Assembly: GCF_018861145.1 (NCBI RefSeq) | Contig: NZ_JAHKQT010000004.1 | Location: 1 to 64,000 of the forward strand | Direction of reading: 5' to 3' | DNA: 64,000 bases | DNA from: Poseidonibacter lekithochrous | GTDB lineage: Bacteria; Campylobacterota; Campylobacteria; Campylobacterales; Arcobacteraceae | In this document: positions 1 through 64,000 of the stretch, piece after piece | Layout of the letters: every line of letters begins with the position of its first letter | How positions within the stretch are numbered: the stretch's first letter is position 1 | Translations under genes and position numbers: made by a program | The notes under the pieces: generated by a model | What the model was told of the DNA's origin: nothing | Seen by the model: only the letters and a program-made list of their open reading frames with translations | Databases searched by the model: none

Positions 1-370
1 AGTAAATGGTGAAACTATTTCAGTACTTGATGGTGTAAGTGCTTCACAATCAGGATTAAATGCAGGAACATATACAGCAAAAGCTTCTGGAAGTGATGAA
101 AACTATAATCTAACATTTAAAGATGGAAGTTTAACAATTGAAAAAGCCAATGCAACAGTAACAGCAAACTCAGATACAGTAACTTATAATGGTTTAACAC
201 AAACAGTATCAGGATTTACAGCATCAGGATTAGTAAATGGTGAAACTATTTCAGTACTTGATGGTGTAAGTGCTTCACAATCAGGATTAAATGCAGGAAC
301 ATATACAGCAAAAGCTTCTGGAAGTGATGAAAACTATAATCTAACATTTAAAGATGGAAGTTTAACAATT
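1..370 (+). repeat. 231-bp tandem repeat encoding MBG units
   Basis: Bases 1-139 and 232-370 are identical by eye, so the unit length is 231 bp (77 codons) and in frame. The repeat starts upstream of the window. Perfect DNA identity, including silent positions, points to recent duplication or gene conversion; copy number may vary between strains and may be wrong in short-read assemblies. Confidence 0.9.
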
Positions 371-1159
371 ACTCCTAAAGCAATAACAGTAAGCGCAGAT
401 GATTTAACAAAAGTATATGGACAAACAGATGAAACATTAACATATACAACAACTGGATTAGTAGGAGAAGATACATTAGTAGGAAGTTTAAAAAGAGCAG
501 CTGGTGAAGATGTTAGTGACTATAGAATTTCACAAGATACAACTTTAACGAACTCAAACTATACTGTAATATTTACAGATGGGAAATATACAATAACTCC
601 AAGACCTATAACATTAATTGCAAATGAGACTTCAAAAGTATATGGAGGATCAGAAGTAGATTTAAGTGCAAGTGTAAGTAATACAAATGGATTAGGCTTA
701 GCTTCATTTGATTCTATAAATGATATTATTGGAATACTTTCAAGAGAAAGTGGAGAAGATGTAGGAAGTTATGATGTTCTTTTAGGAAATGGAGAAAAAG
801 CTAGTAATTATTCAATTTCTTATAATAGTGATAATAATTCATATACGATTACTCCAAGTACAACAAATTTGGCAAACGTATCAATACCAGATACAATAAT
901 ACCAGTACCTACAAACAATAACCCAATTATTGTATCAAAACCTGAACAACAAGAAGTGGCTTCAAGAGTAATTACATTAAGTGAAATAAGAACAAGTCAA
1001 GATACTACGCAAGTAAATGAAAGTTCTCAAACACCACAAGATATAAGAGTACCTCTTTCTAGAAATTCTGTAATAGAATTAGTAAATGGAGGAGTTAATC
1101 TTCCTCAAGGTGTTGATCAACAATTCTTTGTTTCATCAAATGAAACTGAAGAAAACTAA
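2..1159 (+). CDS. C-terminal part of a large two-partner-secretion exoprotein (TpsA) with MBG repeats; 5' end outside window
   Basis: Frame 2 is open from the first base to the stop at 1157-1159 and gives 385 residues of a longer protein. The first part consists of repeated beta-sandwich units of the MBG type, with the recurrent KVYG motif and ITP/IEK linkers; two units are identical at the DNA level. The last ~100 residues are Pro/Gln/Asn/Thr-rich with no repeat. The tpsB gene follows after 18 bp, which argues that this is the secreted adhesin or haemagglutinin-like partner of a type Vb system. The N-terminal TPS secretion domain and signal peptide would lie upstream of the window, so the exoprotein class is inferred from the repeats and the neighbour. 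Confidence 0.82.
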   Translation, partial: VNGETISVLDGVSASQSGLNAGTYTAKASGSDENYNLTFKDGSLTIEKANATVTANSDTVTYNGLTQTVSGFTASGLVNGETISVLDGVSASQSGLNAGTYTAKASGSDENYNLTFKDGSLTITPKAITVSADDLTKVYGQTDETLTYTTTGLVGEDTLVGSLKRAAGEDVSDYRISQDTTLTNSNYTVIFTDGKYTITPRPITLIANETSKVYGGSEVDLSASVSNTNGLGLASFDSINDIIGILSRESGEDVGSYDVLLGNGEKASNYSISYNSDNNSYTITPSTTNLANVSIPDTIIPVPTNNNPIIVSKPEQQEVASRVITLSEIRTSQDTTQVNESSQTPQDIRVPLSRNSVIELVNGGVNLPQGVDQQFFVSSNETEEN

Positions 1160-1177
1160 AAGAATAAGGAAATAAAA

Positions 1178-2872
1178 ATGAAACAAATAAATAAAATAAT
1201 AACAATATCAGTTCTAAGCTCTTCTATTCTTTTAGGAGCAACTATCCCAAATATAGGTGATATTCAAAAACAAGTAGAACCTCCAAAAGATTTAATTAAG
1301 CCAAAAGAAACTCCACTAATAGAATTAGGTGGAGTTAAAAAATATGCTGCACCAATGAAAGATGATAAAAGTGGAAGAACAATCTTTGTAAAAAGCTTTA
1401 AAATAGATGGAGCACTTCATGTAAATGTAGATAAATTACAAAAACTAATTTCTTCATATACAAATAAAGATTTAACTTTCAATCAAATTCAAGAAGTAAC
1501 AAGTGTAATCACAAAAGAGTATAGAAATCAAGGTTACTTTGTTGCCCGTGCATATTTACCCGTGCAAAATATAAATAAAAATAATGGAGTAATCATAATT
1601 GCAATTATTGAAGGAAGTTATGGAAAGTTTAAACTTGAAAATAATTCAAAAGTAAAAAACTCTACTGTTCAAGGAATGCTTGATAATGCAAAGCAAAGAG
1701 ATAATGTAATTTCGACAAATACATTGGAACGAGCAATGCTTATTATAAATGATACACCAGGTGTAGTTGTAACTGCTGCAGATGTAAAACCAGGTAAAGA
1801 GGTAGGAACATCAGATTTTGCAATTACAACACAAGAAGGTAGCTTATATAACGGATATGTAGTAGCTGATAATACAGGAAGTAAATATACTGGTAAAAAT
1901 AGACTAATGGCAGGGGTTGATTTTAACTCTCCATTTAATATTGGTGATAAAATTTCATTATCAGGATTAGTTTCAAATGGAGCTGATTTAAAAAATGGAA
2001 GAGTAGCTTATAGCTTACCATTAGCATCAAATGGTTTAAAAGGAGAAATATCTTATTCTCAAACAAACTATTCACTTGTAAAAGACTATGAAGCATTAGA
2101 TGCATTAGGTACTTCAAAAACTTTAGATGCAACAATAACTTATCCAATAAAAAGAACTAGATTAGAAAATCTAAACTTATCTTTAAATATTGCTAATAAA
2201 GATTTAAAAGATGAAGTAAGAAGCACAAGTGTTATTACAGAAAAAGATACTCAATCTTTAAACCTTGGTTTGGATTATGATAAAAACTATTTAGCATTTG
2301 GGAAAAATACACAATCACAAATAAATCTAAACCTTACATACGGTAGATTAAACTTTGATAATGCAAGTGATAAAATATCAGATGAAGCAGGAGCAGATAC
2401 AAATGGTAATTATTCAAAAGTAAATATAGAACTTTCAAATACAATAGCATTAACAAATAAATTAACATTTGATTCATCTTTAAAAATGCAATATGCACTA
2501 GGAAATAAAAACCTTGATGGAAGTGAAGACTTCTCAATTGGTGGTTCCAATGGTGTTAAACTATATCCTAATGGTGAATTAAGTGCAGAAAATGGTTATT
2601 TGTTAAACCTTGAAGCAAAATATAGATTACCAAATCTAAGTAAACTATCAAATACTGTAGGAATATTTTATGATAGAGGAAAAGCTTTTATGTCGGATAA
2701 CAAGGTAGACTTTGAAGCGAAATCGTTACAAGATGTTGGAATTGGATATTATGCTTCTTATGATAGTTTTTTCGGAAAACTTCAAGTAGCATGGAATACA
2801 AATAGCGATGATATAACTAGTGAAGAAAATAGAAATTCTAGGATTTTATTTCAAGGTGGCTTAAGTTTTTAA
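1178..2872 (+). CDS. TpsB outer-membrane transporter of two-partner secretion (ShlB/FhaC/HecB family)
   Basis: A 564-residue protein with an N-terminal signal peptide (ending near residue 20-22). A POTRA-type region follows at about 65-145, with motifs FxI.G and VxxxYRNQGYFVARAYLP typical of POTRA_2, then a C-terminal ~350-residue beta-barrel of alternating strands ending in LFQGGLSF, an aromatic-terminated OMP end. Family role: it recognises the TPS domain of the partner exoprotein in the periplasm and moves it across the outer membrane. It lies 18 bp after the MBG exoprotein gene with a good Shine-Dalgarno (aagga at 1166), so the two form one operon. Length is normal for the family. Confidence 0.92.
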   Translation: MKQINKIITISVLSSSILLGATIPNIGDIQKQVEPPKDLIKPKETPLIELGGVKKYAAPMKDDKSGRTIFVKSFKIDGALHVNVDKLQKLISSYTNKDLTFNQIQEVTSVITKEYRNQGYFVARAYLPVQNINKNNGVIIIAIIEGSYGKFKLENNSKVKNSTVQGMLDNAKQRDNVISTNTLERAMLIINDTPGVVVTAADVKPGKEVGTSDFAITTQEGSLYNGYVVADNTGSKYTGKNRLMAGVDFNSPFNIGDKISLSGLVSNGADLKNGRVAYSLPLASNGLKGEISYSQTNYSLVKDYEALDALGTSKTLDATITYPIKRTRLENLNLSLNIANKDLKDEVRSTSVITEKDTQSLNLGLDYDKNYLAFGKNTQSQINLNLTYGRLNFDNASDKISDEAGADTNGNYSKVNIELSNTIALTNKLTFDSSLKMQYALGNKNLDGSEDFSIGGSNGVKLYPNGELSAENGYLLNLEAKYRLPNLSKLSNTVGIFYDRGKAFMSDNKVDFEAKSLQDVGIGYYASYDSFFGKLQVAWNTNSDDITSEENRNSRILFQGGLSF

Positions 2873-2880
2873 GTAATTAA

Positions 2881-2912
2881 AAGTAAGTAAGAAAGTAAAT
2901 CCTTACTTACTT
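2881..2912. terminator. Inverted repeat after tpsB (terminator or operator)
   Basis: A perfect 11-bp stem, aagtaagtaag / cttacttactt, with a 10-nt loop lies 8 bp after the tpsB stop and 88 bp before the rhodanese start. The tail has only a short T run. It may end the tps operon, but the same AAGTAAGTA core recurs in front of other genes in this window, so an operator is the alternative. Confidence 0.5.
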
Positions 2913-2999
2913 TAAAATTTGATATATAAAAGTACTATAATTATTCTTTATTAATTATTTAATATAATCGTGATAGAATCAAAGGAAAAAGGCTTTGTC

Positions 3000-3866
3000 A
3001 TGAAAAATAATTTTTATCTTATTTTGTTTTGTTTACTAACACAATTATCACTAAATGCTCAAGAATTAAGAATAAGTGTTGATCAATTATCAGAAAACAT
3101 TACTGATTACAAAATTATTGATGTAAGGAATCATGAGGATTTTTCTTTTAGTCATATAAATAGCTCTCTAAATTTTCCTGTTTCCAAAAGTTATGAAAAT
3201 AAAAAAGTTGATGGTAAAATTGTTAAACCAAACAAAATGCAAACTCTAATAAGAGATTTAGGATTAAATGTTGATGATAATATAGTTATATATGATGATG
3301 GTATTTTTTATGATGCAGCTAGAGTATTTTGGACTTTTGAAGTTTATGGATTTAAAAATGTAAAATTACTTAATGGTGGTTTTGATACATGGGAAAAGAA
3401 AGAACTTTCTGTTTCTTCTGAAATATCAAAGGTTAAACCAAGTAATTATATAGCTTCAATTAATAATAAAAGATTATCTACAAAATTTACAACACAAATT
3501 GCTACAAAAAACCCAAACCAAATTGTTATTGATGCAAGAGGCTATAACTCTTTTATAGGTAAAGAATCAGTAGCAAAGAGATTTGGTCATATACCAAATG
3601 CAATACATATACCAGCTAATTACAATTTAGAAAAAGAAAATGAATTATTAAAATTAAAAGAAGTTACGACATTAAAAGAGTTATACAAAGATGTTAATAA
3701 AGATAATAAAATCGTAATATATTGTAAAATAGGAAGAGTTGCAGCTACTAACTATTTTGCATTAAGAGAGCTTGGATACAACGTTTCTAATTATGATGCT
3801 TCATGGAAAGAATGGGGTAATGATATAAATTTACCAATTATAAATAAATCTAAAGTACTAAATTAA
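3000..3866 (+). CDS. Exported tandem-rhodanese sulfurtransferase
   Basis: Starting at the ATG at 3000 (preceded by aaaggaaaaagg), the product has 288 residues with a clear signal peptide ending near residue 20, so it should be periplasmic. An upstream in-frame GTG at 2970 would spoil the signal peptide and is not preferred. Two rhodanese domains follow: the first (about 25-140) has DD-G where the loop cysteine should be and is presumably structural; the second (about 165-280) has the active-site loop YCKIGR with Cys242. The family transfers sulfane sulfur from thiosulfate or mercaptopyruvate to acceptors. The next gene begins on the base after the stop, so the two are probably co-translated. 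Confidence 0.85.
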   Translation: MKNNFYLILFCLLTQLSLNAQELRISVDQLSENITDYKIIDVRNHEDFSFSHINSSLNFPVSKSYENKKVDGKIVKPNKMQTLIRDLGLNVDDNIVIYDDGIFYDAARVFWTFEVYGFKNVKLLNGGFDTWEKKELSVSSEISKVKPSNYIASINNKRLSTKFTTQIATKNPNQIVIDARGYNSFIGKESVAKRFGHIPNAIHIPANYNLEKENELLKLKEVTTLKELYKDVNKDNKIVIYCKIGRVAATNYFALRELGYNVSNYDASWKEWGNDINLPIINKSKVLN

Positions 3867-5858
3867 ATGTGGAATCGATTTAGAATAAAAACACAATTAA
3901 TTGTTTTTATGACTCTAATTGTAATTGTTGTGGAAGCTAGTACCTTATTTTTTATATTAAATGTACAAAAAAAAGAGAATCAGAAGAATGCTCTTTCGCA
4001 AACTAATGCAATTACTCAATCTTTAAATAATGACCTTCTAAATTTTATATTAAACCCAAATGCAGATGTTTTATCTGATATAACATTTAGATTATCAGCA
4101 TTTAAAGAAATAAGTGGAGTTATTCTTTATGATGAAAATAAAAAAGCAATTTTCCAATATGGAAATACAAAAGAATTAATAAAAGAAGAATTGTCTATTT
4201 TTGAAAAAAAGACTATATTTAGAGATGAACATCTTTTTGTAAAAAAAGACATATCTGCAGATAATTATACCTTAGGGTTTGAATTGATTAATGTTGATTT
4301 ATCTTCTTTTAAACAGAAAGAAAAACAAATCACTTACACCCTACTCGCAATATTTCCTTTGGCCTTACTTTTTGGATTTATACTAAGTTTATTTTTAAGT
4401 AAAAGTTATATAAAACCATTTATAGAACTATTAGATGCAATAAGAAAAAGTGACCCTACTAATAATAAAATTACTGCAGTTAGTACTAATGCAAATAATG
4501 AAATTAAAGAGCTATTTGATGGCTTTAATTTACAAATGGAACAAATAGGAAAGTCATCTAAAGAGCTAAAAATTCAAGCTAGTCATGACCAACTAACAAA
4601 TATTTATAATCGTTTTTTTATGAAAGAGGAACTCCTAAATGCTTTAAAAAATGATAATCCAAATATTAAAGGATACAACTACTTACTTATAAATCTAGAT
4701 CAATTTAAATTAGTAAATGATTCAGCAGGATATCAAGCTGGTGATGAACTACTAAAAATGATAGTGACTCATTATCAAGCAATCCTACCAAAAGATACAC
4801 CTTTTGGTAGAATCGATGGAGATACCTTTTCGGTACTTTTAAAAGATTCAAATGAAAAGTTTGGAAAAAAATTTTTAGAAGAAAGTCTAAAAAGACTCCA
4901 TGATTTTAGATTTTCATATAAAGGTGAAACATTTAGTGTATCTGCTTGTATCTCACTTGTATTTTTTAAACCTTTTGAATTTACGCTAAAAGAGCTTTTA
5001 AAAGCAAGTACAACTTCTCTTTATACAGCTAAACAAAAAGGACGGGGTAAATCACAAATCTTTGACCCAAGTGATGAAATTGCAAAAAGAGTATCTATGG
5101 AAATTGATACTGCAAAACTTATAAAAGAAGCACTAGCAGATGGTCCAGCTAGATTTGAACTTTTTGCACAAGATATAGTTCCACTACAATATAACACAGA
5201 TAAGATAAGTTATGAAATACTTATACGTATGTGGGATAAAGACAATAACTTCATACCACCTGATAGTTTTCTTCCAACAGCTGAGAGATATCAACTTATG
5301 GCAGATATTGATATGCATGTTTTATGGACATATCTTGAAACTGTAACAAAAAATAAAAACCATATAGAAAAGCTACACTCTGCACATATAAACTTAGCAG
5401 GTTCAAGTCTAAATAACCCAGACTTTCAAGCAAAAGTAAAAGAAGCTATTGAACATTTTGATTTTCCTTGGGATAAACTAGAATTAGAGATTACAGAGAG
5501 TTCAGCAATTGGTAATTTTAATATGGCAAATGAGTTTATAACATGGCTTAAAGAACAAAATATTGGACTTGCTCTTGATGATTTTGGTACAGGTATGGCT
5601 TCATTTGAATATCTTAAAAGTTTACCATTTGATGTAGTAAAAATAGATGGAAGTTTTGTAAAAGATATGCATACTGATCCTATAGACAAAGCGGTAATTA
5701 AATATATTCAAGAAATTGCACAACTTAAAGGTCAAGAAACAGTTGCAGAATATGTTGAGACAAAAGAGGATGTTGAAGAATTAAGAGCTCTTGGTATAAC
5801 TTATGGACAAGGTTACTTCTTAGGAAAACCTAGAGCTTTAAATTCATGGCTTAATTAA
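3867..5858 (+). CDS. Membrane GGDEF-EAL protein, degenerate cyclase domain with apparently intact phosphodiesterase domain
   Basis: A 663-residue inner-membrane protein: TM1 about 11-31, a periplasmic region 32-155, TM2 about 156-178, HAMP-like segment to ~235, GGDEF domain 240-400, EAL domain 410-655. The GGDEF signature reads RIDGDTF (residues 315-321), so cyclase activity is unlikely. The EAL domain keeps the metal and catalytic residues seen in the family: E450 in YEILIR, N509, E541 and E544 region, DDFGTG at 571-576, KIDGSF, and QGYFLGKP. It should hydrolyse or sense cyclic di-GMP and receive a periplasmic signal. The topology resembles LapD, but no LapG-type protease gene is nearby. It is fused transcriptionally to the upstream rhodanese. 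Confidence 0.88.
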   Translation: MWNRFRIKTQLIVFMTLIVIVVEASTLFFILNVQKKENQKNALSQTNAITQSLNNDLLNFILNPNADVLSDITFRLSAFKEISGVILYDENKKAIFQYGNTKELIKEELSIFEKKTIFRDEHLFVKKDISADNYTLGFELINVDLSSFKQKEKQITYTLLAIFPLALLFGFILSLFLSKSYIKPFIELLDAIRKSDPTNNKITAVSTNANNEIKELFDGFNLQMEQIGKSSKELKIQASHDQLTNIYNRFFMKEELLNALKNDNPNIKGYNYLLINLDQFKLVNDSAGYQAGDELLKMIVTHYQAILPKDTPFGRIDGDTFSVLLKDSNEKFGKKFLEESLKRLHDFRFSYKGETFSVSACISLVFFKPFEFTLKELLKASTTSLYTAKQKGRGKSQIFDPSDEIAKRVSMEIDTAKLIKEALADGPARFELFAQDIVPLQYNTDKISYEILIRMWDKDNNFIPPDSFLPTAERYQLMADIDMHVLWTYLETVTKNKNHIEKLHSAHINLAGSSLNNPDFQAKVKEAIEHFDFPWDKLELEITESSAIGNFNMANEFITWLKEQNIGLALDDFGTGMASFEYLKSLPFDVVKIDGSFVKDMHTDPIDKAVIKYIQEIAQLKGQETVAEYVETKEDVEELRALGITYGQGYFLGKPRALNSWLN

Positions 5859-5889
5859 ATAAACAAATTGACTATTAGAAAATTAACAC

Positions 5890-5910
5890 CTTTACTTACC
5901 TAAAGTAAAG
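5890..5910. promoter_or_regulatory. AGTAAAG-type inverted repeat upstream of mdaB
   Basis: An 8-bp inverted repeat, ctttactt / aagtaaag, with a 5-nt loop; a further half-site gtaag follows. It ends about 27 bp upstream of the mdaB -10 box, a position that would suit an operator. It has no T-tract, so a terminator for the preceding gene is less likely. Confidence 0.4.
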
Positions 5911-5936
5911 TAAGAATACTTTAAGTCTCATGAGAT

Positions 5937-5942
5937 TATAAT
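5937..5942 (+). promoter_or_regulatory. Putative -10 box for mdaB-nfsA
   Basis: TATAAT, preceded by gagat, 23 bp before the mdaB start. A consensus -10 with no clear -35 is usual for the housekeeping sigma factor in Campylobacterota. Confidence 0.55.
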
Positions 5943-5965
5943 TCCTTTTATTAAAAGGATAATTT

Positions 5966-6556
5966 ATGAGTAAAAAAGTATTAATATTAAATGGACATCA
6001 ACACTATGATGTTGTAGCAAAAGGTGAGTTAACTCAAAACTATATTGATTATGCAAAAAGTTTTTTTGAAGAAAATGGTTTTGAAGTAAAACATACTCAT
6101 ATTGAAAAAGGTTATGAAACTAAAGAAGAGTGTGATAAGTTTCAATGGGCTGATTATATTTTATTTCAATATCCAGTTTATTGGATGAGTCTTCCTTGGA
6201 TTTCAAAGAAATATATAGATGAAACATTTACTCAAGGTGTTCACTATACAAGTGATGGAAGAAGTAGAAGCGATGCTTCAAAACTTTATGGAAGTGGTGG
6301 CTTGCTACAAGGTAAAAAGTATATGCTATCTTTAACTTACAACTGTCCCGAATCTGCTTTTAACAATAAAAATAGTTTATTTGATGGTTTATCATTAGAT
6401 GAAGCGCATGTTGCTGTTCATAAAACATTTCAATTTTGTGGATTAGAGCCTTTAGAAACTTATGCTGTTCATGATATTTTTAAAGGTGATTTAGATTTAG
6501 AAAAAGAATTAACTAAATTTAAAAATGTACTAACAAAAAACTTTTTAGAAAAATAG
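5966..6556 (+). CDS. mdaB: NAD(P)H quinone reductase of the MdaB / flavodoxin-2 family
   Basis: A 196-residue protein matching the length of MdaB (about 193-195). It has the flavodoxin-like start ILNGHQHY, the FQYPVYWMSLPW loop that binds the flavin, and the later LSLTYNCPE and GLEPLETY segments characteristic of MdaB. The family reduces quinones by two electrons at the expense of NADPH and protects against oxidative stress. It is a cytosolic FAD protein. Shine-Dalgarno aaaagga precedes the ATG. The nitroreductase gene follows after 8 bp, so both reductases are likely one operon controlled by the promoter and inverted repeat just upstream. Confidence 0.88.
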   Translation: MSKKVLILNGHQHYDVVAKGELTQNYIDYAKSFFEENGFEVKHTHIEKGYETKEECDKFQWADYILFQYPVYWMSLPWISKKYIDETFTQGVHYTSDGRSRSDASKLYGSGGLLQGKKYMLSLTYNCPESAFNNKNSLFDGLSLDEAHVAVHKTFQFCGLEPLETYAVHDIFKGDLDLEKELTKFKNVLTKNFLEK

Positions 6557-6564
6557 GAATAGTC

Positions 6565-7326
6565 ATGAATCAATCTAATAATAAAATTATAAATCAACTA
6601 AGTCAAAGAAAATCTATAAGACAATTTACAGGCCAAAGTGTAAGTAATGAAGACCTTGATCTTATTCTAAAAACAGCTCAAAGATGCCCTACTTCTATAA
6701 ATGGCCAACAAATATCACTTGTATATACAAGAGATAAAGAAAAAATAAAACAACTAGCAAAAATTTGTGGTGGACAATTACAAGTTGAAACAGCTGATGT
6801 ATTTATAACTATAGTTGTAGATTTTAATAGAACTAGTTTTGCAGTTGAACAAGCAGGTGAAGTACAACAAATTGATAAATCAGCAGAAGGTGTTTTAGTA
6901 GGTGCTGTTGATGCAGGTATTATGCTAAATGCAATTCAAATATCAGCAGAATCATTAGGATATGGAACTACTGCTATTGGTGCTGTTAGGAACGATCCTG
7001 AAGCTATGATTGAGTTATTAAATCTTCCTGCAAAAACTTTTCCAATAGTAGGAACAACAATTGGTTTTGCTACAAAAGAAGCAAAAGAAGCTCCTTTAAA
7101 ACCAAGAGTTCCACTAGAAAGTTTTGCTTTTGAAGATACTTATAATGATAAAAAAGTTAAAGATGGTGTTTTAAAATATGAACAAGATATGAAAAAATAT
7201 AGAGAAGAAAATAATATGGATTATCTTCAATCTTATTGTACACAAACAGCAACTTATTATAAAAATATTTATTTTAGAAAAATAGCCCAAAACTATGAAA
7301 AACAAGGTTTTGTATTTAAAGATTAA
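6565..7326 (+). CDS. NADPH-dependent nitroreductase (NfsA-like)
   Basis: A 253-residue protein with the nitroreductase fold: RKSIRQF at the N-terminus (FMN phosphate contact), a C-P-T-S-x-N-G-Q motif near 35-42, and the GxGTTAIGAVRNDPEA segment of the NfsA/FRP branch. Length and spacing fit NfsA (about 240-250) better than the shorter NfsB/RdxA branch. It would reduce nitroaromatics or quinones using FMN and NADPH in the cytosol. SD agga, 8 bp after mdaB; probably translated from the same mRNA. Substrate is not readable from sequence. Confidence 0.82.
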   Translation: MNQSNNKIINQLSQRKSIRQFTGQSVSNEDLDLILKTAQRCPTSINGQQISLVYTRDKEKIKQLAKICGGQLQVETADVFITIVVDFNRTSFAVEQAGEVQQIDKSAEGVLVGAVDAGIMLNAIQISAESLGYGTTAIGAVRNDPEAMIELLNLPAKTFPIVGTTIGFATKEAKEAPLKPRVPLESFAFEDTYNDKKVKDGVLKYEQDMKKYREENNMDYLQSYCTQTATYYKNIYFRKIAQNYEKQGFVFKD

Positions 7327-7343
7327 GAGAGTTTTACTCTCTT
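7325..7343. terminator. Bidirectional terminator between nfsA-like gene and phosphatase
   Basis: A 7-bp stem aagagag / ctctctt with a 5-nt loop spans the two convergent stop codons. T residues flank both sides weakly. Placement between convergent genes supports a shared terminator. Confidence 0.55.
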
Positions 7344-8038
7344 TATAACTCAATATTTTCCTGTGTAATTATCCTCATACTAGGAAACTCTAGAGCACAA
7401 AGTCTAGGGTTTCTAATCCTATCGTTTGTTTTATAGCAGCCTAAATCTATTGCGCAACTGTATTTAGTTATTATTGGTTCTTCAAATATTGTATGTCCGT
7501 AAACATTGAATATATCTTTATTATCATAATCTTTATATCGACTCCAAAGTAGTTGGATTTTAAAAAGTTCTTTTTCTTTTTTATTTTCTCTACGTCTTAA
7601 ATGCCATTTTCTACCGATACAGGAATGAGAAACAACTAAATATCTCCCATCTGTAGTTTTATAATCTTTGTACTCTTTATATAAAGGTAATTTTTCGAGA
7701 AACTCTATTTGTTTATAAAATTCTTCTTTTGAAGTATATGAATTTAATGTTTGTTCTCCACCTGTTTTAAAAAGCCATTTGGCTAAAGATGGATTATTTC
7801 TATCATTTTCAAGCATAGGAGCGTGGTCTATAAATACTTGCTCATGATTTCCTAAAACACAATCGTAGTTATTATTCATAATCAAGTTAATAACATCACA
7901 AGAATTTTTTCCTCTATCTACTAAATCTCCTACAAAACATATTTTTGATTTTTCTTTATTTGGAAACTTTTTAATCAAAGCTAATAAACTTTTATAACAA
8001 CCATGAACATCACTTATGATATAAATATTTTCATCCAT
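7343..8038 (-). CDS. Metallophosphoesterase of the PPP family (PrpA/ApaH-like serine/threonine phosphatase)
   Basis: A 231-residue protein with all PPP motifs: DVHGCY near residue 9, GDLVDRG near 37, GNHE near 63, and later SHS and YGHT histidine loops. This set binds two metal ions and hydrolyses phosphomonoesters or diadenosine polyphosphates. The size (about 220-230) is that of PrpA/PrpB and lambda phosphatase rather than ApaH (about 280). It is directly downstream of a PAS histidine kinase (1 bp gap), so it may be co-transcribed with it, but a functional link is only inference. It ends against the convergent nitroreductase gene. Confidence 0.82.
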   Translation of the reverse strand: MDENIYIISDVHGCYKSLLALIKKFPNKEKSKICFVGDLVDRGKNSCDVINLIMNNNYDCVLGNHEQVFIDHAPMLENDRNNPSLAKWLFKTGGEQTLNSYTSKEEFYKQIEFLEKLPLYKEYKDYKTTDGRYLVVSHSCIGRKWHLRRRENKKEKELFKIQLLWSRYKDYDNKDIFNVYGHTIFEEPIITKYSCAIDLGCYKTNDRIRNPRLCALEFPSMRIITQENIEL

Positions 8039-8039
8039 T

Positions 8040-10064
8040 TTATTTCTTTTTTTTTGGAATTTTAATTGTAAACTTTGAGCCTATATATTTTTTGTTTTCA
8101 TATTCAAATTTTTCATTATCCTGTGTTAAGAAACCACCTAAGTTCTTAATTATATTTAAACTCATATATAAGCCAACACCAGTACCTTTTACTTTTGTGG
8201 TAAATCTTGCATCAAATATTTTATCTGCAATATTTTTAGGAATTCCTCCTGCATTATCTTTTATACAAAGAACAATAAATTCATCTTCTTCATAAGTATT
8301 TATAAATATATATTTAAATTTTTCATTCTTTGTTTCAAGTACTTCAATAGAATTATTAACTATATTCATCAAAACTTGAACCAATTCATTTTCAATACTT
8401 GTAATTTTAATATTTTTAATATTTTTTATAATTTCAATATCTACATTTTGTAGTCTTGCTTTTAAAATAACTAATAGTTTATTTATACTATTTTCAATGA
8501 AAAAGTCTTTTTCTTCTTTATCATCTTTAAAAAAGTTTCTAAAGTCTTCAATAGTTTGAGATAGATATTGAGAAGATTGATTTATAGTCTCAAGAGAAGT
8601 AATAAGTTCTTTATCATCTAATATATTCATCTCTTTTTGCATTTTACATCCCGTTGCAGACATTGAAATAATACTAAGTGGCTGTCTCCATTGATGAGCG
8701 ATATTATCAATCATTTCACCCATTGCAGCTAATCTTGATTGATATAGTAACAATTGTTCTTTATCTCGTATATCACTTACATCTATTATTACACCGATTT
8801 TTTGTTTAACCTCATTTTTCTCATTATAAGAGAAAACTCTTTCATAACCATGTAAAGTAAGCCATCGAGAATCTTTAGTTCTCATTCTATATTCTATTTC
8901 ATAGGTATCTTCTTTTCTAGCATTTTTAATTTTTTTATTATGTAAAAATAGTTTTTTGCTATCAGAAGGATGAATCAAATCATTAAAGGAATCTTTTTCA
9001 ACTTTATTTAACTCATCTAAAGAATATCCAAGTAACGTTGAAACATTTTTATTTATATAAATGTTTTTTTTCTTTTCAAAATCATAAACATACATCAAAG
9101 CAGGAGTTGTATCAGCTATAGCTTTGATAAAAGCTTCTTGTTCTAAGTGCTTAGATATGTCAATTACTGATGTAATATAATATCTTTTATTTTTAGAAAA
9201 TACATTTTTTGCAACCATAAAAGCATCAAAAATAGTTCCATCTTTTCTTTTAGCTTTAAACGTAGAAAGATATTCTCCATCCTCTTTAATTGTTTGAATA
9301 ATAGCACTTGGTATGTTAGGATCAGCACAAAATAAATCAGGGGAAGTACCAATAATCTCTTCTTTATTATCATAACCCCACATTTTTACATATGCATCAT
9401 TTACGTATGTAAATAATTTATTTTCGTCTACAATTGAAGTTGCTGATAAAGATTGTTCATGTAATAATAACTGTAATTCAAGTTCCTCTTTATCCTGCTT
9501 TTCTTGAGTAACCTCACGTACGATTACCATAATATTTTCATTGTCAGATAATAGTGCCATACGTGATTCATAGTGTTTGATTTTATTTTCTAATTCAATT
9601 TCATAATTAAAAATTGATAATTTTTTTTCTTTTAATAAAGTCTGTATTTTTTCATAAAAAAGCTGTCCTAAATTATTGGGTAAAACATCTTGCATACGTT
9701 TTTGTAAAAAAACTTCTTTTGGAACATACAACTTAGAGCTTTCTTGTGCTCTATAATCAATAATCGTGCCATCTTTTTTTGTAATAAATAAAATATCAGG
9801 AAGTACTTGAAAAATTGAGCTAATTAGTTTATCATTGTTTTTAAATTCACTCTTTCGTTCATGCATTTTTAAAAATATATAAAATAAAACTATTGTAATA
9901 AATATAAAGCTCAAATCTTTATATGTTTGGTAAGTATTAAGATTTATAGAGTCATCAGTAAAAGAGGCTAGTAAATTATCAGAAAAAACAAGCCACAAAA
10001 TACTAAATAATATATAATAAATAAGCACTAAAGAGGTAGAAAACTTATCATATTTTAATTTCAT
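8040..10064 (-). CDS. Membrane PAS-domain sensor histidine kinase
   Basis: A 674-residue protein: two TM segments (about 11-30 and 50-67) with a short periplasmic loop, then three PAS modules (about 80-185, 200-310, 315-435), an H-box MIDNIAHQWRQPLS with the phospho-acceptor His457, and a HATPase_c domain with N-box NIVNNS (about 567), DNAGGIP and GTGVGLYMS. The HQWRQP H-box is the form common in Campylobacterota orphan kinases. No response regulator is adjacent; the metallophosphatase follows 1 bp downstream. SD agga before the ATG. The signal sensed is unknown. Confidence 0.9.
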   Translation of the reverse strand: MKLKYDKFSTSLVLIYYILFSILWLVFSDNLLASFTDDSINLNTYQTYKDLSFIFITIVLFYIFLKMHERKSEFKNNDKLISSIFQVLPDILFITKKDGTIIDYRAQESSKLYVPKEVFLQKRMQDVLPNNLGQLFYEKIQTLLKEKKLSIFNYEIELENKIKHYESRMALLSDNENIMVIVREVTQEKQDKEELELQLLLHEQSLSATSIVDENKLFTYVNDAYVKMWGYDNKEEIIGTSPDLFCADPNIPSAIIQTIKEDGEYLSTFKAKRKDGTIFDAFMVAKNVFSKNKRYYITSVIDISKHLEQEAFIKAIADTTPALMYVYDFEKKKNIYINKNVSTLLGYSLDELNKVEKDSFNDLIHPSDSKKLFLHNKKIKNARKEDTYEIEYRMRTKDSRWLTLHGYERVFSYNEKNEVKQKIGVIIDVSDIRDKEQLLLYQSRLAAMGEMIDNIAHQWRQPLSIISMSATGCKMQKEMNILDDKELITSLETINQSSQYLSQTIEDFRNFFKDDKEEKDFFIENSINKLLVILKARLQNVDIEIIKNIKNIKITSIENELVQVLMNIVNNSIEVLETKNEKFKYIFINTYEEDEFIVLCIKDNAGGIPKNIADKIFDARFTTKVKGTGVGLYMSLNIIKNLGGFLTQDNEKFEYENKKYIGSKFTIKIPKKKK

Positions 10065-10276
10065 TGCATAAATCCTATTTTTTATACACTAATAATACAA
10101 TAAATTAGCATATAAAATAGTAAGATACTCTATTTTTTATTACTATATATTATCCTCCCTATATAGAATAATAAGTTCATTGAAAAATCACTTCTTTATT
10201 TATCAACTTTATAGTAAGAATTCAGTATTATGTTTAAAATTTATATAGAACAAAAAGTTTAAAAGGATTATTAATT

Positions 10277-10918
10277 TTGAAAAAGAATAATAATATTAAA
10301 AAAATATCAAATTACGCAATAGTTGGTGGACTAGGAGCTATTTTAGTATCAGGTCTAGTTGGATGTGAAGATAAATCAAATAATCAACAAAACTTTGAAC
10401 AAAGTGAAGCTTTTGGAAATGCAAGTCAAAGACAAGCAGCTTTCGTAATTATAGAAGAATCAAAAGATGGTAAATATGCTATCGTTGATGAATTCCCTGC
10501 ATCTAAAACTACAATTGTTTTAAGAAAACCAGATGGAACTGAAAGAATTCTTACAAAAGAAGAAATTGATAAATTAGTTAAATTAGAAGAAACAAAAATT
10601 GATAATGGAACTTCAGGATTAACTAATCCCAACTCAGAAGAAGCTAGTGCTGGTATGGGTCTTGGTGGAGTTTTAATGTCTTCAATAGCAGGAGCTATGT
10701 TAGGTTCTTATATTGGAAACAAACTATTTGGTAACCAAAACTACCAAAATCAAAGAAAAGCACAATATAAATCTCCTCAAACTTATAGTAAATCAAAAAG
10801 TTCATTTTCTAAAGCAGCATCAACAACTAATAAATCAAGTGCTTCTAAAAAAAGTGGATTCTTTGGAAATAAAAGTTCTTCAAGTACAAAATCTAGATCT
10901 TCTTTCTTTGGTGGTTAA
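10277..10918 (+). CDS. UPF0323-type lipoprotein
   Basis: A 213-residue protein that starts with TTG at 10277 after aaaagga. The signal sequence ends in a lipobox, VSGLVGC (Cys near residue 30), so it should be lipidated. A central domain (about 50-120) follows, then a glycine-rich hydrophobic stretch and a Ser/Lys tail with the short repeats GFFG / SFFGG. Architecture matches the UPF0323 family known in Campylobacter and resembles the YgiB (DUF1190) lipoproteins, which also have a Ser-rich tail and sit before a YgiC-like ATP-grasp gene. That pairing is preserved here with a 3-bp gap. Function is not established. Confidence 0.82.
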   Translation: MKKNNNIKKISNYAIVGGLGAILVSGLVGCEDKSNNQQNFEQSEAFGNASQRQAAFVIIEESKDGKYAIVDEFPASKTTIVLRKPDGTERILTKEEIDKLVKLEETKIDNGTSGLTNPNSEEASAGMGLGGVLMSSIAGAMLGSYIGNKLFGNQNYQNQRKAQYKSPQTYSKSKSSFSKAASTTNKSSASKKSGFFGNKSSSSTKSRSSFFGG

Positions 10919-10921
10919 AAA

Positions 10922-12100
10922 ATGAATCTATTAAAATTAGAACCATTAACAGATGAATACTTAGAATCAATAGGTTTTAAATGGCATACAGATGAAGATA
11001 ATACTTCTTATATAGCAAATGAAGTAGTAGAAGTAAGCGAAGATGAAGCAAATGCTTTTTATGAAGCTACAAACGAATTATATGATATGTTTTGTGAAGC
11101 AGGTGAATATGTAATTGAAAATGATTTATTTCATGAAATAAATATTCCTTTTAATCTAGTTGAAACTATCAAAGAGTCTTGGGAAAATGACGTTCATTGG
11201 CATCTATACTCAAGATTTGATTTAGCAGGTGGACTTGACGGAAAACCTATTAAATTGATTGAATTAAACGCTGATACTCCAACTTCTCTTTTTGAAACTG
11301 CTATTATTCAATGGGCTTTATTAAAAGCAAATGGTTTAGATGAGGCTAGTCAATTTAATAATCTTTATGATGCCTTAAAAGATAACTTTAAAAGAATCAT
11401 CACTTTAGATTCAGATATTGAAAAATTTGAAGAATATTATAAAGATTTAGGGTGGAAGATATTATTTTCTTCAATATCCTCTTCTGATGAAGATGAAAAT
11501 ACAACTAAACTTTTACAGCATATTGCAACAGAAGCTGGTTTTAATACTGACTTTGAACATATTGATAAAGTTGAATTTAATGACGAAGGAATTTTTAAAG
11601 ATGAAGAAAGCTTTGAATTCTGGTTTAAATTAATTCCTTGGGAAGATATTGCTATTGATGAAAGTGAATTAGCTCTTATTTTAGCAGAAATTATAAAAGA
11701 GAAAAAAGCAATTATTTTTAATCCTGCTTATACTTTAATGTTCCAATCAAAAGGTTTTATGAAAATTCTTTGGGACTTATATCCAAATCATCCTCTTTTA
11801 CTTGAAACTTCTTTTGAACCTTTAGAAGGGAAAAAACAAGTTGAAAAAAGATGTTTTGGAAGAGAAGGTGCTAATACTAAAATTATAAATGAAGATGGAA
11901 GTATTGATGTTGAAACTCCAGGTGAATATGAAGGTCATAAAGCAATTTATCAAGAGTATGTAGAGCTAAATACAGACTCAAATGGAGTAACTTACCAAGC
12001 TGGCGTATTTTATGCTTATGAAGCTTGTGCTTTAGGATTTAGACGTGGTGAAAAGATTTTAAATAACACTTCTAAATTTGTAGGTCATATAGTAAAATAA
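10922..12100 (+). CDS. Glutathionylspermidine-synthase-like ATP-grasp protein (YgiC-like)
   Basis: A 392-residue protein of the GSP_synth family, lacking the N-terminal amidase of bifunctional Gss. It shows the SRFDLAGG and LIELNADTPTSLFE motifs early and the C-terminal metal and ATP loops (FEPLEGK, CFGREG). The length is that of the YgiC/YjfC group, whose substrates are unknown; classical glutathionylspermidine synthesis should not be assumed. It is 3 bp after the UPF0323 lipoprotein gene and probably translationally coupled with it. A hairpin at the stop codon ends the operon. Confidence 0.85.
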   Translation: MNLLKLEPLTDEYLESIGFKWHTDEDNTSYIANEVVEVSEDEANAFYEATNELYDMFCEAGEYVIENDLFHEINIPFNLVETIKESWENDVHWHLYSRFDLAGGLDGKPIKLIELNADTPTSLFETAIIQWALLKANGLDEASQFNNLYDALKDNFKRIITLDSDIEKFEEYYKDLGWKILFSSISSSDEDENTTKLLQHIATEAGFNTDFEHIDKVEFNDEGIFKDEESFEFWFKLIPWEDIAIDESELALILAEIIKEKKAIIFNPAYTLMFQSKGFMKILWDLYPNHPLLLETSFEPLEGKKQVEKRCFGREGANTKIINEDGSIDVETPGEYEGHKAIYQEYVELNTDSNGVTYQAGVFYAYEACALGFRRGEKILNNTSKFVGHIVK

Positions 12101-12121
12101 CTAAGATTTTCTTAGTTATTT
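12095..12121 (+). terminator. Terminator after the YgiC-like gene
   Basis: A perfect 11-bp stem, aaataactaag / cttagttattt, with a 5-nt loop overlaps the TAA stop and runs into a T-rich stretch. Confidence 0.65.
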
Positions 12122-12132
12122 ACTCCATTTTA

Positions 12133-12154
12133 AAAGTAAATATTTATTTACTTT
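12133..12154. promoter_or_regulatory. AAAGTAAATA inverted repeat upstream of the cytochrome b gene
   Basis: A perfect 10-bp inverted repeat, aaagtaaata / tatttacttt, with a 2-nt centre. A further single copy (aaagtaaataa) lies near 12207. Immediately after these, gtcata occurs at 12239 and 12250, an 11-bp helical-turn spacing. The arrangement resembles regulator sites rather than a second terminator, but no regulator is identified. Confidence 0.4.
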
Positions 12155-12301
12155 AACTCTCTAAATTTTTAAAAACTCCTGAAAATAGATTTAATACTAA
12201 CTTTTTAAAGTAAATAAATTTTTACTATTATTCTAGATGTCATACTAAAGTCATATTGCAAAGACATAATTTTACATAATTTATAAAAACAGGAGTACCT
12301 C

Positions 12302-13192
12302 ATGTTAAAGATATTATTAATACTTTTAGGTCTTAGTTCTATTGCTTTTGCATATACAACAGTTAGTGAAGCAAATCAAGACTTGATTTTTACGATGATA
12401 GCTTATGGAAAAGAAAGTAGTGTTTATTTAGATGAAGTTTTTGTTGCCTTACAAACAAAATTATTTAAAAATACTTATTTAGGAATTATTGTAATTATTC
12501 CATTAATTTTTTTAGTTCATTATCTAATCATTGGTCCAAAGAAGTTTAGTCATAAGGGGAAAAAGTATTATATATTTTCTTTATTTAATAGGATAATTCA
12601 TGGTATCTCAGCTGTATCATTTATGATTTTAGTTCCAACTGGTTTGATTATGATGTTCGGTTCATACTTTGGTGGTGGAGAATTTGTAAGAATTTCTAAA
12701 GATCTTCATGCAGTTTCAAACTTCTTATTTATGATAAGTGTTATTCCTATGTTTGTAATGTGGGTTAAAAATATGTTATTTACAGGTGATGATATAAAAT
12801 GGTTTATGATTTTAGGTGGATATTTATCTAAAGAGAAAAAACCAATTCCTGCTGGAAAATTTAATGCTGGTCAAAAAATGTGGTTTTGGGTATGTACAAT
12901 AGGTGGTATCGTAATGATTTTTACAGGTATTACAATTTATGTGCAAGATTTAAACTTAGGTATTTTAGCTATGTTTGGATTTACTAAAATTGAAATGTTA
13001 AGATATTGTATTATTGTACATAATATTGTAGGTATGGCTATGGTTGCACTGTTTTTTACACATGTATATATGTCAATGTTTGCTATTAAAGGTGCATTAC
13101 AAAGTATTATAAATGGATACAAAGAAGAAGAGGAAGTGAAGATTTTACATAGTTCTTATTATAAAGAATTAGAAAAAAGCAATATAAAGTAA
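12302..13192 (+). CDS. Formate-dehydrogenase-type cytochrome b subunit (orphan FdhC-like)
   Basis: A 296-residue protein with a cleavable-looking N-terminal signal (to about residue 18), one TM at about 58-76, then four TM helices of the di-haem cytochrome b556 family. Histidines suited to haem ligation are in FNRIIHGIS, DLHAVSN, IVHNIVG and FFTHVYMS. In formate dehydrogenases this gamma subunit passes electrons from the FdhB iron-sulfur subunit to quinone. No fdhA or fdhB gene is adjacent, so the partner must be elsewhere or another quinone-linked enzyme. SD ggag at spacing 7. The preceding 200 bp hold several candidate operators. Confidence 0.8.
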   Translation: MLKILLILLGLSSIAFAYTTVSEANQDLIFTMIAYGKESSVYLDEVFVALQTKLFKNTYLGIIVIIPLIFLVHYLIIGPKKFSHKGKKYYIFSLFNRIIHGISAVSFMILVPTGLIMMFGSYFGGGEFVRISKDLHAVSNFLFMISVIPMFVMWVKNMLFTGDDIKWFMILGGYLSKEKKPIPAGKFNAGQKMWFWVCTIGGIVMIFTGITIYVQDLNLGILAMFGFTKIEMLRYCIIVHNIVGMAMVALFFTHVYMSMFAIKGALQSIINGYKEEEEVKILHSSYYKELEKSNIK

Positions 13193-13212
13193 CTAAGGGA
13201 TTTCCTTAGTTA
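13190..13212. terminator. Bidirectional terminator between cytochrome b and the convergent gene
   Basis: A 9-bp stem taactaagg / ccttagtta with a 5-nt loop starts at the stop codon of the cytochrome gene and lies between convergent genes. Confidence 0.6.
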
Positions 13213-13223
13213 TTTAATAAGGT

Positions 13224-13697
13224 TTATTCAATATCTTCTTTATAATTTCGCAACTGATCTAACAATAATTCAAAACATAATTCTAAGACTTTTAAATTTT
13301 TTAAAAGTAACATAGGCTTATGTATTAAAACTGTTTTACCCTCACCTAATTCAACATTTCTAATATCTATTTCACCATCAATTAATACTAAATCAAATCT
13401 AACTTTATCATTTGAAAAGCTTAAAGATATTGGTAAATAATACTCTTTGTCATTATCATCTAAATACCAATTAGAACCTTTTTGTATCATTACATTTGGC
13501 ATAGGAGAATTATAAACTATATGTTCATTCATATGTTTATTGAAAATGATTTCTTTCAAAGTTAAAGGGTTAATAAGTTTTGTATTTAAGTTTTTCTTTA
13601 CTCTTTTATACATCGCTTTCCATAATAAAGAATTAGTTCTTTTTGTTGAATCCAAATGAAATAAGGCTTCATCATCCAAATAATATATTTTAGTCAT
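13224..13697 (-). CDS. Conserved hypothetical protein (157 aa)
   Basis: I do not recognise a family. The product is soluble, without signal peptide or TM segment, with mixed alpha/beta composition (motifs YYLDDEALFHL at the start, a central beta-rich part with LVLIDGEIDI, and a leucine-rich C-terminal helix). Its ATG lies inside the 3' end of lpxK (8-bp overlap), so it is the last gene of the nadE-aminotransferase-lpxK operon and probably translationally coupled. A link to lipid A or cell-envelope work is possible from position only. Confidence 0.7.
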   Translation of the reverse strand: MTKIYYLDDEALFHLDSTKRTNSLLWKAMYKRVKKNLNTKLINPLTLKEIIFNKHMNEHIVYNSPMPNVMIQKGSNWYLDDNDKEYYLPISLSFSNDKVRFDLVLIDGEIDIRNVELGEGKTVLIHKPMLLLKNLKVLELCFELLLDQLRNYKEDIE

Positions 13698-14634
13698 AGC
13701 TTTTTATGTACTCTTTCATTAAAGAAAAATCTATAGTATCTTTTATTTTAATATCCAAATCCATTAAATATAAATTCTTGATATTAAATTTTTCAAGTTT
13801 TACTAAATCTTTTCCTGTTGTTAAAATTTGATAATTTTTATATTTCTCTCTTAGCTCATTTATTTCATCTTCTAAAAAAGTATGATGATCAGGATATGCT
13901 AAGAGCTCAGTATTCTTTGGTAAAAACTCTAAAAGTCTTTTTGGTTTTGAAATAGCAGTTAAAACAATAACTTTTTCGGCTAAAGTAACTTCTTTATCAT
14001 CTTTTTTAATAGTTATAATTCTATTAAAATCCCTACTCTCTTTTAATTCTAAATCTGCATAAGAATATAAACCTTTAGGTTCTCTATATCCACCACTTGG
14101 AAGACAATAAAAATTTGTTGGTTCATCTTTTGGTCTTAATAAAATATTAAATTTTTTAATATTATATTTTGAAAATCCATCATCTAAAAATACAATTTTA
14201 CAATTCAATTCTTTTGCTTTTAAAATAGCTTTACTTCTATCTTCACTAACAATTACAGTAGCCTTAGGTAGTGACTTTGCTAAAAGCATAGCTTCATCTC
14301 CACTAATACTTATATCTTCTAATATTTTACCTTGCTTTGAGATTACATATAAACCTTTTGAAGCTCTTCCGTAACCTCTTAAAATTATACAAGAGTTTTC
14401 ATATGAACTTGCAAGTTTAATTGCAATAGGAGTTTTTCCACTTCCACCTACTATTATATTTCCTATAGAAATTACAGGTATACCAAAATCTCTTTGCTTT
14501 GCAAAAGTACGTTTTGTTAAAATAATAAGTATATAAATAAAAGTAAGGGGAAGTAAAAGGTAAGCTATTATTTGCTGAAAAGCATTTGGAAAGAAGAGAT
14601 AATCTTCAATCCATAAGTAAAGTTTTTGTTTCAA
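13690..14634 (-). CDS. lpxK: Tetraacyldisaccharide 4'-kinase
   Basis: A 314-residue protein with one N-terminal membrane-anchor helix (about 20-40) followed by the LpxK P-loop GGSGKTP near 63-70, the FLDDGF motif near 152-157 and the C-terminal Asp/His metal region (YPDHHTF). It phosphorylates the 4' position of the lipid A precursor at the inner membrane. The apparent start is TTG at 14634, 7 bp after the aminotransferase stop, with a weak Shine-Dalgarno; a slightly different start cannot be excluded. The nadE-lpxK neighbourhood is known from Campylobacter, which supports the call. Confidence 0.92.
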   Translation of the reverse strand: MKQKLYLWIEDYLFFPNAFQQIIAYLLLPLTFIYILIILTKRTFAKQRDFGIPVISIGNIIVGGSGKTPIAIKLASSYENSCIILRGYGRASKGLYVISKQGKILEDISISGDEAMLLAKSLPKATVIVSEDRSKAILKAKELNCKIVFLDDGFSKYNIKKFNILLRPKDEPTNFYCLPSGGYREPKGLYSYADLELKESRDFNRIITIKKDDKEVTLAEKVIVLTAISKPKRLLEFLPKNTELLAYPDHHTFLEDEINELREKYKNYQILTTGKDLVKLEKFNIKNLYLMDLDIKIKDTIDFSLMKEYIKSYD

Positions 14635-14640
14635 AGCAGA

Positions 14641-15780
14641 TTAAATCCACTCAGAAGCTACATCAATAACTTGATCACAAACATAGTTAACTTCATCGTC
14701 TGTAAGACTTGCATACATTGGAAGTGATAAAATTTGTTGATAGTTATTCAGCGCATTTGAAAATGCAGTAATTTTTATAGAATACTTTGTTTTATAATAA
14801 GAAAGTAAATGTAATGGAATATAGTTAAGTCCAGTAGCAACTCCTCTATCTTTTAAAGCTCTAGCAAAAGCATCTCTATTTCTTGAAACTTTTACAATAA
14901 ACTGAGTGAAAATATGTTCATCTTTATATGAAGGTATTTCTATATGCTTAACCCCTGTTAATCTTTTTTCATAAAGTTTAGCTATTTCTTTTCTTCTTTT
15001 AATAAATTTTTCAGTTTTATTCAACTGTGCAAGCGCGTAAGCTGCATCTAATTCAGATAAATCATATTTGTGTCCAATATCAACTACATCATATACATAA
15101 TCCAAGTTTCCATAACTATCATAAGTTGTTGTTAAGGCATGAGTTCTAAGAAGTTTTGCTCTAGTTGCTATTTGTTCATTATTTGTAATAATAATACCTG
15201 ATCTTGAAATTGCATATTTACTATTTGATGGATTTGTAGAGAAGATAGTCATATCAGCTCTTAAATTCCCTACTTTCTTTCCTTTATACATAACACCAAG
15301 TGCTGATCTACAATCTTCAATTAAAATAATTCCATACTTTTGAGCTATATCATAAATTCTATCTAAATCAGGAGTTTGTCCTGCGACAAAAGTGATGATT
15401 GCACCTCTTAATTTTTTCGATTCATTTGCAGCTAAGGCTTTTTCAAACTTGTCAACATCAATATTCATATCTTCCATATTAATATCTATAAATACAGGTT
15501 CAGCATCAAAATGTCTTACAACTTCAGGTAGATTAACAAAAGAGTTTACAGACATTAAGATTTTATCTCCTCTTTTAAGTTTTATTGCACTTAAAGCAAG
15601 ATGAATAGCAGCAGTTGATGTAGCAGTAGCAACTGCATATTTAGAACCTATAAATTTAATCATATTTTCTTCAAATTCAATGGCTTTTGATAAGTCATCT
15701 TTTGATTCTAATACGCTTCTAATTTGAGTTAATTCTTCATTATCTAAAGATGCTTTATAAATAGCAATATCTCTTTTCAT
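14641..15780 (-). CDS. DegT/DnrJ/EryC1/StrS family PLP aminotransferase
   Basis: With the ATG at 15780 the protein has 379 residues; an in-frame upstream ATG at 15834 would overlap nadE by 50 bp, whereas 15780 has a fitting ggag. Fold-type-I features: TATSTAAIHLAL near 60 (phosphate cradle), LIEDCRSALG (Asp that holds the pyridine), and a region STNPSNSKYAISRSG where the usual active-site lysine S-x-x-K is SK. These enzymes aminate keto-sugars for surface glycans, but some are dehydratases or act on other substrates. Position between nadE and lpxK suggests an envelope-sugar role; the substrate is not readable. Confidence 0.83.
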   Translation of the reverse strand: MKRDIAIYKASLDNEELTQIRSVLESKDDLSKAIEFEENMIKFIGSKYAVATATSTAAIHLALSAIKLKRGDKILMSVNSFVNLPEVVRHFDAEPVFIDINMEDMNIDVDKFEKALAANESKKLRGAIITFVAGQTPDLDRIYDIAQKYGIILIEDCRSALGVMYKGKKVGNLRADMTIFSTNPSNSKYAISRSGIIITNNEQIATRAKLLRTHALTTTYDSYGNLDYVYDVVDIGHKYDLSELDAAYALAQLNKTEKFIKRRKEIAKLYEKRLTGVKHIEIPSYKDEHIFTQFIVKVSRNRDAFARALKDRGVATGLNYIPLHLLSYYKTKYSIKITAFSNALNNYQQILSLPMYASLTDDEVNYVCDQVIDVASEWI

Positions 15781-15784
15781 TATT

Positions 15785-16546
15785 TTAGCTCCACCTAATA
15801 TTTGCAATTGTTGGTAATTTACCTTTAAAGGCATTTGATTTCATTCTATATTCTAACATATCTATTAGTTTACTTTCAAAACCTAAAGATATTAATTCTT
15901 CTTTAGATTTTTTCTCATCAACAAAAAGTTTTAAAGCGTCATCCATTTGTTTATATGAATATCCAAGTTCATCTTCATCACTTTGACCTTCCCATAAATC
16001 AGCACTTGGAGCTTTTGTAAGAATTGAATCTACAACACCTAATAGTTTTGCAAATTCAAATTCATCACTTTTATACATTTCTCCAATTGGATTAATAGCA
16101 CAGGCAATATCTCCAAAAATAGTTCCATATCCTAATAATAATTCACTTTTATTTGAAGTTCCAACTACCAAAGATTTTTCACGAGAAGATACATCATATA
16201 AAACTGACATTCTCATTCTTGCAGAAAAGTTTCCTATTCTTAGTTTATCTTCATCCATATTATTTATAAAAGACTCAACCATAGGTGCGATTGAAATAAT
16301 TTCATATCTAATATCGAACTTCTCACAAAGTTCAACTGCGTGGTCTGTTGAGCTTTGTGAAGAGAATTGAGATGGCATTAAAACACAGTTTAATTTATCT
16401 CCAAAAGCTTCTTTACATAATACTGCTACAACAGCAGAGTCTAGTCCACCTGATAATCCAACTGTAACTTTTTCTAAACCAGATTTTTTAACTTCATCTT
16501 TTAAGAAGTTTATTAATTGTATTTTTATATTTGGCCAATTTATCAA
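15785..16546 (-). CDS. nadE: NH3-dependent NAD+ synthetase
   Basis: A 253-residue protein with the PP-loop signature LSGGLDSAVV near residue 29, the TSNKSE ATP contact, and the SADLWEGQSDEDELG segment near the C-terminus. No N-terminal glutaminase domain is present, so ammonia is the direct nitrogen donor. It adenylates and amidates nicotinate adenine dinucleotide in the last step of NAD synthesis. TTG start with aagga 6 bp upstream. It begins a compact minus-strand operon running through the aminotransferase, lpxK and the 157-residue protein. Confidence 0.94.
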   Translation of the reverse strand: MINWPNIKIQLINFLKDEVKKSGLEKVTVGLSGGLDSAVVAVLCKEAFGDKLNCVLMPSQFSSQSSTDHAVELCEKFDIRYEIISIAPMVESFINNMDEDKLRIGNFSARMRMSVLYDVSSREKSLVVGTSNKSELLLGYGTIFGDIACAINPIGEMYKSDEFEFAKLLGVVDSILTKAPSADLWEGQSDEDELGYSYKQMDDALKLFVDEKKSKEELISLGFESKLIDMLEYRMKSNAFKGKLPTIANIRWS

Positions 16547-16567
16547 TTATAATCCTTTATATAATAA

Positions 16568-16780
16568 TTATATCTCATCTTTTTTTGTTTTTTCATAAAT
16601 CTCATCTAAATATTCACCTGTAATAGCCAATACGTTCTTTTTCCTGCCATTTAATTGACTTATAATATCTTCAAGTTCTTCTTCTTGAAAATATTCAAGA
16701 TAATTTGGATTAATATCAATTACTTCATCTTTATTAATCTTTAGTAACTCTTTTATTTGGGCTATTAATTCTTCTTTCAT
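16568..16780 (-). CDS. Small acidic hypothetical protein (70 aa)
   Basis: I do not recognise it. It is soluble, very rich in Glu, Lys and Ile, and predicted mainly helical. It follows the second BFD-like ferredoxin by 3 bp and precedes nadE by 21 bp, so it belongs to the same transcription unit. SD agaag is directly upstream. A wrong call as a spurious ORF is possible because of its length, but spacing on both sides favours a real gene. Confidence 0.65.
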   Translation of the reverse strand: MKEELIAQIKELLKINKDEVIDINPNYLEYFQEEELEDIISQLNGRKKNVLAITGEYLDEIYEKTKKDEI

Positions 16781-16783
16781 CTT

Positions 16784-17014
16784 CTATTTCTTTACAAATT
16801 TATTTACTATTTCATCTAAATAAAGTTCCATTTTTTCAACACCTTTATCATGATTAGCATTGATGCATGACTTACAACAAGTTCCCGCATCGGTTAACTC
16901 ACCTACTTCTTTTATATCAGAAGCTCCTCTATCTTTTATTGCATGAATAATTTCACCTAATGTTGTATGTTTACAAGTACAAACTTCATATGAATGTTGA
17001 AACTTTCTAGCCAT
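16784..17014 (-). CDS. BFD-like [2Fe-2S] protein (second of a tandem pair)
   Basis: A 76-residue protein consisting of one Fer2_BFD-type domain: a C-x-C pair at residues 13 and 15 (VCTCKH) and a C-C-x-x-C group near 47-51 (CCKSC). In bacterioferritin-associated ferredoxin and in nitrite reductase the same spacing holds a [2Fe-2S] cluster. Its ATG overlaps the TAA of the preceding paralogue by one base, so the two are translationally coupled. Sequence similarity with that neighbour along its whole length indicates a tandem duplication. Confidence 0.78.
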   Translation of the reverse strand: MARKFQHSYEVCTCKHTTLGEIIHAIKDRGASDIKEVGELTDAGTCCKSCINANHDKGVEKMELYLDEIVNKFVKK

Positions 17015-17247
17015 TATACTCTCTTACTTTTAATTTCATTCAATATATCCTTACAATATATTTTCTTTTTCATTTTCCCATTATCACCTTCTTTAAAAAT
17101 ACAATGTCTACATTCAGTACCAGCTGTTGTTAAATCTTGGATATCACTTAAAGTTGGTTTATTTCTATCTTCTAATGCAATAATTATTTGTTCAATTGAA
17201 ACATTTTTACAATTGCAAACTTCATATGAGTTATCAAAACCAAGCAT
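17014..17247 (-). CDS. BFD-like [2Fe-2S] protein (first of a tandem pair)
   Basis: A 77-residue protein with VCNCKN at 11-16 and ECRHC near 48-52, the same cysteine plan as its downstream neighbour. Both share the context SYEVC and DLT.AGT. Start overlaps the stop of the DnaJ/TerB gene by one base (TAATG), so the three genes form a coupled set. No bacterioferritin gene is nearby. A role in electron transfer or cluster handling is inferred from the fold alone. Confidence 0.78.
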   Translation of the reverse strand: MLGFDNSYEVCNCKNVSIEQIIIALEDRNKPTLSDIQDLTTAGTECRHCIFKEGDNGKMKKKIYCKDILNEIKSKRV

Positions 17248-18002
17248 TAGTTTCCTCTATCTTTTTTGATTAATTCATAAGCCTCATTTATTTCTTGAAG
17301 TTTTTTTGTTGCTTCATCAATTATATTTTGAGACTCGCCTCGTCCAGACATAATATCAGGATGATGTTGTTTTACTAATTTTCTATAATTTTTCTTAATA
17401 AGCATATCATCATCACTAGCTTTTGATTCTAAAACTTCGTATGCTTTTTCTAAAGAAAGTGCATTTGATGAGGCTTGATTTGAATAAAAAGCTTCAAAAG
17501 TATTGATTAAATTATCAAAATCATGTTTTTTAATTTTTAAAGCATTTGAAATATCCTCAACAATCATTCTCTCAGTTGGTGAAAACTCTTTATCTATAAA
17601 TGCAAGATTTAATAAATACTCCATAATTTTAACACGTTTAGAATAATCAAACTTTGTTAAAGTGTATAAACTTTGACAAATATCTAAGGTATTATCAAAA
17701 CTCTCTTTTTGTTCTTTATATAATATTTTTAATTTTTCTCGTACCTCTTCATTATTTTCAAAATGACTTGAAATATCATTAAAAGTGTGTTTTAATAATT
17801 CAGCTTCTAGTTCACATACTTTTCCATCTGCTTTTGCAACTTTAGCCATTAAAGCTATTAATAAACCTGCTTCATGATTTAATAAATCACCATCGAAATT
17901 TTCTTTATATTTTAAATTAATATTTTTAAACTTTTCTGTTTTATAGTTTTTTGCAATTATATATAATATAAACCCAATAATTAGCAATACAATTATTTTC
18001 AT
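17247..18002 (-). CDS. Membrane-anchored TerB / DnaJ-domain protein (DjlA-like co-chaperone)
   Basis: A 251-residue protein: one N-terminal TM segment (about 3-16), a TerB-like helical domain (about 45-170, with AKADGKVCELEAELL and the FIDKEFSPTE repeat of the motif), and a C-terminal J domain (about 190-250) carrying the HPD tripeptide in KQHHPDIMSG. This is the DjlA architecture. Such proteins present substrates to DnaK at the inner membrane. SD aagga precedes the ATG at 18002. It leads the operon that continues with the BFD-like pair and nadE. Confidence 0.86.
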   Translation of the reverse strand: MKIIVLLIIGFILYIIAKNYKTEKFKNINLKYKENFDGDLLNHEAGLLIALMAKVAKADGKVCELEAELLKHTFNDISSHFENNEEVREKLKILYKEQKESFDNTLDICQSLYTLTKFDYSKRVKIMEYLLNLAFIDKEFSPTERMIVEDISNALKIKKHDFDNLINTFEAFYSNQASSNALSLEKAYEVLESKASDDDMLIKKNYRKLVKQHHPDIMSGRGESQNIIDEATKKLQEINEAYELIKKDRGN

Positions 18003-18145
18003 ACTTTTCCTTAAACTTCTAATTTCTCATATTTTTAATGATTTTATCAAAAAGTAAGTAAAACTACAATCTTGGGAATAAATTCATTTATAATTGATTT
18101 ATATAAGCATGATATAATTTATTAAATTATTCAAAAGGATTGATT

Positions 18146-18589
18146 ATGAAAAAATTGATTATTATTTCCCTCTTAATTTTTAGTTCTACATTGTTTGCAG
18201 ATACTAATATTGGAGTAAGAATTCAAGCACCCATAGGAAATAGCGTAAATGTAAATTTAGATTTTAAATCTGACAACCATAGATATGATAAAAGATATAA
18301 AAATTTTGATTACCAAAGAAATGGATATTATGATGATTATGGATATTTTTTTGGATATTTTGATAGTAGAGGATATTTCTACAATAATATATTTTTTACC
18401 TATAACAGTAAATACAGATATAAAGATAGAATAAATCACAAAAGAAATTTTAGTCCAAAGCATGTTCATTATAGACCTTATAAATATCACAAAGTAAATA
18501 ATTGGAATAAAGCTAGAAATTATAGAAAAGAAAATCAAACAATTTATGGTAAATATTATGATAGAAATCATCACAGAAGAAATAAATAG
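18146..18589 (+). CDS. Secreted Tyr/Arg/His/Asn-rich hypothetical protein
   Basis: From the ATG at 18146 (aaaagga upstream) the product has 147 residues with a signal peptide ending at FAD near residue 19. The mature part is extremely rich in Tyr, Arg, Lys, His, Asn and Phe, strongly basic and low in complexity. No domain is recognised. A TTG two codons earlier is also in frame. It could be an outer-membrane- or surface-associated protein or bind polyanions or metal, but this is speculation. Confidence 0.68.
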   Translation: MKKLIIISLLIFSSTLFADTNIGVRIQAPIGNSVNVNLDFKSDNHRYDKRYKNFDYQRNGYYDDYGYFFGYFDSRGYFYNNIFFTYNSKYRYKDRINHKRNFSPKHVHYRPYKYHKVNNWNKARNYRKENQTIYGKYYDRNHHRRNK

Positions 18590-18656
18590 AAATTAATTAA
18601 TATTTTTGCTCAAATTAGATAAAATCTCAATCTTAAATATACACTGGAGTTATATA

Positions 18657-19094
18657 ATGTTTGGAATGGGCTTTATGGAAATCTTTCTAATCGCAATTGT
18701 TGCGATTATTGCACTTGGACCTGATAAATTACCTACAGCTATGGTTGAAGTAGCAAAGTTTTTGAAAAAGTTTAAATCAGGTGTTGATGATGCTAAATCA
18801 ACTCTTGATAATGAATTAAATATAACAGAGTTAAAAGAAGAAGCAAATAAATTTAAAGCTCAAATATCAGACACAAAAATGTCAATGACAAGTAGCTCTA
18901 AAGTAAATTTAGGTCTTGATGATATTATGAATGATGACTTAAAAAGTGATAAACCAAAAATTAAAAAAGAAAAAAAGAAAAAAGTTGAGAAAACTGAACA
19001 AGTTGAAAAGATAGAAGAAAGCACAAAAGAAGAAAATCCAGCTAATAAATTTAAAGTTAATTTTGAGGATAAAAAGAAAGAGGAAAAAGCTTAA
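18657..19094 (+). CDS. tatB: Sec-independent protein translocase subunit TatB
   Basis: Starting at the ATG at 18657 (SD ggag), the product is 145 residues: one N-terminal TM helix (about 4-21), the ALGPDKLP hinge with the conserved Gly-Pro, an amphipathic helix (KFLKKFKSGVDDAKS), and a Lys/Glu-rich C-terminal tail. An upstream in-frame ATG at 18606 would add 17 polar residues before the TM helix and is rejected. It overlaps tatC by 1 base and forms with it the twin-arginine substrate receptor. No tatA is in the operon; it is commonly elsewhere in this phylum. Confidence 0.9.
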   Translation: MFGMGFMEIFLIAIVAIIALGPDKLPTAMVEVAKFLKKFKSGVDDAKSTLDNELNITELKEEANKFKAQISDTKMSMTSSSKVNLGLDDIMNDDLKSDKPKIKKEKKKKVEKTEQVEKIEESTKEENPANKFKVNFEDKKKEEKA

Positions 19095-19900
19095 TGTTTG
19101 ATGATTTAAAACCACATATTGCAGATTTAAGAAAAAGGTTGATGATCTCTGCATTATCACTTTTTGTATTTTTTATAGCATGTTTTTTCTTTTATGAACC
19201 AATTTTAACATGGATGATGGTTCCAGTTGAAGCGGTACTTCCACCTGATTCAAAAATGGTTGCAGTTGAAATTCAAGAGACATTCTTTACAGCACTTAAA
19301 GTTGCATTCTTCTCAGGATTTATACTTTCACTTCCTGTAATATTCTGGCAATTATGGCTATTTTTAGCACCAGGACTTTATGAGCATGAGAAAAAACTTG
19401 TTGTTCCTTTTGTATTCTTTGCAACACTAATGTTTTTAATTGGGTCTTCTTTTGCTTACTATGTTGTTGTACCTTATGGTTTTGAATTCCTTGTAAACTT
19501 TGGTTCTGCTGTTGTTACAATCTTACCAAGTATTGGTAAATATGTTGGCTTCTTTACAAAACTATTATTTGGTTTTGGTATTGCATTTGAATTACCAGTA
19601 ATAACATTTTTTCTAGCCAAAATTGGTCTTGTTGATGATAAAATGTTAAAAGATTTCTTCAAATATGCAGTTGTTATTATTTTTGTAGTAGCATCACTTC
19701 TAACACCTCCTGATGTAATAACACAATTTTTAATGGCTGGACCATTAATTATTCTTTATGGAGTATCAATTTATATTGCTAAAGTTTTCAATCCGGCACC
19801 TGTTGATGAAGAAGATGACTTTGATGATTTAGATGAAGAGAGTGATGAAAACGAAGATTTAGATGAAATAGACTTTGATAACGAAAAAAAGAGAAAATAA
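19094..19900 (+). CDS. tatC: Sec-independent protein translocase subunit TatC
   Basis: A 268-residue polytopic protein with the six-TM TatC plan and hallmark residues: N-terminal LKPHIADLRKRL, the cytosolic-loop segment FxxPGLYEHEKK, and LLTPPDVITQ near the last helices. It binds twin-arginine signal peptides and nucleates the translocase. The C-terminal ~30 residues form an acidic tail (Asp/Glu runs ending in KKRK) that is longer than in enterobacterial TatC. Start overlaps the tatB stop; queA follows after 5 bp. Confidence 0.95.
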   Translation: MFDDLKPHIADLRKRLMISALSLFVFFIACFFFYEPILTWMMVPVEAVLPPDSKMVAVEIQETFFTALKVAFFSGFILSLPVIFWQLWLFLAPGLYEHEKKLVVPFVFFATLMFLIGSSFAYYVVVPYGFEFLVNFGSAVVTILPSIGKYVGFFTKLLFGFGIAFELPVITFFLAKIGLVDDKMLKDFFKYAVVIIFVVASLLTPPDVITQFLMAGPLIILYGVSIYIAKVFNPAPVDEEDDFDDLDEESDENEDLDEIDFDNEKKRK

Positions 19901-19905
19901 AATAT

Positions 19906-20928
19906 ATGTTAGACCCTTTAAAAACTTCAAGCTATGACTATTTTTTACCAAAAAAGCTCATAGCTTCAAAACCCGTATCCCCAGCAGACAGTGCAAAACT
20001 TTTAGTTTATAATCGAGCTACAAATACAATCACTCACTCTACATTTAAAAACCTTATGGATTTTTTACCTGAAAATATATCAGTTTTTTTAAACGATACT
20101 AAAGTTATAAAAGCAAGAATATTTGGTAAAAAAGAATCTGGTGGAAAAGTTGAGTTATTATTAAATAAACCTCTTTTTATGGACAGATATTTAGTAATGA
20201 TTAGAGGGAAAGTAAATATTGGTATGGTTTTATATTTTGAAGAAAATATAACTGTTAAAGTTTTAGAAATAAATGAAGATGGTACTAGAGTAGTAGAGTT
20301 TTATCAAAATGAAGAAAAACTAGATTTTTTAACATTAGTAGAAACTTTAAATAAAATAGGACATTTACCACTTCCTCATTATATGAATAGAGAAGATAAT
20401 GAAGAAGATAATACAAATTATCAAACACTTTTTGCAAAAAATTATGGAGCAGTTGCAGCTCCAACTGCATCATTACATTTTACGCAAGAGCTATTAGAAA
20501 AAATAAATGATAAATTTGAGGTAAACTATTTAACTCTTCACGTAGGAGCAGGTACTTTTAAACCAGTTGATGCAGAAGATATTTTAAGCCATCCAATGCA
20601 CAGTGAATATTTTGAAATAGGAAGAGAAGCAAAAGAGTCTTTAGATAAAGCTTCTAAGGTTCTAGCAGTTGGTACTACTGTTACACGAACAATTGAATAT
20701 TATGCAAGAAAGAATATGATTGCAGGTGAATGTGATTTATTTTTAAATCCTTCTAATGAACCTATAAAAGTTGATCATTTACTTACAAATTTTCATCTAC
20801 CAAAATCAACACTTATTATGCTAATTGCATCATTTGTAGGATTAGAAAAAACACTAGAGATATATGAAGAAGCTATAAAAGAAGAATATAGATTCTTCTC
20901 TTATGGTGATGGAATGTTAATAATATAA
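19906..20928 (+). CDS. queA: S-adenosylmethionine:tRNA ribosyltransferase-isomerase
   Basis: A 340-residue protein of full QueA length. Visible family motifs: YDYFLPKKLIA at the start, NDTKVIKARI, GAVAAPTASLHFT and HVGAGTFKPV, and the C-terminal LLTNFHLPKSTLIMLIASF. It transfers the ribosyl part of SAM to preQ1 in the wobble position of tRNA, forming epoxyqueuosine. The order tatB-tatC-queA is also found in Campylobacter. Spacing of 5 bp from tatC suggests translation from the same mRNA. Confidence 0.95.
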   Translation: MLDPLKTSSYDYFLPKKLIASKPVSPADSAKLLVYNRATNTITHSTFKNLMDFLPENISVFLNDTKVIKARIFGKKESGGKVELLLNKPLFMDRYLVMIRGKVNIGMVLYFEENITVKVLEINEDGTRVVEFYQNEEKLDFLTLVETLNKIGHLPLPHYMNREDNEEDNTNYQTLFAKNYGAVAAPTASLHFTQELLEKINDKFEVNYLTLHVGAGTFKPVDAEDILSHPMHSEYFEIGREAKESLDKASKVLAVGTTVTRTIEYYARKNMIAGECDLFLNPSNEPIKVDHLLTNFHLPKSTLIMLIASFVGLEKTLEIYEEAIKEEYRFFSYGDGMLII

Positions 20929-20943
20929 AGAGGAATTTACAAG

Positions 20944-21696
20944 ATGGCACATTACGTACTATTTGATACGGAAACTACAGGTAATAAAGACGACGATAGA
21001 GTTATTCAATTTGGTGCAATGATAATTGACCAAAAAGGAAAAGTTGAAGCATATGATGAATTTTGTTCTACTGATGTTGGAATAAAAATTGAAGCTATGG
21101 AAGTACATAACATTACACCTGATATGATTGAAGGTAAAGTAACTGCTACGCAAACAACTTTTTATAAAAAACTTGAAGAGTTAAATTCAAATGAAAACTA
21201 CCTAATTGCTCACAATATTGCTTTTGATATGGGTATGATAAAAAAAGAAGGTTTTGTTAATAACTATAAAGAAATTGATACTTTAAGATGTGCAAAACAC
21301 TTATTTTCAGACCTTCCATATCATAGATTACAATACTTAAGATATGCACTTGATTTATATAAAGTAGAAAAGGCAGAAGCAGCAAAACTTGGTATTACAA
21401 TAAAAGCTCACGATGCATTAGGTGATGTTTTAGTAATGAAACTATTTTTATCAAAACTAGTTGGAAAATGTAGAGAAATTTATCCTGATTATAATCCAAT
21501 GGAAAAACTAGTAGAACTTACAACAACTCCTGTATTTATAAAAACATTTAAATTTGGAAAACATAAAGGCAAAGACGTAGCAGAAGTTGCAAAAGAAGAT
21601 TCAGGATATTTAAACTGGATGAGAACAAATATGGATTTAGATGAAGATTTAAAATATACACTTGATAAAGTTTTAGGAAGTGCAAACCCTTACTAA
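20944..21696 (+). CDS. DEDD-type 3'-5' exonuclease with ExoX-like C-terminal module
   Basis: A 250-residue protein: exonuclease domain at about 1-180 with ExoI FDTETTG (D8, E10), ExoII HNIAFDMG and ExoIII AHDALGDV, and a C-terminal ~60 residues (FGKHKGKDVAEVA...YLNWM) of the DUF3820/ExoX C-terminal type found in exodeoxyribonuclease X-like proteins. It should degrade single-stranded or mismatched 3' ends of DNA or RNA. It follows queA by 15 bp with aagagga as SD and is probably the last gene of the tat operon. Confidence 0.84.
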   Translation: MAHYVLFDTETTGNKDDDRVIQFGAMIIDQKGKVEAYDEFCSTDVGIKIEAMEVHNITPDMIEGKVTATQTTFYKKLEELNSNENYLIAHNIAFDMGMIKKEGFVNNYKEIDTLRCAKHLFSDLPYHRLQYLRYALDLYKVEKAEAAKLGITIKAHDALGDVLVMKLFLSKLVGKCREIYPDYNPMEKLVELTTTPVFIKTFKFGKHKGKDVAEVAKEDSGYLNWMRTNMDLDEDLKYTLDKVLGSANPY

Positions 21697-21787
21697 AACT
21701 AGCATAATTTTATTTGAAGTATATATATAAATAAGATTATATAAATTTCATATAAATTACACTATAATTTCTTAAAAAGGTAATTTA

Positions 21788-23125
21788 GTGAATAGATTCT
21801 CAAGAATTGGTTTTATCCTCGCAGCTGCTGGATCTGCTGTAGGGTTAGGAAATATATGGAAGTTTCCTTATGTTACAGGTGAATATGGTGGTGGAGCTTT
21901 CGTAATAGTTTATTTACTAGCTATTTTATTTATAGGTCTTGTTGTTTTTTTAGCAGAAGCTGTAATTGGACAAAATGCACAAGCAAATGTTGCAACATCA
22001 TTTATTCAAACATCAAAATCTAAAAACCCCAAATGGAAATTTGCAGGAATTATTATTATCACAGGATTAATAATATTATCTTTTTATTCAGTTGTTTTAG
22101 GTTGGATATTAAATTATGTTTTTACTTCCTTTTCAGCTCTTCCAACTGATGCAAAAACTGCTGGTTTAGCTTTTGAAACATTAATATCAAAAGATATAGG
22201 ACTGCAACTATTTTATCATACTCTAATAGCTGGAACTGTTATTTATATAGTTTTAAAAGGTATTAAAGATGGTATTGAAAAAATAAATCTAATTTTAATG
22301 CCTTTATTAGGGATAATTCTATTTGGTCTATTATTATATGCATTATCTCTTGATAGCTTTACAAAAGCTCTTAGTTTTATGTTTACACCTGATTTTTCAA
22401 AGATAGATGAAAATGCATTACTTGCAGCTTTAGGACAAGCCTTCTTTACTCTTTCTTTAGGAGTTGGTACTATTATGACTTATTCAGCTTCACTTGATAA
22501 AGAAGTAAACTTTGTAAAATCTTCTATTCTTGTGGCAATTGTAGATACTTCAATTGCCATAATAGCTGGACTTATAATCTTCTCATTTCTTTTTGAAGCT
22601 GGAGCACAAAGTGCAGCGGGACCGGGACTTGTATTTATATCATTACCTGTAATTTTCTCAGGATGGGGAATATTAGGACAAGTTATTGCTGTTTCATTTT
22701 TCATTGCACTTGTCTTTGCAGGTATCACATCTGCTGTTTCTATGATTGAACCATCATTAATGTATTTTATTGAAAGATTTAATATGACAAGAAGAAAAGC
22801 TACTATTTTATGTGGTGGGACTTTTTATATTTTAGGTATTGTTGCATTACTTTCAATGTCTACTAAATATGGAGCTGATTTAACTTTCTTTGGGAAAAAT
22901 GCTTTTGATTTAATGGACTTTATTACATCATCAATTATGATGCCACTTGCTGCAATTGTGACTTGTATTTTCTTAGGATATTATGTTGATAAAGATTTAC
23001 TTGAAGAAAAGTTTTTAAAACACACTACAAAATTTGTATTTAATATTTGGTATATATTAGTTAAATATATTGTGCCATTTGTTATATTAATATTGTTATT
23101 AAATAAATTGGGAATCTTAAAATAA
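21788..23125 (+). CDS. Sodium-dependent transporter of the neurotransmitter:sodium symporter (SNF) family
   Basis: A 445-residue protein with about 11-12 TM helices. The N-terminal signature RIGFILAAAGSAVGLGNIWKFPY is the classic Na+/substrate site of bacterial NSS proteins such as LeuT and MhsT. It has the LeuT fold and should import amino acids with sodium across the inner membrane; the substrate is not predictable here. GTG start with aaaaagg 7 bp upstream. A perfect hairpin follows the stop. Confidence 0.9.
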   Translation: MNRFSRIGFILAAAGSAVGLGNIWKFPYVTGEYGGGAFVIVYLLAILFIGLVVFLAEAVIGQNAQANVATSFIQTSKSKNPKWKFAGIIIITGLIILSFYSVVLGWILNYVFTSFSALPTDAKTAGLAFETLISKDIGLQLFYHTLIAGTVIYIVLKGIKDGIEKINLILMPLLGIILFGLLLYALSLDSFTKALSFMFTPDFSKIDENALLAALGQAFFTLSLGVGTIMTYSASLDKEVNFVKSSILVAIVDTSIAIIAGLIIFSFLFEAGAQSAAGPGLVFISLPVIFSGWGILGQVIAVSFFIALVFAGITSAVSMIEPSLMYFIERFNMTRRKATILCGGTFYILGIVALLSMSTKYGADLTFFGKNAFDLMDFITSSIMMPLAAIVTCIFLGYYVDKDLLEEKFLKHTTKFVFNIWYILVKYIVPFVILILLLNKLGILK

Positions 23126-23140
23126 AGAGAGAAATAAAAA

Positions 23141-23168
23141 AAGTAAGTAGATTTTAATCTACTTACTT
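23141..23168. terminator. Bidirectional terminator between the SNF symporter and csp
   Basis: A perfect 13-bp stem, aagtaagtagatt / aatctacttactt, with a 2-nt loop. It lies between convergent stop codons; the plus-strand arm is preceded by an A-run, which gives a T-run for the minus-strand transcript. Confidence 0.8.
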
Positions 23169-23176
23169 AGAAAAAC

Positions 23177-23395
23177 TTACAGAATTGTAACGTTTTGAGC
23201 TTGAGGTCCTTTTTGACCTTCACCGATTTCGAAAGACACTTTTTGTCCTTCTTCAAGAGAAACTCTACCATAACCAGTGTTATTGATTTGTCTAAAGTGT
23301 ACGAATACATCATCGCCACCAGTCTCTTGTTGGATAAATCCAAAACCTTTTTCACTATTGAACCATTTTACAGTTCCGTTAACTTGTTCTGCCAT
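23177..23395 (-). CDS. Cold-shock-domain protein (CspA family)
   Basis: From the ATG at 23395 (aagga 8 bp upstream) a 72-residue protein containing a single cold-shock domain with RNP1 KGFGFI and RNP2 DVFVHF. An in-frame ATG nine codons earlier is less likely because the family begins at this point ([13 protein letters not shown]). It binds single-stranded nucleic acid and acts as an RNA chaperone. A leader of roughly 80 nt is predicted from the upstream -10 box, consistent with the long 5' UTRs of csp mRNAs. Confidence 0.93.
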
Positions 23396-23480
23396 TGCAA
23401 AATCCTTATAATTGTAATACACCTTATTTCTAAAGTGGTCGAAAATAAAAAGTAAATACTATCTATATTTCAGTTAATAA

Positions 23481-23532
23481 AGTATAGCAAAAAAAAATCA
23501 CAATATCAATATTTTTTCACTTTTATAGCAAA
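23481..23532 (-). promoter_or_regulatory. Tandem extended -10 promoters upstream of csp
   Basis: On the minus strand TGCTATACT (-10 at 23481-23486) and a second TGCTATAAA (around 23524-23532) both match the TGnTATAaT extended -10 form. A third TGCTATA-like element, in the same orientation context but inverted, lies at 23566-23582. The proximal box predicts a start near 23474 and a leader of about 79 nt before the csp ATG. Confidence 0.55.
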
Positions 23533-23578
23533 AAAAGGCAATAATTACACTTTTTATGCATAAAAATCGTATATTTTG

Positions 23579-24418
23579 CTATATTTTGATTAGTTCTTTA
23601 TATTCATTATTATTAAATCTTTCTTCAAACCATGAAGGAAGTATTTGAGTTAAGAAGGGGTAAGTTATAAGCATATTACAAAAAACATCATATACACAAG
23701 AGGCATCTTCACTTGCATATTTAACTTGAATATCAGTTAGATTAACATTTTCCCAGTTTGATCTAGAAATTCTTTTAGATTTTTGTAAGTTTTTATTTAA
23801 AAAAAGTAATACACTCTTTTTTGCTCCAATATCATTTGGATATGCCATTTTTGATTTAAACAGCGAACCAAAATCAATACAACATCTAGGTCTTATCCTA
23901 AATTCTTGATATAAAGCCGAGTTATCACCATTTAAACCAATCCCTACTTTTACAATATTTCTATTCGTTAATATATTTAGTAAGGGTTTTATATTTCTAA
24001 TTAAATGAACTTGGAATAAGTAACAATCTGTTGCATTAGACATTTGAATAATTGCTATTGGACTTGGAGGAACACCTTTTTGAAAAATAGGTTTTTGTTC
24101 TGTATCAAATCCAAGAATTTTTGAAGTATTTAATTCTAGAACTGCTTCATTCAGACCTTTTTCATCCTTAATAACATGAACTTTTTTATTTTTCATTGTG
24201 TAGCTAGGTAAGTTTTCATCTGTATAATTATTGATATTATCTAGTTTTGTAATAAAATCAATTAACTTATATGTTTTCTCATCAAAAGATTCTGACACAT
24301 TTTCAAAAGCATTTGAAACAGCTTTTTCTATTTCTTCACCAGCTTTAGTACCACAAATTTTCTTTATTAAATCTACTCTACTCTTGTTTATAAATGACTC
24401 TGATATATCTATCTTCAA
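23579..24418 (-). CDS. RNase D-like DEDDy 3'-5' exonuclease domain protein
   Basis: A 279-residue protein. The N-terminal ~85 residues are not recognised; the rest is a DEDDy exonuclease domain with ExoI GFDTEQKP (D and E), ExoII KVGIGLNGDNSALY and ExoIII YASEDASCVYDVF (Tyr and Asp). There is no HRDC domain, so it is shorter than true RNase D (about 370-390). It would trim 3' ends of structured RNA or DNA. Start is TTG at 24418 with ggaga 7 bp upstream. The RNA candidate upstream on the same strand ends 113 bp before this start. Confidence 0.8.
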   Translation of the reverse strand: MKIDISESFINKSRVDLIKKICGTKAGEEIEKAVSNAFENVSESFDEKTYKLIDFITKLDNINNYTDENLPSYTMKNKKVHVIKDEKGLNEAVLELNTSKILGFDTEQKPIFQKGVPPSPIAIIQMSNATDCYLFQVHLIRNIKPLLNILTNRNIVKVGIGLNGDNSALYQEFRIRPRCCIDFGSLFKSKMAYPNDIGAKKSVLLFLNKNLQKSKRISRSNWENVNLTDIQVKYASEDASCVYDVFCNMLITYPFLTQILPSWFEERFNNNEYKELIKI

Positions 24419-24532
24419 AAAATCTCCAAAATTTATACTTTAATGCAATAATATCTAAAACTATTTAAATAACACGCTTAAGTTCTATATTTATTAACTA
24501 GTTTTTAAAAGTCTAAATAAATGGGGCATTAA

Positions 24533-24569
24533 AAAAGGGAGATTAACATATTTAGTCAATCTCCCTTTT
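24533..24569 (-). terminator. Intrinsic terminator of the small RNA
   Basis: A perfect 12-bp stem, aaaagggagatt / aatctccctttt, with a 13-nt loop. In the minus direction it is followed by T residues (ctttttt to 24531) and is a canonical rho-independent terminator; in the plus direction the T-run is shorter. Confidence 0.8.
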
Positions 24570-24652
24570 ATTCATACTCTAGTTAAATAAGACATTTATT
24601 TAACTTATCACTACTACAGTGATTTAAATTATTATATTAGTTTGTAACAATA

Positions 24653-24676
24653 CTAAAAATGTGAAACCTTCGTCAT
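24653..24676 (-). CDS. Possible leader peptide MTKVSHF
   Basis: ATG at 24676, seven codons and TAG, preceded by a near-perfect SD ggaggt (24681-24686) at 4-nt spacing, in a short predicted RNA. The strength of the SD relative to the ORF length is the main evidence. No run of a single amino acid that would suggest classical attenuation is present. Confidence 0.4.
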   Translation of the reverse strand: MTKVSHF

Positions 24677-24705
24677 TTGCACCTCCGTATTATTTGTGTA
24701 TTGAC

Positions 24706-24711
24706 ATTATA
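24706..24711 (-). promoter_or_regulatory. Extended -10 promoter of the small RNA
   Basis: The minus strand reads TGTTATAAT, a full match to the TGn-TATAAT extended -10. The start would be about 7 nt further, near 24699. Confidence 0.55.
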
Positions 24712-24778
24712 ACATCTTTTTAAATTAAAGTTAGCTTAAATTTAGTATTGTTTTTATAAAATACTAAAAAGGATTATA

Positions 24779-24949
24779 ATGTTTTTAAATACTATTAAAA
24801 AAATATTTACAAAAGAAGAGGTATTTGAATGTATCATTTGGGATGGAAAAACAATGAAATATCAAGATCTAACTCAAAAACAAATCGATGAAATAAACAA
24901 TAACCCAGAATGCAAAGACTGGACAATTACACTAAAAGATGAGTGTTAA
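24779..24949 (+). CDS. Small hypothetical protein (56 aa)
   Basis: An ORF of 56 codons with ATG at 24779, strong SD aaaagga at 6-nt spacing, and an upstream tataaaat box. The product starts with an amphipathic segment (MFLNTIKKIF), then WDGKTMKYQDLT and a C-terminal CKDWTITLKDEC. It contains two Trp and three Cys and has no known domain. It fills the gap before aat and has no alternative frame of comparable quality, so it is likely a real small gene. Confidence 0.65.
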   Translation: MFLNTIKKIFTKEEVFECIIWDGKTMKYQDLTQKQIDEINNNPECKDWTITLKDEC

Positions 24950-24973
24950 TAATAATTAAGATAAAATAATATC

Positions 24974-25639
24974 ATGGAATTACTAGATAAAGATGAAAAG
25001 GTTTACCTTTTAGAAGAAAATAACTTTGCTTTTCCAAGCTTAGAAATGATGAAGGGAGACCTAGTTGCAATAGGTGGAGATTTTCATCCACAAAGATTAA
25101 TAAATGCTTATAAAAACGGAATATTTCCTTGGTTTATAGATGAAAATAATTATATCCATTGGTTTAGTCCCCAAGATAGAATGATTCTTTATCCTGATGA
25201 TTTTAAACTATCAAAGAGTCTAAAGAAAAGTATTAAGAACAAAGGGTTTGTTATCAAATCAAATGAGAACTTTGAAGAAGTGATAAAAAACTGTGCAAAT
25301 ATAAAAAGAAAACATGAAGATGAGACATGGATAAGTGATGAATTTATACAAGCTTATAGTAATCTTTTTGAATTAGGTTATGCATTTTCAATAGAATGTT
25401 ACTTAGAAGAGAAATTAGTAGGTGGATTATATGGGCTTCTAATTAATGATGTTTTTTGTGGTGAGAGTATGTTTGCAAAAGTAACTGATGCTTCAAAAGT
25501 AGCTTTTTATCATTTATGTATGCAAGCAAAAACAAATGGAATTAAAATGATTGATTGCCAAGTTCATAATGATCACTTAGCTTCATTAGGTGCAAAAGAA
25601 ATAACTAGAAAAGAATACTTTGATATTTTAAAGGTTTAA
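24974..25639 (+). CDS. aat: Leucyl/phenylalanyl-tRNA--protein transferase
   Basis: A 221-residue protein with the Aat signature: FPSLE...GDLVAIGGDF, NGIFPWF...IHWFSPQDRMIL, and GGLYGLLINDVFCGESMF in the acyl-transfer domain, and FIDCQ-like IDCQVHNDHLASLGA at the C-terminus. It adds Leu or Phe to N-terminal basic residues and marks proteins for ClpS/ClpAP. The length matches the family (about 215-235). The downstream kinase gene begins 1 bp after the stop. Confidence 0.95.
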   Translation: MELLDKDEKVYLLEENNFAFPSLEMMKGDLVAIGGDFHPQRLINAYKNGIFPWFIDENNYIHWFSPQDRMILYPDDFKLSKSLKKSIKNKGFVIKSNENFEEVIKNCANIKRKHEDETWISDEFIQAYSNLFELGYAFSIECYLEEKLVGGLYGLLINDVFCGESMFAKVTDASKVAFYHLCMQAKTNGIKMIDCQVHNDHLASLGAKEITRKEYFDILKV

Positions 25640-25640
25640 A

Positions 25641-28436
25641 ATGAAAACTAAACATGATTTAAATGAACTACACAACTTTATTGAACTTATGTCTGATTTA
25701 GTTTTTGTAAAAAATATTAAAGGACAATATACTCATGTAAATAACGCATTTCTAAAGTTTATGAATAAAAAAAGAGAAGATATTATTTTTAAAACTGATT
25801 ATGATTTATTTAGTAAAAAGATGGCTCTTTATTTTACAAAAACTGATAATGAAATATTAAAAAATAAAATAAACAAAGAAAACTTTGAAGATACAGTTAT
25901 AAGAGAAGATAATACTATCTCTTATTTTGAATCTACAAAACAAATTCTTTATGATTTAGAGGGTAAGGAAGCTGGTTTATTTTGTACAGCAAAAGACATT
26001 ACTATAAAAAAAGAGTATGAATTAATATATCAAGATAATAAACTACTTTTAGAAAATATTGCAATTGAAAAGAACTTATATAAAATATTAAATAAAATAG
26101 TTACTTTTGCAGAAAGTAGAACAAAAGATACAAAATGCTCTATTCTACTACTAGATAAAACTAAACAACATTTAATAAAAGGAGTTGCTCCAAGTCTACC
26201 TGCTTTTTATAATGATGCAATTGATGGAATAAAAATTGGCGAAAAAGTAGGTTCTTGTGGAAGTGCTGCCTTTAAAAAAGAACGGGTTATTATTGAAAAT
26301 ATTGACACACATGAAAATTGGCAACCTTATTTAGAATTAACACGAAAAGCAAACTTACATGCTTCTTGGTCACAACCTATATTCTCTTCTAATAATGAAA
26401 TACTTGGTACTTTTGCTATGTATAATAGTATTCATAAATCACCTTCTGATTTTGAATTAAAATTAATTTTTGCTTATTCAAATATGGCTTCAATTGCCAT
26501 TGAAAAAGATACTACATATAAAAAGATTATTCAAAATGAACATCAACTTACTCAATTATTTAATAATACTCAAAGTGGATTAATCCACATAAACAAAAAT
26601 AAAAAGATTATAAAAGTAAATGAACGTTTTATAAATATATTTGGATATGACTCAGTAAATGAAATAATAGGAAAGAATACTAGGGAATTACATTTATCAA
26701 AAGAAAACTATAATGACTTTAGAAAAAAATTTATTGAGATATTTAAAGAAAAAAAAGTCATTAATATAGAATACCAATTTAAGAGAAAGGATGGAACAAT
26801 AATCTGGTGTGAAGTTTCAGGAAAAACTTTAGATAAAACACTTCCTTTTGAATTAGAAGAAGGTATCCTTTTTACAATAAATGATATTTCTTTACGAAAA
26901 TCTTATGAAATAAAACTAAAAAATAGTAAATTATTAAATAAAAATATTCTAGAAACAATCCCAGATATGATTTGGTTAAAAGATAAAAATGGTGTATATA
27001 TAACATGTAATCACGAATCAGAGAAGTTCTTTGGAGTAAAAACAGAAGAGATTATAGGTAAAACTGATTATGATTTGATTGATAAGAAAACTGCAGAGTT
27101 ATTCAAAATAAACGACCAGCTAGCAATGAATTCATTTGATCCTATAATAAACGAAGAATTAATATCTTATGTTTCTAATAAAAAGAAAATATTATTAGAA
27201 ACTACAAAAACTGCAATGAGAGATAATAATGGAAATATTATAGGTGTTTTAGGAATTGGTCATGATATAACAAAAAGAAAAAAAGAAGTAGAAGAATTAG
27301 AAAGATTAAATAAACTATCTTCATCTTTAACAGAATCTCAAGCTACTTTATTATCTTTATTTGATAAAGGTGATTCCGTACTTTTCAAATGGAAAAATAA
27401 TGCTGATTGGGAAATTGAATATATCTCTAGTAATATTGTAAGATTACTAGGTTATAGTAAAGAAGATTTCATGACTAACAAAATAAAATATGGGAATTGT
27501 ATCCATCTAGAGGATATAGAAACTGTAAAAAAAGAAGTTACTAATGCACTTGAAAATGATTTAAATTATTTTAAACATGAACCATATAGACTTATACATA
27601 AAAATGGTGAAGAAAGATGGATTTTAGACTATTCAGTTTTACAAAAAGATTCAGACAATAAAGTTACTCATTTTATAGGTTATGTAACAGATATTACAGA
27701 ACAGAAACAACAGCAAGACCTGATTTTTCAACAATCAAAAATAGCTTCAATGGGTGAAATGATAGGAAATATTGCACATCAATGGAGACAGCCATTGTCT
27801 ATTATTTCTTCAATTGCAACAGCTTCTAAACTTGAAAGAGAATTAGGAGTTTTATCGGATGAACAGTTTGATAAACATATGGAAATTATAAATAAAAACA
27901 CTCAGTATCTATCAGAAACAATTGATAACTTTAGACAATTTATTAAAGCAGATAGAGAGCTAAGTGATTTTAATTTATCTAGTACAATAAAAAGTTTTTT
28001 AAGTGTTATTGATAGTTCAATTGTTAAAAATAATATTAAAGTTCTATTAGATTTAGATGATAGTATTATTTTAGTAAATTATCAAAATGATATGATTCAA
28101 GCTTTTATAAATATATTAAATAATTCAGTTGAAGCATTTGAACAAAGTGTAGAAAAAGAAAAATATTTCTTTATTACTACAAAAAAAGACAATAAAAGAA
28201 CTATTATAAACTTAAAAGATAATGCTGGAGGAATAAAAGAAGAGCTAATATCAAGAGTTTTTGAGCCTTATACTACAAGTAAAAACAAAAGTCTAGGAAC
28301 AGGATTAGGATTAAATATTACATACAATTTTATTGTTGAAGGTATGAAAGGTGAGATATTTGTTGAAAATACAAATTTTCAATATGAAAATAAAAAATAC
28401 AAAGGTTGTGAGTTTACTATAATCTTCAATAACTAA
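25641..28436 (+). CDS. Cytosolic PAS/GAF multidomain histidine kinase
   Basis: A 931-residue protein without signal or TM segment. Order: PAS (about 7-120), GAF (about 140-292, with CSILLLD and SCGSAAF), PAS (300-425), PAS (430-555), PAS with PAC (575-695), H-box GNIAHQWRQPLS with His713, HATPase_c with NILNNS near 823 and GTGLGLNI. The first and fourth PAS modules are closely alike (both have TDYDL after the core helix), indicating internal duplication. It shares the HQWRQP H-box with the kinase at 8-10 kb. No response regulator is adjacent. The 3' end overlaps the convergent ElyC-like gene by 4 bp. Confidence 0.9.
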   Translation: MKTKHDLNELHNFIELMSDLVFVKNIKGQYTHVNNAFLKFMNKKREDIIFKTDYDLFSKKMALYFTKTDNEILKNKINKENFEDTVIREDNTISYFESTKQILYDLEGKEAGLFCTAKDITIKKEYELIYQDNKLLLENIAIEKNLYKILNKIVTFAESRTKDTKCSILLLDKTKQHLIKGVAPSLPAFYNDAIDGIKIGEKVGSCGSAAFKKERVIIENIDTHENWQPYLELTRKANLHASWSQPIFSSNNEILGTFAMYNSIHKSPSDFELKLIFAYSNMASIAIEKDTTYKKIIQNEHQLTQLFNNTQSGLIHINKNKKIIKVNERFINIFGYDSVNEIIGKNTRELHLSKENYNDFRKKFIEIFKEKKVINIEYQFKRKDGTIIWCEVSGKTLDKTLPFELEEGILFTINDISLRKSYEIKLKNSKLLNKNILETIPDMIWLKDKNGVYITCNHESEKFFGVKTEEIIGKTDYDLIDKKTAELFKINDQLAMNSFDPIINEELISYVSNKKKILLETTKTAMRDNNGNIIGVLGIGHDITKRKKEVEELERLNKLSSSLTESQATLLSLFDKGDSVLFKWKNNADWEIEYISSNIVRLLGYSKEDFMTNKIKYGNCIHLEDIETVKKEVTNALENDLNYFKHEPYRLIHKNGEERWILDYSVLQKDSDNKVTHFIGYVTDITEQKQQQDLIFQQSKIASMGEMIGNIAHQWRQPLSIISSIATASKLERELGVLSDEQFDKHMEIINKNTQYLSETIDNFRQFIKADRELSDFNLSSTIKSFLSVIDSSIVKNNIKVLLDLDDSIILVNYQNDMIQAFINILNNSVEAFEQSVEKEKYFFITTKKDNKRTIINLKDNAGGIKEELISRVFEPYTTSKNKSLGTGLGLNITYNFIVEGMKGEIFVENTNFQYENKKYKGCEFTIIFNN

Positions 28437-29086
28437 TTACGATAATTTACCTTTATCTTCACTCCTAATACTTTTGGTTTAGTCATCAAAATATTTATAT
28501 CTAAAAAAGCTTTTATTTGAGCCAGTTCTTCTCTTTCTTCCATCTTTTTAAAAGCCTTAGATCCTTCAATTACTTTTGCAGCAAAACCTATAGCTTTTTG
28601 ACCTTTTTCTTGGGCTAAATAAAGAGCACGATTTAAATGAAACTTCTGAGATACAATAATATAATCATCTAAATCAAATACTTCTTTAGCTCGAACAATT
28701 GAATCAAAAGTTCTATACCCAAAATAATCCTTTGTGATATATTGTGATGGAACCCCAGCTTTAATTAAATCTCTATACATATTAGTAACTTCATCATAAT
28801 GATCGCTCTTATCTCCAGAAACAACAATAGCATCAATTTTTTTAGCTTTCCAAAGTTTCACCGCTGCTTGTATACGATAAGTATAAAAATAGTTTTGTTT
28901 TCCCTTTGAAACATATTTTGCAGTTCCCAAAACTAAGGCCGCCTTTTTAGCTGGTATTTTTTTAATATCTTCATAAATTTTATACTTACTATCTTCTGCG
29001 CTAAGATTTAAAACTCCTATACATAAAAATAAGATAATAAATAGATTTAAAGAGTTTATAGACTTATTTGTTTTTAAACCATTCAT
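28433..29086 (-). CDS. DUF218 / SanA-ElyC-like envelope protein
   Basis: A 217-residue protein with one N-terminal hydrophobic segment (about 12-30) ending in an A-E site, so it is exported or anchored facing the periplasm. The DUF218 core shows ALVLGTAKY, AIVVSGDKS, and YIVSQKFHLNRALYLA. SanA and ElyC of this family affect vancomycin exclusion and peptidoglycan/ECA balance, but the reaction is unsettled. The start lies 23 bp inside the 3' end of rlmF, so translation is coupled. Confidence 0.8.
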   Translation of the reverse strand: MNGLKTNKSINSLNLFIILFLCIGVLNLSAEDSKYKIYEDIKKIPAKKAALVLGTAKYVSKGKQNYFYTYRIQAAVKLWKAKKIDAIVVSGDKSDHYDEVTNMYRDLIKAGVPSQYITKDYFGYRTFDSIVRAKEVFDLDDYIIVSQKFHLNRALYLAQEKGQKAIGFAAKVIEGSKAFKKMEEREELAQIKAFLDINILMTKPKVLGVKIKVNYRN

Positions 29087-30008
29087 TTTGCTCTTCTTTT
29101 GTAAGAAAAGTCCAAATTATAATTCGACTAATCTTTTGACCATGTTGCATCTGTATTGTGTCATATGAAACTGGTTTAATTGCATCTAAAGCATCATAAA
29201 TAAAATCTAAGTTATCTTTTCTTGAAACTATTGTTGTAAACCAAAAACAATTCTTTGCATACTTCTTGCTTTGTTTTATCATAGCTTTTACAAAAGCAAC
29301 TTCTCCACCTTTACACCATAATTCATTGTTTTTTCCACCAAAATTTAAAGAAGCTTTTTCAATTACAGTTTTTGTAAGATTTTGAACTTTTCTTTTACTT
29401 CCAGCTTCAGCTTCTTTTTGTGACTTATGAAAAGGAGGATTACACAAAGTAAAATCAAATCTATCCTCATCTTTAATAATTCCTGTAAAAATACTGTCAT
29501 AATTTAGTTGCAATCTACATTCAACATTACCTTTTAAAGAAGGATTTGCTTCTATAATTTTTTGTGATGATTCAATAGACTCTTTTTCTATATCACTTCC
29601 TACAAAAGACCAGTTATAAACACTATTTCCAACAATAGGATAAATACAGTTTGCACCAATACCAATATCTAGTCCTTTTACTTTTGAACCTATTGGAATT
29701 TTATCATCATTAAATTCAGCTAATAAATCAGCAATATAATGAAGATAATCAGCACGGCCAGGAATTGGAGGACAAAGATAACCATCAGGAATTGACCACT
29801 TTTTAATACCATAAAAATGTGATAATAAGGCCTTATTTAGAGTTAATACAGCCTCTGAGTTTGAAAAGTCAATTGAGAGTTCATCATATTTATTTTTAGC
29901 TACAAAATCACCTAACTTTGGTAAACTTTTGATTAGCTCAGGAAAATCATATCTTTTATTATGTGGATTACGTTCGTGTAACCCTTTTTTGTGTTTTTTA
30001 TATGCCAT
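29064..30008 (-). CDS. rlmF: 23S rRNA (adenine(1618)-N(6))-methyltransferase
   Basis: With the ATG at 30008 the protein has 314 residues, near the usual RlmF length (about 308). In-frame starts at 30023 and 30050 are possible, but the conserved family region begins at LHERNPHNKRYDF, just after 30008. SAM-binding motif GLDIGIGANCIYPI and the catalytic NPPFHKS are clear. It methylates A1618 of 23S rRNA. It overlaps the DUF218 gene downstream. Confidence 0.9.
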   Translation of the reverse strand: MAYKKHKKGLHERNPHNKRYDFPELIKSLPKLGDFVAKNKYDELSIDFSNSEAVLTLNKALLSHFYGIKKWSIPDGYLCPPIPGRADYLHYIADLLAEFNDDKIPIGSKVKGLDIGIGANCIYPIVGNSVYNWSFVGSDIEKESIESSQKIIEANPSLKGNVECRLQLNYDSIFTGIIKDEDRFDFTLCNPPFHKSQKEAEAGSKRKVQNLTKTVIEKASLNFGGKNNELWCKGGEVAFVKAMIKQSKKYAKNCFWFTTIVSRKDNLDFIYDALDAIKPVSYDTIQMQHGQKISRIIIWTFLTKEEQNEWFKNK

Positions 30009-30137
30009 ATTCTTTATCTTCATAGTTAATTTTTTGTATTGTACTATCATCTTGCTAATTGTGAGTTAATCTATAAAAATATATCTTTGTTTTAAAGTAA
30101 CTATTTATATAGATATAGTAATATATCACCAGTAATT

Positions 30138-30222
30138 GCCCGCGTGGAGAAATTGGTAAACTCAGTTGATTCAAAATCAACCGCTTCACGGCTTACCGGT
30201 TCGAGTCCGGTCGTGGGTACCA
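30138..30222 (+). tRNA. tRNA-Leu (anticodon CAA)
   Basis: 85 nt with encoded CCA. Acceptor gcccgcg pairs with cgtgggt (two G-T wobbles); anticodon stem gttga / tcaac encloses loop ttcaaaa, anticodon CAA; a long variable arm follows (cttcacggctt region), and the T arm ccggttcgagtccgg is canonical. The long variable arm and CAA anticodon give leucine, decoding UUG. Confidence 0.95.
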
Positions 30223-30297
30223 CTTTAAATACCCTATTTTACTTTTAGTAAATCTATACTATAATATTTTAAATTATTAAAAAGGATATAGTAACTT

Positions 30298-30864
30298 ATG
30301 TTTAAAACAAAATTTCTATTATTATTTATAATCTTCGTATCTTCATTAGCTAATGGAGCAACTAATTATGTTTCAGATGATTTACATACTTTCATACACT
30401 CAGGTCCTGGCACTAAATATAAAATTATTGGTAGTGTTAATACAGGTGAGCATATTAAAATAATCCGAAAAGATTCAAATTTTACACTAGTAAAAGACTC
30501 AAAAGGTCGCAGTGGTTGGATAAATTCAAAATATGTATCTAATCAACCAGGATTAAAAGAACGTTTACCAAAACTTGAAAATGAACTTATAAAATTAAAA
30601 ACACAACTAGACGAATATAAAGGGAACTTAGGCTCAAAAGCTAGCCAAGTTACGAACTTAGAAAATACAAATTTAAAGTTAACTCAACAATTAGAAGAAG
30701 TTCAAGCACTAAATGATAGTTTAAATGAAAAGCTTGATACTAAGAGAACTGATTTATTGATGCGTTGGTTTAGTTATGGTGGAATGGTTGCAGGTGCTGG
30801 TCTTATCTTAGGACTAATTATTCCTTTATTAATTCCAAATCGTCGTAATAAAAGTCGTTGGTAG
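30298..30864 (+). CDS. SH3b-domain, coiled-coil membrane protein (YgiM-like)
   Basis: A 188-residue protein with a signal peptide to about residue 20, a bacterial SH3 domain (about 25-83, with LHTFIHSGPGTKY and GRSGWINSKYVS), a coiled coil (about 90-150, Leu/Gln/Glu heptads), and a C-terminal TM helix (about 158-178) followed by RRNKSRW. This is the TIGR04211 / YgiM layout. The SH3 domain would be periplasmic and bind peptidoglycan or a protein partner. Function of the family is not defined. Confidence 0.82.
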   Translation: MFKTKFLLLFIIFVSSLANGATNYVSDDLHTFIHSGPGTKYKIIGSVNTGEHIKIIRKDSNFTLVKDSKGRSGWINSKYVSNQPGLKERLPKLENELIKLKTQLDEYKGNLGSKASQVTNLENTNLKLTQQLEEVQALNDSLNEKLDTKRTDLLMRWFSYGGMVAGAGLILGLIIPLLIPNRRNKSRW

Positions 30865-30936
30865 TTTATATTCACTAAACATTAATCTACTATATTCATC
30901 CTATGCTATATTAATTTTATAAAAAAAGGATGATTT

Positions 30937-31542
30937 ATGAAATCTTTTGATTTCTTTAATACACTAATGCCCTCAAGTAAACAGCAGCTTCTTGACAATT
31001 GTGAATTTAAAAAAATTTCTCAAGGTATACAACTTTATGCCCAAGGTGATATCTGTAATGGAATACTCTTTCTTACAAAAGGAAGAGTAAGAGTAGTTCG
31101 CCAAAATGAAAATGGACAAAGTGTATTACTCTACTATTTTTCTCAAGGAGAACAGTGCAACGTTAACTTTACAAGTTCTTATAATTCAGCTCCTGCTGTT
31201 GGTACTGCGATTGCAGAGACAGAACTAGAAGGTTATGATGTACCTGTAGAATTAGTTGCAAAACTTTTTATTGAAGATAAAGACTTCCAAAGATATGTAT
31301 TTGATCAATATGTAAACCGTTTAGAATCAATGGCTACAATAATTGAAGAAGTAAGATTTTTAAGTTTAGATAAAAGATTACTTCATTGGCTAAAATCTCA
31401 AGAACAAAAAGAAATTCATATTTCTCATGAACAATTAGGTGAAATAATTGGAACATCAAGGGAAGTAGTTAGTAGATTATTAAAAAGTTTTGAAAAAAAC
31501 AATATCCTAAAACTCTCACGAAAAAAGATAGAACTTTTATAA
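30937..31542 (+). CDS. Crp/Fnr-family transcriptional regulator
   Basis: A 201-residue protein: cupin-like cNMP-binding domain (about 15-125) and C-terminal Crp-type HTH (about 150-195, ISHEQLGEIIGTSREVVSRLLK). The CxxxC-type N-terminal cluster of FNR is absent; there are Cys at 22, 40 and 70, so redox sensing by another chemistry is possible. The cAMP-contact RAVR-type motif is also missing, making it one of the many effector-unknown regulators. The thiol-redox genes that converge on it (DoxX, CcdA, TlpA) are candidate targets. It ends in a strong hairpin. Confidence 0.86.
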   Translation: MKSFDFFNTLMPSSKQQLLDNCEFKKISQGIQLYAQGDICNGILFLTKGRVRVVRQNENGQSVLLYYFSQGEQCNVNFTSSYNSAPAVGTAIAETELEGYDVPVELVAKLFIEDKDFQRYVFDQYVNRLESMATIIEEVRFLSLDKRLLHWLKSQEQKEIHISHEQLGEIIGTSREVVSRLLKSFEKNNILKLSRKKIELL

Positions 31543-31556
31543 AGTTCTATCTTTTT
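31522..31556. terminator. Strong bidirectional terminator shared by the Crp-family and DoxX genes
   Basis: A 16-bp perfect stem centred on TAT (arms 31522-31537 and 31541-31556) covers the C-terminal codons and stops of both convergent genes. Each arm starts with an A run, giving T-runs after the hairpin in both directions. The last residues of both proteins are therefore constrained by the RNA structure. Confidence 0.85.
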
Positions 31557-31960
31557 CTTAATCTATCTATTGAAAATTTATTCAATTCAATAAAATAAGA
31601 AAGAATAAAAAAGAATACTGCATATATCATTTGAGAAGACATTACATTCCAGTTTTCTTGTAATCCTGAACCAAATACTAAAAGTACTATTAATAGTCCT
31701 CCTACTAAGAAAGCTCTACTTGTAAATAATCCTAAAATCAGTAAAATACCAAGGATTAGTTCAGTAAATGGAATCATATAAGATGAAAAACTAACCATAA
31801 ATTCTGGCAAAATAGTATTTGAAAATTGCCCTATCATCCATGAATTAAAACCTTCTAAATTTAACATTCGGGCAATACCATGAGTAAGCATATTTACACC
31901 CATAGTAAGTCTTAATATCAAATAAGCTAATTCTATTGTTCTTTGTTTTGATTCATTCAT
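31547..31960 (-). CDS. DoxX-family membrane protein
   Basis: A 137-residue protein with four TM helices and the DoxX signature LILRLTMGVNMLTHGIARM near the N-terminus. DoxX-like proteins are membrane partners of oxidoreductases; biochemical roles differ and are often unknown. It follows the CcdA-like gene by 12 bp, and the TlpA thioredoxin gene lies upstream, so it is the last gene of a three-gene thiol-redox operon. A second DoxX protein lies at 34.6 kb. Confidence 0.85.
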   Translation of the reverse strand: MNESKQRTIELAYLILRLTMGVNMLTHGIARMLNLEGFNSWMIGQFSNTILPEFMVSFSSYMIPFTELILGILLILGLFTSRAFLVGGLLIVLLVFGSGLQENWNVMSSQMIYAVFFFILSYFIELNKFSIDRLRKR

Positions 31961-31972
31961 AATTACTCCTTT

Positions 31973-32644
31973 TTAAAATAATGATGATTGGTAATAAATG
32001 ATATAAGCCCCTGCTACGATAAGGAAAACAGCACTTATTTTTTGCATATGAGGTAAAATAGAATTAATTTTTCTACTTATAAAATCTTTTGCAAAAATTG
32101 AACTCATAATTGTGATTAGCATTAATAAACTAATACCAACAAAATAAGCCACAATATAACTCACACCTAAAGCCGTATTAGGTTCACTAAAAGCTTGTGT
32201 TGCTACCACTAAAAAAAGTGGGAATAAACATCCTAAAGCACCAATAGCATATGCAATTCCAAAGAAGAAAGCTTCTTTAACTTCATTTTCATGCTTTTTT
32301 TGATTCATGTGAATATTTACACTAAAATCTTTTCCAAATAACATTAATATAGCAACTATAATAAGTATAGCCCCTAGTGAAACTGCTACATATTTCATGT
32401 AACTTTTTATTAGTTCTGCTGCTAAGACAATAAAACCACTTGCAATTGCATATATAACTAAAATACCTAAGATAGAAAAAAATGCTAATTTTAAACCTCT
32501 TAATAAAAGATGAATTTTACTTTGATTTGATACATTATTTCTAGAGATAAAAGATACGATATAAGCAGGAAGAAGTGCAACGGCACAAGGGGCAAAGAAT
32601 GCAAATACCCCTTGAAGAAATGAAAAGTATATAAAACTATTCAT
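31973..32644 (-). CDS. CcdA/DsbD-type transmembrane thiol-electron carrier
   Basis: A 223-residue protein with six TM helices. The conserved positions FAPCAVALLPAY near residue 18 and YAIGALGCLFPLF near 132-144 supply the two membrane cysteines of the family. It moves electrons from cytosolic thioredoxin to periplasmic thiol proteins. The immediate upstream gene is a TlpA-like thioredoxin (8-bp overlap), the likely acceptor. Confidence 0.88.
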   Translation of the reverse strand: MNSFIYFSFLQGVFAFFAPCAVALLPAYIVSFISRNNVSNQSKIHLLLRGLKLAFFSILGILVIYAIASGFIVLAAELIKSYMKYVAVSLGAILIIVAILMLFGKDFSVNIHMNQKKHENEVKEAFFFGIAYAIGALGCLFPLFLVVATQAFSEPNTALGVSYIVAYFVGISLLMLITIMSSIFAKDFISRKINSILPHMQKISAVFLIVAGAYIIYYQSSLF

Positions 32645-33113
32645 TTCTTAGTGAATCATCTAACAGCTTAGTATAATCTTCTAATGTAAGATGCCCTCTT
32701 TCCTTAAATGTAATTTCACCTTTTGAGTTAACCATAATTGTTGTAGCTTGTCCTGTTACTCCAAAATCAACCATAAGCTTTGGATTCCCCGCAACTGAAG
32801 GATAAATTAAACCATGTTTTTTTGCTAATTTTGTAAGTACTTCATTTGTATCAGTTGGATCAATACTAATTGATACAAAATTTACTCTATCTTTATATGT
32901 TTTATAAACACTATTAATTGATGGCCAGTTTTTTGCACAAGTCGGGCACCATGATGCTGTAAAATATACCAATGTTGGCTTTTTAGTTTCTAGAAAACCA
33001 TCTAAACTAACTTTTTCACCTGTAATTGTTGTTACTTGAAAATTGGGAGCCATTGTAGGAGCTGCAAACATAGTCCCAATAAATAGCGCTAAACTTAATA
33101 TTATTTTTTTCAT
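32637..33113 (-). CDS. Periplasmic TlpA/ResA-type thioredoxin
   Basis: A 158-residue protein with signal peptide (to about residue 17, MFAAP) and an AhpC/TlpA-type thioredoxin fold. The active site is SWCPTCAKNW (Cys51 and Cys54 approx.), followed by the cis-Pro region VTGQATTIMVN, which has Thr rather than Pro before T, an unusual variation. It would reduce disulfides in the periplasm, using electrons from the CcdA-like protein encoded next. Confidence 0.87.
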   Translation of the reverse strand: MKKIILSLALFIGTMFAAPTMAPNFQVTTITGEKVSLDGFLETKKPTLVYFTASWCPTCAKNWPSINSVYKTYKDRVNFVSISIDPTDTNEVLTKLAKKHGLIYPSVAGNPKLMVDFGVTGQATTIMVNSKGEITFKERGHLTLEDYTKLLDDSLRNE

Positions 33114-33256
33114 AATTTTCCTTTAAATTTGATAAGATGCAGTAATTATACATAATATTAAAAAGTTTGTATGTGATAAATGTCACATAAGACTTCAAAT
33201 AGCTTTAGTATGATAAAATCAACCATTAAAACAATATATATTTCAAGGTGTCATTT

Positions 33257-33649
33257 GTGTCTATTTATACTTTACAATCTTTAGCTGGTGGATTTCTAGA
33301 TGAAGATTTAGAACATTTTAATAAATTTTTTGATGACTGGTGTATTCAATTTGAAAGTTATGATGAAGCAAAAGATATAGTGGAAACTCTTGCAAATCCA
33401 GAGACAATTGATATTGTTGAAATAACACCATTAACTTATCCCAAATATTTCTTCTCAACTTTAAAAGGTACTATTTATACTACACGACAGATTGAAGATA
33501 AAATCATCTGTGTTGTGGAACCATATATGGGTTCTAGTTTTAAAATTGCAGTATGTGATCTTAAAACGAAAAGAGTGAAATTATCAAAAACTAGTTATAA
33601 AAGTATTCCAAGTGTTGAAGGTGCTTTTGCTAGTTTTACAAGTGAATAA
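33257..33649 (+). CDS. Conserved hypothetical protein (about 130 aa)
   Basis: I do not recognise a family. The GTG at 33257 has an aagg at about 8-nt spacing and is preferred over the in-frame GTG at 33248, which overlaps that SD. The protein is soluble and acidic in its first half, then beta-rich with TTRQIEDKIICVVEPY. No TM or signal. It stands alone between a divergent thioredoxin operon and the nuclease-like gene. Confidence 0.65.
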   Translation: MSIYTLQSLAGGFLDEDLEHFNKFFDDWCIQFESYDEAKDIVETLANPETIDIVEITPLTYPKYFFSTLKGTIYTTRQIEDKIICVVEPYMGSSFKIAVCDLKTKRVKLSKTSYKSIPSVEGAFASFTSE

Positions 33650-33703
33650 CTTATCATTTAATTTATTAGATATAATACTTCAGTTTATTTAAAAGGCAAG
33701 ATT

Positions 33704-34504
33704 ATGGCATTACAAAAGTGGGAAATATTCCAAGATGAAGCAACAGATTTTTTAAACAATTATTTTAATGCTAACTTTTCAATGGACGGTGGATTAGATG
33801 CAACAACATCTTATATAACAGTAAGAGAATCAATTCGACTTATTACAACTATAGAAGCTAAATTTGGGCCAACGCAAGCTGGACAAATAGTACTATTACC
33901 AGAAAATGGCAAGTTTATATTTTGCGATAAAAGTAAAAATGAATCAAATAAATATACAGAAGAAATAATAAAATATTTAAATTCAAACTATTCATCATTT
34001 GCAGGCTCAAATACTGCAAATATTCATGTTGAGATTCCTAATAATATACTATTTAATTGGGTAAAAACAATATATGAAGATAAAAATGTTGAGTGGATTA
34101 TATCTTCACAAAAGTTTAATAACTTAGCTTTAAAAGATTTACTTTTTATACCAATAAATGAACTAGAAAACTACTTTGATATTAGCCTAGTATTTAGAAG
34201 AAAAAAAACTGGAAATACACAAATTCCAGGTAAAGACATAATAGATTTTAAAGAACAACTGGATGAAATAACAAAAGATTACAAAATAAAAAAAATGAAT
34301 AACAAATATTTATTAACTACAAGTTCAAGATTATCTGATTTTAATATTGGTAGCAGATATTTAGTTAGTATGACAAATGTAGATTGTCAGTATTATATAA
34401 AGAAAAAAGATATAAACACTAACCCTAATATTATGTTTCAATTGAATTTGAAAGATAATATTGAATTTAAGGGTGAGCTTTTTAAAAAAACTTATGACTT
34501 ATAG
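33704..34504 (+). CDS. Unknown protein with a PD-(D/E)XK-like nuclease signature
   Basis: A 266-residue soluble protein. The N-terminal part has GGLDAT (D32), then TTIEAKFGPTQAGQ (E51, K53, Q58, Q61), followed by a beta strand FIFCDKS. D-x(18)-E-x-K and a downstream Gln is the catalytic pattern of the restriction-endonuclease fold. The C-terminal half is not recognised. It has its own promoter-like spacing and no methyltransferase neighbour, so a classical restriction role is not supported; a stand-alone nuclease or defence factor is possible. The call of the fold is by eye and uncertain. Confidence 0.55.
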   Translation: MALQKWEIFQDEATDFLNNYFNANFSMDGGLDATTSYITVRESIRLITTIEAKFGPTQAGQIVLLPENGKFIFCDKSKNESNKYTEEIIKYLNSNYSSFAGSNTANIHVEIPNNILFNWVKTIYEDKNVEWIISSQKFNNLALKDLLFIPINELENYFDISLVFRRKKTGNTQIPGKDIIDFKEQLDEITKDYKIKKMNNKYLLTTSSRLSDFNIGSRYLVSMTNVDCQYYIKKKDINTNPNIMFQLNLKDNIEFKGELFKKTYDL

Positions 34505-34566
34505 TACTGTTAATATTTTATTAATATTGCTTTGTTAAAATTTCTAATATTTTAATAAGGCAAAAA

Positions 34567-34977
34567 ATGAATACTAGTAGTTTATGTAATTATACAAATG
34601 ATGATTTAGCGAAGTTAATATTAAGATTAATGGTTGGCTTTCTAATGCTTTTTCATGGTATTTCAAAAGTTTCACATGGTGTTGATGGAATGATGGTTAT
34701 GCTTGGGAACAATGGTATACCAGAGTTTATAGCTTATGGTGTTTATATTGGTGAAATTGTTGCTCCATTGATGTTAATACTTGGATATAGAGTAAAATTA
34801 GCTGCAATTATTATGATAGGTATGATGATTTTTATTTTGGCTGTACCATATGCTGATAAGATATTTACACTTACAAAAAATGGTTCTTGGGCTATTGAAC
34901 TTCATATGTTTTATATCATGAGTTTACTTTCTATATTCTTCTTAGGCGCAGGGAAATATAGTATAAGTAAGAAATAA
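34567..34977 (+). CDS. DoxX-family membrane protein (second copy)
   Basis: A 136-residue protein with four TM helices and the signature LILRLMVGFLMLFHGISKVSHG. Related to the DoxX protein at 31.5 kb but not part of a thiol-redox operon: its neighbours are the nuclease-like protein and a convergent hydrolase. Like others of the family, its partner oxidoreductase is not known. Confidence 0.84.
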   Translation: MNTSSLCNYTNDDLAKLILRLMVGFLMLFHGISKVSHGVDGMMVMLGNNGIPEFIAYGVYIGEIVAPLMLILGYRVKLAAIIMIGMMIFILAVPYADKIFTLTKNGSWAIELHMFYIMSLLSIFFLGAGKYSISKK

Positions 34978-34988
34978 TATTTATTTTA

Positions 34989-36143
34989 TTATTTATTAGA
35001 GTTTATTACTTCTATCATATGTCTTATAGTCTTTTTAAAGTATGGATTCCAAGTAAGTCTAGCAAAATATTTGCCCTCTTCTTGTAATCCCCAAGCTGAA
35101 TACCAAAGTTGATCTTCTTGGCTATTATAAATCTTATCTTGTCCATTTCTATACATTTTAAATTGACTGTTTTTTCCATAAAAGAAGTTGTCTTTTTTAA
35201 ATAACACACTTAAATGAGAAAAGTTAGCAATATTTTCAGAAGGAATATAAGAAGGTAAATAAGTAATTCTATTATCACTAAAACTCTTATCTTTTCCATA
35301 CCAAATAAGTTGACTTTTTGGATTTTTAAACTTATTTGTAAAAATTGATACTATATCTTCTGAATTTATAACACTGTCATCTTGGCTAATAGTTATAAAT
35401 ACTGGTTTTGAAAAACTCTTAGAATCAAAAGCCTCTTCAACTTTTTGTAAAGATTTATAGTACAAATTTGAAGCATTCATAGATAAAGATTCATATCTCA
35501 AGATATTTTGACTATAGTCATTTTGAAATAACCATGTTTTGAAAAAAGAACCAATTCCAGAAAAAGGTAATAATGTACTTTGATTTGATGAAAATCCAGG
35601 TGAAAAAAGCAATAAACCTGAAATATCCTCTTCATTTTGTAAAGCATATGAAGTTACAAGATTAGCTCCTGTTGAAAATCCTCCAAGCCATAACTCATCT
35701 ACTTCTTTCTCTAATAGTTTTATATGATGTTTTACTAGACTTTCCCATTGATCAAACTCTACGTTTATTAAATCAGCAGGTTTGCTACCATGACCTGTTA
35801 GTAAAACAGTTCTTACTAAAAAACCTTGAGAAACTAGTTCTTGTGCTAAATCCTGAAAATAACCAGGCGAATCACCAAGTCCATGAACTAGTAAAATTCC
35901 TTTTGATGCTTTTTGGTTAATAGGTTTCTTCTCAAATGGTGAATTTAAAAAAAGTTCTAACTGCGGACTTTTTGTCAAAAATACACGATTGTTTTCTAGC
36001 CATCTTTTATTTTCATTTATATATTTTGAAAAATCTTCTTGATCAAAAGAAGGAAGTGTTTTAGAAGAAATATATAAAGGGTTTTCATTATTTGCAAAAC
36101 AAAAATTAAAAGTTAGTATTAGCAATATAAAAAATTTAGTCAA
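34989..36143 (-). CDS. Exported alpha/beta hydrolase (lysophospholipase/esterase-like)
   Basis: A 384-residue protein with a signal peptide ending near CFAN (residue 17). The alpha/beta-hydrolase core begins at LLVHGLGDSPG (oxyanion loop), with nucleophile elbow GFSTG (Ser near 165), an acid in the ISQDDSVI segment, and a histidine in NFSHLSVL. Family members cleave lipid or carboxyl esters in the periplasm. It starts with TTG at 36143. The neighbouring GNAT gene is 19 bp upstream on the same strand, so the two may share a transcript. Confidence 0.8.
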   Translation of the reverse strand: MTKFFILLILTFNFCFANNENPLYISSKTLPSFDQEDFSKYINENKRWLENNRVFLTKSPQLELFLNSPFEKKPINQKASKGILLVHGLGDSPGYFQDLAQELVSQGFLVRTVLLTGHGSKPADLINVEFDQWESLVKHHIKLLEKEVDELWLGGFSTGANLVTSYALQNEEDISGLLLFSPGFSSNQSTLLPFSGIGSFFKTWLFQNDYSQNILRYESLSMNASNLYYKSLQKVEEAFDSKSFSKPVFITISQDDSVINSEDIVSIFTNKFKNPKSQLIWYGKDKSFSDNRITYLPSYIPSENIANFSHLSVLFKKDNFFYGKNSQFKMYRNGQDKIYNSQEDQLWYSAWGLQEEGKYFARLTWNPYFKKTIRHMIEVINSNK

Positions 36144-36162
36144 TATTTTTAGCCTTTATCAT

Positions 36163-36648
36163 TTAGTATCTTAGCAACATATCATTCCATTGTGAACCAC
36201 CATGGCTTGAATCTGATACACCTTGATGAATAAAGCCAAAACCTTGATAAAACTTTACAAGATGATCTTTACAAGTAAGTACCATTCCTTTATGTCTACG
36301 ATTTTTACTAAACTTAATAAAATGTTTTGTAAGTGCCGATGCATAACCTTGATTTTGATATTTAGGATCAACTGCTAATCCAAATACTGTTTGGTATTCA
36401 CCTTGAGGACAATGAAGTTTACTATTTGAATAAAGAGCATCAGGAAGTTCTGGAGTATTGTTGATACAACCATTAATATGACCAACAATAATACCATCAC
36501 TTTCTAATACAAAAAAACATTCAGGAAAAACTGAAAATCGATTTTGAAATGATTCTAATGACGCAGCTTCAGACTCAGAAAAACAAATTCCTTCTATTTC
36601 AGCCATACGACTGATATCTTCTTTTAAAGCTTGACGAATTTTGTACAT
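36163..36648 (-). CDS. GNAT-family N-acetyltransferase
   Basis: A 161-residue protein with the GNAT fold: motif A VFGLAVDPKYQNQGYASALT (acetyl-CoA pyrophosphate loop Q-x-x-G-x-A) near 93-110 and motif B VKFYQGFGF near 140. Substrate is not readable; it could act on a protein N-terminus, an amine or an aminoglycoside-like compound. SD aagga precedes the ATG. Confidence 0.85.
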   Translation of the reverse strand: MYKIRQALKEDISRMAEIEGICFSESEAASLESFQNRFSVFPECFFVLESDGIIVGHINGCINNTPELPDALYSNSKLHCPQGEYQTVFGLAVDPKYQNQGYASALTKHFIKFSKNRRHKGMVLTCKDHLVKFYQGFGFIHQGVSDSSHGGSQWNDMLLRY

Positions 36649-36759
36649 TTAAATTCCTTATTTGTCATTTTAACTCTTTTAGACTTAAAAATTCCGTGTC
36701 TCTTATTTATTTTTTCGCTATTATTCTTATTATGATTAGTTAGTAAAAAGGACAAAAAA

Positions 36760-37227
36760 GTGAAAGTAAATATTCCAGGAAGAGAAGAACTAGAAATTCA
36801 AAACATCGTATTTGATTATAATGGTACGATTGCAATTGACGGTAAACTAATTGAAGGTATTAAAAAAAGTATAAATGAACTTTCAAACTCTTTTAAGTTT
36901 TATGTAATCACAGCTGATACTTATGGAAGTGTAGAAAAAGAACTTGAAAATACAAAGTGTGAGATTATAAAAATAGCAAAGTCATCTCAAGATATTAATA
37001 AGTTAGAATTTATTAAAAATTTAGGCTCTTCTACAACTTTAAGTGTAGGAAATGGACGAAATGATAAATTGATGCTAAAAGAGTCTATTTTGGGTATTGC
37101 TATCTTGCAAGATGAGGGTTTATGTACTGAGACTTTGTTGAATTCTGATATTTTAGTAAAATCAATTTTTGATGTATTCTCTTTTCTGAAAGATTTAAAT
37201 AGATTAATAGCTACATTAAGGAATTAA
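36760..37227 (+). CDS. HAD-family phosphatase, soluble P-type-ATPase-like
   Basis: A 155-residue protein with GTG start. It has a HAD nucleophile motif FDYNGT (D19) and motif IV VGNGRNDKLML; these are the catalytic parts of P-type ATPases without any membrane region (COG4087-type). It may be a small phosphatase. The promoter region is shared with no obvious partner. It marks the left edge of the toxin-antitoxin and defence-like stretch. Confidence 0.78.
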   Translation: MKVNIPGREELEIQNIVFDYNGTIAIDGKLIEGIKKSINELSNSFKFYVITADTYGSVEKELENTKCEIIKIAKSSQDINKLEFIKNLGSSTTLSVGNGRNDKLMLKESILGIAILQDEGLCTETLLNSDILVKSIFDVFSFLKDLNRLIATLRN

Positions 37228-37283
37228 AGTACTTTATATTTGAACGTAATATCCCTTTTATTTTGAATTGACATTTGTAGCAC

Positions 37284-37301
37284 AATAATGCTGCAATTAT
37301 T
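37284..37301. promoter_or_regulatory. Inverted repeat upstream of the RelB/DinJ gene
   Basis: Arms aataat / attatt around gctgca, 24 bp before the antitoxin ATG, with TTGACA at 37268. RelB/DinJ-type antitoxins repress their own promoter, and a palindrome at this place fits an autoregulatory operator. Confidence 0.4.
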
Positions 37302-37324
37302 ACTTAAAGAATAAGGAGTATCAA

Positions 37325-37567
37325 ATGTCATTAGATGCAACAGTTAGAGCAAGAGTTGATAATAATCTTAAAAAAGATGTAGAACATATCTTTGATGAAC
37401 TTGGAATTAACACATCACAAGCGATAAATATGTTTCTTAAAAGAGTAAAATACGAAAATGGAATTCCTTTTGAACTAAAAATTCCAAATGATAAAACTAT
37501 ACAAGCCATGGATGAAGCAAAAAATCTTATAGGTGAAGAAACTACACTAGAAGAATTAACAAAATAA
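37325..37567 (+). CDS. RelB/DinJ-family antitoxin
   Basis: An 80-residue protein with the ribbon-helix-helix N-terminus ATVRARVDNNLKKDVEHIFDELGIN, the TSQAINMFLKRV helix, and the C-terminal toxin-binding extension. It would neutralise the YafQ-like mRNA interferase whose gene starts on the next base and repress the operon. Strong SD aaggag. The antitoxin looks intact although its toxin gene is truncated. Confidence 0.88.
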   Translation: MSLDATVRARVDNNLKKDVEHIFDELGINTSQAINMFLKRVKYENGIPFELKIPNDKTIQAMDEAKNLIGEETTLEELTK

Positions 37568-37786
37568 ATGTTAAGACTTTTTCGTACTAAGACTTTTCTA
37601 AAAGATTACAAAAAAGCAAAGCTTACAGACCAACACTATAGTAAATATATTCAATACCTTTCATTATTGATAAAAGAACAAGCCTTACCAGAAGAAGCAC
37701 TTGACCATGCTTTAAAAGGTGACTATAAAAGTTTTAGAGAATTTCATATTAGTGGAGATATGTTGATTATCTATATAATTGACTAA
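37568..37786 (+). pseudogene. YafQ-type mRNA interferase, C-terminally truncated
   Basis: A 72-residue product matching YafQ (about 90 residues) through IYII, where it ends with Asp and TAA. The retained part has two of the family's catalytic histidines (LDHALKG and REFHISGD with the Asp), but the last 20 residues, including the essential His of RIGTHSQLF, are missing. That tail is found 713 bp downstream after an 83-bp repeat. The gene probably encodes an inactive toxin; the antitoxin start codon context is unchanged. Confidence 0.82.
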
Positions 37787-37832
37787 TATTAATTTATTTG
37801 TTATAATAGCATTCTAAATTCCTTCGGGACGA

Positions 37833-37850
37833 CCCATCTTTCATGATGGG
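37833..37850. other. Hairpin at the left end of the insert
   Basis: A 6-bp stem cccatc / gatggg with loop tttcat, 3 bp from the stop of the minus-strand PemK-like gene. It could be that gene's terminator or an element end; it lacks a T-run in the minus direction. Confidence 0.35.
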
Positions 37851-37852
37851 GT

Positions 37853-38251
37853 TTAATCAATCAAACTTTTAAATTTATTTTTCATTTTTTCAAAATCTTC
37901 TTTTGACATCATTCCTATTTTATTCAAAAGTCTTTTTGTACTAAACAATCTCATTTGAGATAATAATGCAATATTTGTTATCAACTCATTTTTCTTTTGA
38001 AATTCAAACTTATAATAATATCTTCCCTCTTTTATTTTAGTAGATAGAGGAATACCAAAAAATATATCTTTATTAAAACCTTTAACTAGTACAATAGGAC
38101 GAACAAAATTATCACCTTTACCATCTTGTTCATATCCTATATTCTTGCCCATCTTCATATAAAAAATATCTCTATCTTTAAAGCCTACAAATAAGTTTTC
38201 ATTTTCGACTGATTTTTTAATTTCATTCCAATTGTTATATTTTGAATTCAT
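37853..38251 (-). CDS. PemK/MazF-like growth inhibitor
   Basis: A 132-residue protein. After a short N-terminal helix (YNNWNEIKKSVEN) it has the PemK/MazF pattern: a basic start of the barrel, RPIVLVKGFNKDIFFGIPLST with the conserved Pro-Ile-Val-Leu, and a later SQMRLFSTKRLLNKIG segment corresponding to the MazF region with R-x-x-S/D. MazF enzymes cut mRNA. No antitoxin gene precedes it, unlike usual mazEF loci. It lies wholly within the unit that splits the YafQ gene, so it may have come with it. Confidence 0.68.
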   Translation of the reverse strand: MNSKYNNWNEIKKSVENENLFVGFKDRDIFYMKMGKNIGYEQDGKGDNFVRPIVLVKGFNKDIFFGIPLSTKIKEGRYYYKFEFQKKNELITNIALLSQMRLFSTKRLLNKIGMMSKEDFEKMKNKFKSLID

Positions 38252-38355
38252 ATATTAGCCTTTATAAATAATAATAATAAACTATTATATATAATTTTTT
38301 TAGCTTTTATTTAATGTATTACATTTTGAAAGATAATACTTTTTTGAATAATTTA

Positions 38356-38405
38356 GTACCCTGTCCCAAGATTTTTAGAAAAGTGGCAATTCATGACCTG
38401 ACCCC
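38356..38405 (-). mobile_element. Possible remnant of an IS200/RAYT-type element end
   Basis: Read on the minus strand the stretch starts ggggtcaggtcatgaattg and continues to a gggacag motif. Closely similar sequences are often seen in front of Y1 (IS200/RAYT) transposase genes. No transposase gene is present, and the stretch ends 8 bp before the second 83-bp repeat. The identification is from memory of such sequences and is weak. Confidence 0.3.
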
Positions 38406-38412
38406 TTTTTTT

Positions 38413-38550
38413 CTTGACCATGCTTTAAAAGGTGACTATAAAAGTTTTAGAGAATTTCATATTAGTGGAGATATGTTGATTATTTATATAATTGAAAATA
38501 ACTATTTAAAACTAGTTCGAATTGGAACACATTCTCAATTATTTGAATAA
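38413..38550 (+). pseudogene. Detached C-terminal fragment of the YafQ gene
   Basis: It encodes the YafQ segment from LDHALKG to RIGTHSQLFE, including the catalytic residues missing from the upstream copy. It has no start of its own: the frame continues upstream into unrelated sequence without a Shine-Dalgarno. Joined to the upstream copy at the repeat it would restore a normal 92-residue toxin. Confidence 0.8.
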
Positions 38551-38622
38551 TTAAGTATTTTATCTAAGTCATTAAGGGGTTTAATTTTTAAAAAAGTTAA
38601 AAATTTAAAGGATGACCTATTT

Positions 38623-39345
38623 TTATTTTTTAAACTTATTTACACCATAATAATCCAATAAAAATATAGGGAAAGCACTTAAAACAGAAACTCTATTTTC
38701 TACATTTATGTATTTTGTTTTTTGATTATTAAATATCTCTAATTGCTCAATTATATTAGTTGGGAAAATAAAAGTATTATTTACAATAAAATTAGCTTTT
38801 TTAGAGTTTTCATTAATAATAAAATTCCAATCAGTAAAGCAAAGCTTATCTAAATGCTGCAAATTATTATTACAATTTTGAGATACAATTATTTTATAGT
38901 TTTTATTTGATTCCACAACAGTATTTTTAAAATCAATATCATTTTTTAAGTGTTTAATAGCTTCCACCATAGGATAACTAATATATAACTTGCCATAATC
39001 ACTAGTTTCATCGTTAAATAAGTTAAGCATATATTCAAGTTTTCTATCATCGGCACTTATAGCATGCCCATCATAATCAAAAAATAAGTACAATTCAGAA
39101 ACTTGATTTCTCTTTATATTTTCTAGTTTTTTATTAGTGTCTTTTAAATTTTCCTTTAACAAAGTAAAAAGTTCTAAATCTTTATCATTTTCCAATTTAT
39201 TGTATAAACTATAAATTTCACCACAATGAAAACCGTAAACTATAGTATTTGAGTTTTCATTTAAAAAGTATTGCTTTAAATTATTAAAAATTTTTTCTTC
39301 GGTTTTTAATCCCTCAAAAACTACTAATATATAATTTTTATTCAA
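38623..39345 (-). CDS. Toprim-like protein, partner of an AAA ATPase (putative anti-phage effector)
   Basis: A 240-residue protein with the sequence plan of a small Toprim domain: beta strand and Glu in VVFEGLKTEEKIF (E11), and the DxD motif in LFFDYDGH (D90, D92), followed by SYPMVEAIKHL, like the P-x-x-E of RloB/OLD-type proteins. Toprim nucleases use this Glu and the two Asp to bind Mg. The gene overlaps the upstream ATPase gene by 8 bp. Pairs of this kind are AbiLi/AbiLii, RloA/RloB and AriA/AriB (PARIS). It is likely the nuclease effector; assignment to a named system is not possible from sequence alone. Confidence 0.68.
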   Translation of the reverse strand: MNKNYILVVFEGLKTEEKIFNNLKQYFLNENSNTIVYGFHCGEIYSLYNKLENDKDLELFTLLKENLKDTNKKLENIKRNQVSELYLFFDYDGHAISADDRKLEYMLNLFNDETSDYGKLYISYPMVEAIKHLKNDIDFKNTVVESNKNYKIIVSQNCNNNLQHLDKLCFTDWNFIINENSKKANFIVNNTFIFPTNIIEQLEIFNNQKTKYINVENRVSVLSAFPIFLLDYYGVNKFKK

Positions 39346-40456
39346 AAGAACCAGCTCTATACATTTTTTCTATATTATGAGCTTCTCGTAACTCTTTATT
39401 TGTTCTATCTTTTAATGATGTTATTTTTTTATCATCCATAATAAAATAGCAATCAGGTCTTAAAATATCATTTGAAATATTTGAAGTATTATGTGTAGTT
39501 AAAATAACTTGCGTATCGGTCATCGCTTTTAGTTTTTCAACAATAATTTCTGATAAATTATGATGATAATACGCATCAAACTCATCAATAAATACAAATT
39601 GACAATTGTTATTTTCCATGACTTTTTGCCACACATAGAACATAGCCAAAGCTCTTGTGCCTGATGATGCAATCGAAAAGAATTCAATCTCTTTATTCTC
39701 AAATTTAAAAAAGAGCTGATGATTTTCATCAACTTTTCTTGATATTAATTTACATTTAATTTCAGCTTTATTTAAAAAAGATTCAAAATCTTTTAAGTAA
39801 TTTTGATTAACTATATAATTAGCATAATTAGAGTGACGTGCTTCCCCTTGTTTAAATCCTATATAAAAGTTATCATCAATATCTTTATAAAGTAACATAT
39901 TATTTACAAATTCAATAAAATCTTTAAATACGTTATTTTCAATATTTTTTTCCAAAATAGTATTTTTAGATATATATGAAATAATAGAAATATTAGAATC
40001 TTGTATATCTTTGTTAAGACTTTCTGCACCTTTTGCAGATGTAGTAAAAATGGAACTTTTATCTTTATTTATATTTATATATATATTACCATTAATAGTA
40101 ACTTGTTCATTTACTAAAGTTTCATAGTCTTTTTTTGTATATTGGTATTCTACAATATCTTCATCAAATTTAAAAGTAAATTTAAAAGTAGCTTGTGTAT
40201 CTGAATTATTTGCATTTAGATAATTATTATATTTTTTATGAGCAAAATTTTTATCTGTTAAATGTGATACTAAATCAAATATAGCAAGTCCCAAATTCGA
40301 TTTACCACATCCATTATGACCATAAATAAGACCTGTATTTATTATTCCATTTTGAATACACTCTTTATTAAATTCAAAATTATTTGTATCACTTAAATCA
40401 AATATGAATTTTTCATTAAAATTTTTGAAGTTTGTTATTTCTATTCTTTTTAACAT
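39338..40456 (-). CDS. AbiLi/RloA-type AAA (SMC-like ABC) ATPase
   Basis: A 372-residue protein of the AAA_15/AAA_21 class: start MLKRIEITNFKNF typical of SMC-like ATPases, Walker A GHNGCGKSN (46-54), ABC-like signature SSGTR (264-268), Walker B FVFIDEFDAYYHH (D291, E292) and H-loop TTHN (H322). There is no coiled-coil arm, which separates it from SbcC next door. It is co-translated with the Toprim protein. In related two-gene systems the ATPase senses phage products and controls the toxic nuclease. sbcC lies upstream with an inverted repeat between them. Confidence 0.8.
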   Translation of the reverse strand: MLKRIEITNFKNFNEKFIFDLSDTNNFEFNKECIQNGIINTGLIYGHNGCGKSNLGLAIFDLVSHLTDKNFAHKKYNNYLNANNSDTQATFKFTFKFDEDIVEYQYTKKDYETLVNEQVTINGNIYININKDKSSIFTTSAKGAESLNKDIQDSNISIISYISKNTILEKNIENNVFKDFIEFVNNMLLYKDIDDNFYIGFKQGEARHSNYANYIVNQNYLKDFESFLNKAEIKCKLISRKVDENHQLFFKFENKEIEFFSIASSGTRALAMFYVWQKVMENNNCQFVFIDEFDAYYHHNLSEIIVEKLKAMTDTQVILTTHNTSNISNDILRPDCYFIMDDKKITSLKDRTNKELREAHNIEKMYRAGSFE

Positions 40457-40518
40457 CTTTTACTCTTTTTAGTTTATTAGTTTATTAGAAATATTTTATC
40501 GTATATAAGCTAAATTAT

Positions 40519-40535
40519 CCGTAATAAAATTACGG
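40519..40535. promoter_or_regulatory. Inverted repeat between sbcC and the ATPase gene
   Basis: A perfect 7-bp repeat ccgtaat / attacgg with 3-nt centre, 62 bp upstream of the ATPase ATG and 27 bp after the sbcC stop. No T-run follows in the minus direction, so it may be an operator for the ATPase-Toprim operon rather than a terminator. Confidence 0.35.
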
Positions 40536-40561
40536 CAATATAATTTTTGTATTTTTATTCC

Positions 40562-42931
40562 TTACAACTCTACAATACTCTCAAACATCTCTTTAACTTC
40601 AATTTCATGACTTATCAAAAATATCTGTCGATACTGTTCTTTTATAGTATGAAAGGCTTCTAGTATTTCTATACGTCTGCTTTCGTCTTGACTTCCAAAT
40701 ACTTCATCAAAAGCTAGGAATCCTATCGTACTTGTTCCACTTAGCTCTGTTAGTGTTTTTGATATGGCAATACGAAGTACTAAATTTGCTAGGTCAATTT
40801 CTCCACCTGAAAATCTCTCGATTGGATATTTTTTACCTTCATCATAGATATAGAAATCAAAATCATTTGATACTTCTATATGTTGGTATTTGCCTTTTGT
40901 GATTATTGAGTACATTGAAGATGCAAAGCTTGATATCCTTGGAGCTATTTTTGCATTTAATTTTGTTTTAAAATCCCCTAGGCTTAGTTTGATTTTTTCA
41001 TAGTCTTGCAAGTCATCTTTTTTGATTTGTACTTTTGCTAGTTGTTTATTATTATCATCTAGTGATTGTTGAATTGTTTGGATTTGACCTTGGATTGTGG
41101 CCACTTGTACTTTTAGCTTATTTAAAACTGTGATTTTATCTTCTTTTTGTTTTTTAACCTCAGCATATTCTTTTTCTTTTTCTTTATGTTTTACCTCATC
41201 ATAATCTATAGCTTTATATTCTAACTCTAAGTCATTGTATTTTGTACTTAGGCTTTCTATTGTTTGAGTTGTAGTTTTAAGTTCATCTTTTATCTTATCT
41301 AGACGCACTAACATAGTCTCTAAACTTAATACATATTCATATTTTTCTTTTAACTTTTTTTGTTGTTCTATTAGGTTTAAATGAAATGAACTATCATAAG
41401 AATACTGCTCTAATTTTGCTAATTCTGCTTTATTTTTAATTCCATGTTTCTTGATTTTTTCAAAGTATTCTTCTTCTTGGATTAAGTCTCTTTTCTTACT
41501 TTCTATTAGATTAACTCTCTTTGATAGTTCAAAATGTTCATGGTTTATCTTCTTAAAACGTTCTTCAAGTTCTTCTCTTTGTTTTACAATATTTTCTAGC
41601 TGTTCTTTAGATTTTTGAATTTTATCTTTCTTTGTTTGTTCGATTGTACTTTGTAGTGAATCTAATACCTTATCATACTCATCTCTCAAAGGTCTAGTAC
41701 AAGTAGGACAATTTGAATCTCTTCCAAGTTCTTTTATAGTTTCTATTTGATTCTTTGTATTTGCTATTAGTTTATCTTCACCTGCTATTTCTTGAACTAG
41801 TGTTTTTTCTTCTCTTTGTTTTGCATATATCTTTTGCTTTAACTCTTCTATTTCTTTTTCTAAAGCTTCTTCTTTTTGTATTAGCTCTTTATGCTCTTTT
41901 GTTTCTTCTTTTAATAAATCAACTTTATGTTTTGATTTAAGATATTGTTCTCTTAGATTTGTTTGCTCTTGAGTTAAGCCCTCTTTTCTTATATGATGTC
42001 CTTTTAAGCTCTCCTGCTCTTTTAGTACATCATGTAAGGAAATGTATTCTTCTTTTATACTTTGTAAGCCCTGTAGCTCTTCTTGTCTTTTTACTAAGGT
42101 ATTTACATCTTCATTTAGTTTTGTTTTGTTTCTTATATGTGAATTTATACTATTTTGCAAAAGCTCACACTGTGATGCGTAGTTTCTTTTCTTTTCTTTT
42201 GTACTTTGATGTATTTTTAACTCTTCTTGTATTTGTACTTCTTCTAGTTTTAAACTATTTACTTCTTTAGCTCTTTGTATAGACTCTTTTTCATAATCAT
42301 TTTTATTTACAGTGTATTGCTCTATATACTCTTTTTTAACCTTTACCTCATCATCGCCAAGTAATACTTCTGCAAAAGCTGTGATTTCTCGCTTTAGGTC
42401 CCTACTTTGTTTGATTAGTAAGTCTTCTATAAAATCAATCTTCTCTAAACCTAATAACTTCCTAATCATCTTCTTTCTATCTTCAGGTTTTCTAGTACTT
42501 AGGTTTGTTAGCTCTTTTTGTGAAGCAAAGAGTGTATGTAAGAAAGCATCCTTGCTCATCTTTGTTAATGATACAATTGAAGCAGTTACTTCTTTAGCTC
42601 CTGTTGTTATAAGCTCATTCTCTTTATAAAACTTTGCATTAGCACTTAAAGCCTTTCCTCTAAACTCTCTACTTACTTTATACATAACACTTTCAAACTC
42701 AAACTCTAATTCTACTAAAACTACATCTTTTGTACTTGCATTACTATTTCGTATTACTTCTTTATAGCCTTTATTTTTAAGCTCGCCATATAGTGCAAAA
42801 AGTATTGCTTCAAAGATAGTAGACTTTCCACTACCATTTTTTCCTACTATTCCTATAAGTCCTTCTTGGAATTCTAAATAGTAGTTTTCATATCTTTTGA
42901 AATTTTCTAGTTTTAGATTAAGCAGGATCAT
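40562..42931 (-). CDS. sbcC: SbcC/Rad50-type exonuclease ATPase subunit
   Basis: A 789-residue protein: Walker A GIVGKNGSGKST (27-38), long coiled coils about 170-380 and 430-640, zinc-hook CPTC at 408-411 in the middle, ABC signature ERFSGGEIDLAN and Walker B FLAFDEVFGSQ in the C-terminal lobe. With SbcD it forms a complex that opens and resects blocked DNA ends and hairpins. The start is 14 bp within the 3' end of sbcD, so they are coupled. Family length is normal to short. Confidence 0.92.
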   Translation of the reverse strand: MILLNLKLENFKRYENYYLEFQEGLIGIVGKNGSGKSTIFEAILFALYGELKNKGYKEVIRNSNASTKDVVLVELEFEFESVMYKVSREFRGKALSANAKFYKENELITTGAKEVTASIVSLTKMSKDAFLHTLFASQKELTNLSTRKPEDRKKMIRKLLGLEKIDFIEDLLIKQSRDLKREITAFAEVLLGDDEVKVKKEYIEQYTVNKNDYEKESIQRAKEVNSLKLEEVQIQEELKIHQSTKEKKRNYASQCELLQNSINSHIRNKTKLNEDVNTLVKRQEELQGLQSIKEEYISLHDVLKEQESLKGHHIRKEGLTQEQTNLREQYLKSKHKVDLLKEETKEHKELIQKEEALEKEIEELKQKIYAKQREEKTLVQEIAGEDKLIANTKNQIETIKELGRDSNCPTCTRPLRDEYDKVLDSLQSTIEQTKKDKIQKSKEQLENIVKQREELEERFKKINHEHFELSKRVNLIESKKRDLIQEEEYFEKIKKHGIKNKAELAKLEQYSYDSSFHLNLIEQQKKLKEKYEYVLSLETMLVRLDKIKDELKTTTQTIESLSTKYNDLELEYKAIDYDEVKHKEKEKEYAEVKKQKEDKITVLNKLKVQVATIQGQIQTIQQSLDDNNKQLAKVQIKKDDLQDYEKIKLSLGDFKTKLNAKIAPRISSFASSMYSIITKGKYQHIEVSNDFDFYIYDEGKKYPIERFSGGEIDLANLVLRIAISKTLTELSGTSTIGFLAFDEVFGSQDESRRIEILEAFHTIKEQYRQIFLISHEIEVKEMFESIVEL

Positions 42932-44051
42932 TATTACTCTCCTCGTATATAGAGAAAAGCTCTTTTACTTTTAACTTTAATCTATCATTTTCTTTTTCAT
43001 CTTTTACATCTTCTTTTATATGCTCTAAAAAATAATCCTCTAAAGATAAAGCCTCTATATCATCTACACTTACATCATTTGTATTTGCTTTAAACTCCCT
43101 TTTTATACTAACACTCATAGCATCACTAAATAGCTCTTTTATATCTTTGTTTGATATATCAATAGATTGTAATGCTGATAAGTTAATTAGCTTTACCTCT
43201 ACTATTGCATCTTTAGTATCAGCTACATCTAAATTAGTAATTGAGTTTTCATAATCTTCGCAATCTATTTGCTTTTGTCGTATGGGTCTTATATCTATTT
43301 GTTTATACTCTATATGTAAGGTATTTAATAAATCATTTTCAATATCTAAAACTATAAAACCTTTTTCATTTCTTTTATCATTTAAACTAGTTCGCTCTAA
43401 GCTTCCTGAGTAATATACATTTTCATGCTTTCCTACAGATCCAAAACCGTGCCAATGTCCAAGTGCTACATAATCCATCTTAGAAAAGATATACTCTTTG
43501 TCTGTTGGATATACCCACTCTCCAAACTCTTGCATCAAATACCAAGCACCAACACTACAATGTAACATCATGATATTTTTCTTTGTACTATCTATATTTT
43601 GCTCGCATTTTTCTATTTGACTATTTGCTATTGTTTCATCATTCATATGTGGTAGCGTATGAAATACTATATCTTCAAACTCTATTTTTTTATATTCTTG
43701 TTCATATGAAACAAAAATGTTTTTAAAGTTTTCAAATATCTTTAATATTGGTGAACTAAGATTTGTTCTTGGAGTTGAGTGATTACCTGCTATTAGTATA
43801 AAAGGAATATCTAAAGCATCTATTTCATTAAACTTTTCAAGTGCATAGGTAATAGCTCTGTTACTAGGAGAACTCCTATGAAATAAATCTCCTGTATGTA
43901 TTATATAATCTGGTTTGATTTTTTTGATTTGTTCTACTACTTGAGAGAAAGCATCATAAAAATCTGCTTCTCTTTGATTTATGTTGTTTTCATCTAAAAT
44001 ATCAAGGTCGTTATACCCTAGATGGGTATCACTAAAATGTAGTATTTTCAC
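42918..44051 (-). CDS. sbcD: SbcD/Mre11-type nuclease subunit
   Basis: A 377-residue metallophosphoesterase with Mre11 motifs: HFSDTHLGY (D8, H10), HTGDLFH, AGNHS, and later MLHCSVG and ALGHWHGFG. It provides the Mn-dependent nuclease of SbcCD. GTG start at 44051. The thiamine ABC genes end 16 bp upstream, so co-transcription with them is possible but functionally unlikely. Confidence 0.92.
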   Translation of the reverse strand: MKILHFSDTHLGYNDLDILDENNINQREADFYDAFSQVVEQIKKIKPDYIIHTGDLFHRSSPSNRAITYALEKFNEIDALDIPFILIAGNHSTPRTNLSSPILKIFENFKNIFVSYEQEYKKIEFEDIVFHTLPHMNDETIANSQIEKCEQNIDSTKKNIMMLHCSVGAWYLMQEFGEWVYPTDKEYIFSKMDYVALGHWHGFGSVGKHENVYYSGSLERTSLNDKRNEKGFIVLDIENDLLNTLHIEYKQIDIRPIRQKQIDCEDYENSITNLDVADTKDAIVEVKLINLSALQSIDISNKDIKELFSDAMSVSIKREFKANTNDVSVDDIEALSLEDYFLEHIKEDVKDEKENDRLKLKVKELFSIYEESNNDPA

Positions 44052-44066
44052 TTTTTTCCTTTTGTA

Positions 44067-44720
44067 TTATATTTTACTTTCTAAAAGTTTTCCATTTTCT
44101 ACTTTATATACTCTATTAGCTATTTTTTTACAATCATCTAAATCATGTGTAACCATTATAGTAATTAGTTTTCGTTTCTTTGAGATATCTTTTACTAAGT
44201 TGAGCATTTTTTCTCTTGTATGTATATCTAGTCCTGTAAAAGGTTCATCTAAAAGTAAAATTGGTTTTTTTCTTATAAGTGATCTAGCTAATGCAACTCT
44301 TTGGCTTTGTCCACCTGAAAGAGTTGAAGCTAATTTATCTTCAAAGCCTTCTAATCCTACTTCTTTTAAAATCATTTTTGCTTCTTCTATTTCTTCTTTT
44401 TTAGGTTTAAAAGAAGTACTAATACCTAAAAGTACATTTTTAATAACACTTAGGTGTTCAAAAGTATTGTATTTTTGGAAAAGTGTAGTTAGTGGTCTAT
44501 CTTCTGCACTTAATGTACTAATCTTAATATCATTAAGAGTTATACTTCCACTTAAAGGATTTAAAAAACCTGCTATTAAATCTAGTAGTGTTGATTTACC
44601 ACTTCCACTTTGACCTATGATTCCTACAATTTCATTTTCTTTTACATATAAAGAAAAATCATAATCATTTTTTATATCATTTTCTTCATAACTATATTTT
44701 AGATTGCTGATATTAAGCAT
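44067..44720 (-). CDS. thiQ: ABC transporter ATPase, thiamine type
   Basis: A 217-residue protein with Walker A GQSGSGKST (near 36-44), signature LSGGQSQRVALARSL, Walker B ILLLDEPF and switch His in MVTHD. Size agrees with ThiQ (about 230). It follows the permease gene with an 8-bp overlap and is the energy-giving subunit for the thiamine importer whose binding protein starts the operon. Confidence 0.88.
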   Translation of the reverse strand: MLNISNLKYSYEENDIKNDYDFSLYVKENEIVGIIGQSGSGKSTLLDLIAGFLNPLSGSITLNDIKISTLSAEDRPLTTLFQKYNTFEHLSVIKNVLLGISTSFKPKKEEIEEAKMILKEVGLEGFEDKLASTLSGGQSQRVALARSLIRKKPILLLDEPFTGLDIHTREKMLNLVKDISKKRKLITIMVTHDLDDCKKIANRVYKVENGKLLESKI

Positions 44721-46347
44721 TGGTTTTCCTTGTAAAGATTCTTGGTAAAAGTATAAAAATACTAAGTGTTAAAACAAGAAGTATCAAAGCTACCCCTGCT
44801 CCATCTTTTGTTTGATATGAACCCATTAGACTATAAAGATACCAAGGTAGTGTTGTTATTTCATCACTTCCAAATAGTGCAATAACTCCTAAATCTCCTA
44901 AAGAAAGACAAAAAGAAAGAGCAAAAACATAGAGAACTGATGATTTTAAATATGGCCATTCACAGTAAAGCCATCTTTTACTTCCTTTTAAATTCAAAGA
45001 AAAACAAAGCTTGTCATATCTTTGAGCAATATTTAACATAGGTGGATAAAGGATTGAAAGTGCAAAAGGTAATGACATCAAAATATTTGCACATAATACT
45101 GAAGCAAAAGCCCAAAGATATAAAGGAGCTTCAAACTTTTGTGAAAATAGAAAAAAGCCTAATCCTAAAATAAGTGAAGGAATTGCTAAGTATATATTTC
45201 CAGAGAAAGCTATTAGGATATTTATAAAACTTCTGAACTTTGATTCTTTTATTCTATGGTTAATATTAAAGTTTCTTCTTGTATCACTAATTAAAAGAGC
45301 AAAAAACACAGTTAGTATACTAGAAACCGTAGCTATTGATAAACTTGTAAGAAGTGACTTTAAAAATACCTCATCAGAAAAAATCCTTTTAAAATCCGCA
45401 CCTAAACCATCTACAACAATGGAGATAAGAGGTAAGATAAAAAGAAGTGTTGAAAATGTGATAATAAAGATTTGAAAAATTCTTAATTTTTTTGTTTCAT
45501 TCCAAGGTATAACTGTACTACTTGTTTTAATATTTGAAATACCTGCTTTAAAGTTTGCAGATAGAAAAACTAACACCATTGTAATACTAAGCTGTATTAA
45601 TGCCAATTTTAAAGCTAAAGGTATATCAAAATCAAGTTTTACTGCTTCATAAATAGCAACTTCTAAAGTATTATAAGAAGGCGTTCCTCCAAGTGTTAAC
45701 ACTATAGCAAAAGATGTAAAACATAATAAAAATATAGTTGAAGAAATACTTCGTAAAGAAAGTTTTATAGCTGGATACTCTATAAGTCTAAATCTTTGAA
45801 TAGCTGAGAAGTTTAAACTTTTTGCTAGTTTATATCTTTCTTTTGGAATAGACTCAAATACATGTAATAAACTTCTAGCTGCAAAAGAAGCATTTAGATA
45901 AACATGAGCTATTAAAATACCTCCTAAGCCATAAATAGAGTTTTCAAAAGAGTAATCAAAAAGATATAAAAGCGTTCTATTTAACCAACCATTTTGTCCT
46001 AAAACTGTAATAATACCAAATACCACTATTAATGTTGGAAGTATAAGTGAAGAAGAAAGAAGTGCTATAAGATAACTTCTTCCTTTAAATGATTTTTGAT
46101 GAGCTAGCGCCCATGCTAAAAGTGTTCCAATAATAATTGATAAAACAGTTGATAAAAAAGCTTGATAAATAGTGAATTCTATGAGTTCTTGGATTCTATT
46201 TGTAATTAAAGATGAGAAGAAGTCATTACTATTTATACTTAAAAATAGTATATAAAAAACTGTAAAAGCTAGAAGTAAAAGGAAGATTGATATAAGACCT
46301 CCTGGTATTACAGAAAGTCTGAATCTATTTATATTATTTAATAGCAT
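44713..46347 (-). CDS. thiP: Thiamine ABC transporter permease
   Basis: A 544-residue protein with about 12 TM helices in two fused binding-protein-dependent permease modules (about 50-270 and 320-540), each with an EAA-type cytosolic loop (e.g. YKLAKSLNFSAIQRFRLIEYP). The fused two-module form is that of ThiP (about 530). It overlaps thiB by 14 bp and thiQ by 8 bp. Together they import thiamine or its phosphates. Confidence 0.88.
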   Translation of the reverse strand: MLLNNINRFRLSVIPGGLISIFLLLLAFTVFYILFLSINSNDFFSSLITNRIQELIEFTIYQAFLSTVLSIIIGTLLAWALAHQKSFKGRSYLIALLSSSLILPTLIVVFGIITVLGQNGWLNRTLLYLFDYSFENSIYGLGGILIAHVYLNASFAARSLLHVFESIPKERYKLAKSLNFSAIQRFRLIEYPAIKLSLRSISSTIFLLCFTSFAIVLTLGGTPSYNTLEVAIYEAVKLDFDIPLALKLALIQLSITMVLVFLSANFKAGISNIKTSSTVIPWNETKKLRIFQIFIITFSTLLFILPLISIVVDGLGADFKRIFSDEVFLKSLLTSLSIATVSSILTVFFALLISDTRRNFNINHRIKESKFRSFINILIAFSGNIYLAIPSLILGLGFFLFSQKFEAPLYLWAFASVLCANILMSLPFALSILYPPMLNIAQRYDKLCFSLNLKGSKRWLYCEWPYLKSSVLYVFALSFCLSLGDLGVIALFGSDEITTLPWYLYSLMGSYQTKDGAGVALILLVLTLSIFILLPRIFTRKTNA

Positions 46348-47335
46348 CTAACCATTCGTTTTGATATTCTTTTCTATTTTGCTCTATTTCTTTATCTTCA
46401 AGAAGAAGCATTTTTGAAGGAACACTTAAAGAATCAAAGCCTGCAGGAAGTCCTTTTTGTGTTTTAAGTACTGGATATGACCAGTTTGTAGTTGGAATAA
46501 TATCTGCAAAAGTTTCACTATTTGTAAACTCTAAAAATTGCTTTGCTAAATCTTTTTGTTTTGATGATTTTAAAATAGCTGAAACTTCAACTTGTCCATA
46601 ATGGCCCTCTTTAAAATCTGCTGTTTTATAGTTTGTTTTATTTTCTGCAATTATATGATAAGCAGGAGATGTAGTATAGGAAAGAACCATATTAGCTTCA
46701 CCTTTTAAAAACAAGCTATAAGCTTCAGACCAACCTTTTGTAATTGTGAGTATTCTAGGTGCAAGCTTTTTCCAATAAGCATCAGATTCACTGCCATATA
46801 TTTTTTTTATCCAAAGTAAAAGTCCAAGTCCTGGAGTTGAAGATCTTGGGTCTTGAATAATGATTTTAAAATCTTTTGGCATTGATAATAACTCATCAAA
46901 AGAGTTTGGAACTTTTTTAGTTTTTAAACTATCATAAACAAAAGCGAAATAACCATAATCATATGGTAAAAACTCTTTATCATTCCATTTTGTAGGAAGA
47001 TTTAATTTTGAAGTATCAATATCATGTTCAATAAATAAATTTGTTTTTCTAGCTATTCCTGCTGAGCTTTTATCTAGTCCTAAAAGTACATCTGCTTTTG
47101 TATTTGAACCTTCAAGTTGAATTTTTCTTAAAGCACCAATTGCACTTGAAGTTGAAACAAACTTTACATTACAATTACAAGTCTTTTCAAAAGCTTCTTT
47201 TACCTTAGGTGCAGGTCCCCACGAAGCTGTGAATGAATCATAAGTATATACAACTAATGTTGGTTTATTTTCTTCTGCTTGGATTATTGTTGTTAAAAAT
47301 AAAAGATATAAAAAATATTTTAGTAATTTTGTCAT
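46334..47335 (-). CDS. thiB: Thiamine-binding periplasmic protein
   Basis: A 333-residue protein with signal peptide to about residue 20. The start of the mature part, VVYTYDSF...WGPAPKVKEAFE..CNC, and ADVLLGLD are characteristic of ThiB/TbpA, including the paired Cys. SD aagggg. The leader between this gene and the potassium channel gene (about 75 bp) has no recognisable TPP riboswitch core, so regulation by thiamine pyrophosphate at this point is not evident. Confidence 0.9.
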   Translation of the reverse strand: MTKLLKYFLYLLFLTTIIQAEENKPTLVVYTYDSFTASWGPAPKVKEAFEKTCNCNVKFVSTSSAIGALRKIQLEGSNTKADVLLGLDKSSAGIARKTNLFIEHDIDTSKLNLPTKWNDKEFLPYDYGYFAFVYDSLKTKKVPNSFDELLSMPKDFKIIIQDPRSSTPGLGLLLWIKKIYGSESDAYWKKLAPRILTITKGWSEAYSLFLKGEANMVLSYTTSPAYHIIAENKTNYKTADFKEGHYGQVEVSAILKSSKQKDLAKQFLEFTNSETFADIIPTTNWSYPVLKTQKGLPAGFDSLSVPSKMLLLEDKEIEQNRKEYQNEWLDAIK

Positions 47336-47410
47336 AAAAGCCCCTTTTTATTCGTGTGATTATACAAATATTGATTAAATTCAAACTTAACAAAGAATAG
47401 GAATACATAG

Positions 47411-48220
47411 CTAAAGTTCTGTATTTTCTTTTTTTACTTCTTTAGCTTTTGCTCTTTCTTTTTCTTTTCTTTCTTTTTCTTCTAGTTTTCTTTGTTTTTT
47501 ATCATTAATTTTTTCCAATAATGCTGAGGTAAAGATACTGCCTGGAATTGCATAAAAGGCGATTCCTAAAAAGCTTACAAAAGTTGTAAGTATCCTTCCC
47601 ATTAAAGTAACTGGATACATATCTCCATATCCAACTGTAGTGAAGGTAATAACAGCCCACCACATAGTTGTACCCATACTAGTAAAGACCTCAGGTTGTA
47701 CATCTTTCTCAAAATAATATACTAAAGGTGTAATAGTGATAATTAAAACTAAAAGTGTTATAACAATAAAAATAAATTCTTCTTTTTTCTCTTTTAAAAG
47801 TGTTAAAACCAACCCATCAAACTCAGCAAATTTTGCTAATCTAAAAAGTTTAAAAATACGTAAAATACGAAGTGCTCTTAAGAAACCAAAATCTATATTA
47901 AAGAAAGTAATATAAAAAGGTAAAATTGCAATTAAATCTATTAACATCATAGGTCTAGTCATATACTTAATTCGTTTAACTCTAGGACTAGAACCAACAG
48001 CATAAACTCTTAAAATATACTCAAGTGTAAAAAGAATAACATTCCACATATTTATAATCTTAAAAATATCAAAATATTCAGATAAGTTCTTTTCTGTTTG
48101 TAGAAACATTACGATTATACTTATAGCTATATTTAAAAATATCAAAGATTGAATTAATATTCCATACTTATGATTTCTTGGATTTTCAAATATTGTATAT
48201 AGTTCTTTTTTTATATTCAT
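47411..48220 (-). CDS. Voltage-gated-type potassium channel
   Basis: A 269-residue protein with six TM helices: a voltage-sensor-like S1-S4 (S4 with LRALRILRIFKLFRLAKF, regularly spaced Arg) and a pore domain with selectivity filter TTVGYGDMYP. A charged Lys/Glu coiled tail follows. This is the Kv-like ion transporter family. It should pass K+ across the inner membrane. The upstream gene on the same strand is 22 bp away. Confidence 0.92.
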   Translation of the reverse strand: MNIKKELYTIFENPRNHKYGILIQSLIFLNIAISIIVMFLQTEKNLSEYFDIFKIINMWNVILFTLEYILRVYAVGSSPRVKRIKYMTRPMMLIDLIAILPFYITFFNIDFGFLRALRILRIFKLFRLAKFAEFDGLVLTLLKEKKEEFIFIVITLLVLIITITPLVYYFEKDVQPEVFTSMGTTMWWAVITFTTVGYGDMYPVTLMGRILTTFVSFLGIAFYAIPGSIFTSALLEKINDKKQRKLEEKERKEKERAKAKEVKKENTEL

Positions 48221-48241
48221 TTAAACTCTTTTACTGTTTTA

Positions 48242-49024
48242 CTATGTTGTTTTATTCGATAAACTATTATTTGACTTTAATCTTTTAATTTTTAATAGTC
48301 TTCTATATGCTTTGAACTGAAAAATAAATCTATACTGTTTATTTCTTTTGAATTTATTTTTTATTTTTGAAAGAAACAGTTTTAACTTATAAAAAAGTTC
48401 TTTTGCTTTTTTATAACTTGATGTTGTTTCAAACCATAATAAAAAAGATACAAAAAGTTTTTTTCTTCTATCAAACCAAGGAATTTCAACTAACTTATCA
48501 TGACCTTCTTCATATAAAACTTTCACGGGAAAAACCATTAGGAACTTAGCCATATAAGACAAAATTGCTAAGATAATATGTCCTTGAATAGTTAGTATTC
48601 CAGAATAAACACCAAAGGATTCCATAATTACAAATAAAAAAATAAAGATAAGCAAGACAAAATACTTATTAGCCTTTTGTCTTATATATATTTTAAACTT
48701 ATCATATATTCTTAAAGAATGTAAATAAGAAAAAATTCTTTTAAAAAGCATATGCCAGAAAAAATCCCAGAAAACAATAATAATAAAGGCTAAAGATAAA
48801 AAGATTGTTCTAAAAAACCAATTAGAAACCTTTTTGATTTTTGTTCTTTTACTTTTTTGGGTTTTATAATAATCTATATTTTCAAGTTGAATTTTTGAAT
48901 CAACTTGCTCATAAATACGTGCAAGCTTTCTTACTATATTTAAGGCAAAATCTAGTATATTTTTTGGTAATAATTCGTAAGAACAAAAAAGAACTAACAA
49001 AAAAATTATAAAATAATGTAACAT
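48242..49024 (-). CDS. Membrane protein of unknown function
   Basis: With the ATG at 49024 (gggag at 5-nt spacing; a TTG one codon earlier is less likely) the product has 260 residues. It has an N-terminal hydrophobic helix, two or three further TM segments in the middle (about 70-95 and 115-160) and a long, strongly basic C-terminus rich in Lys, Arg, Phe. No family recognised. It lies between the comEC-like gene (16 bp) and the potassium channel (22 bp), apparently as one operon. Confidence 0.7.
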   Translation of the reverse strand: MLHYFIIFLLVLFCSYELLPKNILDFALNIVRKLARIYEQVDSKIQLENIDYYKTQKSKRTKIKKVSNWFFRTIFLSLAFIIIVFWDFFWHMLFKRIFSYLHSLRIYDKFKIYIRQKANKYFVLLIFIFLFVIMESFGVYSGILTIQGHIILAILSYMAKFLMVFPVKVLYEEGHDKLVEIPWFDRRKKLFVSFLLWFETTSSYKKAKELFYKLKLFLSKIKNKFKRNKQYRFIFQFKAYRRLLKIKRLKSNNSLSNKTT

Positions 49025-49042
49025 CAAACTCCCAAATATCTT

Positions 49043-50284
49043 TTAAGTATATAAATATACACTAAAAGCAATCAATAAAACATTTAGTAAAATAAAAGAA
49101 CTCTTACTTACAATTGAAGCAAAAGATAAAAATATATATAATAAAAAGACAAATAATGAAGTAGAAACATCAAATACGATAAACTCTTTTGCTAAAAAAA
49201 TCTCTAAATAGCTATCAAAAACTTCTGCAAAGCCAAATATATGCGCAAATAATTCGAGAGGGTAAAAAAAAGTAAAAGCTATAGTAATAAATGGTGAATA
49301 CAACTGTTCATAAGTAGTATTAGTAAAAAAGTAATGAACTATTGGATTCATAGCAAAATATATCCAAAAGTTAAATAACAAAAGTTTTATTACCATGCTT
49401 TTTAATTCATTAAAATATTTTATATAAAGAAAAATATAAAATACTCCAGAAAGTGAAAACCATAAAGAAATAGAAAATATATATTTAGGTAAAAATGCAA
49501 TTATTATTAAAAAAGTAAGCAGCAGGTTTGTAAAAGAGATTAGTTTTATATTTGAGCGCAATAAAAATATACCTAAAGTCAACATAATAAAAGCTCTAAG
49601 CAAAGAAGCAACTATATCAGTTAAAAGTAAATAAAGAAACAAAAGTACTAAAGTGATTAATAATAAATCAAACTTTTTATTTCTATAAGGAAAGTGTCTT
49701 TTATGGAAAAAGTCATAAGGAAAATAAATAATCCAATAAATCAAAAAAGATAATACAGATAAATGAAAGCCTGAAAGAGCAATTAAATGAGTTATTCCAT
49801 AGTTTGCAAAAGTATCTCTTAATTCACTTGACACAGGAATGGCTAAAAACAAGGCATTGAATACTTCTTTAATTTCAGGATTTTGATGATTTTCATTGAT
49901 TTTTTGTGAAATCTTATCTTTAAAAGTATTATCTCTTTGAAGTTTATCAAAGTAAATATTTTTTGCATAAAAGCCTTTTAAATATGAAATAAAATCTATT
50001 CTTTTTGTTAAGAAAGCTATTTCAATCAAGTCTAATTTATTCAAATCATTATCTTTATTTACTGATGTAAAAAACTGAAAATTACTATTTTTTAATCTTA
50101 AAACATCCACTTTTTCTTTTTCATAAATATTTACAATCTCAACTTGTGTTTCATAAAGTTCTTCATATACTACTTCTTGATATTTGCTATATTCTATTGA
50201 GATATTAATTAGAAATATTATAAATAATATTCCAATAAATGCTAAAAGATTTTTAATTGTTTTTGTTTGTTCTAAAATAACCAT
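49043..50284 (-). CDS. ComEC/Rec2-family competence protein
   Basis: A 413-residue polytopic protein with the ComEC core HLIALSGFHLSVLSFLIYW (the ALSGxH motif) and about 8-10 TM helices. The N-terminal part (about 45-110) resembles the small soluble OB-like domain of ComEC; the C-terminal metallo-beta-lactamase domain seen in long ComEC proteins is absent, as is usual in Campylobacterota. It would form the inner-membrane channel for DNA uptake. Divergent from the PhoD-like gene. Confidence 0.88.
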   Translation of the reverse strand: MVILEQTKTIKNLLAFIGILFIIFLINISIEYSKYQEVVYEELYETQVEIVNIYEKEKVDVLRLKNSNFQFFTSVNKDNDLNKLDLIEIAFLTKRIDFISYLKGFYAKNIYFDKLQRDNTFKDKISQKINENHQNPEIKEVFNALFLAIPVSSELRDTFANYGITHLIALSGFHLSVLSFLIYWIIYFPYDFFHKRHFPYRNKKFDLLLITLVLLFLYLLLTDIVASLLRAFIMLTLGIFLLRSNIKLISFTNLLLTFLIIIAFLPKYIFSISLWFSLSGVFYIFLYIKYFNELKSMVIKLLLFNFWIYFAMNPIVHYFFTNTTYEQLYSPFITIAFTFFYPLELFAHIFGFAEVFDSYLEIFLAKEFIVFDVSTSLFVFLLYIFLSFASIVSKSSFILLNVLLIAFSVYLYT

Positions 50285-50357
50285 CTAAATTATTATAGTC
50301 TATTATTTATATGTTATACTATATTTAATAACTTATTTATTTATAATAGGAGTCGAC

Positions 50358-51839
50358 ATGAGTGAAAAACTAATTCTAGGTCCTTTATTATCAGTAGAAG
50401 CTGATAATAAATACGTTGTGTGTTTTTTAAGTAAAACTGACTTAAATTTTTCTATTGAGTTTAATAATACAATAGTAAAAGCTAATAAATTAACAAAACT
50501 AAATAGTGGATATTTTTATAGAGCTGAATATATTATGAAAAGTTCAAAAAAACCAAGAACTGTCAAATACAAAATACTAAATGAAAATGGAATACTTCAA
50601 GATATTCATAAAAGAGAATCTTGGGAGTTTTATATTCCTGCAAAAGATGAAAAAGTAAAATTTGCCTATGCCTCATGTAATGGCTTTTCAAGCCCAGACT
50701 TACTTGCAAAAATCAATGAACCTTATAAATTATGGGAAGATATAATCTCTATGCATGAAAAAGAAGCTTTTGCAGTTTTAATAATGGGTGGAGATCAAGT
50801 TTATGCAGATGAGTTATGGTCAAAAGTTGATGAACTTGAAGAATGGTCTAAACTTAAAATGGAAGCTAAAATAAAGAAAAAAGCTACAAAAGGCATGATT
50901 AAACATCTTAATGAATTTTATGAAAAATTATATATAAGAAAATGGAGTGATAAAAATATGTCTTTAGCACTCGCAACAATTCCAACTGTAATGATGTGGG
51001 ATGATCATGATATATTTGATGGTTGGGGTTCATATCCAAAAGAAATCCAAGAGTGTGAAGTTTATAAAAATATTTTTAATGTTGCAAAGAAATATTTTGA
51101 GATATTTCAAATTAGAAGTATTAAAAATACAACTTTGATAAACAAAGATAGAACACATTATTCCTTTTCATTAAAATTTAGAAACTTTCATATTTTAGCC
51201 TTAGATAACAGAACACAAAGAAGTATTCAGCAAGTTATGTGTAACTCGCAATGGAATGATATAAACACTTATTTAGACACAAATATCCTTAATGATAATG
51301 TATTAGTTTTATCAGCTGTTCCAGTTGTTTATAGAGATTTTTCTTGTACTGAAAATTTAGTTGATTTCTCATCTTGGCAAGAAGAGTTAACTGATGATTT
51401 AAAAGACCACTGGAGAGCAAAAGATCATCAAGGGGAGAGAATGCGTTTGATTATGAGATTATTTATGAACATCAAAAAAAGAAAATCTGCAGAAAATAAT
51501 ACAAGAACAGTAATATTATCAGGTGATGTTCACGTAGGCTCGCTTGGCGTTATAAATGATCATTTAAATAATGATAAAATTCATCAAGTTGTATCATCAG
51601 GAGTTGTTCATACACCACCATCATATATAGAATGGTTAGGAATAACTGCAATTACAAATGATAAAAATGAATTTTTAAATGAAGATAAAACAATAGAAAC
51701 ATCTATGTTAAAACCAATTGGTTCAGCAAAATATTTAAGAGTAAGAAACTTCGTAACTTTAAATGAAGGAACAGATGAAAAACTTTGGATAAACTGGGTT
51801 TGTGATAATGAGGATAAACCTTGTTATGCTTTGAACTAA
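50358..51839 (+). CDS. PhoD-like metallophosphatase
   Basis: A 493-residue protein of the alkaline phosphatase D family: an N-terminal beta-sandwich-like region (about 1-95), then the catalytic domain with GGDQVYADELW, MMWDDHDIFDGWG and LSGDVHVGSLG. There is no Tat or Sec signal peptide, unlike exported PhoD, so it should act in the cytosol. Substrate unknown (phosphodi- or monoester). Preceded by a TATACT box and SD taggag. Confidence 0.85.
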   Translation: MSEKLILGPLLSVEADNKYVVCFLSKTDLNFSIEFNNTIVKANKLTKLNSGYFYRAEYIMKSSKKPRTVKYKILNENGILQDIHKRESWEFYIPAKDEKVKFAYASCNGFSSPDLLAKINEPYKLWEDIISMHEKEAFAVLIMGGDQVYADELWSKVDELEEWSKLKMEAKIKKKATKGMIKHLNEFYEKLYIRKWSDKNMSLALATIPTVMMWDDHDIFDGWGSYPKEIQECEVYKNIFNVAKKYFEIFQIRSIKNTTLINKDRTHYSFSLKFRNFHILALDNRTQRSIQQVMCNSQWNDINTYLDTNILNDNVLVLSAVPVVYRDFSCTENLVDFSSWQEELTDDLKDHWRAKDHQGERMRLIMRLFMNIKKRKSAENNTRTVILSGDVHVGSLGVINDHLNNDKIHQVVSSGVVHTPPSYIEWLGITAITNDKNEFLNEDKTIETSMLKPIGSAKYLRVRNFVTLNEGTDEKLWINWVCDNEDKPCYALN

Positions 51840-51861
51840 ATATTTAAGAAAAGTTAAAAGA

Positions 51862-51887
51862 AAGAAAAAAGCCTAAGCTTTTTTCTT
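51862..51887. terminator. Bidirectional terminator between PhoD-like gene and ovoA
   Basis: Perfect 11-bp stem aagaaaaaagc / gcttttttctt with loop ctaa; the loop holds the ovoA stop codon. Runs of six A/T in the arms supply T tails in both directions. Confidence 0.8.
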
Positions 51888-53963
51888 CCATATTGACATT
51901 TGAGAAACTGAGTGTTGGTATTTTCTATTTGTTTCTTTAATTACAAAAGGAACATCTATAGTTTTAAGTAATTCAAAATCTTTAAGTTCATCTTTTAAAG
52001 TATCTAATGTTGAAACTTCTTTATTATCTTTGATATATCCACCAAGCCAGTTTTCTTTTGGTGTATACTCTTCAAGCCATGTATATGGACTTAAAAGAAC
52101 TAATAAGCCCTTATCATTTACTCTTGAAGGAATATCTTCAATAAATTTTTGAGGATAATATAATCTATCAATTAAGTTTGAACAAAAAATCAAATCATAT
52201 CCTGTATAATTATCTTTTAAATTACAGGCATCACCTTGCATAAATGAAACTTTTTCTTTTATATCATCTAAACCAAAGTCTTTTAATGAAACTGTTCTTT
52301 CATTAAAAATATCACCCTCTTTTTTAATATTAAAAGTTAAAGTATCATATTCTTTTAATTTAACTCCGACATTAATAAAGTTTGCAGAAAAATCAATTCC
52401 AGTAACTTCATCAAAAGTTTTAGCTAATTCAAAAGTACTTCGTCCTACTGAACAACCTAAGTCTAAAGCTTTTTTTGTTTCAATATTTTCTAAATATGGT
52501 TTTAATAGATCAACTGAGTTAACACAAAAGTTTTTAACACCAAAGTTCTCTTCGCCATAATGAAACTCACAATACTGAGCAATTGACTCATCTGTTTCAT
52601 AAACATTATTATTTAATTTTGTTCTATATTCGTTATCTGATTTCACGTATCTAAATCCTGCATGTTGGAAGAAATGCTTTCTAAAAGCATATCTTGCTTC
52701 TCTTAAGATCTCATTTCCTAAAGAAATAAAAGATCCACCTTTCATTAAAGCATGTCTATCATCAAATGTTGGCGTTGTAAAATCGTCATAAATAGGATGT
52801 GTTTGGAAATCATCAAAAGGATACATAGGAGTTATACTCCATTGCCATATATTTCCTCTTACATCATAAAATTCATCAAATTTATATTTATCAACAGGTG
52901 ATTGATTAAACTGTTTTAATCCTATATTCGCTTCTTTTTCGTTTGCATTTACATAATCAAATAATCTATAATATTCATCTTCACTTGGAAGTCTTACTTC
53001 ATATCCCAACTTAGCACTTTTATATTTACAAAAAGCCTCTGCTTCATATACATTTATATCCACAGGATAGTTTAATGGCAGAGAAATTACTCTACTTATT
53101 TCTCGTAAGTAATACTTACCATCTTCTTTTATCCAAAAAGTTGGGTGCTTAGCTTGAGAAAAATCTAACCACTCTTTTCCTTCTTTTGTAAACAGTTCAG
53201 GTTTATTATATCCACCTTCTTTTACAAACTCTAAAAACTCTCCATTTGATACTAAATATTTAGAAGCTTTAAAATCTTTTACCGTAGATTTATGAAAAGA
53301 AAATTCATTATCCCATCCATAAAAAATAGGATTTTCTCTATCTTTTTGGATAATTACCTCTCCACCTTTTACATCTAGTAGTTCATTTTGGGGAAATATT
53401 TCACTTTCTTCATTTACATATTCAAAAATTTCTTCATCTATTAATCTTTTATTATCAAGTTCACGTAGTAAAACAGAAGATGTTTCAATATGAATATTTT
53501 CATGTTCAATTCCCATAAGAATAATCCACATAGGACTTTCCCAATTTATAGGTATTGTAAATTCTATTGTATCAATTAGACTTAAAACCATTTGCTTTAC
53601 TTCTAATCTATATTTTTTTGTTTCTTCAAGTGTAGGCCAAGTATAATTATTTGATTCTAAATCATCCCATGACATTTCATCAACACCAATTGCAAATTTA
53701 GATTCAAACTCTTTATTTACTCTTGTTGTTAAAATATTTGCTAAAGTTAATTTATTTACAAAAAATGTAGCCGTATGACCAAAATAAAAAATCAACGGGT
53801 GTCTTAGTCTATTTGGTTGTTTATATATACATTTTTCATCTTTTAATAATTCAAATAGCTTTTCATCTAATTCATAAGTTTGAAGAAAATATTTTTTAAT
53901 CTCTTCTCTTTTTTCTGCAACAGTACCTTGGTTTAAATTTATAGTATTTTTAATATAGTTCAA
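51873..53963 (-). CDS. ovoA: OvoA: 5-histidylcysteine sulfoxide synthase with fused mercaptohistidine N-methyltransferase
   Basis: A 696-residue protein with three parts: DinB-like domain (about 20-180) carrying the iron ligands H63 and the HENIHIE motif (H154, H158), a formylglycine-type/C-lectin domain (about 200-450, with RGNIWQWS and LMKGGSF and HAGFRYV), and a C-terminal SAM methyltransferase (about 480-690, LDLGCSVGRS). This is the complete OvoA plan. It joins cysteine to C5 of histidine using O2 and later methylates the imidazole, giving ovothiol A. The sulfoxide lyase OvoB is not in this window. TTG start with aagga. Confidence 0.94.
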   Translation of the reverse strand: MNYIKNTINLNQGTVAEKREEIKKYFLQTYELDEKLFELLKDEKCIYKQPNRLRHPLIFYFGHTATFFVNKLTLANILTTRVNKEFESKFAIGVDEMSWDDLESNNYTWPTLEETKKYRLEVKQMVLSLIDTIEFTIPINWESPMWIILMGIEHENIHIETSSVLLRELDNKRLIDEEIFEYVNEESEIFPQNELLDVKGGEVIIQKDRENPIFYGWDNEFSFHKSTVKDFKASKYLVSNGEFLEFVKEGGYNKPELFTKEGKEWLDFSQAKHPTFWIKEDGKYYLREISRVISLPLNYPVDINVYEAEAFCKYKSAKLGYEVRLPSEDEYYRLFDYVNANEKEANIGLKQFNQSPVDKYKFDEFYDVRGNIWQWSITPMYPFDDFQTHPIYDDFTTPTFDDRHALMKGGSFISLGNEILREARYAFRKHFFQHAGFRYVKSDNEYRTKLNNNVYETDESIAQYCEFHYGEENFGVKNFCVNSVDLLKPYLENIETKKALDLGCSVGRSTFELAKTFDEVTGIDFSANFINVGVKLKEYDTLTFNIKKEGDIFNERTVSLKDFGLDDIKEKVSFMQGDACNLKDNYTGYDLIFCSNLIDRLYYPQKFIEDIPSRVNDKGLLVLLSPYTWLEEYTPKENWLGGYIKDNKEVSTLDTLKDELKDFELLKTIDVPFVIKETNRKYQHSVSQMSIWKKKA

Positions 53964-54053
53964 AATTTTCCTTAATAATTTTATTACTCTTTAGACTTCT
54001 TTTATATATTACTTTCTTATAGTATCAAGGTTTTGTGTATAAAAAGTTAAGTG

Positions 54054-54533
54054 CTAAACTAACTTTTCTTTTGTAATTACAATTCCATCAGGATCAACAT
54101 AAATATAATCACCTTCAACAATTTCTACATTATCAATAGTAATTGGCACATTTATTTGTCCTTCTTGAACTGGAATATATTTTTTTGGACAAGTTCCTTT
54201 TGCAACTAAACCAACTTTGAAATCTTTTGTTGTAACAGTATCTCTTACATATCCATTTACAATAATTCCTTCATATTTATTATCACTTGCAAATTTCATT
54301 AAGTTATCACCTACAACAGCGTAGTATTTCACATCAACATCAACTACTACTATTTTACCATCACCTTTTTTTTCTTTTAATAATTGCGCTAAATCTTTAT
54401 TGTTTTTATCTAATTTTACTGTAATTGCACTACCTTGAAACTTTACAATTCCACCATATGATTTAAAATCTGGTCCTAAAACTTCTGTCTTATCACTAAA
54501 CTCATCACATAAATCTGCTGTGAAAAATTCCAT
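54054..54533 (-). CDS. RraA-family protein
   Basis: A 159-residue protein matching RraA (about 160) over the full length: TADLCDEF at the start, VVGDNLMKFA, IIVNGYVRDT with the conserved G-x-x-R-D, and DPDGIVI at the end. E. coli RraA binds RNase E; in organisms lacking RNase E, like this group, relatives are often 4-hydroxy-4-methyl-2-oxoglutarate aldolases. The G-x-R-D set needed for aldolase is present, so either role is possible. It precedes ovoA on the same strand. Confidence 0.86.
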   Translation of the reverse strand: MEFFTADLCDEFSDKTEVLGPDFKSYGGIVKFQGSAITVKLDKNNKDLAQLLKEKKGDGKIVVVDVDVKYYAVVGDNLMKFASDNKYEGIIVNGYVRDTVTTKDFKVGLVAKGTCPKKYIPVQEGQINVPITIDNVEIVEGDYIYVDPDGIVITKEKLV

Positions 54534-54650
54534 ATTAATCCTTGTTTTTAAAATAAGATAGATTATCTCATTTTACTATTAATCTATTCTTATTTGTTCA
54601 CTTTAATTACACAAAAAGGATATAATATTTCTTAGAAAAAAGGAATATCT

Positions 54651-55631
54651 ATGCAAAATATTTATAAATCAATCTTACTTTTACTGTTTTTAGTTTTATT
54701 AACAGGATGTGGTTCAAAACAATTAACTGTAAAATCACTTCATCCATCAAAAATTCCAAATGAAAAAATTTATTCACTTTATATAGAGGATTTTTTTAAT
54801 GATGATATTTATCAAAGTTTAAAAATTCAAAGTAAATTGGCAAATAAAACAATTGAAGGTAAAAAAGTTTTTAGAGTTTTAAATGATTATGGAAATGTTG
54901 ATGCCGTAGTTCAAGGTTCACTTAATTCGACATTAAACTATTCCACTTATTATGAAGAAGAGATTGATTATAGAAGATGTAGATATTATAGATATGAAGG
55001 AAAAAAGAAAACAAAAAGATGCATGAGATACCATGTTCGACTAATTCCATGTGAAAATAGAGAATATACAGTTCAAACTAACCTGAAACTTTTAAAAAAG
55101 AATACAAATGAGATAGTGTTTGCAAAAACATATAATAAAACGCGAAATATTCGAGAATGCTTTAGATATCACTATTATCCTTATCATACGATTCCAAGAG
55201 ATAAAAGAGAAGTAAATATAAAACTTGCATCATTAATAGCTGATGAATTTTTAGACGATATTTCTCCTCATTATGAATATTGGGATATTAATATAATTGA
55301 AGAATTAAATGAAGATAGCTTGGTTTTTACAGATGAACAAAGCAGTAAATTTGAAAAAATTGTAGAACTAATGGAAAAAAGAAATCTAGATTTATCTCTA
55401 GATGGACTAAATAAATTAAGCCAAGAGCTTGATAATAAAAGTTATGAAGTTCTTTATAATATGGCTTTAATTTATGAAGCAAAAGCAAATTTATATGAAG
55501 CAAATAAATTATATAAGCAAGCTAAATACTTTGTAAAAGATTTAGATGATTTATCACTTATAAATAATGGAATAACTAGAACAAAAAAGAATTTAGAAGA
55601 AAAAATAAAAGCAAAATCACAATTGCCTTGA
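54651..55631 (+). CDS. Lipoprotein of unknown function
   Basis: A 326-residue protein with lipobox LLTGC (Cys20). The N-terminal half includes a Tyr/Arg/Cys-rich stretch (about 105-180; YYRYEG, CMRYH, CENREY) with at least five Cys, which may form disulfides; the last ~80 residues are helical, TPR-like (YNMALIYEAKANLYEANKLYKQA). A TATAAT box 30 bp before the ATG suggests its own promoter. Resembles outer-membrane-associated assembly lipoproteins only in general layout. Confidence 0.75.
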   Translation: MQNIYKSILLLLFLVLLTGCGSKQLTVKSLHPSKIPNEKIYSLYIEDFFNDDIYQSLKIQSKLANKTIEGKKVFRVLNDYGNVDAVVQGSLNSTLNYSTYYEEEIDYRRCRYYRYEGKKKTKRCMRYHVRLIPCENREYTVQTNLKLLKKNTNEIVFAKTYNKTRNIRECFRYHYYPYHTIPRDKREVNIKLASLIADEFLDDISPHYEYWDINIIEELNEDSLVFTDEQSSKFEKIVELMEKRNLDLSLDGLNKLSQELDNKSYEVLYNMALIYEAKANLYEANKLYKQAKYFVKDLDDLSLINNGITRTKKNLEEKIKAKSQLP

Positions 55632-55632
55632 T

Positions 55633-56781
55633 TTAACTCTTTTGAAAAGTATAAGTAAACGCACTTCCGATATTTGGTTTTGAATTTACTTCAATTTTTA
55701 TTTTATTTTTTTTACAAATATTTTTTACAATGCTAAGACCAATCCCAAAACCACCTGTTATTTTATCACCTCGATAATATCTTTCAAAAATCTTTTTAGT
55801 ATTTTTTATTCCAATACCTTCATCCCAAAAAGCAAGTTTTATTTCATCTTCATATTTTTCTAAAAGTACTTTTATAGTTGAGCTATCTTTTGAGTATTTT
55901 ATTGCATTTGAAATATTATTATCTATTATTCTAAATAATTCAATTTTATTGAAATTAATCAAAATATTTTTTTTAATACTAGTCTCAATTTTAATATTTT
56001 TTGATATTGCTAAATCACTAAAGAACTCTATTCTTTTTTCTAAAAACATTGAAAAATCAATATTCTCTTTTTCATCTTTAACAGCATGTTGTTGCATATA
56101 ATATTCTAAATCTTCATATATTACAGTCATGTTTTTCAAAGCAGATTTTATTCTCAAAATATACTTATCATTTTTCAATCTTAGTTGTAACATATCTACA
56201 TTTATTCGAGCAACACCAATTGGTGTTTTTAACTCATGCATTGCATCTTTTAAGAATTCATCTAAATATTGATTTAATTTTCTGTATGGTTCTACACTTT
56301 GTTTAATTACAAAAAAAGATGAAAGAAAAATAAAAAAACTAATTGATAAAAGTAAAATAATTGCATTATAAATAACTTGAGAATTATCTATGTCTTTACA
56401 AACAATCAAACTATTTGCATTTAATATATTTAAAGCAAGATACTCTTTATAACAAATTTTATCTTTCGATTTTTCGAAATCATTATTAAAACTTCTTTTT
56501 TCGTTTTTTAAAAGTGAAAAAATCACCCTATTCTCTTTATCAAAGATTCCAGAACTATAAATATTTGATCTTGGAAAATAAAAAACTGTACTATTCTCTT
56601 TCTCAAAATCTTCAATTTTAGAAAATACAGAAGAAGCATAATTTTTTAGATTCATTTTATCTTTTATATTTTGATTTTCAAAAGAAGCATCTAAATAAAA
56701 ATATATGGGAATAAAAGCTATTAATAAAGTAAGAATTACTTGTATTATTATGTATTTTATTTCATATTTATAGTTTATCAA
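55633..56781 (-). CDS. Two-component sensor histidine kinase
   Basis: A 382-residue protein: TM1 (9-30), periplasmic loop (31-136), TM2 (137-160), H-box DAMHELKTPIG with His182, and HATPase_c with NNISNAIKYS, DEGIGI and FGIGLSIV. TTG start inside the 3' end of the response regulator gene (14-bp overlap), so translation is coupled. It pairs with the OmpR-type regulator upstream. Signal unknown; the linked Cache protein and thiosulfate-dehydrogenase-like cytochrome suggest a respiratory or sulfur cue. Confidence 0.9.
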   Translation of the reverse strand: MINYKYEIKYIIIQVILTLLIAFIPIYFYLDASFENQNIKDKMNLKNYASSVFSKIEDFEKENSTVFYFPRSNIYSSGIFDKENRVIFSLLKNEKRSFNNDFEKSKDKICYKEYLALNILNANSLIVCKDIDNSQVIYNAIILLLSISFFIFLSSFFVIKQSVEPYRKLNQYLDEFLKDAMHELKTPIGVARINVDMLQLRLKNDKYILRIKSALKNMTVIYEDLEYYMQQHAVKDEKENIDFSMFLEKRIEFFSDLAISKNIKIETSIKKNILINFNKIELFRIIDNNISNAIKYSKDSSTIKVLLEKYEDEIKLAFWDEGIGIKNTKKIFERYYRGDKITGGFGIGLSIVKNICKKNKIKIEVNSKPNIGSAFTYTFQKS

Positions 56782-57433
56782 TTTTATATCCTACAAATCT
56801 TTTTGTAATTATAAATTCTTTGCTGGTTTTTTCTCTAATTCTTTTTATGCACATTCTAATATCAGAATATGAAATTTCTTTATTTTCCCAAACTTTTTCA
56901 TGTAAAGTTTCAATAGAGACAAAAAAACCTCTATTTTGAACTAAAAAAGAAACTACTTCACTCTCTTTATTACTCAAATCAATATGTTTATCTTTTTTTA
57001 GTAAAAGATTCTTTTTAACATCAAAACTAAAATCTAAAGGGAGTTCTACTTTATCATCTAGAGTTTTAAAACAACTATTTTTAATTAATTGTTCTATTCT
57101 AAACTTTAATTCAATCATATCAAATGGTTTTCTAATATAATCATTACATCCAAGTTCATAACCATGACTAAGATTTGAAATATCAGTTAATGATGTTAAA
57201 ATTATTATAGGAACATTTAATTTTTCTTTTCTTATATTTTCAACTAAAGAAAAGCCATCCATTCCAGGAACTCTAATATCTAAAAGTAATAAATCATAGT
57301 TACATTCAAAAACTGCATCAAAAGCATCATCACCATTTTCAAAATCATCTACAAGAAAATCCAATTCTTCTAAAAACTCTTTTATTGATACTTTATATAA
57401 ATAGTCATCTTCTAATAATAATATTTTCATCAT
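56768..57433 (-). CDS. OmpR/PhoB-family response regulator
   Basis: A 221-residue protein: receiver domain (1-118) with phospho-acceptor Asp52 in LLLLDIRVPG, Thr in ILTSLTD, Lys in YIRKPFD, and a winged-helix DNA-binding domain (about 130-220, SNKESEVVSFLV...VWENKEISYSDIRMCIKRIREK). It is co-translated with the kinase downstream and with the Cache protein upstream (4-bp ATGA-type overlap). Likely target: the divergent/convergent genes of this cluster. Confidence 0.92.
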   Translation of the reverse strand: MMKILLLEDDYLYKVSIKEFLEELDFLVDDFENGDDAFDAVFECNYDLLLLDIRVPGMDGFSLVENIRKEKLNVPIIILTSLTDISNLSHGYELGCNDYIRKPFDMIELKFRIEQLIKNSCFKTLDDKVELPLDFSFDVKKNLLLKKDKHIDLSNKESEVVSFLVQNRGFFVSIETLHEKVWENKEISYSDIRMCIKRIREKTSKEFIITKRFVGYKIDKL

Positions 57434-58365
57434 TTTATTATGATCTCTCTTTTTTGTTTTATATTAGAATTTTTCAAATCTGTTTTTGTATTTATCTCAC
57501 CTAAATATTCATATCTTGGTAAATATTTATAATCTTGTTCATTTTTATCAAAATAAATCATTAACTTACCAATACTTTCTAAATCCATATTCTCTAAAGG
57601 TATCTGTGTTACTATTTTATTTTTAATTTCATAATAGAAAAATTCATTTGAAATATAGTTTTTATTTTCTTGTAAAATATGAAAAAAGTTTTTATCATAT
57701 TCCTCTTTTAAGACAACATAATCATGCAAAAGTTGATTTTTTTTATGATATTGAGCAATTTTTAAGTACTTTTTCTCTAACAAAGGAATTATTTCTATTC
57801 CCATATATTTTAAACGATTTTTTAAATCACTATAATCGATAATTACTTCAATAGAACCTATATACTTTTTATTTCTATCAAAAATAGGTGAAATAGCCTT
57901 GATATTAAATCTTTTTCCTAATTCATTTGAAACAAAAGGTTCTTTAGTCTCTTTAACCTTTACTAGACCTTTTCTAAACTCTTTTAAACTAAGTCCCAAA
58001 TCCTCATCTTCCCAAGATCTTACAAATACTTCTAATTCTTTAGTATGAACTTGCACTTGAATATTGTATATATTTGTATAATTTTTAATATTTGAAAGTA
58101 ATTTTAATAATTCAACTTTTAATTTCTTTTGATCATTTTTTTCTAAAAAATTTACTACATTTTGGTTTTGTGAGAAAAGAATTGATAAAGATAAGGCTTG
58201 ATTTTTTTGATGTAATAATTCATTTTCAACAAGTTTTATTTTATTAGATACTAAGATGTCAGTTTGGTTTTGTTCTATTATATTGTTGTATTTATTTAAA
58301 AAGAAAAGTAGAATCATCATTACAATGATGAAAAGTAATATAAAGTTTCTGTAAGTTTTATTCAT
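57430..58365 (-). CDS. Stand-alone membrane-anchored Cache sensor protein
   Basis: A 311-residue protein with one N-terminal TM helix (about 7-23) and a large extracytoplasmic part. The segment QVQVHTKELEVFVRSWE...DLSLKEFR-type followed by KAISPIFDRNKKYIGSIEVIIDY is characteristic of double-Cache ligand domains. No HAMP, kinase, GGDEF or methyl-accepting domain is attached. The C-terminal ~100 residues are another Cache-like half. It probably binds a ligand in the periplasm and modulates the co-encoded histidine kinase, which has only a small sensor loop of its own. Confidence 0.78.
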   Translation of the reverse strand: MNKTYRNFILLFIIVMMILLFFLNKYNNIIEQNQTDILVSNKIKLVENELLHQKNQALSLSILFSQNQNVVNFLEKNDQKKLKVELLKLLSNIKNYTNIYNIQVQVHTKELEVFVRSWEDEDLGLSLKEFRKGLVKVKETKEPFVSNELGKRFNIKAISPIFDRNKKYIGSIEVIIDYSDLKNRLKYMGIEIIPLLEKKYLKIAQYHKKNQLLHDYVVLKEEYDKNFFHILQENKNYISNEFFYYEIKNKIVTQIPLENMDLESIGKLMIYFDKNEQDYKYLPRYEYLGEINTKTDLKNSNIKQKREIIIK

Positions 58366-58385
58366 GTGTAATTTTATCTAAAAGT

Positions 58386-58415
58386 AAAAGAGAATATCCT
58401 TTGATATTCTCTTTT
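58386..58415 (-). terminator. Terminator between the cytochrome gene and the Cache-regulator-kinase genes
   Basis: A perfect 13-bp stem, aaaagagaatatc / gatattctctttt, loop cttt, 3 bp after the cytochrome stop. The run of T after the minus-strand hairpin is short, so read-through into the sensor genes is possible. Confidence 0.75.
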
Positions 58416-58418
58416 AAA

Positions 58419-59399
58419 TTATTTTATAATTTTTCCATAAGGTCCAACTTGATGTTCTTTTGTTTCAATATTAGGTCTATAAACATCTGGAGCTTTAACT
58501 ATTTCATCAGGAAAATCATTATTTCTATTTATTTTTTCTGGTCTATAATGAGAATCTTGATTCATAAATGCAGCTACATTATAAGCTTCTTCATCAGTTA
58601 AAATTGGATTTTCATGTGTTGCCCCTAATGGCATATTACTTTTTATAAAATCTGCAGATTTTAAAATTCTATACATTCCTGCACCTTTATTATAAGTATC
58701 TTCTGTACCCCATAATGCAGGGAACATGAAGCCATTTGCTTTTCCAGGATTTTTAATTCCTTCTCCATTAGCACCATGACATGAAGCACATTGATTTGCA
58801 TAAACTATACTTCCTTTTTCAAGATCTGCAGCTTGATTTTTAATCATTTTTCTATCAATTTTTGCTAGACCTCTTCCTTTTAGTTTTCCTCCCCCAGCAA
58901 CAGGAATACCCATACTTAACCAGTGCATATAAGCTTGCATTGCAGCCATCTCTTTACTTTGTGCAGGAAGCTTATACCCATTCATACTTCTTTCCATACA
59001 ACCATTAATTCTTTCAACTAAAGTACCAATTTTATTTTCTCTTGGTCTATATTGTGGAAATTCTGCAGTTGTTCCAATAAAAGGTGCAGAATAAGCTTTA
59101 GTTCCTGCATCTAAGTGACAGTTTTGACATTGGTTATTATTTCCTGCAAATCTCATTTTTGGATCATCCACTTCAGGACCTATATATTTAGAAGTATGAA
59201 CAATAAGTTCTCTACCATATTTTACAAGCTCCCCAAATTTATTATCTGGAATATTTTTAACATCAGGAATTATATATTCTAATTTCACATCAGATTTATA
59301 TCCCTTATTTGATCTCTCTTTAAGTTCTTTTCCATCAAAAGACATTAACGAACTTACACATAATGCAGATAAGCTTGCAATTAAAACTACTTTTTTCAT
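58419..59399 (-). CDS. Dihaem cytochrome c, thiosulfate dehydrogenase (TsdA)-like
   Basis: A 326-residue exported protein (signal peptide to about residue 20). The first haem site is CQNCH (91-95), followed by the TsdA-type block FPQYRPRENKIGTLVERINGCMERSMNG; the second is CASCH (204-208) in a class I cytochrome c domain. TsdA enzymes join two thiosulfates to tetrathionate, or run in reverse, in the periplasm. It is directly followed by sensor genes, and a DsbA-like gene is divergent. Lack of a biochemical test leaves the substrate as inference. Confidence 0.85.
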   Translation of the reverse strand: MKKVVLIASLSALCVSSLMSFDGKELKERSNKGYKSDVKLEYIIPDVKNIPDNKFGELVKYGRELIVHTSKYIGPEVDDPKMRFAGNNNQCQNCHLDAGTKAYSAPFIGTTAEFPQYRPRENKIGTLVERINGCMERSMNGYKLPAQSKEMAAMQAYMHWLSMGIPVAGGGKLKGRGLAKIDRKMIKNQAADLEKGSIVYANQCASCHGANGEGIKNPGKANGFMFPALWGTEDTYNKGAGMYRILKSADFIKSNMPLGATHENPILTDEEAYNVAAFMNQDSHYRPEKINRNNDFPDEIVKAPDVYRPNIETKEHQVGPYGKIIK

Positions 59400-59542
59400 A
59401 ATATATCTCCTACTTTTTGATTACTGAAAGTATATAATTTATAGGTAACTTGAAAGTAACAAAGCATAATTAAAAAAATTTAATATTTATTATATTTATA
59501 TATGCTAATATAATTTTAAATATTAAAAAAAGGCAAGAAAAA

Positions 59543-60184
59543 ATGCAAAATAAAAAAGTTGTACTAATATCATTACTAGTTTTACTAGTAGTATTTTTAG
59601 GTGGTACGTATATTTTTAAAACAAATAAGACAGAACAATTAATAGCAAATACAAAAGCAAACTATTCAGCACTAATTAGAGAACACTCAGTAATTATTGG
59701 AAATAAAGATGCAAAAGTTGAACTAGTAGAATTCTTTGACCCAGCTTGTGAAACATGTGCACAAATGCATCCATATGTAAAAGAGATTATGAAAGAAAAG
59801 GAAGGCAATATCAAACTTGTTTTAAGATATGCACCTTTTCATAAGGGTTCTACAAATGCAGTTATATTACTAGAAGCTAGTAAAGAGCAAAATAAATTTA
59901 TTGAAGTTTTAGAGTTACTATTTAATACACAAAATGTATGGGTAATAAATCATAGTGTAGATTTAAATAGATTATGGGCAGTTGTAGCATCATCTAAACT
60001 TCTAGATATGGATAAATTAGTAAAAGATATGAAAGATCCTAAGATTATAGAAATCGTTAAACAAGATATAGAAGATGGAAAAGCTTTAAAAGCTACAAAA
60101 ACACCAGCTTATTATGTAAATGGTAAGCCTTTAGAAGTATTCGGATTAGACAATTTAAAAGATTTAATAAACTCTGCATTATAA
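59543..60184 (+). CDS. DsbA-family periplasmic thioredoxin-fold protein
   Basis: A 213-residue protein with an N-terminal signal anchor (about 5-25), then a DsbA/DsbC-like fold with the active site PACETCAQMH (C69, C72) and cis-Pro loop TKTPAYYVNG near 195. The Cys pair is typical of oxidoreductases like the thioredoxin_4 family. It may supply oxidised or reduced thiols to the neighbouring cytochrome maturation; this is only from position. Divergent from the cytochrome gene across 143 bp. Confidence 0.85.
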   Translation: MQNKKVVLISLLVLLVVFLGGTYIFKTNKTEQLIANTKANYSALIREHSVIIGNKDAKVELVEFFDPACETCAQMHPYVKEIMKEKEGNIKLVLRYAPFHKGSTNAVILLEASKEQNKFIEVLELLFNTQNVWVINHSVDLNRLWAVVASSKLLDMDKLVKDMKDPKIIEIVKQDIEDGKALKATKTPAYYVNGKPLEVFGLDNLKDLINSAL

Positions 60185-60214
60185 AATACAAATAACTTAC
60201 ATACAATAAATAAG

Positions 60215-60246
60215 AAACTATTGAATAATTTTTTATTCAATAGTTT
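60215..60246 (+). terminator. Terminator after the DsbA-like gene
   Basis: A perfect 14-bp stem starting aaactattgaataa, loop tttt, then tattataatttttcc. Good intrinsic terminator; separates the DsbA-like gene from the glutamate mutase operon. Confidence 0.8.
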
Positions 60247-60341
60247 TATTATAATTTTTCCTAATTAAACACTAACCATTTTTTAGATAATATAATTGCC
60301 TTTAATAAATAATAAACTAAAAATAATTAGGTAGTAAATAT

Positions 60342-60752
60342 ATGAAAGTAGTTACAGGAGTTGTAGGTAACGATATACACGTAGTTGCAAATAGACTAAT
60401 AGATATATCATTACAAGCACGAGGATTTGAAGTATTTAACTTAGGTGTTAATACTTATTTAGAAGAATTCTTTGATGCTGTTATTGAAACAAACGCAGAT
60501 GTTTTACTTATCTCTTCACTAAATGGTGAAGCTGAGGGTTGGTGTAGAGAAGTTAAAATTTTAAAATCAAAATATGGAAATCTTTTAGATGAGGTTGTAT
60601 TTATGATTGGTGGTAACTTAGTTGTAGGAACTGGAGCTGCTGAAGATATTGTGCCTAAATTTAAGGATTATGGTTTTGATTTAGTATTTCACCAAGTTGA
60701 CTTAAATACGGGACTTGATGCATTACAAAAATACTTGAAGGAGAGAGAATAA
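60342..60752 (+). CDS. Glutamate mutase S (sigma) subunit, B12-binding
   Basis: A 136-residue protein, the size of GlmS/MutS of glutamate mutase. It has the B12-binding fold with the D-x-H motif GNDIHVV (His lower cobalt ligand), a Ser/Leu loop LLISSLNGEAEGW, and MIGGNLVVGTG. With the E subunit it forms the adenosylcobalamin enzyme that rearranges L-glutamate to (2S,3S)-3-methylaspartate. The next gene overlaps its stop by one base. First gene of an operon that runs past the window end. Confidence 0.93.
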   Translation: MKVVTGVVGNDIHVVANRLIDISLQARGFEVFNLGVNTYLEEFFDAVIETNADVLLISSLNGEAEGWCREVKILKSKYGNLLDEVVFMIGGNLVVGTGAAEDIVPKFKDYGFDLVFHQVDLNTGLDALQKYLKERE

Positions 60753-62119
60753 TGAGCTTACTTCAAGAAGAGCGAGAAATTATTGTTCAAAATAAATATG
60801 CAGATAACTTTGATTTTGCAGAGATAGAAGAGTTTGTAAAAAATGCTTCAAAAGATTTATTTATTTCGCACAACTTTAAAAATGCTAATAAAATGTTAGT
60901 TCAACCTCGTGGTGGTTTTCCAACTTATCAAAAACAATATGATTTATATGAGTTTTTTGTAAATGCAAATGTTGATGTTTTACCTTTAACTATTGATTCA
61001 AATACAAGATTAAATGATTATGCAACATCTGCAAAAATGCTTAAGCTTTCTGAAGAAAATGAAGTTGATATGTTAAATGGTTATCCTTTAGTAAATCATG
61101 GTTATAAAACTACTAGAAAAATGATTACTCACTTTAATAAACCAGTATCATTAAGACATGGAACTCCTGATGCAAGACTTTTAATAGAAACTGCTATTGC
61201 TTCAGGAATCTTTGAAATTGAGGGTGGTCCAATTACTTACCTATTACCCTACTCTAAAAACTTCCCATTAGATAAAGCTTTTTTATATTGGAAATATGTT
61301 GAAAGAGTTTGTGCAAATTATTCAAAACTTAATGAACCAATTAATAGAGAATCCTTTGGTCCTTTAACTGCAACACTTGTTCCTCCTTGTGTAACAATTG
61401 TAATACAGTTATTAGAAATGCTTCTTTCACTTGAAGAAGGTGTAAAATCCTTTTCTGTATCTTTCTCACAAACTGGTTCTATGAATCAAGATATTGTAAC
61501 AGGGGCAGTTATTAGAAAAATGGCTAAGCATTACGCAGAAGAAATCGGATGTGGTGACGCATCTGTACATCTTGTATATCACCAATGGATGGGAGCCTTC
61601 CCAACAGATAAAAATTTTGCAGAATGTTTAATTAATACTTCAACTGTAATTGCAGCTATGGTTGGTGCTGATAAAATTATTACAAAAACAAGAGATGAAG
61701 CATCTGGAATTCCTACAAAAGAATCAAATGCTAAAACAGTTGCAAATACTCAATACACTCTTAGAATGCTTCAAGGTTTACCAAATATTGTAGATAAAGA
61801 AGAGGAAGAAATACTAACTGAAGAAGTTATGAGTATTATGGAAGCTGTGTTTAATGACCCTGCTGATACATTATGGAGAAAAGTATTTAACTCTATTAAA
61901 AATGGAACGATTGATGTTCCCTTCTCTCCACATATTATAAATCATAATGAAGTAGTAACAGTAAGAGATAAAAATAAAAACATTAGAATTATCAAAAAAG
62001 GTAAATTACCAATAAGTGATAGATGTTTTGAATATGAAAAGAAACAATGTGATTTAAATAAAGATGCCTCATCAATAGTAAATGACATCATCCATGATAT
62101 AGGAATTATGCAATGGTAG
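60752..62119 (+). CDS. Glutamate mutase E (epsilon) subunit
   Basis: A 455-residue TIM-barrel catalytic subunit. Family motifs: VQPRGGFPTYQKQYDLYEF, GYPLVNHGYKTTRKM, SLRHGTPDARLL with the Arg that holds the substrate carboxylate, EGGPITYLLPYSKNFPL, and SFSQTGSMNQDIVTGA. It starts one base within the stop of the S subunit and ends 7 bp within the next gene. Slightly shorter than clostridial GlmE (about 480), but all blocks are present. Confidence 0.95.
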   Translation: MSLLQEEREIIVQNKYADNFDFAEIEEFVKNASKDLFISHNFKNANKMLVQPRGGFPTYQKQYDLYEFFVNANVDVLPLTIDSNTRLNDYATSAKMLKLSEENEVDMLNGYPLVNHGYKTTRKMITHFNKPVSLRHGTPDARLLIETAIASGIFEIEGGPITYLLPYSKNFPLDKAFLYWKYVERVCANYSKLNEPINRESFGPLTATLVPPCVTIVIQLLEMLLSLEEGVKSFSVSFSQTGSMNQDIVTGAVIRKMAKHYAEEIGCGDASVHLVYHQWMGAFPTDKNFAECLINTSTVIAAMVGADKIITKTRDEASGIPTKESNAKTVANTQYTLRMLQGLPNIVDKEEEEILTEEVMSIMEAVFNDPADTLWRKVFNSIKNGTIDVPFSPHIINHNEVVTVRDKNKNIRIIKKGKLPISDRCFEYEKKQCDLNKDASSIVNDIIHDIGIMQW

Positions 62120-63297
62120 AAAATAAACTTTTAATCGATATAGGAAGTACATACTTTAAAGTTGCCACTTCTAACAATGTTGAACAACACTTTAGAGATT
62201 TTAACAAAGACATTTATGATGATTTAGTTAGTAAATGTTCAAGTACACTTGAGAGCTTTAAAAAAGAAGAAATATTTATTTGTTCTTCTGCAAATGGTGG
62301 ATTATCAACATTAGTAATTGGTGTTACTAACTCTTTTTCTTTAAAATATGCTACAAATATTGCATATAATTCTGGTATTAATATTATTGATACTGTTTTA
62401 TATCAAGAGATAGATAAAGCTTCAGTTCCAAGTGATTTAATTGATGTTGTAATAATTGTTGGTGGAATTAATAGTGTTGATAATATCTTTAAAGAAGATT
62501 TATTTAAATATTTAGAAAATGTAAATTATTCAAATGTAGTTTTTGCAGGTTCAAGCAAAGATGCTGAGTATTTAAGTTCACATATAGAAAACTTAGTATT
62601 AATTGATAATGTAATTGATAATAAACTCCATGTAGTTGAAGAGCCTTTAAAAGAGTATTTAACTAATCTTTATCAAGCTGATATTATGGGTAAGGAAGAT
62701 ATTAAACATTTATATGATTTAACATCAAATCAAATTTATTCAACTCCTTATATTGTAAATAAAACATTGCCACTAATTGATTCAAAATTTGCAGCTGTTA
62801 ATCCATTTATTTTAATTGATATTGGAGGAGCAACAACGGATATTCATTATTCTAAAGATTTATCTTATGATAATATTGTTACTTCTAATGAATATGATAG
62901 ATTAGTATTTAAGAAACTTGGTGTTTTTAAATCAAAAGAATCATTAATTTTTGCAGCTCAAAATAATGAATTTGTATATGAATTATTAGCTCATTTAAAA
63001 GTAACTGAAAATATTTTTAATGAAGATACTAATAAAAGTCTACGAATTTTAATGCAACTTGCAATCTTCTTAGTTTTATATAAAGTATCAGAAGTTCATC
63101 CTTTATATATCAAACTAAAATTACACTTATTAAAATCTGTTGTATTAACAGGTGGAATTACTAAAGTATTAAGTTTTGAAGAAGTAGAAGATATTATTGC
63201 ATTTTTCTATAAGAAAATTTTAAACAGTGATATTCATCCTGCAATCATTTTAGATTCAAATTATGATATTTGGACTCTTGGAATAACTCAAAAATAA
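62113..63297 (+). CDS. MutL/GlmL-type glutamate mutase accessory protein (ASKHA ATPase)
   Basis: A 394-residue protein of the glmL/MutL family, not the DNA-repair MutL. Two ASKHA phosphate loops are visible: LLIDIGSTYFKV at 5-16 and FILIDIGGATTDIHYS near 235. Family role: reactivation or chaperoning of the B12 mutase. Members are usually about 450-480 residues; this one is shorter, with ending LTGGITKVLSF...TLGITQK. Overlaps the mutase gene by 7 bp, so it is in the same translated unit. Confidence 0.88.
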   Translation: MVENKLLIDIGSTYFKVATSNNVEQHFRDFNKDIYDDLVSKCSSTLESFKKEEIFICSSANGGLSTLVIGVTNSFSLKYATNIAYNSGINIIDTVLYQEIDKASVPSDLIDVVIIVGGINSVDNIFKEDLFKYLENVNYSNVVFAGSSKDAEYLSSHIENLVLIDNVIDNKLHVVEEPLKEYLTNLYQADIMGKEDIKHLYDLTSNQIYSTPYIVNKTLPLIDSKFAAVNPFILIDIGGATTDIHYSKDLSYDNIVTSNEYDRLVFKKLGVFKSKESLIFAAQNNEFVYELLAHLKVTENIFNEDTNKSLRILMQLAIFLVLYKVSEVHPLYIKLKLHLLKSVVLTGGITKVLSFEEVEDIIAFFYKKILNSDIHPAIILDSNYDIWTLGITQK

Positions 63298-63307
63298 AGG
63301 AAATAAT

Positions 63308-64000
63308 ATGTCAATAAATTGTATAAGAACATTAGTAGAAGAAGCAAATATTTCAAATCCAGAAAAAATTGCTTTAACATTTGGACATGAGAAAATTACA
63401 TATAGCGAATTATTTACTAAAGTAAATCAAATTGCTTATTATTTAGATGAGTTAAATATGCCAAGCAAAAGTAGAATTGGTATTTATTCAAATAAAGGAA
63501 TAGATCAAGTTATTGCAATACTTGCTATTTTATCAACTGATTATATTCTAGTTCCTTTAACAAAATTACTTAAACAAGAACAAGTAAAATATATAATTGA
63601 TGATTGTGATATTGCTTGTATTATTACAGATAAAGTAAAACTTGAAACACTTGAAGAAATAAACTTTACAGGTACTGTTATTTCATATGAAACAGCACAT
63701 AAAGAATTACCATCATTTGAAGAGATTTACAAATACTATAATAAACCTTATGAATGTAATATTTCAGGACATCAAAATGCTGCTATTACTTACTCATTTG
63801 GAATAAGTGGAAAACCAAAAGGTATTGTGATTTCACATAGAAACTTTATAGATTCAGCTCGTGTTGTGTCACAATACTTAAAACTAAAAGAAGAAGATGT
63901 AATTTCAGGAACACTTGTTTTTAATCTTGATTATGGATTAAATCAAATCTTTTGTTCTTTATATAAAAGAGCAACATTAGCACTTCACAAATTTGTTTTA
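63308..64000 (+). CDS. AMP-forming acyl/aminoacyl ligase, N-terminal part (truncated by window end)
   Basis: The ATG at 63308 with aaagga 5 bp upstream opens a frame to the window end (231 residues seen). It contains the N-terminal ANL-superfamily pattern: ITYSELFTKVNQIAYYL, IGIYSNKG, the A3 P-loop TYSFGISGKPKGIVISH, with Phe and Ile replacing the usual Ser/Thr-Gly. It follows the mutase chaperone by 10 bp, so it is in the glutamate mutase operon. Adenylation of 3-methylaspartate or of another acid is inferred from position. The specificity-determining pocket lies beyond the window. Confidence 0.85.
   Translation, partial: MSINCIRTLVEEANISNPEKIALTFGHEKITYSELFTKVNQIAYYLDELNMPSKSRIGIYSNKGIDQVIAILAILSTDYILVPLTKLLKQEQVKYIIDDCDIACIITDKVKLETLEEINFTGTVISYETAHKELPSFEEIYKYYNKPYECNISGHQNAAITYSFGISGKPKGIVISHRNFIDSARVVSQYLKLKEEDVISGTLVFNLDYGLNQIFCSLYKRATLALHKFVL

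Follow-up and report, generated by a model that had tools for sequence, protein, structure and literature searches.

A predicted small RNA gene of the Arcobacter group with a closed ribosome-binding hairpin, a drifting mini-ORF and a putative CosR/HsrA-type site

Bacterial RNAs that combine a ribosome-binding site (RBS), a short open reading frame (ORF) and hairpins belong to several described classes. Dual-function small RNAs, such as SgrS, are stand-alone, terminated transcripts with a translatable short ORF, and their peptide is longer than the one considered here and itself functional. Leader-peptide attenuators present a Shine-Dalgarno sequence (SD), a short ORF, hairpins and a terminator in that order. 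In the CsrA titrators, i.e., CsrB/RsmZ-type RNAs and the flaA leader, GGA motifs lie over the RBS within a hairpin (PMC4894983). In the Campylobacterota, CncR1 (HPnc2630) is a 213-nt small RNA of the Hfq-free host Helicobacter pylori, where the essential orphan regulator HP1043/HsrA controls it directly (PMC8322730, PMC5253667). This regulator activates in vitro. Its consensus, TTTAAG-N5-TTTAAG, lies between -42 and -26 in the hp1227 promoter, its targets include numerous translation genes as well as the small RNA cncR1, and its regulon rises in H. pylori upon translation arrest (PMC5253667, PMC8345958). A homologue of CosR has been named in Arcobacter butzleri (PMC3139631). Finally, in the analysis of Arcobacter sp. 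L by Stav et al. (2019), most Arcobacter motifs were not given names (PMC6429828).

The locus described here lies in a window of 64,000 nucleotides (the whole stretch of DNA that was analysed) from Poseidonibacter lekithochrous. On its minus strand, a complete predicted transcription unit can be read along 24740-24531, consisting of promoter, SD, mini-ORF, hairpins and terminator (Table 1). As judged from this layout and from its relatives, the segment is a real small RNA gene, apparently uncatalogued and common to one bacterial family. The main reading, to which we give a probability of about 0.5, is that of a free-standing regulatory RNA activated by CosR/HsrA, in which the closed ribosome-binding hairpin is the active part.

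The first-pass annotation had described an extended -10, an SD, an ORF, two hairpins, a terminator and a 113-bp gap, and all of them were found in place; the gap separates the terminator from an RNase D-like ORF on the same strand. A further hairpin (H1), which engages the SD in base pairs with the end of the ORF, had been overlooked. A generic promoter and terminator scan of the window flagged neither the promoter of the RNA, because it has no sigma70 -35, nor its terminator, because the stem extends into the T tract. Both are predicted here from conservation and not from that scan: the T tract follows a C-rich stem end in 30 of 30 loci. The combined pattern of repeat and -10 has a single occurrence in the genome at up to three mismatches. 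Divergently from the RNA, a 56-aa ORF (24779-24949, plus strand) is kept in eight loci of the genus (cluster C11), and it has no match among Pfam, NCBIfam or PADLOC models.

Table 1. Elements of the predicted RNA gene and the adjacent gene, in positions of the window.
Feature	Position	Strand	Basis or remark
Predicted small RNA, ~169 nt	24531..24699	minus	start predicted at 24699; fold, homologues, covariation
TTTAAG-CTAAC-TTTAAT direct repeat, putative CosR/HP1043(HsrA)-type activator site	24724..24740	minus	-41 to -25 from predicted start
Extended -10 TGTTATAAT	24706..24714	minus	conserved in alignment A2
Hairpin H1, SD paired inside	24646..24694; closing arms 24694-24687 and 24653-24646	minus	fold, alignments
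Shine-Dalgarno GGAGGTG	24680..24686	minus	sequence; near-invariant in homologues
Start codon ATG of mini-ORF	24676-24674	minus	sequence
Seven-codon ORF MTKVSHF-stop	24653..24676	minus	sequence; residues without purifying selection
Hairpin H2, 6 bp	24607..24623	minus	fold and covariation
Hairpin H3, 10 bp	24581..24605	minus	fold and covariation
Intrinsic terminator, six T	24531..24569	minus	sequence, fold and conserved position
RNase D-like gene, 3'-5' exonuclease domain	23579..24418; TTG start 24418	minus	PF01612; outside the RNA system

Homologues are frequent among close relatives. Within the genus, blastn matched nine of nine other genomes (E <= 1e-18), and other genera of the family matched too. 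Two covariance models were built: (i) R1, from alignment A3 (30 members), which matched 53 of the 104 family genomes; and (ii) R2, from alignment A4 (63 rows, one spurious), with which the family search proposed in the first-pass annotation gave homologues in 56 of the 104 genomes and in 12 of the 20 genera, including three carriers missed by R1 (G110, G022 and G048). Two copies were present in nine of the 56 carriers. The remaining 48 genomes gave no match with R2, absences that are lower bounds because filtering is strict in searches of more than 40 genomes; the RNA would therefore be dispensable in the family. Wider samples of the order (248 genomes, R1) and the phylum (397 genomes, R2) yielded 5 and 21 matches, respectively, all inside the same family. 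As far as searched, the RNA family appears to be confined to one family of the Campylobacterota, the Arcobacter group.

Pattern searches covered further genomes. In a species-level genome collection, 22 contigs showed a core pattern that misses 12-codon ORF forms, and 21 of them are titled Arcobacter-group, Campylobacteraceae/Campylobacterales or Epsilonproteobacteria. A Sinomicrobium contig (L118) was considered as a wider host and rejected as chance, since the remaining elements were absent by eye; a phage origin was also rejected, as the core pattern occurred in 0 viral contigs. In the 397 phylum genomes, a looser pattern produced scattered matches beyond the family, mostly with one mismatch, and inside the family it picked up L191, a true divergent member. 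As to the alignments, A4 used 63 matches from 64 loci, L092 and L095 not being recovered, and its spurious row is a weak second R1 match of 27 bits (L083, 4642-4751), probably due to chance, in a locus that also holds one true member. The 63-locus set behind the promoter-site, folding and ORF counts given below comes from related genomes, without L191 and L201, and kinship among sequences inflates all counts.

The structure of the RNA is supported by both folding energy and covariation. The folding energy of the 174-nt RNA is -43.3 kcal/mol versus -25.2 (sd 3.6) for 200 dinucleotide shuffles (z -5.1), none of which was as stable. Alignment A3 was not fitted to the structure and is the fairer covariation test: its score is 0.299 versus 0.170 when shuffled and 0.04-0.11 in slid controls, and it contains 66 cells with two-sided pair changes, where shuffling leaves 26.9 and sliding no more than 24. 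These changes sit in H2 and H3 (7 of 10 pairs in H3); H1 has one-sided changes only (two-sided in 0 of 8 pairs). On A4, whose pair counts lean toward the structure because it was fitted to it, two-sided changes affect 21 of the 24 pairs, among them 10 of 10 in H3 and 5 of 8 in H1, where 91.6% of cells are paired. H2 covaries on both alignments. The compensatory base changes that the first-pass annotation expected in homologues are, in short, present, and strong in two hairpins.

Upstream, the direct repeat of the window matches the HP1043/HsrA consensus at 11 of 12 positions. Of the 63 loci, 39 have a site with at least 10 of 12 matches, a score reached by 2.9% of shuffles, and the distance from this site to the -10 is almost always 11-12 bp; the other 24 promoters stay below that score. 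The 21-bp CosR motif (PMC3139631) resembles the repeat less than the HP1043 consensus does. A PmrA-box reading of the repeat was replaced by HP1043, which is better for spacing and host. The same genome encodes an orthologue of the regulator (protein at L154:1441-2151, minus strand), with best PDB matches to 8uvx (E 1e-114) and 2hqr (E 2e-84), which we take to be CosR and HP1043, respectively. Transcription of the RNA, itself inferred, is probably activated by this orthologue at the putative site. The source genome (3.0 Mb) contains 42 matches to Trans_reg_C (OmpR-type), which is a rich set for Campylobacterota, so the site may really be bound by another regulator. By eye, the promoter of second copies in the genus is instead of the TTGCAT/TACAAT type; the copies at L039, L038 and L042 (G003:C11, G001:C17 and G006:C29) combine a consensus-like -35, TTGCAT, with a poorer CosR-like repeat, which suggests that second copies are paralogues under different control.

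The conserved part of the RNA is its 5' 50 nt, and within the 63 loci the signals for translation initiation hardly vary: the GGAGG positions show 98-100% identity, the SD-start spacing is 5 nt in 59 loci and 4 nt in 4, and 60 loci start with ATG, the other 3 with TTG. Where the SD has moved by one base (L091, L095 and L099), it reads AGGAGG with a spacing of 4 nt; one lineage (L074) has GGGGG at this place. These data bear on the best-surviving rival, to which we allow a real but minor chance: a plain trans-acting small RNA whose conserved 5' region pairs with mRNAs, the SD and start codon acting as seed with no role for translation. The concentration of conservation in that region and the drift of the ORF residues agree with it, and Hfq-independent small RNAs are known in Campylobacterota (PMC8322730). 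Nevertheless, a seed needs no ideal SD-start spacing, and yet the shifted SDs became AGGAGG at 4 nt and the altered starts became TTG, which is also a start codon.

The ORF keeps its shortness and loses its sequence. Its length is 6 codons in 1 locus, 7 in 41, 12 in 17, 13 in 2 and 15 in 2; given the 17 loci with 12 codons and the 4 with 13 or 15, seven codons are not obligatory. The ORF is still short after a one-codon deletion (L043), and still of seven codons after a frame shift (L044 and L045) and in three divergent genomes where the 3' arm of H1 lies further downstream (G017, G022 and G048). Seven codons are also read in the two divergent members outside the set (L191 and L201, the latter translated by eye). 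The peptides include MTKVSHF, MIEVIHS, MTRRTFT, MTGILHW and 12-codon forms. Purifying selection on the residues was looked for in the 63 loci and none was seen: counting single steps from the consensus codon, synonymous and non-synonymous changes stand at 7:38 in seven-codon ORFs (10:43 possible) and at 5:38 in 12-codon ORFs (22:74 possible). Since the residues drift, the peptide is improbable as the relevant product, and a peptide function was rejected. The earlier suggestion of a dual-function small RNA is retained as regards an independent small RNA with conserved initiation signals and abandoned as regards a functional peptide; likewise, conservation of the leader ORF holds for SD, start and shortness, and not for residues.

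When the 63 loci are folded singly, the SD has a mean unpaired probability of 0.14 versus 0.35 with shuffled flanks, and the start codon 0.52 versus 0.41, so the conserved property is burial of the SD and not of the start codon. Three minor rivals can be weighed with these results. That the RNA is a CsrA sponge, titrating CsrA with the GGA of its SD and those present in the ORFs of many members, is improbable. CsrA of Campylobacter jejuni binds (C/A)A(A/T)GGA, mostly AAGGA in hairpin loops, its GGA motifs frequently overlap the SD (PMC4894983), and 27 of the 63 ORFs contain a second GGA; however, 36 of the 63, that of the window included, have no GGA after the start codon, the GGA of the SD is paired instead of loop-exposed, and the GGGGG lineage has lost it. 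Several loop-exposed GGA motifs were looked for in the 63 loci and not found, which disfavours the sponge. Even less credit is due to a mini-mRNA whose product is the seven-residue peptide: every member read combines a short ORF with excellent signals for initiation, but residues vary freely (MTKVSHF versus MTGILHW, or the 12-codon forms) and a peptide needs no large conserved 3' RNA structure. A decoy titrating 30S subunits through a perfect SD is just as hard to credit. GGAGGUG is complementary to the anti-SD and the SD is nearly invariant, both in favour of a decoy; a decoy should expose its SD, yet here it is buried.

The neighbourhood of the RNA is variable. Among 62 loci, 42 have a convergent first downstream ORF (at least 80 aa) and 19 a co-directional one, and 1 shows none in the examined stretch. 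These ORFs fall into 22 kinds, so the segment does not always precede the same gene, a point raised in the first-pass annotation, and the RNase D-like gene is the first in 5 loci. In consequence, the proposal that the RNA is a cis leader, an attenuator of that gene, is largely refuted and very improbable, in spite of the close same-strand gene in the window and of possible terminator read-through. In these loci, the RNA is independent of any one downstream gene, with no constant gene in cis.

In other genera, the RNA is often found beside a convergent groEL gene (read from translated sequence), and in g10 it lies between the groEL gene and a histidine kinase gene. In g10 and in G026 of g18, the sensor kinase gene ends ~55 nt before the RNA; where the stretch shows it, a response regulator gene accompanies the kinase, both being closest to heavy-metal types. 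The kinase (E <= 1e-60) occurs in 50 of the 104 family genomes, a set that differs from the RNA carriers: the source genome and G002 have the RNA and the kinase was not found, and G104 and G018 have the kinase and no RNA match. The link was thus taken as positional, and control by the adjacent two-component system was rejected. In G117 and G118 (L126 and L127), another element, alike in both and rich in inverted repeats, replaces the RNA just past the kinase gene.

As regards the free-standing RNA with H1 as its active part, the locus has the predicted attributes of a trans-acting small RNA gene: (i) its own promoter; (ii) an intrinsic terminator; (iii) a conserved structure; and (iv) no fixed neighbour. 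Hfq was not found in the source genome, and the RNA probably acts in trans without it. With Hfq not found, the neighbours varying and the peptide drifting, what is left as conserved would be the closed ribosome-binding hairpin. The CosR/HP1043(HsrA) orthologue would bind the promoter and set the level of the RNA, and the functional core would be H1, i.e., a near-perfect RBS, a start codon and the mini-ORF, held shut by two sets of base pairs, one between the SD and the U-rich end of the ORF, the other between the flanking arms. To take the SD, a ribosome (or a factor that binds the RBS) would have to open H1; if translation followed, the short ORF would make the ribosome leave at once, whatever the peptide made. 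We infer that this gating step, the opening and closing of H1, sets the stability of the RNA or frees the 3' strand of H1 to pair with targets. The other modules (H2, H3 and the terminator) would provide stability and spacing. Most likely, the input or output of the RNA runs through H1, via ribosome binding. A more specific version is offered tentatively, as a doubtful one: a peptide-indifferent translation sensor, CosR/HsrA-driven, in which ribosome occupancy of the buried RBS and throw-away mini-ORF toggles inert and active forms. If true, the RNA would read out ribosome availability under an essential regulator whose regulon rises in H. pylori when translation is arrested.

With respect to novelty, Rfam 15 found only a tRNA in the window, and the best sub-threshold matches of the RNA are far below gathering scores. 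The literature search found no description of it, the unnamed Arcobacter motifs of PMC6429828 being outside the comparison. The Rfam result and covariation uphold the claim of a compact structured RNA outside known families. By Rfam and literature it would be a new RNA family; an earlier unnamed sighting is possible, and the RNA may be among those motifs or be HRC-4. In any case, bacteria with almost no described small RNAs found in the literature gain with it an RNA family that is well bounded and supported by covariation; the family is linked to an essential, poorly understood regulator and displays an unusual evolutionary signature, with translation signals and ORF shortness kept and the peptide drifting. 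It thereby becomes directly testable whether ribosome binding to a mini-ORF can act as a regulatory input on its own in Hfq-free bacteria.

Among the described systems, the motifs of Stav et al. (2019) are also intergenic candidates for structured elements, and the majority of them are restricted to Arcobacter (PMC6429828). With CncR1 it shares a Campylobacterota host without Hfq and the putative regulator. CncR1 differs in being transcribed from the cagP promoter region and in targeting fliK, and the accessible parts of its descriptions mention no conserved SD/mini-ORF hairpin; no kinship is claimed (PMC8322730, PMC5253667). Unlike CsrB/RsmZ-type RNAs and the flaA leader, the RNA has few GGA motifs and that of its SD is paired; unlike leader-peptide attenuators, which follow the same order of elements, it has no constant downstream gene. 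Finally, it is stand-alone and terminated, with a translatable short ORF, as SgrS-type RNAs are, but here the residues drift while the SD, the start codon and the shortness of the ORF persist.

Follow-up and report, generated by a model that had tools for sequence, protein, structure and literature searches.

In Poseidonibacter lekithochrous (Arcobacteraceae), the window (the whole 64,000-nucleotide stretch of DNA analysed) ends in genes for the S and E subunits of a glutamate mutase, a MutL-like ATPase (L) and an ANL-superfamily ligase. With roughly even confidence, we read these four genes and a gene for an RraA-like protein as a stand-alone primary-metabolic module for 3-methylaspartate and not as an antibiotic cluster. 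S and E would form a coenzyme-B12-dependent glutamate mutase converting glutamate to a rare amino acid, (2S,3S)-3-methylaspartate, the MutL-like protein would swap out damaged cofactor, and the ANL protein would hold 3-methylaspartate in a VinN-like pocket and act on it without a dedicated carrier protein, by adenylation if its altered ATP site still works. The RraA-like protein is probably a metal-dependent decarboxylase or aldolase whose substrate is a keto acid formed in this pathway. What the sequences show is the order of the genes and their conservation, the residues of the active site and the pocket, and the absence of a carrier protein and of a methylaspartase; against this reading, no gene in the module accounts for the fate of 3-methylaspartate. 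That marine Campylobacterota, Gammaproteobacteria and others share a strongly constrained module of five genes suggests that 3-methylaspartate has a use in metabolism that has gone unrecognised. Two questions follow: how an ANL protein whose ATP site is eroded functions next to a B12 mutase, and from where these cells obtain adenosylcobalamin when no known adenosyltransferase is found. We found no description of the module in the literature searched, in which subscription journals were thinly covered.

Table 1. Genes of the putative 3-methylaspartate module in the window
Feature	Position	Strand	Remarks
S subunit, cobamide-binding component of glutamate mutase	60342-60752	+	136 aa; motif DIHVVA
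E subunit, glutamate (methylaspartate) mutase	60752-62119	+	455 aa; active-site residues aligned
L, MutL/GlmL-like ATPase, presumed mutase reactivase	62113-63297	+	394 aa; ASKHA motifs kept
ANL-superfamily ligase-like protein, N-terminal part in window	63308-64000	+	VinN-like pocket, altered P-loop
RraA/HMG-aldolase-fold protein	54054-54533	-	G-D-x20-R-D motif; conserved divergent operon partner

The close packing described in an earlier note on this DNA was confirmed on re-measurement: S, E, L and the ligase gene, all on the forward strand, are joined by overlaps of 1 bp and 7 bp and then a 10-bp gap, and the A3 loop quoted there, TYSFGISGKPKG, matches the sequence. The ligase gene is whole beyond the window (contig 63308-64879, L003:5308-6879; 523 aa). 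S belongs to the B12-binding/MutS family (PF02310; NF002612, 160 bits, cut-off 110), E to Met_asp_mut_E (PF06368, E-value 1e-116), L to MutL (PF13941, E-value 2e-28), and the ligase to AMP-binding (PF00501). Most curated models fit only in part: E is narrowly under the TIGR01503 equivalog cut-off (375.1 vs. 390.1 bits), the MutL-like protein, which is about 60 residues shorter than GlmL, scores 81 against a cut-off of 475, and the ligase scores 431.6 bits against 592.35 for TIGR03098. The mutase, MutL and ligase of the window thus form what is, judged from these scores, a distinct branch.

Eight positions of the clostridial E subunit (R66, R100, R149, E171, Y177, Y181, K326, and E330) are, as we take it from the clostridial structures, substrate or adenosyl contacts, with R66, R100, and R149 forming the substrate-binding Arg claw. 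All eight are intact in the window E aligned with the clostridial enzyme and structures 6h9e and 1cb7 (R53, R86, R135, E157, Y163, Y167, K312, and E316, respectively), the Arg claw and the equivalents of E171, Y177, and Y181 among them, and all are conserved within the family (80 sequences). The S motif DIHVVA is the canonical DxHxxG with the last G replaced by A, and it is invariant (76/76 loci); the D and H of this base-off cobamide-binding motif are kept, and four control S subunits linked to methylaspartase have G. The case from sequence for a glutamate (methylaspartate) mutase, as the earlier note had proposed, is strong. On a Methylobacter plasmid (L118:2862-7221), a divergent E-like protein, 31% identical, is encoded in a run that also holds genes for asparagine synthetase A, a B12-binding protein, and a transporter.

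The arrangement resembles the clostridial glmS-mutL-glmE-methylaspartase operon in its S, E, and MutL-type ATPase and in the contact residues that were checked. It differs in having no methylaspartase, in the order S-E-L, in the DxHxxA motif of S, in having the ligase and RraA instead, and in its E and MutL scores, narrowly and far under the cut-offs, respectively.

S, E, L, and the ligase gene follow one another in this order in 70/81 loci, most of the rest being cut by contig ends, so that the arrangement is not due to chance. Our scan of GTDB genomes returned 214 related places, the best 80 of the 214 having at least 80% E identity. The cassette is present in 60/104 Arcobacteraceae genomes and common in free-living Campylobacterota, so that the earlier note's "unexpected in Campylobacterota" does not hold. 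Its hosts are free-living marine bacteria from Campylobacterota, Gammaproteobacteria, and betaproteobacteria, with one Rhodothermales genome. Between phyla, the mutase is 80–85% identical in protein sequence, whereas identity at fourfold-degenerate sites is 0.04–0.33. Synonymous sites are thus saturated, which rules out recent horizontal transfer as the source of the high identity; by this measure, the likeness is a product of old, strong purifying selection. In the E tree, the deepest in-family branches are Campylobacterota (families f10 and f4) and Pseudomonadota are nested among them with moderate support, suggesting that the cassette spread out of Campylobacterota. Downstream of the cassette in f10 lie the housekeeping genes yidD-yidC-jag-mnmE (named by eye from the sequences). 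One Arcobacteraceae genome (G080, locus L132) retains S and RraA, with E, L, and the ligase missing between RraA and a small cytochrome gene; this is a deletion of the cassette core.

RraA is the sole further gene associated with the cassette across phyla (81 loci). It lies divergently beside the cassette, next to S, in 60/81 loci, a link that the earlier note had missed. About 5.8 kb of inserted genes part it from S in the window; this interval (54651-60184) encodes a lipoprotein-like protein, a two-component system, a c-type cytochrome, and a DsbA-like protein, unlike most other loci, where RraA directly adjoins S. With co-occurrence tested for chosen families, an RraA homologue was found in 58/60 cassette-positive and 12/44 cassette-negative Arcobacteraceae genomes (2 of the 12 weak), counts that are not independent, the genomes being related to one another; its presence in cassette-negative genomes speaks against our reading. 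The operon's RraA shares with the RraA/HMG-CHA aldolase family the fold and the motif G-(D/E)-x20-R-D, and its catalytic pair, R97 and D98, is kept in 63/63 sequences. In HMG/CHA aldolase, a class II pyruvate aldolase, R123 is catalytic and D124 binds metal (PMC5065237). The position of RraA gives good support to its partnership with the operon; the reaction that it catalyses is our inference.

The pairing of mutase and RraA could also serve a route from glutamate to 2-oxobutyrate ("isoleucine biosynthesis III"), in which an aminotransferase acts after the mutase to give 3-methyloxaloacetate, RraA decarboxylates this product, and the ANL protein has a sensing or chaperone role. A class I aspartate/aromatic aminotransferase lies close to RraA in 32/81 loci, in gammaproteobacteria, and the conserved Arg-Asp pair, the oxaloacetate decarboxylase activity of related aldolases (PMC5065237), and the degenerate ligase motifs are consistent with such a route. 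We nevertheless consider it unlikely: no aminotransferase adjoins the cassette in Campylobacterota, the strictly conserved ligase would be left unexplained, and the route is not needed because threonine dehydratase (TIGR01127, ilvA) is over its cut-off in 100/104 genomes, with or without the cassette.

For the 3-methylaspartate module that we favour, the likely ligand of the ligase, judged from its pocket, is 3-methylaspartate. The window ligase has D208-Y209-G-L and TEA-x-R in common with VinN homologues from Streptomyces (L139 and L140, clusters in which S, E, and PKS genes have the ANL gene and a type III PLP enzyme as neighbours), the loop being of equal length with no gap, and its pocket Arg (R312) matches theirs. 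In VinN, the amine is bound by the equivalent Asp, and the pocket takes its shape from an aromatic residue, F231, and from a shortened loop that carries K330/R331 (PMC11253843). The ligase orthologs show no variation in the VinN-like aromatic residue, the Arg, or the Asp of amino-acid adenylation domains. The pocket was read from the alignment instead of the AlphaFold model (mean pLDDT = 68.7), which is unreliable over residues 305-420 (the pocket loops). A ligase that acts on an unrelated acid, such as a fatty acid or acetate, and is merely co-transcribed would fit the observation that acyl-CoA ligases also match the fold; this is quite improbable, however, as amino-acid adenylation domains are its best matches among solved structures, the three pocket residues do not vary, and synteny with the mutase is nearly unbroken.

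The catalytic motifs depart from those of VinN-type enzymes, which combine such a pocket (Asp, aromatic residue, and short loop with Arg) with a Ser/Thr P-loop and the A10 Lys. The ligase P-loop is TYSFG, compared with the normal xYTSG, and is unchanged in 84/85 orthologs, so it is not a sequence error; the P-loop Ser/Thr is replaced in every ortholog examined (n = 85). At the A10 Lys position the orthologs have K, Q, R, or other residues, and eight have no Lys in residues 504-512, where the window ligase keeps Lys at 508 and 510. Since the A10 Lys is not conserved and the P-loop Ser/Thr is replaced, adenylation may not occur: it is plausible for the window ligase and doubtful for the ligase family.

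Among named ligases, the closest family is the exosortase-A-associated one (TIGR03098, ligase_PEP_1), with which the window ligase has the segment GLTEAFRSTYLDP in common. The exosortase enzymes, unlike the window ligase, have Ala in place of Tyr209 and a normal P-loop and A10, and their neighbours include a carrier protein and a PLP decarboxylase; the window ligase is below the family cut-off (431 vs. 592 bits). Two polysaccharide clusters (L133:6871-11792 and L134:8923-12052) hold an exosortase-A-type ligase, a PLP decarboxylase, and an acyl carrier protein together; by analogy with VinN/VinO/VinL, which this trio resembles, the ligase there may activate an acidic amino acid.

The earlier note had paired the operon with vicenistatin-type clusters, the ligase loading 3-methylaspartate onto a carrier for a PKS or NRPS. 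The likeness to VinH/VinI/VinN holds for the mutase beside an ANL enzyme and for the DYGL and TEA-x-R pocket; it fails at the P-loop, the A10 Lys, and the carrier partner, and the E subunits are only about 28% identical. The genes past 64000 include none of the partners sought there (carrier protein, condensing enzyme, PLP decarboxylase, and dedicated transporter): downstream of the ligase lie a cytochrome-like protein of 91 aa, a GGDEF protein, and genes that are unrelated or housekeeping. Around the 81 loci, there is no recurrent carrier, megasynthase, or VinO-like decarboxylase, and PKS genes and a PLP decarboxylase are likewise absent from the window module. In at least 14 near-complete genomes that carry the cassette, PP-binding (PF00550) is matched only once, and the complete single-contig carriers (G036, G068, G079, and G084) have one PP-binding protein each, presumably the fatty-acid carrier. 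NRPS-size ORFs with PP-binding domains do occur in a few carriers (G032, G033, G094, and G096). Those with several such domains are NRPS/PKS-like and lie away from the operon (G032:C1:2183006-2204421, G033:C7:33512-54927, and G094:C1:129513-134180). Because the bare cassette, standing alone without biosynthetic partners and in genomes with one carrier, has been conserved whole in different phyla, it does not appear to be a specialised-metabolite cluster, and we give the vicenistatin-like supply little credence.

The finding that would have favoured a catabolic role, a methylaspartase, did not appear either: PF07476 is over its cut-off in 0/104 Arcobacteraceae genomes, the window genome included. 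Glutamate fermentation or the methylaspartate cycle would account for the mutase genes, and methylaspartase-linked mutase operons do exist elsewhere (L117 and L135-L137), but in Arcobacteraceae both are refuted by this count unless a non-homologous ammonia-lyase exists, which leaves them next to no probability. Together, the single PP-binding matches and the lack of methylaspartase disfavour an antibiotic role as well as a fermentative one.

The source of adenosylcobalamin for the proposed module is unexplained, a further point against it. Nearly every Arcobacteraceae genome encodes B12-binding proteins of MetH size, which indicates that the family uses cobalamin; MetH has been reported in A. 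butzleri (PMC2147049). The adenosyltransferase families PF02572 and PF01923 had no match in the 104 Arcobacteraceae genomes (the positive controls, E. coli and others, matched). Among other cassette-bearing Campylobacterota, PF02572 was found in 1/14 and PF01923 in 0/23, and PF02572 was found in 14/14 of the cassette genomes tested outside Campylobacterota, which are gammaproteobacterial. No cobalamin riboswitch was found near the operon (eight loci). The simple explanation is that adenosylcobalamin is imported, and the novel one an unrecognised enzyme. Since an adenosylcobalamin-type mutase is carried without a known adenosyltransferase, the ANL protein with its altered ATP site, or the short MutL, might supply or regenerate the adenosyl cofactor, or the mutase might use another cofactor state; we see only a slim chance of this. 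Either protein, as such a supplier, would represent a new cobalamin adenosyltransferase class. The classical glutamate mutase/methylaspartase operon of Peptoclostridium is followed by a gene for a cobalamin adenosyltransferase (L136:7623-8138).
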